Notes under the pieces: model-generated
Databases searched by the model: none
Told to the model about the DNA's origin: nothing
Seen by the model: only the letters and a program-made list of their open reading frames with translations
In this document: positions 1 through 43,110 of the stretch, in pieces
Numbering within the stretch: the stretch's first letter is position 1
How the letters are laid out: each line of letters starts with the position of its first letter
DNA from: Bacteroidales bacterium
Lineage (GTDB): Bacteria; Bacteroidota; Bacteroidia; Bacteroidales; VadinHA17
NCBI GenBank assembly: GCA_003141525.1
Contig: PLML01000159.1
Span: 1-43,110, forward strand
DNA: 43,110 bases
Direction: 5' to 3'
Position numbers and translations under genes: made by a program

Positions 1-87
1 CTAATTTTGGGGAGTATTATAACGTTAATCTTAAAATACTTAAATTAAATGAATCATATTAAAAGGTTTGTGCTTATTTATGTTGGT

Positions 88-2004
88 TTAAGTTGTTTCA
101 GAAATATCCAGGACAGCCAGCAGGGGAAGGTAATTATCGACCAGGAAGCCTTCATAGCCCCAGCATTCGCCACTCCATGTTTTCCAATCTTTAGTCATCT
201 CACTTCCAGGGCAGTTTCCCTCGAATTCGCCTTTCGAATAACTTTCGAGCATTGGAAATAATATTGCTTCTGCTTCTTCGCACATATCTATTTTAAATAA
301 AGCATGAAGTGTAAAATATGCATAACAGCCCGTGGCGCCTCCATTCTCATATATTTGGAAACCGTCCGAACCATCTTCTTTAGCCCCATATCCCCACCGA
401 TGATCTCTATCCGTGTAATCTTCTCTTCTAATAGGTATAAGATTTCCGGGAAGTCCCAGTCTAAAGTCTGTGAACCCAACCTCCTTCATTTTATTCAACA
501 ACACATTCATCACGCGTTTGGCTTTTTCTTCGTCAATTAACCCATAACAAATTGCCATACTGTTCACGAAAGTGAAATAATAATCGTGCAGTTTGCCGTC
601 TTCGCTTTTCCAACCTGCTAATACACCGGTTTCAGGATTATAGAACCTATCGTAATAGTTACTTTTGAGTTTTGAGGCAAAAGAATCAAAGTATTTGCTA
701 TCGCCTGTGTTATTTATACTTGTAGCTACTTCAGAAAGTAACGTGCATGCCCTATATGCAAGGGCATTTGAATAAGCGTCATCATGCCCGAACCCGATAG
801 TGTCCCACCAATTGGATGGTCTCTTAAACTCTTTATCATCTCTGGCGTTCCAGGTATTTGCATTCCCAGAGTACCCGTACTCAATAATTCCATCATCATT
901 TTTATCGGTTCCGATCATTGCACTTGCCCATTCTTTAATTCGGGCATAATTTTTTGTCGCCCAATTGTGGTCTTTGGTTTGAAGAATGTAGTAACACGCT
1001 GAGATAATCAATGAAGGCATACTATCAGATGAGGTGAATTTGCTTGCCCAACCATAGTTTTCAGCATATCCTACCTGTCCATAGCCCTTCATCCCTTCTA
1101 TGTACCTATCCAGCGTATTTCTCACTAAATCCATAGCTGTAAGACCTTCCACCAATTCAGGGGTATACCTGGCCATTTCGCTATACAAATAAAGGGTAAA
1201 TGTGCAGGCGTCGCTGGAACTGTTATTGGCCAGTGCTCTTATGCGTGGGTTCAATTGAAAAATATTAATGAAATTCTTCCTGAACCCGTCAAAACGTGGA
1301 TCATTTTTTATTATAACTATCTCAGGACAAATAGCAACAGATTCAAATGTATAGCTTATATCAGGATGTTGAGCATCTGCTGCCGGTAAAGCAATTTTTA
1401 CATATTGCTGTTCATATTCCCCTTTTGCATCAGGAGATATCGAATTTTCTAAATTTCTACAGGCATCATAAAACATTGTAATCGAGGGGTTGCTACAGTA
1501 TACCCTAAAAGTTCCCATACCAGGAAAATGTAACACACAGGGAAATTGTATTTGCTTATTTACAGCCATTGTGCCTAATACTGTACAATGGTTTAACTTT
1601 TGAGAAAATACAACATTTAAAGGCTCTGGACGTTCTCCTTCTTTCCATTGTGTTTGTATTAATATTTCTTTATCCTTGCCTTTTATTTTCCAAACCGGTA
1701 TAGAATTTTTGGCAGCATTCTTATAATATGAAATACTATTCCCATTTATCTTGCTGATATACTTAACATTACTTCTATTTGCGTTTTCTAACAAGGGATT
1801 TACTTTAAATTGGGACTGGCCTAAACTATCTGTTGAAATATATGTCAACTGCGGCTTTTCCGGTGATAGTTGTATTTTTATGAACTTAGATTCATATACA
1901 AAATCTTTATTGCCGCCCGTGGCTAATACATTATCAATATTGCCAACTACCAAAGCAATACCTGCAAAAGAAGATTGTTTTAAAAATGTACGTCGTGAAC
2001 TCAT
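88..2004 (-). CDS. Tat-signal secreted protein, six-hairpin (alpha/alpha barrel) glycosidase-like
   Basis: 638-aa ORF; N-terminus MSSRRTFLKQSSFAGIALVVG is a twin-arginine signal; motifs such as YAENYGWASKFTSSDSMPSLIISACYY and NGGATGCYAYFTLHALF resemble six-hairpin glycosidases. Exact family not assigned. Confidence 0.7.
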   Translation of the reverse strand: MSSRRTFLKQSSFAGIALVVGNIDNVLATGGNKDFVYESKFIKIQLSPEKPQLTYISTDSLGQSQFKVNPLLENANRSNVKYISKINGNSISYYKNAAKNSIPVWKIKGKDKEILIQTQWKEGERPEPLNVVFSQKLNHCTVLGTMAVNKQIQFPCVLHFPGMGTFRVYCSNPSITMFYDACRNLENSISPDAKGEYEQQYVKIALPAADAQHPDISYTFESVAICPEIVIIKNDPRFDGFRKNFINIFQLNPRIRALANNSSSDACTFTLYLYSEMARYTPELVEGLTAMDLVRNTLDRYIEGMKGYGQVGYAENYGWASKFTSSDSMPSLIISACYYILQTKDHNWATKNYARIKEWASAMIGTDKNDDGIIEYGYSGNANTWNARDDKEFKRPSNWWDTIGFGHDDAYSNALAYRACTLLSEVATSINNTGDSKYFDSFASKLKSNYYDRFYNPETGVLAGWKSEDGKLHDYYFTFVNSMAICYGLIDEEKAKRVMNVLLNKMKEVGFTDFRLGLPGNLIPIRREDYTDRDHRWGYGAKEDGSDGFQIYENGGATGCYAYFTLHALFKIDMCEEAEAILFPMLESYSKGEFEGNCPGSEMTKDWKTWSGECWGYEGFLVDNYLPLLAVLDISETT

Positions 2005-2099
2005 AATGCTTTATTTTATTTATTATTTAAATCTATTTATTACCATCACCTTGGTGGTTAAATCATTTTCAAATTGACCAGACATTAAGTTATTCAACA

Positions 2100-4532
2100 T
2101 TATTTTGTGTTAATCACTATCGAAGCGGCAGGTAATCCTCCCGCTTTCACTGTTAATGTAATAATTCCATTTTGTGTTGTCGATTGAACAATTACCTGGC
2201 ATTTCCCATGAAATGCTTTCATTTTTGTCGTTTTAAACGGCGATTCTTCCGATTGGTTTGCATTGCTTGCTGCTAGTATTTGACCTTCTCCGGCAATTTC
2301 GAAAGTGATTAGGTTTTCAGCATTTGTAAGTATAAGTCCTTTTTTGTCGGTTACGGCGATATTTATTACAGCAATATCACGACCATCAGCTGTAATAGAA
2401 TTATCAACGGTTGTAACTTGAAGTTTAGCCGGTTCAGTGGTTGTTTCAAGTTGGTAGTTGCACACTTCCTTTCCTTTGTTTTTACCAACTACTTTAAGTA
2501 TTCCGGGTAAATATGGCACATCCCATTTTAGAATGTAATCGGGGAAATCTATCAACTGTTTTGTTCCAAACGATTTCCCATTCAGAAAAAGCTCTGCTTC
2601 TTCACAATTGGTATAACAATTCACTTTTTGAACCGATTGTGCAATCCAATTCCAGTTGGCTTCAACATTTGGCATATTCCATATATCCTGTAAGTTTGTT
2701 GCTTGCATATGTGGGTTGCCAACAGCCAGGTACACCATAGGTTTTTCTGCCCACAAACTTTGCCTGAAAAAATACTCGGGTTTTGGGTTCAGGTTGATAT
2801 CAACCAAGCCATTCGCCCAACCATGATTTGGAAAAGCTTCGGCTTCACCCAAGTAGTCAATTCCAACCCACATAAATTGCCCTACGGTATAATTGTTATC
2901 GCGAACTGCAAGCCAATTACCTAATGAATTATCGAAGGTTTCGGTACCCAAAATCATCCGGTTTGGGTGCGTTTTATGGTAGTTCTCATAATATTTTTCG
3001 TGATTTTTCTGGTCAACATAGTTAAAACCTGTAACATCAACCAAATCGGTAAAATTATCGTTCAATTTTAGTCGTATATTTCCTTCCAATGCTAATGTGT
3101 TAGGTCTTGTTGGGTCTTCTTCCTGACTGATTCTGATTAGCTTTATCAACTTGTTGACGGCATCATCGGTATGAGAATATTGTTCAGGAATTTCGTTTCC
3201 AAGACTCCACATAAAAACGCTAGGGTGGTTCCTGTCTCTTCTGATAAAATTACGCAAATCGGTTTCGCACCATTGATCGAAATATTTGTTGTACCCATAT
3301 TCAACCTTACCACGTGAACTTTCGCTGAAGGTGCGTTCCCAGTTTTCTGACCACTCATCGAATGCATCGTTTAAAACCATGAAGCCAAGACTATCACAAA
3401 CATCTAAAAATTCGGGCGAGTTAGCACAATGATTACGAATGCCGTTGCAGCCCATTTCTTTCAAAATCTGTAATTTACGAACCCAAATCTTTTTTGGAAT
3501 GACGCTGCCAAGTGGTCCTGCATCTTGATGAATACATACGCCTTTTACTTTCATAGGCTTATCATTTATCATAAAGCCTTTTATAGGATCAAAAGTAAAT
3601 TTTCGAATACCGAAAGAAGTAATGTAATCATCAAGAGCTTTAGAATCGGCTTCTAAAACAGAGTAAGCCTTGTAAAGGCGTGGCGTTGTAGTTGACCACA
3701 AATTCGGGTTTTTTATTTTGATTTCTTGTTTTACTTCGAGTTTGGTAAAATTTGGGATTGTAACTTCGGTGGTTGTTTGGCCAACAAAGTTATTTTGATC
3801 ATCGAATATTTTTGTAGTAAGCTTACATATCTTCGAAATGAATTTAAATTTTGATGTATCCATATCGAAAAAGAACCATTTTGTTTCAGGATACGCGCCT
3901 ACACGAATTCTTGTGGAAATGTTAATGGTAGCAGATTCGTTAGTTACCTCCGGAGTAGTTATGGTTGTACCCCATTGTTCGATATGCAACGGATCGGTTA
4001 TCGTAAGCCACACATGCCTGTATATGCCCGAGCCTGTGTACCACCTGCTTGCAGGTTGATTTGAATTATCTACCCTAACGGCAATTGTATTATTGCCTGG
4101 TTGGATAAAATCTGAAATGTCATAATAAAATGAATTAAAGCCATTTGGATATCTGCCAATGAAATGCTCATTAACCCAAACATCGCTATTCATGAATACA
4201 CCATCGAACTGAATGATAGCCTTTTTGTTTTTTATTGTTTCAGGAAGAGAAAGAATTTTCCTGTACCAGCCAATTCCTGTAGGCAAATAAGCTGTTGCCC
4301 CTCCGCCTGGATTGTTTTTGTTAAATTCACCTTCAATGCTCCAATCGTGTGGCAAATTCAGGGTTCGCCAGCTATTATCGTTATAGCTGATTTTGGAGCC
4401 ATCAATCACATCTCCTAAATAGAATTTCCATCCAAAATCTATATTTAATTTTTCTCTGTAATTTAGATTAATCTGTGCATTGAGCGACAATGAATAGATG
4501 AAAAGGATAAACAAAACTTTTTTCATAGACAT
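2100..4532 (-). CDS. GH2 family beta-galactosidase-like, secreted
   Basis: 810-aa ORF with signal peptide; NLPHDWSIEGEF, GIGWYRK, RDRNHPSVFMWSLGNEI (acid/base Glu) and MILGTETF (nucleophile Glu). Confidence 0.93.
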   Translation of the reverse strand: MSMKKVLFILFIYSLSLNAQINLNYREKLNIDFGWKFYLGDVIDGSKISYNDNSWRTLNLPHDWSIEGEFNKNNPGGGATAYLPTGIGWYRKILSLPETIKNKKAIIQFDGVFMNSDVWVNEHFIGRYPNGFNSFYYDISDFIQPGNNTIAVRVDNSNQPASRWYTGSGIYRHVWLTITDPLHIEQWGTTITTPEVTNESATINISTRIRVGAYPETKWFFFDMDTSKFKFISKICKLTTKIFDDQNNFVGQTTTEVTIPNFTKLEVKQEIKIKNPNLWSTTTPRLYKAYSVLEADSKALDDYITSFGIRKFTFDPIKGFMINDKPMKVKGVCIHQDAGPLGSVIPKKIWVRKLQILKEMGCNGIRNHCANSPEFLDVCDSLGFMVLNDAFDEWSENWERTFSESSRGKVEYGYNKYFDQWCETDLRNFIRRDRNHPSVFMWSLGNEIPEQYSHTDDAVNKLIKLIRISQEEDPTRPNTLALEGNIRLKLNDNFTDLVDVTGFNYVDQKNHEKYYENYHKTHPNRMILGTETFDNSLGNWLAVRDNNYTVGQFMWVGIDYLGEAEAFPNHGWANGLVDINLNPKPEYFFRQSLWAEKPMVYLAVGNPHMQATNLQDIWNMPNVEANWNWIAQSVQKVNCYTNCEEAELFLNGKSFGTKQLIDFPDYILKWDVPYLPGILKVVGKNKGKEVCNYQLETTTEPAKLQVTTVDNSITADGRDIAVINIAVTDKKGLILTNAENLITFEIAGEGQILAASNANQSEESPFKTTKMKAFHGKCQVIVQSTTQNGIITLTVKAGGLPAASIVINTK

Positions 4533-4566
4533 AGTTTTATTTTATATGTTGTTTTTCATTCATCAC

Positions 4567-4842
4567 TTATTTCGATTTATTCCCGTCACCATCTACAGCA
4601 ACAATCTTGTATTTAGCTTTTGGATTGTTGCCTTCGGAGACGTCGAAATAGAAAGAGCCAATGGCTACAAAATCAATTAGTTTATTATCCCGGTAAATTT
4701 CATCTCCGGCAACGATTCTGTCATCAACACTTGCTTCCCAATTGAGTTCAGTGCCTTTTTTCTCCCAATATTCAGAAGCTTTTACTGTAAGAACTTTCCC
4801 AAATAATTCCACTTCAAAAGTACATTCATAGCAGTTATTCAT
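4567..4842 (-). CDS. Small orphan fibronectin type III-like domain protein
   Basis: 91-aa ORF starting 6 nt after the upstream stop; LNWEASVDDRIVAGDEIYRDNKLI...YKIVAVDGDGNKSK matches the usual FN3 strand pattern (LxWxASxDxxxVxGYxIYRDG...YxVxAVDxxGNxS). No signal peptide. Confidence 0.65.
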   Translation of the reverse strand: MNNCYECTFEVELFGKVLTVKASEYWEKKGTELNWEASVDDRIVAGDEIYRDNKLIDFVAIGSFYFDVSEGNNPKAKYKIVAVDGDGNKSK

Positions 4843-4848
4843 ATTAGC

Positions 4849-6264
4849 TCAACTTATTTGTATTACCTCTATATTTAAAAGTGCCCCCAGCTTATGGATT
4901 TTCGATGCAATATGTCCGGTGCCTATTGCCAAATGGTGTGCGGGGCCGGCTTTACACCATTCGTTTACAAAATTACGGATGCCAATAGGGAATTTATAAC
5001 GACTATTTGTATTTCCTATTTCCAGAATCGGGCCCTGTATGGATTCTGCTTCTGCAACCAATAATTTAAGCTTACCGTCAAACGTTTGGACTACCGATAA
5101 AAGGGTTACTTTCCCGTTCTTCACTTTCATTTCTACCGATATTCCTTTTCCCGACTTACCATGATATTCACGTAACGGTTTTAAAACAGGTTTCCCTTCG
5201 GCAATGACTATATGCCCGGGGCCATCATGTCCAAGCAGTATTTCATCTTTTTCATAATCCATTAAATAAAACTCGGTAAACGATCCTCCCGCGCCAAAAG
5301 CATCTAAGATTTTCATAGCCTGTACATTTTTCACATCAGCTTCGCCCGCCACCGGAATATGTCTAGCAGTGAGCAACGAACTCCCGACAATAATTGAAGT
5401 GATAATATTTTCGTAATCATTTCCTGCCACCCCATCGTAATAATAAGCCATTGAGCCAAGATTGTACTTTGCAACCAGTTTGTCTAATGCAATTGCTGTA
5501 TGTGCAGCACGCCTAATTTCATCTGCCGGGCAATCGGACATTACATTAAATTGCTTATAAATTTCTGCTATTTTTAAAATTATTTCATCCTCTGAAACAG
5601 TATCACGTAACGCTTTTAATTCGCACATTTCCAACATTTGAATATGATTCCCGAAGAAAATGGATTGCTGTGTAAAATCTGAATACACATCTAACATTCC
5701 GCAGTAAAAATGTCCCAAAAACCCCATTCGGTTGATACGCATTATATCTTTCACCCTTGAGGCCGCTATCCATTCTGAAATTTCTTTCCAAGCCAATGGA
5801 TCATCCAAATAGCCGCTAATTTGAAAAAATTGTATCTGAGAACGGTTAAACACGTTGGCAATCTCCGGCACAGAACAAGCCTGGCAGTTGGCAAGCCATT
5901 CGCCTGTCATGGCCGTGCGGTCATTTAATGAATTAAACCATGTATAATCAATTGCTTTTGAAGGTTGCAGGTTCAGAACTATTACTGGAACTTTGGTATG
6001 CTGAACTACCGGTAAAACTGTTGATGATAAGGCATAGGTCGAAACATAAAGAAAAATTAAAGACACGTCTTCTTTTTTTAATTTCTCAGCAACTTCCCTT
6101 GCTTTCAGAGGATTGTCAACTAGGCCGGCATCGATTATTTCGCAACCGAACGATGACATTTTTTCATTGATTTGTGTTTGATAACCACATAATCGTTCAT
6201 AAAGGCCATTATACTGATGCCAATATGTTTCAAGACCAATTCCAAATAGACCAATTTTAAACAT
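4849..6264 (-). CDS. L-arabinose/L-fucose isomerase family protein
   Basis: 471-aa cytosolic ORF; GIGLETYWHQYNGLYERL..., LNLQPSKAIDY, GMLDVYSDFTQQS and GPAHHLAIGTGH resemble AraA-type isomerases. Confidence 0.8.
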   Translation of the reverse strand: MFKIGLFGIGLETYWHQYNGLYERLCGYQTQINEKMSSFGCEIIDAGLVDNPLKAREVAEKLKKEDVSLIFLYVSTYALSSTVLPVVQHTKVPVIVLNLQPSKAIDYTWFNSLNDRTAMTGEWLANCQACSVPEIANVFNRSQIQFFQISGYLDDPLAWKEISEWIAASRVKDIMRINRMGFLGHFYCGMLDVYSDFTQQSIFFGNHIQMLEMCELKALRDTVSEDEIILKIAEIYKQFNVMSDCPADEIRRAAHTAIALDKLVAKYNLGSMAYYYDGVAGNDYENIITSIIVGSSLLTARHIPVAGEADVKNVQAMKILDAFGAGGSFTEFYLMDYEKDEILLGHDGPGHIVIAEGKPVLKPLREYHGKSGKGISVEMKVKNGKVTLLSVVQTFDGKLKLLVAEAESIQGPILEIGNTNSRYKFPIGIRNFVNEWCKAGPAHHLAIGTGHIASKIHKLGALLNIEVIQIS

Positions 6265-6390
6265 TTGATTTAATTTTTATTAGGATATCTAATTATAGCC
6301 AATGATTTTCAAAAAATCTTAGAGCAACATTGATAAATGATTTCTCTATGTTGGTCAGTTAAAGTAATATAGCAATTTTATCCGTTATCA

Positions 6391-6424
6391 AAAAACTAGT
6401 TTTTAAGTCGTTGCACTTGTGCAA
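6391..6424. promoter_or_regulatory. Two adjacent palindromes upstream of the isomerase gene (candidate operator)
   Basis: AAAAACTAGTTTTT at 6391-6404 (perfect 14-bp palindrome) and TTGCAC-TT-GTGCAA at 6411-6424. Confidence 0.35.
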
Positions 6425-6465
6425 ATGATTCCGATTGCTTCATCCTAAGTAACACTTTTAAGGGA

Positions 6466-7356
6466 TCATTCAGTAACACCATCAGGTATTGAAGTAACAT
6501 TCGGATAGTACTTTATCCAGTCGTAAACCGTAACTGCATCCTGCCTGGGAGGATTACCACCCCAGTTGACATTTCCTGTCCAACTATTGATCATGATGTA
6601 GCCCGGATTACTAGCTACACCTGGGTCAATAAAACAATAAACAATTTGTCCATCAACAGTCCAGTCAAGACGATTTGGCTGCCATAGGAATCCATAGCGA
6701 TGGAATCCTGTGGAGGGATTAAAGGGAAGATTTTGATAATGAACTGCACTTCTTTCATCATCCAGATGATAATTCATTGTCACTTGTCCGCTGTCCTGAG
6801 AAGTAATCCACAAACCGTCAGTCAGGAACTCAAAGTCCCATTCTGCACTGCCATAATTTTGTCTCTTCCAGAAGAAAGAAGCACAAACACCTCTTTTGTT
6901 TACAGGATCCCCAACTTTGGTAACTTTCATCCTTACCTCGTAATAGCCATAACCATAGCATGGACATGACTTTCGTGTCTGTATTTCAGAACCAAGCATT
7001 GAGTTGGCCTTCGTTTTAAGGTACACGAACCCAGTGCTGCTTTCCCCACTGTATGTATCTGTGAAAGTAATGTTTGCCGGATCAAGTGTATCACGACCTG
7101 TTCCAACCCATATCCCGTTAATTGTCCAAAGACCGTCCTGTGAAGTATTGTTACTCCAGCCAGGAATAAAATCCTGAAACATCTCAGGTTTTACACTACC
7201 GCTTGTTTGAGCAGTGACTTTGGCCGTATCTGATACAGATCGAGTATTGTTTTTAGTATCCAATGTAATGGTTGCTGATAAGGGTAATGCAGTTAAGCAT
7301 ACCTGAGCAATAATGAGTACTGCAAGAAAACCCAACTTTTTAGTCATTTGTTTCAT
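6466..7356 (-). CDS. GH16 family secreted glycoside hydrolase
   Basis: 296-aa ORF with signal peptide; YGYGYYEVRMKV, catalytic EWDFEFL (ExDxE), FHRYGFLWQPNRLDWTVDGQIV. Confidence 0.9.
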   Translation of the reverse strand: MKQMTKKLGFLAVLIIAQVCLTALPLSATITLDTKNNTRSVSDTAKVTAQTSGSVKPEMFQDFIPGWSNNTSQDGLWTINGIWVGTGRDTLDPANITFTDTYSGESSTGFVYLKTKANSMLGSEIQTRKSCPCYGYGYYEVRMKVTKVGDPVNKRGVCASFFWKRQNYGSAEWDFEFLTDGLWITSQDSGQVTMNYHLDDERSAVHYQNLPFNPSTGFHRYGFLWQPNRLDWTVDGQIVYCFIDPGVASNPGYIMINSWTGNVNWGGNPPRQDAVTVYDWIKYYPNVTSIPDGVTE

Positions 7357-7360
7357 AATT

Positions 7361-9532
7361 TTATTCTTTTCTTATTCTCAATTTCCGCTTACTGGTTGTT
7401 GATTTTAGTTCATAATTTTCAGCATAAGTTGTTGCTTTTATAACGTACTCTCCTGGTTCTACAGGAAATTTGCAATCGATCAAATAGGTATCGGACATGA
7501 GTTCTGAAATTGCAAAAGGTTTTGAAGCCTGTTCGACGACCTCGCCATTAAATTTCTCTATCCTGAGTTCTAACTTCCCGCTTATTGGCCGATACTCATC
7601 GTTGGTAAGCATGATCGGGAACCGTCCGATTGTATCGCCAGGTACTTTAATATCGGCCATCCAAAAGTCGAGGTAAACCCCTAGTGGTTTAAATGCTTCC
7701 TTGATATAATTTTCGTAAATTGGGTTGAGTTTCAGCTTGGGTATGTCCTGGAACAGGTCGCAGGTAAACGCTTTCGGGTAATCACTGGTTAAATATGTAA
7801 AAAACATAACACCAGCATAATTTCGATAAGCACGGAAATACTCGGTTTCACCAGCAAGCAGGGAACCATATAAATCTTGTCTTTGCTGGTTTGTATAGCC
7901 GGGTGCTAAATGTTCATAGGTCTCTTTAGTTAAAACCGTTGGTGATCCGTCCCGATGGAGCCAGAGCCACGCGTACTCGTTTAAAATAGTAGCATGGGCC
8001 GAGGGATGGAAACAGTAATTACCTTTCCCTCCTGAATTGTGGACATAAACAGGCATTTGATATATTGAGAATTCTCCGGCTTTTTTATTGTCGTAGCTAA
8101 GGTAATTATGGTCCTCCTCAGGATCGTTTTCAGCGGCAGGCCGACTCCAGCCATTTTCCCACGGGCGGTTGGAAAGATCTAATGGGCGCATTTTATTAAT
8201 GATCGCTTCAAGTTTATCCCACCTGGTTTCATTTTGCATATCCCATATAACTACAGAAGGATGGTTCCAGTTGTCGTGTATCCATTCCCCTACCTGATTT
8301 TCTAATTCTGAAACTTTCCAATATTTGTATTCATCAACAGTCCATATAAAAAATTCGTTTTGAATAAGCAACCCTGTTTCGTCAGCAATATCGAGCCACT
8401 TATCGGGCACAGGCCCAATGGTAAACCTGAAACTATTCCAGTGCATTTCTTTCGGAATATCGTGAAGCAACCGCCTTACCCATTTTTCGTTCCAGGGATT
8501 GTCCTGACAAAGGCTATCTTCAAAAAACCGGTGCAGGCAAATATTCGATCCCCTGAGGAAAATTATTTTATTATTCAGGTATGCACACTTGGTTCTGGTA
8601 TCAAAATAAAATTCACGCATCCCAAACCGGCTCATGTAGTTATCGCCGCTGGTCGAAACATTCACAGTATAAAGAAAGGGATCATCTATACACCAAAGAT
8701 GCTCGTTGGGAACCTTAATAGCATAGTTTATAATTTGCGGTTCGTCCTTTTTAACATCAATCGTTGTTGTTCCGGAAGCAACTTCGTTTCCGCTTTTCCA
8801 TTCTGTTATTTTATAGGTCAGGGTAACCTTACCGTCTTCTTTATAATTAATTACTTTTGTCTGTATTATTACCGTCGAGTCATTAATATTGGGGGCAACC
8901 TGCAATGTTTCGATATAAGGATTTTCACATATAATAACTGAAACATCATCGTAAATACCTGGAGTCCATTTTCGTTTTTCCATATCTGTACCGAATGGCA
9001 CCCATACAGGCAAAGCTTTGGGATGAGCTCCTATGCGCACAACAATCTCATTTTTCCCCGGCTGCTTTACATATTTAGTAATATCAAAATATCCTGCGGT
9101 AAAACAGCCATAATGTTCGCCGGCTTTTTTCCCGTTAACCCATACCGCCGTGCCAAATTGTGCCTTATTTATTTTTAGTACAACTACTTCTTTTTTTTCT
9201 TTTAGAATAAGCTGTTTCCTGTACCAGAAAAAATTACGTTTTTGGCCAACCAATCCTATTTTGATAGTATCTAAGGATGGATCATTGTGTATGCCAACAA
9301 TGGGATGTTTGAGTACGGCTAAGGTGGTGAATTTATCCACATTGGGAAAATACGGCTTTGAAAGATTCGTAAGTCCTGGAACGAGTCCCGTATGAGTGTA
9401 TTTTTGGGGCAAGACATCGGGTTTGATACTTTCTTCAACCTCCCACGAACCATTTAATGAAATAACTGTACGTTGCGCAAAAGAAGGCAGAATCAAAAAA
9501 ATGAAAATAAAAACTCCAATAATTTTTTTCAT
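7361..9532 (-). CDS. GH2 family glycoside hydrolase, secreted
   Basis: 723-aa ORF with signal peptide; sugar-binding, Ig-like and TIM-barrel architecture; HPSVVIWDMQNETRWD (acid/base Glu) and HATILNEYAWLW (candidate nucleophile). Confidence 0.85.
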   Translation of the reverse strand: MKKIIGVFIFIFLILPSFAQRTVISLNGSWEVEESIKPDVLPQKYTHTGLVPGLTNLSKPYFPNVDKFTTLAVLKHPIVGIHNDPSLDTIKIGLVGQKRNFFWYRKQLILKEKKEVVVLKINKAQFGTAVWVNGKKAGEHYGCFTAGYFDITKYVKQPGKNEIVVRIGAHPKALPVWVPFGTDMEKRKWTPGIYDDVSVIICENPYIETLQVAPNINDSTVIIQTKVINYKEDGKVTLTYKITEWKSGNEVASGTTTIDVKKDEPQIINYAIKVPNEHLWCIDDPFLYTVNVSTSGDNYMSRFGMREFYFDTRTKCAYLNNKIIFLRGSNICLHRFFEDSLCQDNPWNEKWVRRLLHDIPKEMHWNSFRFTIGPVPDKWLDIADETGLLIQNEFFIWTVDEYKYWKVSELENQVGEWIHDNWNHPSVVIWDMQNETRWDKLEAIINKMRPLDLSNRPWENGWSRPAAENDPEEDHNYLSYDNKKAGEFSIYQMPVYVHNSGGKGNYCFHPSAHATILNEYAWLWLHRDGSPTVLTKETYEHLAPGYTNQQRQDLYGSLLAGETEYFRAYRNYAGVMFFTYLTSDYPKAFTCDLFQDIPKLKLNPIYENYIKEAFKPLGVYLDFWMADIKVPGDTIGRFPIMLTNDEYRPISGKLELRIEKFNGEVVEQASKPFAISELMSDTYLIDCKFPVEPGEYVIKATTYAENYELKSTTSKRKLRIRKE

Positions 9533-9559
9533 GTTAAATGTATTTTGACCGGGGGATAC

Positions 9560-11881
9560 TTATTTATTCATTACCTTAGTTTTATTTTCTTCCTGAAGCC
9601 GTCTCTCATATAAAAGCGTATATTCAGAACTATATTCTGGCTTACCTACCATTTCAACAACCAGTTTGAACCGATCCATATTCCATTCAGGTAACCTGAT
9701 AGGGATTGTGGTCGGGCCGGCAAGATTTGCATTGACAGGCAGGGCTGAATATTCCCATCTCAGCAATTCAGTAGAATCGTTTCCGGCTATAAGTTTTACT
9801 ATAACCTTTCCACTTGGGGCCTGATAATATAAATCGTTCAGTAACCATATCCTGACAGAAAATTCTTCTCCTTCGTTCCATTTAAATTTTTTAATAGCAG
9901 CGCTTGCACAAAATGGACGGCAAGCGTCACGAACAGCATAAAACCCGGGTTTAGGTGAAGCAGGGTAATTGATAACGCTATTGTTCGCAGCAGTATACCA
10001 GGGCTCATCGAAGCACCAATTCAAAGCCATTGCGCAGTGAGGTTTTTGTCTGCGGGCCTCTTCATAAATGGCTTTTAAACCTTCGCTCTGTACCCACTGT
10101 CCTTCATCCACTAATTCATCAAGGGTTTTTGCCGAGCCGAAATAATCGGTCAACATATCCACCATAAGCCAGGTATTACCTATCCATGCTTTGAAAGCAT
10201 GATGGCTTTCCCATGAGGTGCCCAGTTTAGGTGGCCAAAGTTCATCCGCTGGAATAATTTTTTTCAAAACATTAATCGAAGAAGGGGAAGAAACTCCAAA
10301 TTCAGTATAAGCTGTGTAATGAGATCCCTCCATCCGCTGGAAAACTTCTTCCTGATCGTAAGTATCCCGAAATACATAATCTCCATGAGCCATCCCTGAT
10401 AAGGGTGATGTTGGAATAAAAGGTGTGGAAGGGTCGAGCTGTAAGGTAAGACTGTTCAACAAACGCAAAGGCAATGACTGGTCATCCATACCTGACCAGT
10501 TATTGAACAACTCATTTCCACCGCACCATAAAGCCAGAGAAGGATGTTTTTTTAACCGTAACAAGATAGATCTTGCTTCCTGTCCAAGTATTTTCAGGTA
10601 GAGCGGATCATCAGGATATTTATTGCAAGCCAGCGGGAATTCCTGCCAGATGAGAATCCCTTTTTCATCGCATAATTCGTAAAAGGACTCCTTATTGACA
10701 ATTCCTCCACCCCAAACCCTGAGAATATTAAAATTGGCTTCCACGGCAAGGTCAAGGAGCTCGTTATAACGATCTCTGGTTATTGTACCCGGAAAAATTT
10801 CAGGGGGTACCCAATTGCTGCCTTTTGCAAAAATTCTCCGGCCATTGATCTCGAACTGGGCAGGGGGATTGCTTCGCGATCTCGGATAGCCCTGAGGCTC
10901 ATCCCAGGATCCGCTGTTCATAACTAATTTTACCCTCCTGAATCCTACCTTCTGGATAACGGTCTGCATTGTATTTCCTGAATTATCTTTCAGTTCAAAA
11001 ACAGAAGAATACAGGTACGGGGTACCTTGATCGTTAGGCCACCATAAATTTGGCTTGACAAGTTCAGAATTAAATTCAACCTCAGGGGAAATTATTTTGC
11101 CTGAAGAGTTTAGTATTTCCTTGTTATCTTCATCAAGGAGCTTCCATGTATATTGATTCCCATCAAGATTTGCACCCTTAGCGTCAATAGTTAATCTGGC
11201 GCTGTCTAATTTTTGGTTTAGCTCATAATTTACCCAAACGCCCTCTATATTTGATGATTGCTCTATTTTGAGAAAAGTTTCGTCCCATATTCCCAGCGGT
11301 ACCAAACGAGGATGAAAGTCCCACCCATAACTTACGGCCGGTTTTACGACATCCGCTGCCTGTCCTCTGTTGGCGGGGAAAGGATATTTCTTGGGAACTG
11401 GGTAAACCACAATTCTGATCTCATTTGTCTTTTTTAGCTTACCTGTTAGATCTAGTTTAACCCAGGTAAACATCCCTTCCTGATAAAAAAGTTTCTCGTT
11501 GTTCAGGTAAATTTCAAATTGATAATCAATTCCTTTCGAAATGAAATAAAGGCTTTCGCCGGGTTTTATATCCGGTTTTTTAAAGGTAGTGTGGTAGGTG
11601 TAATACTGGTCTTCCATCCACAGGTAATCTTTCCAATTTTCACCATAGTAATACTGTCCGTATTTTTCGGCTTTTGCAATGTCTAACTGCACAGCACCTG
11701 GTACTGTAGCCGGTATAAATTTCCGTGGAGAAGTATTCTTATTTTTGGAGTAGCCTAACTCCCATTTCAACGAAATTGTATCCTGTGCACTTAAAATTGA
11801 CGGAATTGTGCTCAAAATCAATAATAAAAATACTCTTTCCATTTTTATATTTATGAATACTATTAACCTGTTTTGCTGCAA
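9560..11881 (-). CDS. GH2 family beta-mannosidase-like, secreted
   Basis: 773-aa ORF; NILRVWGGGIVNKESFYELCDEKGILIWQEFPLACNKYP, HPSLALWCGGNELFNNW, YTEFGVSS. The true start is probably the Met at 11842 (MERVFLLLILSTIPS signal peptide). Confidence 0.9.
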   Translation of the reverse strand: MQQNRLIVFINIKMERVFLLLILSTIPSILSAQDTISLKWELGYSKNKNTSPRKFIPATVPGAVQLDIAKAEKYGQYYYGENWKDYLWMEDQYYTYHTTFKKPDIKPGESLYFISKGIDYQFEIYLNNEKLFYQEGMFTWVKLDLTGKLKKTNEIRIVVYPVPKKYPFPANRGQAADVVKPAVSYGWDFHPRLVPLGIWDETFLKIEQSSNIEGVWVNYELNQKLDSARLTIDAKGANLDGNQYTWKLLDEDNKEILNSSGKIISPEVEFNSELVKPNLWWPNDQGTPYLYSSVFELKDNSGNTMQTVIQKVGFRRVKLVMNSGSWDEPQGYPRSRSNPPAQFEINGRRIFAKGSNWVPPEIFPGTITRDRYNELLDLAVEANFNILRVWGGGIVNKESFYELCDEKGILIWQEFPLACNKYPDDPLYLKILGQEARSILLRLKKHPSLALWCGGNELFNNWSGMDDQSLPLRLLNSLTLQLDPSTPFIPTSPLSGMAHGDYVFRDTYDQEEVFQRMEGSHYTAYTEFGVSSPSSINVLKKIIPADELWPPKLGTSWESHHAFKAWIGNTWLMVDMLTDYFGSAKTLDELVDEGQWVQSEGLKAIYEEARRQKPHCAMALNWCFDEPWYTAANNSVINYPASPKPGFYAVRDACRPFCASAAIKKFKWNEGEEFSVRIWLLNDLYYQAPSGKVIVKLIAGNDSTELLRWEYSALPVNANLAGPTTIPIRLPEWNMDRFKLVVEMVGKPEYSSEYTLLYERRLQEENKTKVMNK

Positions 11882-14218
11882 TCAATATGTTTTATTTTTT
11901 ACACCCCATTTCTTGTTTGGCTCCGGGCCCAGTTCAATAATAAGTTCTCCACCTTTAACGATGTCACTATGATATAAAATTGGCATAGTTAAAGCAGTTC
12001 CGTTAAGTTTTGCCGTTTGGATATAGATGTTTTTTTCAGAGTTATTAACCGTTTTTATAGTAAAGTATTTTCCCGGATAATATTTGGGATCAAGATGAAT
12101 AACGATTTTGTCAAATAGTGGACTGCTTATGTCGTAATAAGGTTTTACAGAGCATCCCCCATCCATTTCAAACAACCCCATGGCCATCATAACAAAATAA
12201 GAACTTAACTGGCCTTCATCTTCTTCGCCTATCCAACCCGTGTAAGGAGAAGTATTGTAAAGGCTATCCATGACCCAGCGCGTGTATTTTTGTGTCAACC
12301 AGGGCTTTTCGGAATAATTAAAAAGGAAAGGCGCTTGCAGATTAGGTTCGTTAGTCAAATCAACATATCCTTTCTCAAAACCCTCTTCTAACCTATCATT
12401 AAATTTATCCTTTCCTCCCAATAAGTTTATTAATCCCGGAACATCTTGGGGAACAAAGAAAGTATATATCCAGGCATTTCCTTCCATATATCCCGCACCT
12501 CCCCATCCTTGGGAACCAAAAGCAAAGGGTTTGAAAGGTTCAACCCAACTGCCGTCTTTATGTTTTCGCCTAATATATCCTGTTACAGGATCAAAAACAT
12601 TACGATAATTTTGCGATCGTTTATTAAAGTACATATAATCAGCTTTTTTATTCAACGCCAACGCGAACTGTCCTAAAGTCCAATCATCATAAGCATATTC
12701 CATAGTACTGGAAACAGGACCTGATTCATCAGGAATATATCCATATTCCATATATGCTTTCATATGTCGGTTTCCAGCATATCCTCCGCAGGGATATTCT
12801 ATGCCAGGAGTGGTCAGATCATGTTTAATTGCCTTGAATGCTTTTTCAACGTCAAAAGTCCTGATACCTTTCTGGTAACAACTAATAATGAGTGAATTAT
12901 GATGTTGAGCATCCATTATTGGCGCATATTTTAAACCTGTAGGGGCTTCTGGTATCCAGCCGCCTTTATCGGATAATTCTAGGAATGCATTTACCCACGA
13001 ACTAGCATACTTAGGTGTAACTAAAGTCCATAATGGAGCCAAGTCCCATTGACCTCCCCAGAAACCATCCGCGCTATAAACAGCATCTGCATTTTCAGGC
13101 AGTTTCTGAACTTTTCCGCACATATCAATATACTGGCCATTAACATCACTAAATATACTTTTAGCCGTGTAAGAACGATACAAATAAGTATAAAATTTCT
13201 CTTTATTGTTTTCATTGTTATCAGTAATTTCAATATTGCCCAGCAAGTCGTTCCATGTTTTTCGCTCATTAGCAACTACTGCTTTAAAATCCCATCCGAA
13301 AGGCTCCATTTCGGATTTAAGATTTTGATGCGCGTTTTCTAAACTAACGAAAGAGATACCTGTTCTTACAATTACCTTCTCATTTTTTGAAGTTTTAAAA
13401 TTCATTATAATACCACAGCTACCTTTTTCTTTAAACTCATTAACATTGGTTTGCAACTTGCGTGGCCTTCTCCAGTCTATTCCATAGAGTGAACCAGTTT
13501 CTTTATTATCAGTAGTCCATCCGTCAATGGTTTCAAGAGGTTTATTAAGCTGTATCACATAATATACTGTAAAATCATTGATATAAGAATTTGATTGTTT
13601 GATATATCCTTCTATTTCCGTGTCGCTTATTTTCTTTGCATACGCTTCTTTAATCTCACAATGTTCTTCCGGGAAAAATCCATAGTTAAAAATAATGTGG
13701 GCATCCTGCGATTCAGGGTATGTAAATTGAAGCATTCCGCAACGGTTGGTTGTAGTTAATTCAGCTATAATATTATAATCCAATAATTTAACTGAATAAT
13801 AGCCGGGGGATGACTTTTCAGTATCTTTATTGAAGCGCGAACGGAAACCTGCAGTCCACATACCTCCAAATGGGCCATCAGGCTCTCCGGGATTAACTTT
13901 CAAATAATCCGGGTAATAATCAAGTTTCCCTGTAACAGGCATTAAACTTACTCCGCTAAGGCTCATAGCATGTAAATGGCTAAAGCCTGAAATACTACTA
14001 ACAGTATATTCATAACCTCCGTTCCAAACAGTATTTTGATTATCAGGACTGAGCTTAACCATACCAAAAGGCATTGTAGGGCCGGGAAATAACATCCAAC
14101 GCGAATTAGAAGTTCCTGCGAATACATTTACGTAATCAACCGGTTGTTTCGGATTTTGGCTATATACTGCAGTCTGCAAAGCCAACCCAAGACTAATTAT
14201 TAAAATGTTTTTATTCAT
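11882..14218 (-). CDS. GH92 family alpha-mannosidase-like, secreted
   Basis: 778-aa ORF; VDYVNVFAGTSNSRWMLFPGPTMPFGMVKLSPDNQ, GFSHLHAMSLSG, GNAWIYTFFVPQDVPGLINLLGG, GEEDEGQLSSYFVMMAMGLFEMDGG. Confidence 0.95.
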   Translation of the reverse strand: MNKNILIISLGLALQTAVYSQNPKQPVDYVNVFAGTSNSRWMLFPGPTMPFGMVKLSPDNQNTVWNGGYEYTVSSISGFSHLHAMSLSGVSLMPVTGKLDYYPDYLKVNPGEPDGPFGGMWTAGFRSRFNKDTEKSSPGYYSVKLLDYNIIAELTTTNRCGMLQFTYPESQDAHIIFNYGFFPEEHCEIKEAYAKKISDTEIEGYIKQSNSYINDFTVYYVIQLNKPLETIDGWTTDNKETGSLYGIDWRRPRKLQTNVNEFKEKGSCGIIMNFKTSKNEKVIVRTGISFVSLENAHQNLKSEMEPFGWDFKAVVANERKTWNDLLGNIEITDNNENNKEKFYTYLYRSYTAKSIFSDVNGQYIDMCGKVQKLPENADAVYSADGFWGGQWDLAPLWTLVTPKYASSWVNAFLELSDKGGWIPEAPTGLKYAPIMDAQHHNSLIISCYQKGIRTFDVEKAFKAIKHDLTTPGIEYPCGGYAGNRHMKAYMEYGYIPDESGPVSSTMEYAYDDWTLGQFALALNKKADYMYFNKRSQNYRNVFDPVTGYIRRKHKDGSWVEPFKPFAFGSQGWGGAGYMEGNAWIYTFFVPQDVPGLINLLGGKDKFNDRLEEGFEKGYVDLTNEPNLQAPFLFNYSEKPWLTQKYTRWVMDSLYNTSPYTGWIGEEDEGQLSSYFVMMAMGLFEMDGGCSVKPYYDISSPLFDKIVIHLDPKYYPGKYFTIKTVNNSEKNIYIQTAKLNGTALTMPILYHSDIVKGGELIIELGPEPNKKWGVKNKTY

Positions 14219-14501
14219 AATTTTTTATCATCACCTTGCCTGTTAATTGTTCATGTGACTTTTTCTCCAGTATTTTCTTTACTTTCCTGCTGATATCGAT
14301 AATTTTTTATCTATTGATGCCTGTAACCCATAGGTTATGTCTTTTACTATACTTTTCTAAAACTTTTTAAATGGTCCCTGAAAATTTATTCAGTTGTATC
14401 TTAAACTGGTTCAATAATATAGCGTTTGTGTCCATGTGTTCAGCCGTTTTTGTCAACTGCCAGTTTGTATTTTGGACACTACTTTTTTGAGACACATCAT
14501 C

Positions 14502-16790
14502 TTAATTCGATATTTGAAAGTCGTTGGCTGATTCCTGAATAATAGGCGCTATCATTTCTAATGTCTCCTTTACAGTTTCTATTACTGAATTATTTGTGTT
14601 TTCTGATCTAATATTGGCAGTGTTTATCCAGTTTTTCTCCCAATTATAAAAATCAACTGGGTTGGGTTGTTTGCCCTGAAGATCATTTTCAAGATAGGTA
14701 ATAAACATTTGCCAACGGGGAAGGTAAAATCCATCCATCATTCCGGTCCACTCGCGGTACGAGTAATCATGTGTCAAGCTTTCTTTGGATTCGTCTCCCC
14801 ACAAGGTAATCAAGTCGAGCGCGTTCCTGACAAAAAGCTTTTGTTCTTCCGGTGTAGAAGCCTGTTTCCGCGCATCATCAACCCACGATGCCAGCGAAAA
14901 TTCACTGCGGCAAGCCATTAACCGGTTTTGTAAATTCATCAATTTAATGAATTGATCACTGATTTGTATGAATGATTTTAAGTCTCTTTGATGATAAGCC
15001 TTAACCATAGTATTGTAAGTTATTAGACCAGCATGAGACACTGATAGATGAGTGAAGTCAACTAAATCGTAAAGATAAGTGTCAATATTTTTAAAATCAT
15101 TGGCACATTTAAATAGCAACTGGCAACCTTTCAGTAAATCTGAAGCCTTATAAAACATTTTTGTGGTTCCCCAAGTCACGACCCTATCTACAGTTAATGA
15201 TGGCCTGGCACAAAAGACAGGCTGAGAACAACCATCAGATTTATAAATGGTGTTTATAAAAACCTGCCAGGCTTCAGAAGCTGTTTCATTTGGTTTGCCA
15301 TATCGTATAGCCGGATAATTTGTGATCCACTTTTTCAGGTCCGGAGGTTGTTGGTGCCAGGCAAGTTCAAAAAAATAGTCGAATGTAAGCGGATCAAGGC
15401 GATTGCCTTCGGGCATAAGGCCAATACCTTTCAGGTTGTTCTTGTATGGCCCATTTAACTTATTATAAAGATCGACAGTAACTCCTTCAATATTACCATA
15501 AGGTACTGTATTGGCACCATAATTATTTACATCACAATAAATGGAATTAAAATCGCTTAGCTCTTTGGTTTTTGCCCATACGGAATTGTTTCCAAGGTTT
15601 AGAATTAGGGTTTGGTTTTTGTTTACACCAGCGAGTAACCTTTCACTTGGATTCTCTTGCCAAGCCATCAATACCCAGGTGGAACCCGGGCAAGCTTTTT
15701 GCATGGCGGTTTGTATTTTTGCTGCACTTTTAGTTACATCAATACCATTTGTGCTACCCCCTTCATGAAACGGATCTCCACCATAAAAATCAGCTCTACC
15801 GAAAAGTTTTTTATATTCATCATAATAGACTCCTGCCATATTATCGAAAAGTAGGTCAAGCGGATTCAGAATGTCAGGTCGTCTGAAACTATGCCAATCG
15901 CCTGTACTGTAGATTACTGCATTTGGATATTTTTGTTTTAACTTGTTCGGCACGATACCATAAAAACCCTGAAACAATGGTTGAATGCCAAGTTCGTTCA
16001 TACGGGCCAATATTTTCTTTTGAAGTTCAACTCTTTTGTCGATGTACTTTTGGGTTACGGGTCCATCATATCCTTCCAGGTTACCCATAAGCCACCAGGC
16101 CTGAAAAGCGGGACCAGGTATAAAGTCGAATATCTCACTTTCACTGAAATTAAAACGTCGAAGGGTATTTTGCCAGACAGCTTCGGTACCTACCGTCGAT
16201 AAAGCGAGATTAACGCCATTGAGAGCCATCCAGTCGAGTTCTTTTTGCCATTGTTCCCAACTCCAAAAGGCCATGGTATAATTAAATGTACAATAATTAA
16301 AATAATAACGGTATTGAAAAGGAGAAACCCTGTGTATTTTTTCTTTCACTTCAGGCAAGGATAAAGGTAAACTGGCAGGTTTCCCAGCCTGAGATATATC
16401 TACAAAACAATAATATTTTAGATACCAGTTGAATGCATAAGAACAGGCAGTTATTGAAGATCCTCTTAAAACAATCTTGTTATTTTCCGATTCTATTTCA
16501 AAAACATCTTTATCATTTTCCTTGGCAATGGAGTCAATTATAAATTTATCGGTCCATGCAGGAACGGTACGTTTAATAAGGCCCTTCATTCCTGGGTAGA
16601 TATTTTTTAAGATGAAAGTATTATCAGAAAATGATCTATTCATCTGGCTATATGAGGCCATACTATCTCCAATGGCATCATTTTTTTTTACATTGAAGAA
16701 TGGATAATTTTGGACACACTTACCTATTTCTCCATTGAAAATAAGCAATATGGCTAATGAATATTTTATAAAATAAGTAGCTTTCATCAT
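14502..16790 (-). CDS. GH89 family alpha-N-acetylglucosaminidase (NAGLU-like), secreted
   Basis: 762-aa ORF; YYFNYCTFNYTMAFWSWEQWQKELDWMALNGVNLALSTVGTEAVW, FQAWWLMGNLEGYDGPV, STGDWHSFRRPDI. Confidence 0.94.
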   Translation of the reverse strand: MMKATYFIKYSLAILLIFNGEIGKCVQNYPFFNVKKNDAIGDSMASYSQMNRSFSDNTFILKNIYPGMKGLIKRTVPAWTDKFIIDSIAKENDKDVFEIESENNKIVLRGSSITACSYAFNWYLKYYCFVDISQAGKPASLPLSLPEVKEKIHRVSPFQYRYYFNYCTFNYTMAFWSWEQWQKELDWMALNGVNLALSTVGTEAVWQNTLRRFNFSESEIFDFIPGPAFQAWWLMGNLEGYDGPVTQKYIDKRVELQKKILARMNELGIQPLFQGFYGIVPNKLKQKYPNAVIYSTGDWHSFRRPDILNPLDLLFDNMAGVYYDEYKKLFGRADFYGGDPFHEGGSTNGIDVTKSAAKIQTAMQKACPGSTWVLMAWQENPSERLLAGVNKNQTLILNLGNNSVWAKTKELSDFNSIYCDVNNYGANTVPYGNIEGVTVDLYNKLNGPYKNNLKGIGLMPEGNRLDPLTFDYFFELAWHQQPPDLKKWITNYPAIRYGKPNETASEAWQVFINTIYKSDGCSQPVFCARPSLTVDRVVTWGTTKMFYKASDLLKGCQLLFKCANDFKNIDTYLYDLVDFTHLSVSHAGLITYNTMVKAYHQRDLKSFIQISDQFIKLMNLQNRLMACRSEFSLASWVDDARKQASTPEEQKLFVRNALDLITLWGDESKESLTHDYSYREWTGMMDGFYLPRWQMFITYLENDLQGKQPNPVDFYNWEKNWINTANIRSENTNNSVIETVKETLEMIAPIIQESANDFQISN

Positions 16791-16893
16791 TTTAGTTTTT
16801 TAAATAAATACAAGATACAATGACCAACGTTTTTTTAAAATTTTGTTACTCCCAATCAATACTATAGAATATTAATGAACGAAATTTAAACAG

Positions 16894-17058
16894 TCACTCA
16901 ATTTTTTGATGCCGGACCGGGCCGATTACATTGTAAATGCCGCGGTTTAGTCTGACAACTCCTCCTCCTCGTGTCCGAAGTGCATCAAGGGCAATTTGTA
17001 TGGTTCCCGACTTAAAACCAGGAACATCAGCAGACGGGCCCCAACAGTAATAAGCTGG
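16894..17058 (-). pseudogene. Fragment of a right-handed beta-helix/pectate-lyase-like protein
   Basis: Minus-strand translation PAYYCWGPSADVPGFKSGTIQIALDALRTRGGGVVRLNRGIYNVIGPVRHQKIE*; the IQxAxDxxxxxGGGxVxLxxGxYxxxGP pattern is typical of beta-helix N-termini. No intact start. Confidence 0.4.
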
Positions 17059-17279
17059 TCATTACTCCTTATGTCAACCAGTCCAATGTTCTGGGCAAAA
17101 CAATGAATCTGCCATCAGGCAAAAAAAGTACGCTAAGTATCCCTTTTGAATTAAGGACATCTCTAAAAACTGATTTTATTATTCTCATCGCGACTAAAAT
17201 AACTCATGTCAGATTGTGTTTTTAATTTATGTGTCATGAAATTTTAATTTAACATTTAAAAAAACAATGTAAAACAATA

Positions 17280-17343
17280 AAAGTGATGTAAATTATTTAT
17301 CATCAGGGTGTTAAATAAATATTAACAAAAAAAACATCACTTT
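17280..17343. repeat. Inverted repeat AAAGTGATGT ... ACATCACTTT (10-bp arms, 44-nt spacer)
   Basis: Perfect arms at 17280-17289 and 17334-17343 in an AT-rich intergenic region. Confidence 0.5.
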
Positions 17344-17545
17344 CATGATGAAAAATACAAATAATAAATTACACAACCAATTAAAGATAATTAATGTCTA
17401 ATTTAAAGCAATAACATTACAAAATATTCATGGCTCAATACCGTAATTAATTAAATATATCGCTCCGGCTTTTCGAAGGAGATTCAATACTTAAAATTTT
17501 AATATGATCATAGATATTTTTAATCCTGGACAGCACTGATTTTAC

Positions 17546-19750
17546 CTACATAAAAATGATAAAACCTGCCGTTTGATTGAGTTCCTTTTCATCGATTCGG
17601 ATAGTCAGTATCCCGTTTTTCCAGTCCCATTTCCTTGTAAGAACCAACTCCTGGTTGTTCACTTTTTCAATCTTTTCAGGTGCTGATGGTAGTTTGATAC
17701 TGATGAAACCTGCATCAAATGGAATTAAAGCCAACTGCCTGGCTTCAAAAATTCCATTACTGGTCTGAGAAACAACTGCCCATCTTCCCTCCCATTCAAA
17801 TGCATCAAGTTCTTTCAGAGTGTTATCCTTTTTCCCTTTTAATACAATGGCAGTTATTTGATCTTTGCCATCAATATTTTCGGTACGCCCCCAACAATTT
17901 AACCTGGGAGGTGATTGCATATTCCCAAGTTGGCTGTTGAGCCAAACAGGTTGCCATTCAATACTTTTCCGATACCATTTATTCACAGCATACCTTCTGT
18001 TTATGAATTTTTCAGGAACTTCAGAACCATCATCCATATGGGTCCCAAGCACAGCTCCCGGAGAACCTAATATGAATGTATTCAGGATAACTTCGTCGTC
18101 GGCATTCCAGTCATAAGAAGATGAACCACTTATTGCAACCTGTTTGTCAGACAACAATGAGGCCCATATACTCCACTGGTCGTGACCGTCTTTTACATCA
18201 TACCACAAATCGCCCTGATCATCCAGTGAAACCATATCGAACAGTGTCAGATACAGCGGGTTTATGCCGTAATACATAATGGTTACATCGGGATCGACAC
18301 TTTTTGCCGCATCTGAAATAAGTTTCATCAATTCGAAAGAATATTTTTCGCCCCTAAATTCAGGATTTCGAGGAACACCCAGGTTCGGGTTAGGCATGCC
18401 GTATCCAAAATCAAGTTTGATCAATTTGGGCTTCATCATCTTCATGGTCCGGATTGTTCGTTCGACCAGAAAGTCTCTGGAGCGCTGTGAACTAATGTCG
18501 ATACAGAAATTACCAGAGTTGAAAGGACTGAAAGTCCAGCTTCCAATACAGGGATTACCATTTTTATCGCAGATAAGATCAGCTCTTGTCAATCCACAGG
18601 TCATTGTATCAACAATCCACCCGACACATTCCCAAATACCATTTGACATTTTTTGCTGATGGAGGTATTTCATATCATCCTGAATATTGGGAAATTTCAC
18701 CGTATCAGGTGTCCCAACTCCTTGCGAAGCCTCCCATGGATCATCAATTACAAAGATTTCGGCCCCGGTTCTTTTGGCGAAATCTCCTATCGGTCGAATG
18801 GGATATTCTTGATGGCGCCAGTTACCCCATGTATTCCAGATTGCCTTTTGGTGAATGGAAGAAAGTGTTTCCTTTTTGGGAAAAGAATTGAAATACTGGT
18901 GGTAAGCCAACCATGCATTTTTTCCAAAAACAATGCGCAGGGGATTTTTCCAGATTCTATCATTAGTTCCCGCTCCCCACAAATCTTCGCGGTACAAAAA
19001 ATCGATGCAGCCAAGAAACGAGCGCATCTTCAAAGTCATTGGAGCATTGGGAATATTTCCTGCACCGATAATCATCCACCCATTATCGTCACCCATCGCC
19101 ACTGACAATATTGGCCGGGGGAAAGCAGCCCCGTAGGGGCTTCCCATGGATAGACCAAAACTGCCCAGAGCAACGTTGGCTTGCCCAAAATCCCAAAAGC
19201 GGAAGAAGCTTTGAACCGTTCCTTCCTTGGCACCCGGAATGCAAAAGCCAAAAGCTTCCCAATCGGATGAAAACGGCGGATTCGTGTCGTCCATCAAACT
19301 TTGCCTGCCTTTAGGACATGCCGATGTTCCAAAATACAAATCAATGATCTGTGGAATCTTATCGTTCCAGCTTATCCGAAAATCTGTTATCGAAATACCC
19401 CAGCTTTCTTTTCTTACCGACATGCTGCCTGTTCCATAATCGCCAAACTGAAGTTTTAATTTCGTCAGATTCCCTTCTGTCGTCTCGTTTAATACCACAG
19501 CCTTTATATACTTTTTTTGCATGTTTGAATTCTGAAGCCAGAAAGCAGGCAACAAACTTCCCTTCCAGATGGTCTTGGGTGGATTTATCTGAGACATCTG
19601 TGCTTTATCAGTTGCTAAATTCCATTCAAACTGATAATTTCCGTCCGTATATTTCCACGTTTTTACCAACTCATCATTTCCACTGAATGCTGAATTCATT
19701 GTAGCGAAAAAGAAAATGCAAAATGTCAGGGCTTTCATAATTTTTTTCAT
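17546..19750 (-). CDS. Clan GH-D alpha-galactosidase-like (GH27/GH36-related) secreted protein
   Basis: 734-aa ORF with signal peptide; FVIDDPWEASQGVG, KPKLIKLDFGYGMPNP (candidate nucleophile Asp), VSLDDQGDLWYD, WASLLSDKQVAISGSSSYDW. Confidence 0.75.
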   Translation of the reverse strand: MKKIMKALTFCIFFFATMNSAFSGNDELVKTWKYTDGNYQFEWNLATDKAQMSQINPPKTIWKGSLLPAFWLQNSNMQKKYIKAVVLNETTEGNLTKLKLQFGDYGTGSMSVRKESWGISITDFRISWNDKIPQIIDLYFGTSACPKGRQSLMDDTNPPFSSDWEAFGFCIPGAKEGTVQSFFRFWDFGQANVALGSFGLSMGSPYGAAFPRPILSVAMGDDNGWMIIGAGNIPNAPMTLKMRSFLGCIDFLYREDLWGAGTNDRIWKNPLRIVFGKNAWLAYHQYFNSFPKKETLSSIHQKAIWNTWGNWRHQEYPIRPIGDFAKRTGAEIFVIDDPWEASQGVGTPDTVKFPNIQDDMKYLHQQKMSNGIWECVGWIVDTMTCGLTRADLICDKNGNPCIGSWTFSPFNSGNFCIDISSQRSRDFLVERTIRTMKMMKPKLIKLDFGYGMPNPNLGVPRNPEFRGEKYSFELMKLISDAAKSVDPDVTIMYYGINPLYLTLFDMVSLDDQGDLWYDVKDGHDQWSIWASLLSDKQVAISGSSSYDWNADDEVILNTFILGSPGAVLGTHMDDGSEVPEKFINRRYAVNKWYRKSIEWQPVWLNSQLGNMQSPPRLNCWGRTENIDGKDQITAIVLKGKKDNTLKELDAFEWEGRWAVVSQTSNGIFEARQLALIPFDAGFISIKLPSAPEKIEKVNNQELVLTRKWDWKNGILTIRIDEKELNQTAGFIIFM

Positions 19751-19940
19751 AGGGGGTCCAGAAATTCATTTTTAAACTATTGATTCAAGAAAAATAGCAG
19801 AACCAGTTAACCGATTTTTTTTAAAATCGAAGTCAATTTACTATATTTTTTTAATTAACGAATCTGAAAATTTACTTTTTTAGCAATTTTTATTTTGCTA
19901 TCTATCAGTTATTTAAATTTATAAGATATTCAAGTTAACA

Positions 19941-20088
19941 ACTTGCTCGTAGCGGAACAATTTGATTTTTTGTGATTGCTTGCTTTTTCTTCTTTTGTAA
20001 ATGGTTTGTTGCGATATCCTTTTTCATGTATTTGATTCTTTATTTTATATTTGCTAATTACTTTTTTTTGATCTTCTTTCGTCCAATG
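19941..20088 (-). pseudogene. Remnant of an IS5-family-like transposase
   Basis: Minus-strand translation YGHWTKEDQKKVISKYKIKNQIHEKGYRNKPFTKEEKASNHKKSN; the EKGYRNKPLTxEQKxxNxxKSKxR motif is typical of IS5-type transposase C-terminal regions. Confidence 0.55.
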
Positions 20089-20229
20089 CCCATAACGGAG
20101 GCGGTATGAAACGCTGAGAATTTCAGAGTTTTGAACCTATCATCCGTTAAGAATCATGCCAGCGAGTGATTAACTTGGCAAACCACTTAAACCACAATAT
20201 TTTATAACGCGTGTTGTAACCAGTTTATA

Positions 20230-21792
20230 TTACTCATCAGACATTTTAAAAATTAAAAAATTTATAGAAGCAGGTTGAAAGGTTAATTCAAATTCTTTTT
20301 TGGAATTTATTTCACTTTTAATTTGCGTTTCTTTTACGATGTCTTTTTTGAATGTATTAGTTGCATCTAGTGATGGTGCGCTATAAATTATTTGGTTTTC
20401 TAATTTAAATTTCCTAATATTTTTCAAATTAATAAAATTGATGGTTGTTTTTACATGTTTATTTTCAGAAAGATTTAAAACGGCAATTACAATTTCTTTT
20501 TTATCGTCAGAAATGCTTGCTGTAGCATCAATTATTTTCAGTTTATTTTCTATTTCGGGTGAATTAACTACAATTGGTAAATTGTTTTTTTGACTGTATT
20601 GTCTGTAAGCTTGAAGCGGAGTGTAAACTGTTTGACGGAAAGAACCAGCTTCAGTAGAGATAATAGGTGCCAAAACATTTACTGTTTGAGCCCATGTAGC
20701 CAAACCAATAATATCGGCATTTCTTTGAAACAAATTCAGGAATTTACCAACAGCCAGTGCGTGCGACCAGTTATAAGGATATTCCAAATTATAGGTTCCC
20801 GTGCCCTTCCCCGATTTAATGTCCCAAATACCCCATTCATCAATGGCAATTTTTAAAGGTTCACTGCGTGGAGGAAATCTATAAAAGAAGGGAAAATCTT
20901 TAACCTTCGATGGAACTTTATTTATGATAGCTTTCATAGAATCGAGCCTTATATTAAATTGCTCAACACTCTGTAGGAGTGTTGTATATTTTGAATCCCC
21001 AGGCATTGAATAAAAATGTACCGAAAGGAAATCACAAACCTGATGCATTTGCGAAACTACCTCCCGACTCCATGCTAAATCATCACAATTTCCAACCAAT
21101 GTTATCTTAATGCCAGGATCCTGAAGTTTCATTAGCTTTATGATCTGCCAGCTATCTTCAATATATTTATTTACATTTTGATCCTTTCCGGCATCTGGTT
21201 TGGCATATTCTTCATTTCCAATTCCCCAATATTTTACGTTGAAGGGTTCTATGTAACCGTGCGAACGCCTCAAGTTTGACCAATACGTATCCCCGGTTCC
21301 GTTGCAATACTCCACCCAATCTGAAGCATCGTTTGGCGAATCTGTTGACATATTTACAACCAAAAAAGGTTCGGCGCCAATTTCACGACAATATTGTACA
21401 AATTCAGCTGTACCAAAATGATTATCCATAATTCCACCCCATATCAGGTTTTTACGTTTGGGACGATCAGTTTTTTTCCCAATACCATCTTTCCAATGGT
21501 ATATTTTTACTACTGTTCCGCCAGGAAATCGAAGTAGTGGGGTTTTTAATTCCTGAACACTCCTAAGTACATCTTTTCTAAAACCTTGCTCATTGGATAA
21601 AGTCGAATTCTCATCATAAATTCCACCATCGATACAACGCCCCAGAAATTCAATGAATTGACCATAGACTAATGGGGAAATCTTTTCGCTTTCCTGATTT
21701 AGATCAATCGAAATTTTTGCATCTCTTATTTCCTGACAATATATATTCAATACAATAAATTGAATAAAAAAAAATAATAGGCACTTCTTCAT
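20230..21792 (-). CDS. GH51 family alpha-L-arabinofuranosidase, secreted
   Basis: 520-aa ORF with signal peptide; QFIEFLGRCIDGGIYDE, LRFPGGTVVKIYHWKDGIG, YWGIGNEEYAKP, IAIDEWGIWD. Confidence 0.93.
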   Translation of the reverse strand: MKKCLLFFFIQFIVLNIYCQEIRDAKISIDLNQESEKISPLVYGQFIEFLGRCIDGGIYDENSTLSNEQGFRKDVLRSVQELKTPLLRFPGGTVVKIYHWKDGIGKKTDRPKRKNLIWGGIMDNHFGTAEFVQYCREIGAEPFLVVNMSTDSPNDASDWVEYCNGTGDTYWSNLRRSHGYIEPFNVKYWGIGNEEYAKPDAGKDQNVNKYIEDSWQIIKLMKLQDPGIKITLVGNCDDLAWSREVVSQMHQVCDFLSVHFYSMPGDSKYTTLLQSVEQFNIRLDSMKAIINKVPSKVKDFPFFYRFPPRSEPLKIAIDEWGIWDIKSGKGTGTYNLEYPYNWSHALAVGKFLNLFQRNADIIGLATWAQTVNVLAPIISTEAGSFRQTVYTPLQAYRQYSQKNNLPIVVNSPEIENKLKIIDATASISDDKKEIVIAVLNLSENKHVKTTINFINLKNIRKFKLENQIIYSAPSLDATNTFKKDIVKETQIKSEINSKKEFELTFQPASINFLIFKMSDE

Positions 21793-22165
21793 TTTTTATT
21801 TGTCAAATTGTTTCCAAAGTTGTTATCAGAAAACTTTTGTTCACGTTATTTTTGCTAATATAATTGAAAAAAGGGTTCATTATTACAAAAAAAATATAAG
21901 TTTACTTTCAAGATTATTTATTTATTCTTTCTGTTTTTGTTTGTTGTCAACTACAAATTTGAAAAGAATCCTTTTTTATATTATATTGTAAATAAAGTAG
22001 TTATTGACATATTAAGATAAATCTATTAAAAATCAATTAATTAAACAACTCTCTTATCTCGAACTAAGGTTAACATTTTTGAATCCACTTAAAATTTTAA
22101 CACTTTACAAAATACTGTATCTTACGAAGCTTACTAATATTTAATAATTATTCATAAATCCCATA

Positions 22166-24619
22166 ATGATGAAGAAATTTTTTCTTCCACTCTCCTTCTT
22201 TGTAAGCATAATATTTTTTTCGTGTTCATCTGATAATATAAAAAATGAAACCGTATTGAAGCGCAATCTTCCAATAGACGGCGATTGGAAATTTCTACGC
22301 GACAGTGTGGCAGGAGCAGAAAATCCCGCCTTTGATGACTCTTGCTGGCGAAGCATTGATCTTCCTCATGACTGGAGCATTGAGAATTTTGCTGATAACG
22401 ATAATGAAGATCATATCGGTCCTTTTACCAGAACCAGCGAAGGAGGCCTAGCCACAGGTTACGTTAAGGGAGGTACTGCATGGTACAGAAAACATTTCAT
22501 GGCCGATAATACCTATAGTAAGAAACAGGTTACCCTTTGCTTCGATGGTGTTTATATGATTGCCAGCGTGTGGGTAAACGGTAAAAAGGCAGGTGATCAT
22601 TTATACGGTTATACTCCATTTTCATATGATATTACAGATTACCTTTTCCCGGGAAAGGATAATTTAATTGCTGTTGAGGTAAATAACCCGGGGAAAAACA
22701 GTCGCTGGTACAGCGGATCAGGGATCTACCGTCATGTCTGGCTTACAGTTACCAACCCTTTGAGAGTGGCCGAAAACGGTCTTTTTGTTACTACAGATTT
22801 AACTTCAAAGGATTTAGCAAATGTTCATATTTCAATACAGCTGAAAAACAGCGGTCCTGAAAACAAAGAGGCCACTCTGGTTACTTTTATCAGTGATTCA
22901 GATGCCCGGGTAATTGATAAGAATGAGGTACCTATAAAGATCGGATCAAACGGAGCACTTTCGGTAGAGCAGACGCTGAAAATTTCTCAACCATCTCTAT
23001 GGTCCATCAATGATCCTCATCTTTACAGTGCAATATCAGAAGTGGTACTGAAAGGAAAGGTAATTGATAGTTATTCGGTAACATTTGGAGTTAGAACACT
23101 GAGCTTCAGTGCAGATAAAGGCTTTTTGCTTAATGGTAGTCCTGTTTTACTTAAAGGAGGATGCATTCATCACGACAATGGTCTCCTGGGTTCTGCGACA
23201 TACGACCGTGCAGAAGAACGCCGGGTTGAATTATTGAAAGCCAATGGGTTCAATGCCATCCGTACCAGCCATAATCCTCCGTCAAAGCAATTCCTCGATG
23301 CATGTGACCGACTTGGCATGATGGTAATAGATGAAGCCTTAGATATGTGGGAACATCCGAAAAATCCACAGGACTACAGTAATTATTTCAGGCGAAACTG
23401 GAAAAGTGATCTTCAATCCATGATACTGCGCGACCGTAACCACCCGAGTGTAATTATATGGAGCATCGGCAATGAGATCTATGAAAGGGCCGACACGTCG
23501 GGTCAACGCATAGCACACCAGCTGGTTAAAGTGGTTAAAGAGCTTGACAACACAAGACCCATCACAGCAGCAGTTTGTCTCTTCTGGGAACATCCGGAAA
23601 TGGATTGGTCGGCTTCTGAAGCGGCTTTTACCAGCCTTGACGTTGCCGGTTATAATTACCAGTGGAGAGAATACATAAACGATCATAAAAAATTCCCCGA
23701 ACGAATTATGGCAGGCACTGAGTCTTTTCCAATGGAAGCATTTGAAAACTGGCAGCAGGTGGAAAAAGATCTATGGGTAATAGGCGATTTTGTATGGACA
23801 GGAATGGATTATCTTGGAGAGTCTGGGATCGGGCATACGTATTACGACAAAAAAGATGCCGCGTTCAGTATGCCGTGGCCCTCCTGGTATAACGCGTGGT
23901 GCGGAGATATCGATATCACCGGTCAGAAAAAAGCTCAGTCCTATTTCAGAGATGTAGTATGGAACAGGAGTAAACTGGAGATGGCTGTACACGCTCCCAT
24001 TCCCTCAGGTAAAAAAGAAGGTATATCTCGCTGGGGATGGCCCGATGAGTATCAGAGCTGGACCTGGCCCGGAGAGGAAGGAAATATGTTGCAGATATCC
24101 GTTTATTCGCGATGTCAGGTAGTCCGTCTTGAGTTAAATGGCAAGATCATTGGTCAGAAGCCAATCTCTGACAAAACCCGATTTACTGCAAAGTTTGATG
24201 TACCATATGAAGCAGGAGAATTAAAAGCGATCGGCTTAATAGATGGAAAAGAAGTTGCATCCAGGATATTCAAAACAGCAGGTAAACCAGCAACACTGAT
24301 CTTAATACCCGACAGGAACCAGATCAATGCTGACCGTAGCGACCTGGTATATGTTTCAGTTGAAGTAAGGGACAAAGACGGGAATCTTGTTCCTGATGCA
24401 AACGTACTCGTTAAATTTACTGTGTCAGGTGATGGCGAATTACTGGCTTCAGGAAACGCTGCACCGAACGACATGCAAAGCTTTCGCAAACCTGAATGTA
24501 AAACCTTTAACGGTAAATGCCTTGCTATTATCAGACCGTTTACAAAATCAGGTTCAATACTCGTGACTACTGAGTCAGAAGGACTTCCTGCTGCTACAGT
24601 CGAGATTACAACGCAGTAA
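22166..24619 (+). CDS. GH2 family beta-galactosidase-like lipoprotein
   Basis: 817-aa ORF; lipobox FFSCSSDN; DLPHDWSIENF, RDRNHPSVIIWSIGNEI, IMAGTESFP; C-terminal Ig-like domains. Only large intact gene on the plus strand. Confidence 0.94.
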   Translation: MMKKFFLPLSFFVSIIFFSCSSDNIKNETVLKRNLPIDGDWKFLRDSVAGAENPAFDDSCWRSIDLPHDWSIENFADNDNEDHIGPFTRTSEGGLATGYVKGGTAWYRKHFMADNTYSKKQVTLCFDGVYMIASVWVNGKKAGDHLYGYTPFSYDITDYLFPGKDNLIAVEVNNPGKNSRWYSGSGIYRHVWLTVTNPLRVAENGLFVTTDLTSKDLANVHISIQLKNSGPENKEATLVTFISDSDARVIDKNEVPIKIGSNGALSVEQTLKISQPSLWSINDPHLYSAISEVVLKGKVIDSYSVTFGVRTLSFSADKGFLLNGSPVLLKGGCIHHDNGLLGSATYDRAEERRVELLKANGFNAIRTSHNPPSKQFLDACDRLGMMVIDEALDMWEHPKNPQDYSNYFRRNWKSDLQSMILRDRNHPSVIIWSIGNEIYERADTSGQRIAHQLVKVVKELDNTRPITAAVCLFWEHPEMDWSASEAAFTSLDVAGYNYQWREYINDHKKFPERIMAGTESFPMEAFENWQQVEKDLWVIGDFVWTGMDYLGESGIGHTYYDKKDAAFSMPWPSWYNAWCGDIDITGQKKAQSYFRDVVWNRSKLEMAVHAPIPSGKKEGISRWGWPDEYQSWTWPGEEGNMLQISVYSRCQVVRLELNGKIIGQKPISDKTRFTAKFDVPYEAGELKAIGLIDGKEVASRIFKTAGKPATLILIPDRNQINADRSDLVYVSVEVRDKDGNLVPDANVLVKFTVSGDGELLASGNAAPNDMQSFRKPECKTFNGKCLAIIRPFTKSGSILVTTESEGLPAATVEITTQ

Positions 24620-24663
24620 ATTTAATTGACAAAACTTATAATTAGTACTAAACACCTGTACTA

Positions 24664-25089
24664 TGAAACAATTAATTTATTCCAGCTTTCTTTATTCTAT
24701 TTCACTTGTTCTTCTTACTCCAATAACCTTTGGACAACCATCGACCAAGGCAAAAGCAGGGCCGGAAAGCAGCCCTAGAAGGTGCTAGTTTCCTAGTCAC
24801 TCCTGAAGGCTCATTATCAGGTTATACTAGTACATTTGACCAGAAAGAACTAAATATTGCTTAGAAAGAAATAAAAATCGTAGCGGCAACAATAAAGGTA
24901 GGATTAATGTCAGGCATCTGCTACAAAGAACTAAGAAATGGAAAGGAATTCTGCTTTAACCAGGTTAGAGTATATACACCTGAAGGAAATTTCGAAGGGA
25001 CATATTCCAAAATATTCCGTTGCAGTAATCTGTATCTACCTGGAACAGGAGAAATGGTTGAATTATGTTTGTTGTTTATTCTCTTGTGA
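24664..25089 (+). pseudogene. Degenerate carbon-nitrogen hydrolase (nitrilase superfamily)
   Basis: Signal peptide MKQLIYSSFLYSISLVLLTPITFGQPSTKAKAGPE, then a frameshift into ALEGASFLVTPEGSLSGYTSTFDQKELNIA* (TAG at 24862-24864), then GLMSGICYKELRNGKEFCFNQVRVYTPEGNFEGTYSKIFRCS...GTGEM, then truncation. Confidence 0.65.
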
Positions 25090-25336
25090 AACTTTCAACC
25101 ATATATATTCGTTTCCCTTCTGCTAATAAATAAATAAATATCTGGCTATCAAAGAATTAAATTACAAAAGTCTCCTTTAATAAGCAAAAAGTTATCAATA
25201 ATTTAAATAATGTGAGTATGAACAACTAATTTTTGAATGCTCTTTACAGATGATTCTTAAAGAAGAAAACTTAACTATTCAAGTTTTAAATATTATTGTT
25301 ATTAAAATTGGTTATTCTTAAGTTCACCTCGAAAAA

Positions 25337-25774
25337 CTATTTTACCATTTCTTTTTTTAAGAGAACAGACCCATCATTTGTGCTGCAGTTTCGTAATACA
25401 GCATTTGTTCCATCGCGCAACATGATTGCAGAAAGGCCTTTTGAAACAGGAGCAGGATTTACATCAATACTTTCCAGAGGGATATTTTCAATAACACTAT
25501 TCTCCATACCATAAATCAATATTCCTGTTTCACTGGTTGCCGTAACCCACCCTGATGCAAGCAGAACTTGATGATAGCACACAATTTGTAACAGTGACAT
25601 TCTCAGCATAACCGGTTTTATTTCCAAAAGAAGGAACCTTCCAGACCGGATCGTTTGGAGAGGGCTGATCGCTGAACCCGGTAAAACAAATAGTATCATC
25701 GCCGGCAACTATATTACAGTCAGATATCCGGATATTGCGCGAATTGGTAAAATGAATGCCATCGTTGTCAGGTA
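25337..25774 (-). pseudogene. Truncated, frameshifted GH28-like beta-helix protein
   Basis: DNDGIHFTNSRNIRISDCNIVAGDDTICFTGFSDQPSPNDPVWKVPSFGNKTGYAENVTVTNCVLSSSSACIRVGYG, then after a frameshift ETGILIYGMENSVIENIPLESIDVNPAPVSKGLSAIMLRDGTNAVLRNCSTNDG. 5' part missing. Confidence 0.7.
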
Positions 25775-26056
25775 ATTACACAATTAAGTCGAACAAAATA
25801 CTATACCTTTATAATAGTTCCTTTCTTATACATCCAATACAAGATAACATAAATGATTGCCAGTGCTGGCATTGATTAAACTAGGCATAGAATAATCTTG
25901 CAAAGCCTGATAAAAAATTAAACAGACAACTTCTTAAATTGATCTTATATTTCTGAGTTGCAAAAAAACATTAACTGAATATCGGGTTTGATTAATAAAA
26001 TCACAAATATTTAGATGAACCTAATTTTTGATGTGGATTTTAAAAATACATATTAT

Positions 26057-26145
26057 GGACTAAAGTCCACAATCATCTCATTATAAATTACATCTGACTT
26101 AAGTTCGAGGTAATTCAACGAACTTAAGAATAGGGCTTTAGCCCT
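26057..26145. repeat. Cluster of three stem-loop repeats (REP-like)
   Basis: GGACT-AA-AGTCC (26057-26068); CTTAAGTTCG...CGAACTTAAG (26098-26107/26119-26128); AGGGCT-TT-AGCCCT (26132-26145). Confidence 0.6.
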
Positions 26146-26195
26146 TAATTCTTTTTTATTTATGATTCCTGACACTCATTAAAAATATTATAGGA

Positions 26196-26578
26196 TGAAC
26201 AGAACAAAAACCGCAAAGGTAAAAGCTGATAGAGAGCCGAAAGATCGGAACTGGGCTATAACAGATCAGGTAGTTTCGCTGGAAGAGATTCAGACTGGCA
26301 TCAAGAGTGCTGAAAAAGGGCCGGACGGTTCAGGTAGCAATGAATGACTTTGAGCAATGGCTGAAATCTTGGCAAAAGAGATTGTCCTGACCACATTGGC
26401 GCAAGCCGATATCAAAACAGTCTTTGAGTACGGGGCTGTAACGTTCGGTTTCATTACTGTGAAAGCATTCGTTGCAGAGGTATACATAAGCATATGGAGC
26501 TTAGATTATCAATACAATATGTACTTAGAATGTAGGTTCTTACTGACCAAGAGTAAAATGTACCGCAATGTCATTTAA
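26196..26578 (+). pseudogene. Remnant(s) of small conserved Bacteroidetes-type protein(s)
   Basis: MNRTKTAKVKADREPKDRNWAITDQVVSLEEIQTGIKSAEKGPDGSGSNE* (from 26196), followed in another frame by MAEILAKEIVLTTLAQADIKTVFEYGAVTFGFI...; looks degenerate. Confidence 0.3.
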
Positions 26579-26811
26579 GGCAATTACCTCATTATCTATC
26601 GTATCACTCCCAAATGAGTTGAAGTACTAAGGGTTCTTAACTTCGGGTGTCCATAAGGAAGATCCGTACAGCTAGAGTAGCTAAAGTTTAGAAAGGTCGC
26701 TTTTTAGAGCAACTTTTCGCATGAAGGTAAATTCCCTCAATGTTCTCATGAATCGTCTTTAAACTCCCCTCATATTGCTTTAAGTATAGATTTTTCTGTT
26801 TAGTAAAAATA

Positions 26812-27927
26812 TTATTTCAAACAATGCTGAAATTTTGTAAGTATTTCGCATCCATATTCCGTAACTACTACCATATGTTCAAGTCGAATCCCGTAATCTT
26901 TTTTATAGATTGCCGGCTCAAGTGCAATAACCATATTCGATGCAAGTTCCATATCATTATATGGAACAATTCGTGGTTCTTCGTGATACATTATTCCAAC
27001 TCCATGACCTCCATGATGGGGAAAGTTTCCAATATGACTGCGCATCAAACGGTCTATTTCCATAGCTTTAACTCCCGGACGTATTGCATTAATTGCAATA
27101 TCAAGCGCTTTCTTAACTTCTGAAAATGTTTTTCTTTGTCCACTGGTTGGTTCTTCAACTACTACGGTATTGCACGAATCACCCCAATAGCCATTCAAAC
27201 AAGGGGTTAAATCAGAAAGTATCAAATCTCCCGATATAATTTTCTTTCCGGAAGGATTTCCGCCTCCTTCTGCTGTGCGTGAGCCACAAACCATATCTGC
27301 CATCATGGGAACACGTTTCCCTGTAGCGGTATCCATATCGCCCCGAACCAGTGTAAATAATTCAAGCTCTGTCATTCCGGGTTTAGCATATTTTAACACT
27401 GCTTCCTGACCAATATCGCATAAATGAGTTGCTGCCCGAATAAGATCAAGTTCATCGCTATCCTTTATCAATCTAAGATGTTCTAAATCCCTGGATATAT
27501 TAACAAGTTTAATTTCCGGAAATTTAAAAGTCAGTGATTCAGCAAGAGAAAAGGGTAATGAATCAGACTCTATGCCAATTCGGGCCGTCCCTATACCACT
27601 TTGTTTAATAAGTTCATGTATTTTGACAAGAAACCGGGATAAATAATCCAATGGTTTATCATAGACATAGCTGGAGTACCGATTCACTGCAATACGGACG
27701 TCAAGAGCAGCAAGTTGATCTGTTTCATTATCAGCAATAACCAGACCCGCAATTTGCGAAGGAACAACAAACAAGGCTGCCGGAAGAAAGTGAAAGGGCG
27801 ATGGCCCGATCTCAAAATTGTAAAAATATCCACACAAAAATCTGACTGATATTGGAGATGTAATTAAAAAAGCATCAATACCTTTTACTTCAGATATTTT
27901 GTTAAGCCTTTCAATTCTATATGCCAT
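26812..27927 (-). CDS. M24 family metallopeptidase (Xaa-Pro aminopeptidase/creatinase-like)
   Basis: 371-aa ORF; SDLTPCLNGYWGDSCNT (Asp ligands), HHGGHGVGIMYHEEPRI, LEPAIYKKDYGIRLEHMVVVTEYG. Confidence 0.92.
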   Translation of the reverse strand: MAYRIERLNKISEVKGIDAFLITSPISVRFLCGYFYNFEIGPSPFHFLPAALFVVPSQIAGLVIADNETDQLAALDVRIAVNRYSSYVYDKPLDYLSRFLVKIHELIKQSGIGTARIGIESDSLPFSLAESLTFKFPEIKLVNISRDLEHLRLIKDSDELDLIRAATHLCDIGQEAVLKYAKPGMTELELFTLVRGDMDTATGKRVPMMADMVCGSRTAEGGGNPSGKKIISGDLILSDLTPCLNGYWGDSCNTVVVEEPTSGQRKTFSEVKKALDIAINAIRPGVKAMEIDRLMRSHIGNFPHHGGHGVGIMYHEEPRIVPYNDMELASNMVIALEPAIYKKDYGIRLEHMVVVTEYGCEILTKFQHCLK

Positions 27928-27935
27928 TAATTAAA

Positions 27936-29057
27936 TCAGTTTAGGTTTACTCCATATTTTCTTATCACTTCAGGGTTTAATTCTATACCTAGACCAGGCG
28001 TTGAAGGAACCTCAACGAATCCGTCTTTTTGTACGAAAGGTTTGACAAGTAATTCCTTTCTTATAGCTGATTCGGTAACAGAAAATTCCAGAAATGGGAT
28101 ATCTGGAATAGCTGCGATCAAGTGAATACTGGCTGCCAAAAGTATACCCGTTTTAAAGGCATGGGGAACCATTTGAATATTATTATCAGCCGCCATCGCA
28201 GCTATTTTCTTTGCCTCGGTAAGCCCGCCACAGCGAGAAATATCAGGTTGAATAACATCAACACGGGATTCATTTATCAATCTTGCAAAAGCCAGCCTGC
28301 CACTTTCTTCTTCCCCTGTAGCTATGCGAAGTGTAGTCGATTCTGTAAGTCTTTTGTACCCTGCATAATCCTCAGCTGGGAGAGGTTCTTCCAGCCAGTA
28401 GATGTTTATTTGCTCCAAAGCCTTTGCAACATACATTGCCTGCTTCAGTTTATACCGTTTACCAATATCAATCATAATTTCCATATGATCTCCTGCAGTT
28501 TTTCTGGCCATTTCAATGAGCTGCAGGTCAAAATTGATATCATATCCGAGAGGTCCCCATCCGAATTTTATTGCAGTGAATCCTAAAGAAGCATATTTCT
28601 CCACCATACGTCTGACTTCATCCGGGTTACCTGGCATCAGCGCACTTGCATATGGCCTTACTCTGTCAGAATAACTCCCACCCAACAGTTTATGTACCGG
28701 TTTTCCTGTAGCTTTTCCCATGATATCCCAAATGGCCATATCAATACCGCTCATTACATGAATTACAGGGCCACTACGTCCATAGTAGTACGTTTTCTTC
28801 CACATGTCGTTCCAAATCTGTTCATAATCAAACGGATCGGACCCCATAACAACTTCTCTTAAACCATAACAAGTTCCATGTGACATATATGCGTCAACTA
28901 TAGCTTTTCCAACGATTGGAGCAGTATCAACTTCACCATAACCTGTAATCCCTTCATCAGTTTCAACTATAATGATTAAATCGTCCTGAGTGCCATCTGC
29001 TGCCGTAGAAATCTCGGGCAGTTTTAGCATGATAGCTTTAACATTTGTAATCTTCAT
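27936..29057 (-). CDS. Enolase superfamily, mandelate racemase/muconate lactonizing enzyme family (sugar-acid dehydratase-like)
   Basis: 373-aa ORF; FTAIKFGWGP, YWLEEPLPAEDYAGYKRL, RIATGEEESG, DVIQPDISRCGGLTEAKKIA, VPHAFKTGI. Confidence 0.92.
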   Translation of the reverse strand: MKITNVKAIMLKLPEISTAADGTQDDLIIIVETDEGITGYGEVDTAPIVGKAIVDAYMSHGTCYGLREVVMGSDPFDYEQIWNDMWKKTYYYGRSGPVIHVMSGIDMAIWDIMGKATGKPVHKLLGGSYSDRVRPYASALMPGNPDEVRRMVEKYASLGFTAIKFGWGPLGYDINFDLQLIEMARKTAGDHMEIMIDIGKRYKLKQAMYVAKALEQINIYWLEEPLPAEDYAGYKRLTESTTLRIATGEEESGRLAFARLINESRVDVIQPDISRCGGLTEAKKIAAMAADNNIQMVPHAFKTGILLAASIHLIAAIPDIPFLEFSVTESAIRKELLVKPFVQKDGFVEVPSTPGLGIELNPEVIRKYGVNLN

Positions 29058-29085
29058 TCCTATTAATTAAATTTATATTATAATA

Positions 29086-30057
29086 CTATGAGTTAATCTT
29101 CCTCTTATTAAAAGTAATTTTTTTTGAAAATTCCACAAGGGTTTTTTCGTATATGGTTACCATAAGCGTGCTTATGAAAATAATAACTCCACCGATAATC
29201 ATCAAAGCAGAGATCTTTTCATTCAAAAGGGCTATCCCAAATAATGCTATGAAGAATGGTAATAAATAGTTGCCCAGGATTGCCTGTGTCACATCCAATC
29301 TTTTTAAAACATAAAAAAACAGTAATGCGGGAATTCCATATACAAAGAGACTTAGTTCGAGTATTCCGAATAGAGCTATTTTACCTGAGTGCAAAAAAAA
29401 CTGAATAGGATGAAAAGGTTCGACCCATATCAGTAAAGGGATACTGGCAATACTTCCAATAATGGAACAATAAACAAGTATTTCCAACTCTGTAAACTTT
29501 TTATCTACTAACAGTTTGCAATATGTATTGTAATATGCACAACATAAGCAGGCAAACAGAAAAATCATGTTTCCTAAAAAGTATTGCCCATGGAAAAGAT
29601 TGGATCCCGATATATCTGATATTGAAGTCATAAGAACTCCAGCAATAGCAAGTACAAAACTCACGATACGGATTAAATTTAATTTTTCTTTAAGCAAAAA
29701 GGAAGCTAAAATACCAACAAATACAGGAATCGCTAAGGTTATAATACCTGCATTAGCAACTATAGTTAACTTAGAACCCAACGTATAAGCATATTGCATT
29801 ATAAAAATCCCAATTAATCCTGGTAAAATAAAATATTTAATATCCTTCCACCTCCAGCGGAATTTTACATTTCTTTTTTTATTTTCAACCCAAAGTATAG
29901 GAAGAAAAATAATGGTGCTTATAATCATTGGTATAAATGCAACTGTGATCGCACCTAAACGATCGCCGATAAACCGTATTACAGGAACCTGGGTTGCCCA
30001 CAAAAAAATGATGATGATGATTAATCCCCAATCAATAGTTTTTTGCGATTTAAACAT
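29086..30057 (-). CDS. DMT superfamily (EamA) transporter
   Basis: 323-aa hydrophobic ORF with about 10 TM segments; tandem EamA-like repeats (ILASFLLKEKLNLIRIVSFVLAIAGVLM; FGIALLNEKISALMIIGGVIIFIS). Confidence 0.88.
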   Translation of the reverse strand: MFKSQKTIDWGLIIIIIFLWATQVPVIRFIGDRLGAITVAFIPMIISTIIFLPILWVENKKRNVKFRWRWKDIKYFILPGLIGIFIMQYAYTLGSKLTIVANAGIITLAIPVFVGILASFLLKEKLNLIRIVSFVLAIAGVLMTSISDISGSNLFHGQYFLGNMIFLFACLCCAYYNTYCKLLVDKKFTELEILVYCSIIGSIASIPLLIWVEPFHPIQFFLHSGKIALFGILELSLFVYGIPALLFFYVLKRLDVTQAILGNYLLPFFIALFGIALLNEKISALMIIGGVIIFISTLMVTIYEKTLVEFSKKITFNKRKINS

Positions 30058-30100
30058 ATTTCTGATTAATAAATGATATAAACAACTTAATTTAAATCAG

Positions 30101-30871
30101 TCATTTGGGAGGTAATCCGGAGCCAAAACCACCGTCAACCACAACAGATGCCCCTGTCATAAATGATGCATCATCACCGGCCAGAAAAACAGCCACACGG
30201 GCCACTTCTTCAGGTTTCCCGATGCGCCATAAAGCATGTAATTTACCTGCATCTATCCTAGCCTGTGCAGGATCGAATTGTTCCTGAAAATATCCTTCTG
30301 CGAGTCCGGCATCGATATATCCCGGACAAATGCAGTTTACCCTTACTCCTTCGTGACCATGATCAATTGCCATTGCTTTAGTCAATCCTATTATGGCGGC
30401 TTTTGTAGTGCAATAACCTGCACACATCGGTTCAACAAAAAAACCGTTAACCGAGGACATATTCACAATATTGCCTCTGGTAATACGCAGATATGGAAGG
30501 AAGTATTTGGAACACAAAAATAATCCGCCGACGTTAATCGACATTTGAAGGTTCCATTCTTCAAAAGTAATATCTTCGACTGTTTTGTTTATCTGGATAG
30601 CAGCATTATTGATCAGTACATCAACCTTTTTAAAGGATTTGATAGTAAAATCCACAAGTTGTTTTACTGATTCTGGTTTTGAAACATCTGTTTTAAAAGC
30701 TATTGCTTTCCCATTGGTTTCCGTAATTTGCGTGACAGTTTCATCGGCTCCTTTCATATTAATATCTGCGACAATAATAACAGCTCCTTCTTTTGCTGCT
30801 TCTTTTGCACATGCCCGGCCAATACCCGAGCCAGCCCCGGTTACAACAATAATACGATCTTTCAGTTTCAT
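30101..30871 (-). CDS. SDR family oxidoreductase
   Basis: 256-aa ORF; VTGAGSGIGRA, NNAAIQ, YCTTK (YxxxK), PGYIDAG, VVDGGFG. Confidence 0.95.
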   Translation of the reverse strand: MKLKDRIIVVTGAGSGIGRACAKEAAKEGAVIIVADINMKGADETVTQITETNGKAIAFKTDVSKPESVKQLVDFTIKSFKKVDVLINNAAIQINKTVEDITFEEWNLQMSINVGGLFLCSKYFLPYLRITRGNIVNMSSVNGFFVEPMCAGYCTTKAAIIGLTKAMAIDHGHEGVRVNCICPGYIDAGLAEGYFQEQFDPAQARIDAGKLHALWRIGKPEEVARVAVFLAGDDASFMTGASVVVDGGFGSGLPPK

Positions 30872-30882
30872 ATATCTTTCAT

Positions 30883-31569
30883 TTAAAGCGCTTTGTATTT
30901 ATTATAAACCTCACGTAATGATTTTCCAGCGAGCAGTTCCTTACGGGAAAGGTTTTCCCGGTTCACCTTTTCATTAGCTTTTTTAAACACCTCCTTTTCC
31001 ACGGCTTTTGGTACCACAACAATACCATCGAAATCGGCATATACAATATCTCCGGGATTGACAAGTACTTCGCCGCAACGAACCGGAACATCATAAGCAT
31101 TCACTATGGCACGGCCCTTGGAATCCAATGGTCTTATACCTGAATAATAAACCGGAAACCCCATTTTCATGATTTTCACACAATCGCGTATCTGGCTGTC
31201 ACAAACACATCCTGAGGCTCCATTACGTTTAGCTATCGTGCTCATAAGTTCCCCCCAGGGAGCATTAGTGCCACCATAATCTGTAGAATGAACGGCGACA
31301 TCATTTGCTTTCAGGGAATCCATGGCTTCGATCTCCAGACCATACGGATTAGCCTCTTGTATGTAATCAGTTTCCATCCACCGGAAAGTTCTTGCACGTC
31401 CAATGAAACCGCAATTTTCCGGATCGTGAAGAAGCGGCCTTAACCGCTGGTGCATAGCCTGATTACGAAACCCCAGCTCATCGAGGATATCACAGACTGC
31501 GGCGACATAAAGGTTTTGTTTAATGAAATCGAATAATTCATTATCGTTTTGAAGTTCTTTTATTTGCAT
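30883..31569 (-). CDS. RraA-like / dimethylmenaquinone methyltransferase-like (HMG/CHA aldolase-type) protein
   Basis: 228-aa ORF; GASGCVCDSQIRDCVKIMKMGFPVYYSGIRPLDSKGR, CGEVLVNPGDIVYADFDGIVVVP. Confidence 0.9.
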   Translation of the reverse strand: MQIKELQNDNELFDFIKQNLYVAAVCDILDELGFRNQAMHQRLRPLLHDPENCGFIGRARTFRWMETDYIQEANPYGLEIEAMDSLKANDVAVHSTDYGGTNAPWGELMSTIAKRNGASGCVCDSQIRDCVKIMKMGFPVYYSGIRPLDSKGRAIVNAYDVPVRCGEVLVNPGDIVYADFDGIVVVPKAVEKEVFKKANEKVNRENLSRKELLAGKSLREVYNKYKAL

Positions 31570-31571
31570 TA

Positions 31572-33458
31572 CTAATCGTATTTAACTGAAATATTATATG
31601 TAATACCCGGAGTAACAGTCACCACGGCATATTCAGATCCTTTTATTTTCCACCTTGCAAACTTCCTGATTTGTCCTTCAATTTCAATACTCTTGATTTT
31701 CAGATTGTCATGAACAACAGGCAGTAAAAATGTAAGTCCTGATGAATGCTTAAGGTTTGATGAAAGGTTAAATGTCAGCAGATGATCTGCCCATCTAAAT
31801 CCTGAAAAGGAAGCTTCATCTTTCATTTTCAGAAAATTAAGAAGTTTTAGTTCTGTCCAGACCGGGATGTTATTTTGTCTGGAGTAGGTTAACATCTTCA
31901 TTAAAGGCGATTTGGAAAAGTAATACTCATCGTTATGAGACTTCACACTTATAAATGAATACACTTCATTTTGCAGGCTCCTATCCATCAAGCCTTTAAA
32001 GCAGTTGAAAAATCCTTCAGGATCATGACTTTCGTTATATTCCTGATCGTATATTGCATTCAATTGTTGATAGACATTTATTGTTTTCCCTCTGCTGTCG
32101 GCAAATTTCATTACCAGTCCGCTTCCTGTAAAATTGCCCTGGTTTGTTCCCAGTGGTCCGAGATAATGTTCTCCCTGATTAGATTTCATATCATAATGGG
32201 CATAATTTATGTCCAGTTCGATTCCGTTCTTTTCTTCGAGATTTGCCTCTGCTCCAAATTCCTGTTTACCGTCAGCATTCTTTCCGCACCATACAAACCA
32301 GTGATTGACATTGGTACGCATAGGCAGTCCATAATTAGAGGCTATTTCACTTTTCCTTACTCTAAGCGCACTGTCCATCCTGTTCCATGTTGGATCTGCT
32401 GCTTCTTTTGTATCATCAGGATGTCCTGCTATTTCAAATCCTTTAGCGGTCCATTTATCAACCCAGGCTTTAGATACCTTATCAACTCCTAAAATATAAA
32501 GTGACATTTTCCCACCTAATGAATCAACATCCCGGAATTGTGGCTCAAAATCTCTTTCGCTTTTATACTCTCCATCATTTGTAAGTGTTACCAGACATTT
32601 CAAAGTATCAGGAAAATACCAGAAACGTGGCATTGGCATTTTATCTTCAATGAGGTTTTCAATGCAATGCGACAATAGCGCTATTTGCACATCGGCCTGA
32701 TTTATCTTGCTGTTTGAAGTATCGACCCAGCCATCAGTAAACAGATCCATGCTCCTCAGGCCAAGAATACCGTCCTTTTCCATACCTGCGAAAATGGGAT
32801 TTCCCTGCCTGGTCAGGACAATACTCCGGGGCAGGTTGTAAAGGAAAGCAACCGTTTGCCCTTTCTCGTAATTATTGCTGACAACAGCCGGATATCTTTC
32901 CTCTGAATTCTTACAAACCAACAGGTCAGCCAGAGACATGGCTCCGTTAAGAGTATAATAATCAGCTTCCCCATGAAATTGCAATAGAGCGGAAGGTAAA
33001 TCTTTACCTTGTTCCTGAGTAGTATCGATGTGGATATAACCCGATGAAATAGTTTTACCTGCAGGCTTGACGCCGAATAGTTCTGCAAAACGGAGATCGG
33101 TATGTATAGCGATCAGTTTTCCACCGTTTTTTACATATTCCTTTACCATATTGAGTCCGGTACTACTGATATTTGCCTCAGTCATGATTATCAGGTTAAA
33201 TTCTTCAAGATATGCTGTTGTAACATTTTCGTCGGTAAGGGAATCGACTACAAACTCATTAAATCCCTCTGTTTTAAGAATTTCTGCGATATAGTTGCCA
33301 AAATCAGAATCTGTCGATAATACTAGGACAGGCAGAACAGCCTTTTTAGGAGTGCAACTTATCAAACCAAAAAGTATGATTAAGAATACAGTGTTTGTGA
33401 GATACTTTTTCAATTTTTCAGATTTAAATGATATTTCAGTTTGTATTCTATGCATCAC
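31572..33458 (-). CDS. Lipoprotein with polysaccharide-deacetylase-like domain (divergent)
   Basis: 628-aa ORF; lipobox LISCTPKK; N-terminal ThuA/GATase-like VLVLSTDSDFGNYIAEIL...LIAIHTDLRFAELFG; central LVTLTNDGEYKSE...KGFEIAGHPDDTKE. Listed start is GTG in TAGTGATG; ATG at 33455 also possible. Confidence 0.6.
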   Translation of the reverse strand: MMHRIQTEISFKSEKLKKYLTNTVFLIILFGLISCTPKKAVLPVLVLSTDSDFGNYIAEILKTEGFNEFVVDSLTDENVTTAYLEEFNLIIMTEANISSTGLNMVKEYVKNGGKLIAIHTDLRFAELFGVKPAGKTISSGYIHIDTTQEQGKDLPSALLQFHGEADYYTLNGAMSLADLLVCKNSEERYPAVVSNNYEKGQTVAFLYNLPRSIVLTRQGNPIFAGMEKDGILGLRSMDLFTDGWVDTSNSKINQADVQIALLSHCIENLIEDKMPMPRFWYFPDTLKCLVTLTNDGEYKSERDFEPQFRDVDSLGGKMSLYILGVDKVSKAWVDKWTAKGFEIAGHPDDTKEAADPTWNRMDSALRVRKSEIASNYGLPMRTNVNHWFVWCGKNADGKQEFGAEANLEEKNGIELDINYAHYDMKSNQGEHYLGPLGTNQGNFTGSGLVMKFADSRGKTINVYQQLNAIYDQEYNESHDPEGFFNCFKGLMDRSLQNEVYSFISVKSHNDEYYFSKSPLMKMLTYSRQNNIPVWTELKLLNFLKMKDEASFSGFRWADHLLTFNLSSNLKHSSGLTFLLPVVHDNLKIKSIEIEGQIRKFARWKIKGSEYAVVTVTPGITYNISVKYD

Positions 33459-36181
33459 TACCGTTTTATTTTGTCAGCATCCATGGCTATCTCTTCATAA
33501 ATAGCCCGTGCCTGAAGATATCTGTTCTGAACAGCATCCAGATCATGTGTAAAAAATTTGTTCCATGGTCCACCTGGAGAAGTGTTAGCTATGGTCTTGT
33601 TGATCCAGGTTATGAAATATCTGGCATCCTCAGCACTTGCCCTTACAGGAGCTTTGCCCAGAGTAATGTATACAGGAGCGGTATGTGACCTGTGGCCGGT
33701 ATCATCCATTCTGCGGGCGCATATCCAACTGCTCTCCTGTATTGGCACTCTTGCTTTAAGAATTATAGGTTCTCCAGGTTTGGACGTGCCTTTCTGTGTT
33801 GCAATCACTTTGCCGTTCAGAACAAGTTCTATTCTGCCAGTCTGTTCCGATATTGATGTCCATTTGACTTCAACACCAACCGTTGCTTTGTCTTTTAATT
33901 TAATCTCATCACCCGGCGTTGCAGTTCCATTTATTTTAAGGTCCAGAAATTCCTGGTGTCCGTTTGTTGTCACTACCGTTCTGCCATTCTTAATACCTTC
34001 TATCCATTGTGTATATGTGAAGGGCTTATTTTTTACCTGAACATAGGTTAATAAAGAGCCAAAAGGCTCACTGTTATTACATGGAAAATCTGTTCCTGCC
34101 GCCCATCCAAGCCTGAATCCGCAATTCAACAACCTGTAATAAGCACTGACCGATGCATCATTTAACCATACATCTTCTGCCAGGAAATCAATTGTACCCA
34201 GGGCTGCTTCTACCGGAAAATCAATTGGGGTACAGCAATCAAGTGTAGCAGGTATGGAATCTTTAAGATATTGCATGTGGCAGAAACCCATAATGGCGTT
34301 TTGTTTTTTACCCCATTCCAGGATTTTATAAGGTGATTCATCCCATATCGTATTAGCTTCTTTTAGTCCCAGTAATACCAGATGTCCTCCAAGGGCTTTG
34401 TTCTCAAAAGTGGTACCGGCGGGGTCAAAATGCCACTCAGCATCATAATGGACTATTCTGCCTGGGATGGATTGAACAGCATCGGTCCCGTTTACTTTGG
34501 GCAGGTCAGTTTTACTGTCTTTCACTTCACCGTCTCCCATATCAGCCAGGACTGATATAACAGCAAGGTCATTAGGTTCCATCATTTTCGTGAATTCACT
34601 TTCTGCCAGTATTGTGGTTCCTTCTCCACAATTACGGTGGACGTGCATATCACCGGCATACCAGTCATCAGGTTCGGGCTTACTACCTGAAACATCAACA
34701 TGGGAAGAATCTGCAAAACCGATCAGGGTAAAAATACAGTTTGGCGGAAGAATCACATTCATAATATTATTCTTCAGAATTATGTTACCACCTTTATGAA
34801 AGTTCAGTACAGGGCTTGTACAAACCATCTCCAAACTATTTATAGCCGGCAGATTGTCAAGCATTCCATTGATGTTTATAGTATCCCTTCCTTTATTGTG
34901 ACCTACAATAACCAATTGCCCATCCGGATTAATAAAAGAACTAACAACCAGATTGCTGTCGTTAACTGTTGAGCCAACTCGTATTGCTCCGGGTTTTACA
35001 AACCTGAAGAGCTGGGCAAATTCATAGAATTGCTTCCTTGGTGTCCAGCTTCTTTTTGACGGTATATATTCGAGCATTGGCTTGCCCTCTTCAGGTAGCC
35101 AAAAGACCCAGTCATTAGGAGGAGTATCGCCATAGCCATTCCGCCTGGCATGCTGGTAAACGCAGTCAAATCCATCCCAAAAAATATAAGCTTTGGCATT
35201 ATCATCGAGCAGGCCAAGCATATTCCCTATACCGGCTGTTTCGGTTACCCAGAATGATTTGTTTGGATTCTCCGGCTTACTGATAATGTTTCTATAACTT
35301 TTTGCATTGTTGCCGTATACATGTACGCCCCAGCAGGCGAGCTTGCCCATCAGATATGAGTCCTTGACCATTTCGTCAAGACACAATGCGAATAAATGAT
35401 CACCCGCTGCGTCAGGAGCTATGAAACGGATGTCGCTCATGCCAATGGCATCGAGCTTTTTTGCCAGTTTTTTAATTACCCTGACAAACTGGACAGCGTC
35501 AGGCATATTCGGACCTTCAACTATTCCATCAGGATGACTAGCACCTTTGCTTCCAGATATTACATCTGTTTCATTCATAGGTGAGACCAATGTGAATTGA
35601 ACCTTAGCAGTATGTCGTGCATAATAGAGCAGTGCTGCTATTGACTCGACGAATTCGTCTTCCATTGCAGGGCTGATGGTGTAATCGGTACCACCCATCC
35701 AACTTCTTTTTGGGTTTTTTGCAGCCAGGGGGGCAGCAGCCGGTGGTGCGCCCATAAAACTGATAATTAGTCCGTCTGTTATTCCCTTTTGATTCAGATA
35801 TCGTAGAGTATTCCATACGCCCTGAAATCTTGCGTTTGAAAATACGCGGTTGTAATAAGTCCAGTTAAAAGTGTCAGGGTCGTTATTATCATTGACCTCT
35901 TCCCAATCGATCTCTTCGATTACGGCACGGAATATGGTGACACCTAGTGAATCAATAAGCCGGTCAATAGCCGATTGCACAACCGTAGCATCACCATACT
36001 TACCGTCATACCACCATGCAGTGTTTATATTTATGCCGAAACCATCCATTTGCTGGAACTTCTGAGTACCATCGATTTGTAAGTGTACTGAAGATTTGTT
36101 TACAATATTCTGAGAATAGGATTGCTTGTAAAAAAATAATTGAATTACCAGTAATGTCAGGAATAACGGATATCTTTTCAT
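33458..36181 (-). CDS. GH30-like glycoside hydrolase fused to CehA/McbA-type PHP metallohydrolase domain
   Basis: 907-aa ORF with signal peptide; GH30-like QMDGFGININ, LVSPMNETD, FWVTETAG; then DDWYAGDMHVHRNCGEGT (HxH), GFCHMQYL, WAAGTDFPCNN and IKNGRTVVTTNGHQEFLDLKINGTATPGDEI as in CehA/McbA family. Confidence 0.85.
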   Translation of the reverse strand: MKRYPLFLTLLVIQLFFYKQSYSQNIVNKSSVHLQIDGTQKFQQMDGFGININTAWWYDGKYGDATVVQSAIDRLIDSLGVTIFRAVIEEIDWEEVNDNNDPDTFNWTYYNRVFSNARFQGVWNTLRYLNQKGITDGLIISFMGAPPAAAPLAAKNPKRSWMGGTDYTISPAMEDEFVESIAALLYYARHTAKVQFTLVSPMNETDVISGSKGASHPDGIVEGPNMPDAVQFVRVIKKLAKKLDAIGMSDIRFIAPDAAGDHLFALCLDEMVKDSYLMGKLACWGVHVYGNNAKSYRNIISKPENPNKSFWVTETAGIGNMLGLLDDNAKAYIFWDGFDCVYQHARRNGYGDTPPNDWVFWLPEEGKPMLEYIPSKRSWTPRKQFYEFAQLFRFVKPGAIRVGSTVNDSNLVVSSFINPDGQLVIVGHNKGRDTININGMLDNLPAINSLEMVCTSPVLNFHKGGNIILKNNIMNVILPPNCIFTLIGFADSSHVDVSGSKPEPDDWYAGDMHVHRNCGEGTTILAESEFTKMMEPNDLAVISVLADMGDGEVKDSKTDLPKVNGTDAVQSIPGRIVHYDAEWHFDPAGTTFENKALGGHLVLLGLKEANTIWDESPYKILEWGKKQNAIMGFCHMQYLKDSIPATLDCCTPIDFPVEAALGTIDFLAEDVWLNDASVSAYYRLLNCGFRLGWAAGTDFPCNNSEPFGSLLTYVQVKNKPFTYTQWIEGIKNGRTVVTTNGHQEFLDLKINGTATPGDEIKLKDKATVGVEVKWTSISEQTGRIELVLNGKVIATQKGTSKPGEPIILKARVPIQESSWICARRMDDTGHRSHTAPVYITLGKAPVRASAEDARYFITWINKTIANTSPGGPWNKFFTHDLDAVQNRYLQARAIYEEIAMDADKIKR

Positions 36182-36193
36182 GATTTTATTAAA

Positions 36194-37136
36194 TTATAAA
36201 GAGTTTTTAATGAATATGCTATTGGGAGGTTTTATGATCTTCTGTTCCCACAAAAGCAGGAATGCCCCTAATATAGCAAGGACAATGCCCGTAATTGGAA
36301 CCAGATAAATTCTCTCTTTTAAGGAAAATAAGCGCCAAAACGACGGTGAATACCTGTTGCAGCGTACCACCAATTGAACTTACCTTTGAGGCCTTGCCTT
36401 TAGCACGGTAAGCTGAATAAATAGCCAGAACGCCCAAACCATCAAGGAACCCTGCCGCTGATCCGAACCATAATGTTTTTTGTGGAAAATTAAAATCGAT
36501 CAGACCAAAGACAATAAAGCAAACCGAAACCAAAACAGAAGATATTACAAAACTTAAATAGGACCAACCGGTTGATAGATATCTGGAAATTACTTTTTGT
36601 AAAGCGCTGAATAATCCGAATAAGAGTAACGATAAAAATGCAAAAAGAAACCATACTTTCAATCCAGTCGTTTGAAAAATATGTAGCGGGTCATTGAATA
36701 TCTGAGATTGGCCTGACAGAAGAAGGATAGCAGGCATAATAATCAAGATCCCTAAATAATTGATCCAGTTCAGCTTTTCCTTAAAAATCAAAAGTGCTAT
36801 GATAATTGTTACCATTGGGTAAAGATTAGTAAAAGGTATCACCATAGCAGCCTGTCCTCCCATTTTAAATGACTGGTAAATGGATACATTGCCAAGCACG
36901 ACAAGTATGCTTGCGCCTATCCCTCCGGAAATAGCTTTTATGCTCACTTCCTCTATTTTGCAGCTTCGAATAACTAAAGGCAAAGTAAATAAAGCACCTA
37001 TTGTAAACATGAGATGAGTTATAAAAGGACTGACATCAATGGAAATAAACTTAGTTAATACACCCCATATTCCCCAACAAAACGCTGCAAGAATTGTATA
37101 TACAAGCCAAATCCTTTCTTTTAAATACTTAATCAT
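36194..37136 (-). CDS. DMT superfamily (EamA) transporter with apparent C-terminal frameshift
   Basis: ORF track gives 36219..37136; removing one T from the T4 run at 36317-36320 restores ALIFLKERIYLVPITGIVLAILGAFLLLWEQKIIKPPNSIFIKNSL* ending at 36194. Confidence 0.85.
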
Positions 37137-37253
37137 TATATCTTATTTAAAAAACCCCATCTGATCCTGCTTCCTTCTATCATGGAATTTGAGCACCTGG
37201 GGGAAAATATCAATTATTTCTTGTTTGCATATTCCAGAGCCAGTTTCAGGATC

Positions 37254-38660
37254 TTATTTACTATTTCCTGCAAGGGTAAAGACACAAAAGGCAGGAATCA
37301 TTTTAGAGAAAGTCTGATGGCTAACTGTTACATCGGGACCCCTTTTAAAATTATGTGAAGCATCCGTAAAATAGTACTTTAATGTCGATACTCCTGCAAG
37401 ATTCTTTAAGATGCCCTCAATTGTCTGATTACTTCCACTATCGTTTTTCCCGGTTATTACAATATCCCTATTTACCGGATTATAGAATGCAGAAACCGTC
37501 ATATTCTGAAGGTTCGTGGAAATATCAATCCTTTGGAAACCTGGTTTGACAAAATTATACAGCTGTTTAAATACATAGAAATGGGGCCGTTTTGTATACA
37601 CATCCGGACGAAGTGTGTCATTTATCGCAAAGATTCCCCACATACTCCAGGTCAGATACCGGTTGGGATGATGATAACGGCTATCATAGCCTTCCCAGAG
37701 CTGAATTCCATTGACACCAACATTCAGATGCTGAAGTATATCTTTATATGCCAGACCTGCATATTTAATAAACCCATAATCCGGATTATATATTCCACCA
37801 TCACATTTAAATCCATTGCATACTTCGTTTGCTTCTGTCATTATCACTCCTTTGTCTGGGTAAGTGGAATTCTTTATTGAATCCAGAAGGCCCTGACTCG
37901 TTGAAGTACTATTTCCATATTGGTGCCCACCAAAGAATTTTAGTTTTGACATGGTGGTACTGTTTGATATCATAGCATGAAAACTTGAGGGCCAACCGCC
38001 ACAATCATCTGGTCCGATAAGTGTGACATTGGTAATGCCGTCGCTGATAAGATGGGTTGCGATATTACTAAAAATGGCACCTAGTTGATTTGGAGACATA
38101 ACAGGAGCTTCACTTCCCCCACAGGTCGTCTCATTTATTGGTGACAGCATACTGAATTGAATGGCTGGACTCCGGCGTTTTTGCCCATAATAAACCATTG
38201 AAGCCATCATTTCTGCATATTCCGCCTCTGCTCCTTGATTAAGCTTTGTTCCACCCATCCATCCTGAAGCTGCACCATCGGGACTAAGGGTAATGTCGCT
38301 GATACCTTTGCTGTTTAAATACTCTATCGTATTCCAAACACATGTAAATCGTGGAGCGCTATAGATGGAATCGTAGTAAGTCCAGTTGTATGAATTGGGA
38401 TCGTTGTTATCATTGACTACTTCCCAATCGCAATCATCAAACATGAGTCGAAAGCTAGTGCATCCCATTCCAGTGATCAGGCTGTCTATAACTTCTTTAA
38501 CTGCTGCGGGATTCACGTTCCATGATTGAGGATTGATATTTACCCCAAGACCGTGAATGGTTTGGTATTTCTTAGCACCATCGATTGTAATATTTTGAGC
38601 AGTCACTGCATTCTCAAACGCGAATAGTACTATACAAACTGCAAATAAAAAATTTCTCAT
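37254..38660 (-). CDS. GH30-like glycoside hydrolase, secreted
   Basis: 468-aa ORF with signal peptide; TIHGLGVNINPQ, MLSPINETTCGG, GVIMTEANEVC; clear paralogue of the N-terminal half of the 907-aa protein (DCDWEVVNDNNDPNSYNWTYYDSIYSAPRFTCVWNTIEYLNSKGI). Confidence 0.88.
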   Translation of the reverse strand: MRNFLFAVCIVLFAFENAVTAQNITIDGAKKYQTIHGLGVNINPQSWNVNPAAVKEVIDSLITGMGCTSFRLMFDDCDWEVVNDNNDPNSYNWTYYDSIYSAPRFTCVWNTIEYLNSKGISDITLSPDGAASGWMGGTKLNQGAEAEYAEMMASMVYYGQKRRSPAIQFSMLSPINETTCGGSEAPVMSPNQLGAIFSNIATHLISDGITNVTLIGPDDCGGWPSSFHAMISNSTTMSKLKFFGGHQYGNSTSTSQGLLDSIKNSTYPDKGVIMTEANEVCNGFKCDGGIYNPDYGFIKYAGLAYKDILQHLNVGVNGIQLWEGYDSRYHHPNRYLTWSMWGIFAINDTLRPDVYTKRPHFYVFKQLYNFVKPGFQRIDISTNLQNMTVSAFYNPVNRDIVITGKNDSGSNQTIEGILKNLAGVSTLKYYFTDASHNFKRGPDVTVSHQTFSKMIPAFCVFTLAGNSK

Positions 38661-38740
38661 GTTGTCTCCTTTCTTAATAAATTTAATTACTGGATTATAC
38701 TTGGTTTTTTAATGTAGATATTGAAATCGTAACCTTAAAG
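38572..38740. repeat. 169-bp direct repeat, copy 1 (intact gene junction)
   Basis: Aligns without gaps to 40436-40604, 12 mismatches counted by eye (about 93% identity). Confidence 0.9.
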
Positions 38741-40368
38741 CCAGCTTTGTGTCTGATGGTTACGGCATAATCTCCATTTCCGAGGTTTTTCAGAGTATAA
38801 CCCTCTTTATCTAAATTAGTAAGTAATGGTAATTTGGATCCGTTTACTGTGATAACTGTCGGTTTAAAAGCCAAACGTAAGTATTCTGGTCCGATATTAT
38901 TTGTTGCAGTGTACCTTACCTGATTAGTTGCGTATGATACATTTTTGAGAATGCTTTCTGAATAAAGTATATGATTTTCTGCCGGTGGAGCCCACTCGGG
39001 AACAGCTGCAAAAACCTGGTAAAACATTCTGGGACATTCACCATAACAGTCTGACCACCAGTTTAAAATACCTTTGCTCACAGGACTTTCAAAAGCCATT
39101 CCAATGGAATCGTTGCAATAGGTAACCCAGTTCAATGAATGATAAGCCTTTTCCTTGTACGATTCATCTCCCGAAACCGCATACCATCTTGCGCATTCAG
39201 CTGCGTACCGTGCTGTTTGATAATCCATTTTATAGTTAAAGCTATCCTGCTCACCAACAATGTTGGCTCCCCACATAGTCGAAGGTTCTCCAGGTGATGT
39301 ACGAAAAATAAAATATTCCTCGGTCCATTTGATCAACTTAGGGATATCTGATTTCCAGTCCGGGTCGAGATCATGGTAATCAAAAAGGCACAAAGTAGTA
39401 TTGCTGGCACTCATGTTGCTTTTATAAGTATTGCTTTTTACATCAGTATCCGTATGACCGTCAGTCCAATATCCGGTTTTCATGGGATATTGAAGTATGA
39501 AATCTCTGGCTTTATCTCGGGCATCTCTATAAGCTTTCACATTCCCAATATTTGCTTTTATTAAATTGTCCAAAAGAATATAACAGCCTGTCCAGTTGGC
39601 TCCATAAGGTGCGGTTATCCTACCATCATCCATAATAACCCTATAGGGCCATACTGACTGGTCCTTATTTCCTATCCGGGCATTTTTTGCCAAAACATTG
39701 GCAACATCAAGGGCAGCAGAAAGATACTTTTTTTCACCTGTGTAAAGATACATTCTGTAGTAAGTCAAACCCATATCACCAGCATGGTCCACCTGTATTT
39801 CATTCAATACCAGCCTACCTTGATTTGTAAATCCACGAAATAAAGTGTCTCCAGCATTAGTAGTTGTATAAGGGAAATTTGGCCAGGCAAATTTCGGAGA
39901 ACTAGTCCCATGTAACAAGGTGTAATCAACAAAATCTCTGATTATCTTCATCACAACCGTATCTCCCGTGTAGGCATAATAAAGACGTGCGGATTCAAAC
40001 CAATTTGGAATTTTTTCGCCAATATCATTCATCCAGGTATCCGGTTCTAATACTCCATTACTATCTTTATAAGCACAATAGAAGTAATACTGCGGATAAT
40101 TTGATCTGGGAGAAGGACCTTGACTATTGGGCACCCGCGTCTTAATAAAGTTCCAGCGCTGGTGAAGAAATTGATCAAAAGCTTTGGACTGAGGTGTTAT
40201 CCAGGAAATAATTTTCGAATCTTTGTCTAATACGACTTTATGGGTATTATCCTGAAATCTGATTTTACTTAACGAATCTGCAAGATCCCTTTCCTTATTT
40301 GTAATTGTTTGTCCAAAATCAAATGTTGTGATGAAAATTGCAAGAACAATAAAGATTATTTTCTTCAT
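38695..40368 (-). CDS. Secreted alpha/alpha-barrel (six-hairpin-like) protein, putative glycosidase
   Basis: 557-aa ORF with signal peptide; helical-toroid-type repeats (WFESARLYYAYTGDTVVMKIIRDFVDYTL, TYYRMYLYTGEKKYLSAALDVANVLA, ARYAAECARWYAVSGDESYKEKAYHSLNWV). Family not assigned. Confidence 0.65.
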   Translation of the reverse strand: MKKIIFIVLAIFITTFDFGQTITNKERDLADSLSKIRFQDNTHKVVLDKDSKIISWITPQSKAFDQFLHQRWNFIKTRVPNSQGPSPRSNYPQYYFYCAYKDSNGVLEPDTWMNDIGEKIPNWFESARLYYAYTGDTVVMKIIRDFVDYTLLHGTSSPKFAWPNFPYTTTNAGDTLFRGFTNQGRLVLNEIQVDHAGDMGLTYYRMYLYTGEKKYLSAALDVANVLAKNARIGNKDQSVWPYRVIMDDGRITAPYGANWTGCYILLDNLIKANIGNVKAYRDARDKARDFILQYPMKTGYWTDGHTDTDVKSNTYKSNMSASNTTLCLFDYHDLDPDWKSDIPKLIKWTEEYFIFRTSPGEPSTMWGANIVGEQDSFNYKMDYQTARYAAECARWYAVSGDESYKEKAYHSLNWVTYCNDSIGMAFESPVSKGILNWWSDCYGECPRMFYQVFAAVPEWAPPAENHILYSESILKNVSYATNQVRYTATNNIGPEYLRLAFKPTVITVNGSKLPLLTNLDKEGYTLKNLGNGDYAVTIRHKAGFKVTISISTLKNQV

Positions 40369-40422
40369 AAAAACTAATTTTTAAGTTTTATTTGTAATAT
40401 GTCATAAGTTCGTTTACACTTT

Positions 40423-40524
40423 TTAAAGAAAAAAATTAGCACCATCGACTGTAATATTTTGAGCAGACACAGCATTCTCAAACGCGAAAAGTACTATACA
40501 AGCTGCAAATAATAAATTTCTCAT
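40423..40524 (-). pseudogene. Truncated 5' end of a second GH30-like gene
   Basis: MRNLLFAACIVLFAFENAVSAQNITVDGANFFL*; nearly identical to the first residues of the 37254-38660 gene (MRNFLFAVCIVLFAFENAVTAQNITIDGAK). Confidence 0.85.
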
Positions 40525-40604
40525 GTTATCTCCTTTCTTAATAAATTTAATTACTGGATTATAGTTGGTTTTTTAATGCAGATATTGGAATAGCAACCTT
40601 AAAG
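40436..40604. repeat. 169-bp direct repeat, copy 2 (decayed gene junction)
   Basis: See copy 1 at 38572-38740. Confidence 0.9.
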
Positions 40605-41135
40605 ATCTGTCTGGCGAGTCCATCCGTTGGCATCTACACTGATTTCGGCTATTATATCTTCTTTGCCGGTATTGGTAATATCAGCCTTCAGGTAATTGTA
40701 TTTCGATAGTTTCCACGATTTCGATTTGTCATGAAAAATCACATAAGGAGCTTGATTTACACCTCCGCATGAGAATTGCAGTGCATTACCATCTACCGAT
40801 TTTCTTAGACCGCATGGCCCATCGGTCATCCAAATGGAAGGTATTTTCAACCTTTCAATTGGCTTTGTTATCCAAAGACCTTTTCCTGAAGATAACATTG
40901 CTTTTTCTTCAAGTGTCATCTGTTTAAGCAACACCTGAACTTTTTTGTCAAGGCCATCGGAGTTTGAAGGCGTTTGAGCGTTACATAAAATGGCAACAAT
41001 GAGAAACGTGAATACCAGTAATGTTTTCACCCGTACAAAATTGCTTTTTATAGGTCGGGTGCAGCTCGCATGTTGTTTTTGGCCATGCAAGTTCACGCTT
41101 TTAGAAAAAGAAGCCCGGTTCATAAAATTTATCAT
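40599..41135 (-). pseudogene. Chimeric ORF: GH3 N-terminus joined to an agarase-like N-terminal region, next to a 557-aa-protein-like C-terminal tail
   Basis: [41 protein letters not shown] (GH3 start) runs into [65 protein letters not shown]; another frame directly after gives [14 protein letters not shown], cf. FKVTISISTLKNQV* of the 557-aa protein. Confidence 0.7.
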
Positions 41136-41143
41136 AATTTATT

Positions 41144-41298
41144 GTTGTTTTAAATTGTTTCAGAAAGATATAGAACTGCCAGTAAGCGAAGATAATTATC
41201 AATTAAAAAACTTTCATAGCGCCAACACTTGCCACTTCATGTTTTCCAATCCTTGCCTATCCCGCTTCCCTGGCAGTTCCCTTCAAATTCCTTCACGG
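41144..41298 (-). pseudogene. C-terminal fragment of a paralogue of the 88-2004 gene
   Basis: Minus-strand translation KEFEGNCQGSGIGKDWKT*SGKCWRYESFLIDNYLRLLAVLYLSETI* versus GEFEGNCPGSEMTKDWKTWSGECWGYEGFLVDNYLPLLAVLDISETT* at 82-236; constant offset 41062 bp, one in-frame stop. Confidence 0.85.
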
Positions 41299-41320
41299 TA
41301 AAGAATATTTCGGTATCGTA

Positions 41321-43110
41321 TTATTTACTTTTTTGTATAGTTGAATATCGTCTTTGATAAAGCCCTTTTGCCATTTCTCTCGACGCGTTTATCATATCGG
41401 CATGGGGAACATCACAAATACTAATGAAACCACAGTTGAAATTTTCGCCATCCCCGCGTCCTAGAGTAGGCTGATCATAATATTGAAAAAAATGTGAGCC
41501 AACAACGAAGGGATTGTCAATACAACTTCCCAGGTAATATTCGAATTTCCACGTGCGCATCTGCATGCTTTCGTTAAAATCTTCCGCGTTGGAAAAGAAC
41601 GCGGCTTTGTTTATAGGGGTATGGTGCCATTCACTGCAAATAACAGGCTTATCAAAATCGCCGGGGTGTAAATCTGCTACCGTGCTGCTATATTTATTAA
41701 AACTTACCACATCACAATATTGTGCGGCAATATTTACTACCCAGTTGTTCCTGAAATCCCAGGCATTGAGGTTTTTTTCTGAAGGATACCAATGAAAATC
41801 GAAACGGCAACCTAAGTAAAGCTTATTGGGGGCCAATTTTTTTAAAGCACCGCTTACCTTCATAAAATATTCGTTTACCATCAATACAGTGAACTCTTTG
41901 GTATCTCCGTTTCTTATGTTGAGCTGCTTTTTGTTGTTCATGAAATCATCCCAGGAAGCGAATTGGGTATTCCATTTGGCGTTGAGGGCGCTAACATTTT
42001 TATATTTCTTTTTCAAAAAATCAAGCATAACAATTTTGGCCGGCTGATCGGCAGAGGATGCCATTGTCCAGTTTGCCACATCGGTAGTATCGCCCCACGT
42101 GGTTTCGTTATCTGCAAAATAGCCAATGCAATACGGATCAGTTATTGATTTTTCTAAAGACTTAACATTTCTTGTAAGCGATGCAATAAAGCTGGTATCA
42201 AAAGGGTCGGAATATTTAGCCCAGTGGCCCTCGCTTCCTTCAATTTTCCTGGCCTTGATAGAAAGGATAGGGGCATAAGAGACAGTACTTTTCATATAAA
42301 TATCGCGAGAAGACCATGCGCCCATAGTATTAAACCCCCAGCTACCGAGCCGTCTTGGGGCAAGACCTGATACCGTTTCTTTCCAGTTATCGCCATATTT
42401 GAGTTGCATATTCCATCCTAATACATCGAATGAACGCGAACGTCTGTCTTTGTAATAACCAAAAGGGGCTGAACGCATATTTCCGTAAAACTGTTTGTAC
42501 TTATTTGAATCGGGAAGGTCTGTAAAATAAAACTCGCGATCGGTTATAGGTGTGTAATCCCCCATTCTAACACAAGTTATGCCATTCGACCAGAATAACC
42601 TGCCATCCGGATCGACTAACCACCATTTTCCGTTTACCTTTTCAGTGCGAAAACTGCCTGTTGCCTTTAACATCGGGCCTTTGAGCCAGCCGCCATATTT
42701 GTCCCATTCAGCAGGAGCCGGGTGGCTTTTTAGATCGGCCTCTTCAGTTTTGACCGATTGTTTTAATTCATCTAAATTGTGTATCTTTTCACGCCAGTCG
42801 GCATGGGTATATTGGTCATATTCGTCAACCAGGGGGAAGAAACCTTTTTCAATCTCTTTTTCGGTTGGAAACTTCACATTTCCCTCGCCCCGTATATTTG
42901 CAATGCGAATGGTAGCTGGCAATGATGGGCAGATTATCACGAATGAAATTTTACGCATCGAGTCGGTACTATTAAAACCTAGTGAAGTAGGGTCAGTTTT
43001 TATGATTCCATCGGGAAGGTTGTACATTCCTATTATCTTTTTTAGATAGTATTCCGGAACGCTGTCACGAGGAATGACAACACATATTGTTTTTGTTTTT
43101 CCGGCAGGGA
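41321..43110 (-). CDS. Beta-agarase-like (GH50-like) glycoside hydrolase, partial; 5' end beyond window
   Basis: ORF continues open to the window edge (...PAGKTKTICVVIPRDSVPEYYLKKIIGMYNLPDGI...); WWLVDPDGRLFWSNGITCVRMGDYTPI, GYFADNETTWG, VICSEWH. Confidence 0.75.
   Translation of the reverse strand, partial: PAGKTKTICVVIPRDSVPEYYLKKIIGMYNLPDGIIKTDPTSLGFNSTDSMRKISFVIICPSLPATIRIANIRGEGNVKFPTEKEIEKGFFPLVDEYDQYTHADWREKIHNLDELKQSVKTEEADLKSHPAPAEWDKYGGWLKGPMLKATGSFRTEKVNGKWWLVDPDGRLFWSNGITCVRMGDYTPITDREFYFTDLPDSNKYKQFYGNMRSAPFGYYKDRRSRSFDVLGWNMQLKYGDNWKETVSGLAPRRLGSWGFNTMGAWSSRDIYMKSTVSYAPILSIKARKIEGSEGHWAKYSDPFDTSFIASLTRNVKSLEKSITDPYCIGYFADNETTWGDTTDVANWTMASSADQPAKIVMLDFLKKKYKNVSALNAKWNTQFASWDDFMNNKKQLNIRNGDTKEFTVLMVNEYFMKVSGALKKLAPNKLYLGCRFDFHWYPSEKNLNAWDFRNNWVVNIAAQYCDVVSFNKYSSTVADLHPGDFDKPVICSEWHHTPINKAAFFSNAEDFNESMQMRTWKFEYYLGSCIDNPFVVGSHFFQYYDQPTLGRGDGENFNCGFISICDVPHADMINASREMAKGLYQRRYSTIQKSK

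What the first reader, a model, noticed from the sequence alone, without database searches (positions are those of the whole stretch)
33458..36181. GH30-like glycosidase fused to a CehA/McbA-type PHP metallohydrolase
One uninterrupted 907-aa secreted ORF carries both an apparently complete GH30-like catalytic domain (acid/base SPMNETD, nucleophile WVTETAG) and a PHP-type domain with HxH (GDMHVHRN), internal His (GFCHMQ) and AGTD motifs. Known CehA/McbA proteins include carbamate/ester hydrolases and others tentatively linked to phosphoester chemistry. The fusion suggests one polypeptide that both cuts a glycosidic bond and removes a substituent (ester, carbamate or phosphoryl). I do not know of a described enzyme with this architecture.
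Basis: partly seen in the sequence, partly recalled or inferred. Interest (0 to 1): 0.72.

Follow-up and report, generated by a model that had tools for sequence, protein, structure and literature searches.

The report
Sugar-cutting enzyme fused to CehA-type hydrolase
A bacterial gene encodes one secreted protein that joins a sugar-chain-cutting domain to a metal-dependent hydrolase domain related to pesticide-degrading carbamate hydrolases; the join recurs in nine genomes of two phyla, so it is real and probably shows what this orphan hydrolase family does in nature, but the substrate is untested.

Summary
The fusion is real. It lies on the minus strand: 907 aa, one frame. Residues ~30-490 are a divergent GH30 enzyme (barrel plus beta-sandwich); 506-907 are a complete CehA/McbA unit (PHP domain, Ig-like sandwich, helical tail). 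Both active sites look intact by sequence: E204/E314, and H513, H515, E582, H600, H635, D698. H600 and H635 align with His453 and His495 of carbofuran hydrolase CehA, reported as important for activity. The fusion is not an assembly error: eight other genomes, including two from a Calditrichota class, carry it with every motif that is covered conserved. In one, the GH30 half has been exchanged for the neighbouring paralogue exactly at the domain boundary. In another, a third gene (the window's 557-aa ORF) is fused in front. The next gene is usually a ThuA-like protein; here its start overlaps the fusion's stop. Best reading: a secreted two-activity saccharide-degrading enzyme whose CehA half removes a substituent, most likely an ester. 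The bond is inferred, not shown. I found no described GH30-CehA enzyme, but glycosidase-esterase fusions are a known kind.

The parts
33458..36181 (-). GH30-CehA fusion gene, 907 aa plus stop
36110..36181 (-). signal-peptide-like N-terminus (residues 1-24, MKRYPLFLTLLVIQLFFYKQSYSQ)
   Evidence: by eye; no signal predictor available
34706..36100 (-). divergent GH30 module (TIM barrel plus beta-sandwich); acid/base E204 (codon 35570-35572), nucleophile E314 (codon 35240-35242)
33461..34666 (-). CehA/McbA unit: PHP-fold metallohydrolase, Ig-like sandwich, helical C-terminal tail; H513, H515, E582, H600, H635, D698
31572..33458 (-). partner gene, 628 aa, lipoprotein-like N-terminus, weak ThuA-like N-terminal domain and an unassigned conserved C-terminal domain; its start overlaps the fusion's stop by 1 base (TAGTG)
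36219..37136 (-). EamA/DMT-family transporter; also next to the GH30 gene in L009
37254..38660 (-). stand-alone GH30 paralogue (36% identical to the fusion's GH30); its orthologue is the GH30 half of the fusion in L036
38695..40368 (-). 557-aa ORF, unassigned family (only a sub-threshold GH127-like Pfam hint); its homologue is fused to the front of GH30-CehA in L052
26812..31569 (-). rest of the co-directional run: RraA-like aldolase, SDR, second EamA transporter, enolase-superfamily dehydratase, M24 metallopeptidase-family hydrolase; gaps of 2-43 bases

Best explanation
A secreted two-activity saccharide-degrading enzyme. The GH30 half cuts a beta-glycosidic bond by the retaining mechanism of clan A enzymes (acid/base E204, nucleophile E314). 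The CehA half is a divalent-metal-dependent hydrolase (H513, H515, E582, H600, H635, D698) that removes a substituent from the same glycan or released oligosaccharide, most likely an O-acyl or aryl ester. Having both on one chain lets the second act on the first's substrate or product at once. SHOWN by computation: fusion, both folds, conserved catalytic residues, recurrence in nine genomes, module swap, triple fusion, overlapping partner gene. INFERRED: catalytic activity of each half, ester as the bond, shared substrate, secretion.
For: Domain models and cutoffs; folds. Six metal-site residues invariant from the fusions to distant CehA proteins, and H600/H635 align with CehA His453/His495, reported as important for carbofuran hydrolysis in PMC8292978. 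GH30 catalytic pair invariant in nine GH30 modules. Fusion in eight other genomes, all covered motifs conserved. L036 swapped the GH30 half but kept it fused to CehA. L052 fuses a third ORF of the same operon in front. Surrounding genes are glycosidases and sugar-acid-type catabolic enzymes. Closest named enzymes, CehA and McbA, cleave the ester bond of carbamates.
Against: No substrate or activity measured. The choice of bond rests on relatives only 24-25% identical. L009 has the GH30 module without CehA, and solo GH30 paralogues exist, so the GH30 half can work apart. The GH30 acid/base motif is NET rather than the usual NEP (from memory) and lay outside the PDB sequence alignments. The full-length model has pTM 0.54, so the arrangement of the halves is not known.
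Confidence: 0.5

Rival explanations
1. Same two-headed enzyme, but the CehA half cleaves a phosphodiester or phosphomonoester on a phosphorylated glycan, as many PHP-fold proteins do.
For: PHP fold; nearest solved structures are TM0559, annotated as a predicted phosphoesterase, and the RNase AM PHP domain.
Against: Sequence places it in the CehA/McbA family, whose studied members hydrolyse carbamate esters; no phosphate-handling gene seen in the operon.
Confidence: 0.15
2. The CehA half hydrolyses a carbamate or amide group (for example a carbamoylated or aminoacylated sugar) rather than a simple ester; the M24 hydrolase and EamA transporters of the operon then handle the nitrogen-containing product.
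For: CehA/McbA chemistry; M24 creatinase/prolidase-family gene and EamA transporters in the same run.
Against: L034 and L035 carry the fusion and the ThuA-like partner without M24 or EamA genes nearby, so those are not part of the core.
Confidence: 0.15
3. The CehA half is catalytically idle and serves as a scaffold or saccharide-binding module for the GH30 half.
For: PHP domains have lost activity in some other families (general knowledge); an Ig-like sandwich is present.
Against: All six metal-site residues are invariant in every covered fusion and in distant relatives, which is not expected for an idle domain.
Confidence: 0.1
4. Chimeric assembly or frameshift artefact.
For: The source is a fragmented assembly (241 contigs).
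Against: Same fusion in eight other assemblies at 57-67% identity.
Confidence: 0.01

Closest known systems
CehA/McbA family metallohydrolases (NCBIfam NF038032; carbofuran/carbaryl hydrolases CehA of Sphingobium sp. CFD-1 and McbA of Pseudomonas sp. XWY-1)
   Same: C-terminal unit of the same family; HxH, E, GH, H, D all aligned
   Different: N-terminal partner is a GH30; CehA, McbA and the Bacteroidota relatives sampled have other N-terminal parts (beta-propellers in many, unassigned in others); 24-25% identity
GH30 xylanases (XynC, GH30_8; AcXbh30A, GH30_10) and endo-beta-1,6-glucanase BT3312
   Same: Barrel plus C-terminal sandwich; nucleophile motif aligned
   Different: About 15-19% identity in the structural alignments, far below the NCBIfam equivalog cutoffs (42 bits vs 650), fused to CehA; subfamily and substrate unassigned
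Glycosidase-carbohydrate esterase fusions (for example Clocl_1543, GH10 with CE1, and Clocl_3361, GH11 with CE4, in PMC12037645)
   Same: One polypeptide with a glycosidase and a deacylating domain
   Different: Esterase parts there are CE1 or CE4; none is a PHP/CehA metallohydrolase

Membership tests
CehA/McbA family (NF038032) | Score above the curated cutoff | tested here: met
   157.6 bits vs 80; other fusions 127-161
CehA/McbA family (NF038032) | Conserved metal-site residues HxH, E, GH, H, D | tested here: met
   Invariant in alignment; H600/H635 match CehA His453/His495. The review's His313/His315 are E/L in the deposited CehA; its HxH is at 351/353, probably a numbering slip
CehA/McbA family (NF038032) | PHP fold | tested here: met
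   Model pLDDT 88.7, pTM 0.92; best PDB match TM0559 PHP
CehA/McbA family (NF038032) | Metal-dependent ester/carbamate hydrolysis | not testable with these tools
   needs assay
Glycoside hydrolase family 30 | TIM barrel plus C-terminal beta-sandwich of GH30 type | tested here: met
   PF17189 above cutoff; Foldseek top hits all GH30
Glycoside hydrolase family 30 | Pfam GH30 barrel model above cutoff | tested here: not met
   Barrel not reported; best was 13.5 bits vs 27 in L006: divergent member or GH30-like
Glycoside hydrolase family 30 | Two catalytic Glu after beta-4 and on beta-7 | tested here: inconclusive
   E204 follows predicted strand 198-203 and E314 lies in strand 310-315, both invariant; E314 aligns with the WMTE nucleophile motif of XynC; E204 not covered by the PDB sequence alignments; geometry not measured
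Known GH30 subfamilies represented by XynC and BT3312 | Equivalog-level score | tested here: not met
   42 bits vs 650 (XynC), 40 vs 700 (BT3312)
Canonical PHP phosphoesterase | Phosphoester hydrolysis | not testable with these tools
   needs assay

The most novel reading that the evidence does not exclude
The fusions reveal the natural role of a large, poorly understood branch of CehA/McbA metallohydrolases: metal-dependent carbohydrate esterases (a new CE-type family) working with a new GH30 subfamily, from which carbamate-pesticide hydrolases would be side branches.
Probability: 0.3. Interest if true: 0.7.

Novelty: new variant of a known kind. Interest (0 to 1): 0.52.

Why it matters
CehA/McbA proteins are named after man-made pesticides, and I found no solved structure for them by sequence. 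A conserved fusion to a glycosidase, a natural GH30 swap and a triple fusion point to carbohydrates as the natural substrate and make that testable: express the two halves and screen acylated and aryl-ester saccharides. If right, it defines a new carbohydrate-esterase type and a new GH30 subgroup.

Tried and rejected
Assembly artefact: rejected, eight other genomes carry the fusion. Chance motif match: rejected by profile scores and folds. Other CehA proteins in Bacteroidota also fused to glycosidases: none seen among the CehA proteins found in a sample of 398 genomes of the phylum. Virus or phage carriage: none found. Solved CehA structure by sequence: none. Reading the partner's C-terminal half as a CE4-type deacetylase: motifs NDGE and GHPD suggested it by eye, but no Pfam or PDB support, so dropped. 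Identity of the 557-aa ORF: no PDB match, NCBIfam nothing useful. Agar as the substrate because of the GH50 gene nearby: kept only as a lead, since L034 and L035 carry the fusion and partner without it.

Full report
OBSERVATION. The ORF lies on the minus strand, 36181 to 33458, 907 aa, uninterrupted. NCBIfam assigns residues 507-839 to CehA/McbA metallohydrolases (157.6 bits, cutoff 80). Pfam finds the GH30 C-terminal sandwich at 398-438; phmmer finds GH30 xylanases over 247-487. The GH30 barrel is too divergent for Pfam's barrel models, but the AlphaFold2 model (pLDDT 78.2, pTM 0.54) matches GH30 enzymes, best AcXbh30A, E 2.6e-25. The C-terminal unit folded alone (pLDDT 88.7, pTM 0.92) matches PHP proteins, best TM0559 (E 3.9e-7); its PHP part is followed by an Ig-like sandwich and a helical tail.

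ACTIVE SITES. In CehA, six residues are invariant between the fusions and divergent Bacteroidota relatives: H513, H515, E582, H600, H635, D698. Carbofuran hydrolase CehA of Sphingobium sp. CFD-1 was fetched from its plasmid and aligned; its His453 and His495 correspond to H600 and H635. A review (PMC8292978) reports four important histidines, 313, 315, 453 and 495; in the deposited sequence 453 and 495 are His, but the HxH motif is at 351/353 and positions 313/315 are not His, so I treat those two numbers as a slip. In GH30, the Asn-Glu pair at E204 and the Thr-Glu pair at E314 are invariant in nine modules. E314 aligns with the WMTE motif of XynC. E204 is placed only by the motif and by its position after a predicted strand.

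RECURRENCE. Fusions occur in L006 (record titled Calditrichaeota; 950 aa), L007 (Saprospiraceae, contig end), L008 (Bacteroidales, 5' contig end and a gap), L034, L035, L036, L037 (contig end) and L052 (same class as the L006 genome), all with the covered motifs conserved. With the window this makes nine genomes. The fusion is rare and patchy: in an evenly drawn sample of 395 genomes of the class, only the window's genome matched at E 1e-20, and 8 of 117 genomes of the family matched at E 1e-30, one of them (G821, L009) with the GH30 half alone and one (G802) with the solo paralogue only. Sampled CehA proteins of the phylum carry beta-propellers or unassigned N-terminal regions, no glycosidase.

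TWO NATURAL EXPERIMENTS. (a) L036: the GH30 half is 84% identical to the window's stand-alone GH30 (37254-38660) while the CehA half is 83% identical to the window's CehA; the identity switches at the domain boundary. Trees agree: GH30 of L036 groups with the solo paralogues (support 1.0), its CehA with the window's (0.999). The simplest reading is a deletion between tandem GH30 genes that removed the EamA gene and fused the other GH30 to CehA; the direction is inferred. (b) L052: a 1209-aa ORF, cut by the contig end, whose first 350 residues are 71% identical to the window's 557-aa ORF (38695-40368), followed by GH30 and CehA. In L006 the same two genes are adjacent but separate. Both support a functional tie.

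NEIGHBOURHOOD. Ten genes from 40368 down to 26812 run in one direction with gaps of at most 117 bases; the fusion's stop overlaps the next gene's start (TAGTG). That next gene, 628 aa, follows the fusion in L008, L034, L035 and L036. In the genus, 5 of 62 genomes have it, four of them shared with the fusion; the fifth, G802, has it at a contig edge. L037 lacks it directly downstream. The rest of the run (RraA-like, SDR, EamA, enolase superfamily, M24) suggests catabolism of a sugar acid (inference). The window also holds a GH50 agarase-like gene at 41321-43027 and a large set of glycosidases.

MECHANISM. Shown by computation: architecture, folds, conserved residues, recurrence, swap, triple fusion. 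Inferred: GH30 cuts a beta-glycosidic bond; CehA hydrolyses a substituent on the same material, most likely an ester (family precedent: CehA and McbA cleave the ester bond of carbamates). Phosphoester, carbamate/amide and idle-domain rivals are listed with their tests.

NOVELTY. Full-text searches for GH30 or glycoside hydrolase with CehA or PHP fusions returned nothing relevant; the library is open-access only, and I could not query CAZy or InterPro. Glycosidase-esterase fusions exist, so I call this a new variant of a known kind.

Noticed in passing
window 41321-43027 (-): GH50 beta-agarase-like ORF (E 4.7e-77 to 5z6p), its residues 168-561 matching the C-terminal ~400 residues of 765-aa agarases; near the contig end.
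   Followed up: partly
window 88-24619: Dense glycosidase cluster: GH2 (several), GH16, GH92, GH89, GH51, rhamnosidase-like, melibiase-like hint at 17546-19750, plus an arabinose/fucose-isomerase-like gene.
   Followed up: partly
L052:7835-11461 (-): Triple fusion: homologue of the 557-aa ORF + GH30 + CehA in one frame; the 557-aa family has no assigned function.
   Followed up: partly
L036:6166-8844 (+): Natural exchange of the GH30 module at the domain boundary of the fusion.
   Followed up: yes
window 31572-33458 (-): Highly conserved 620-aa ThuA-like partner with an unassigned C-terminal domain (motifs TNDGE, GHPD, NHWFVWCG, KSHNDEYYF).
   Followed up: partly
L044 (CehA, NZ_CP084404.1): His313/His315 quoted in PMC8292978 are E/L in the deposited CehA sequence; the HxH motif is at 351/353.
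   Followed up: yes
window 27936-29057 (-): Enolase-superfamily protein, best PDB matches 3sjn (1.8e-90) and galactonate dehydratase 5olc (3.5e-62); possible sugar-acid dehydratase or cycloisomerase.
   Followed up: partly
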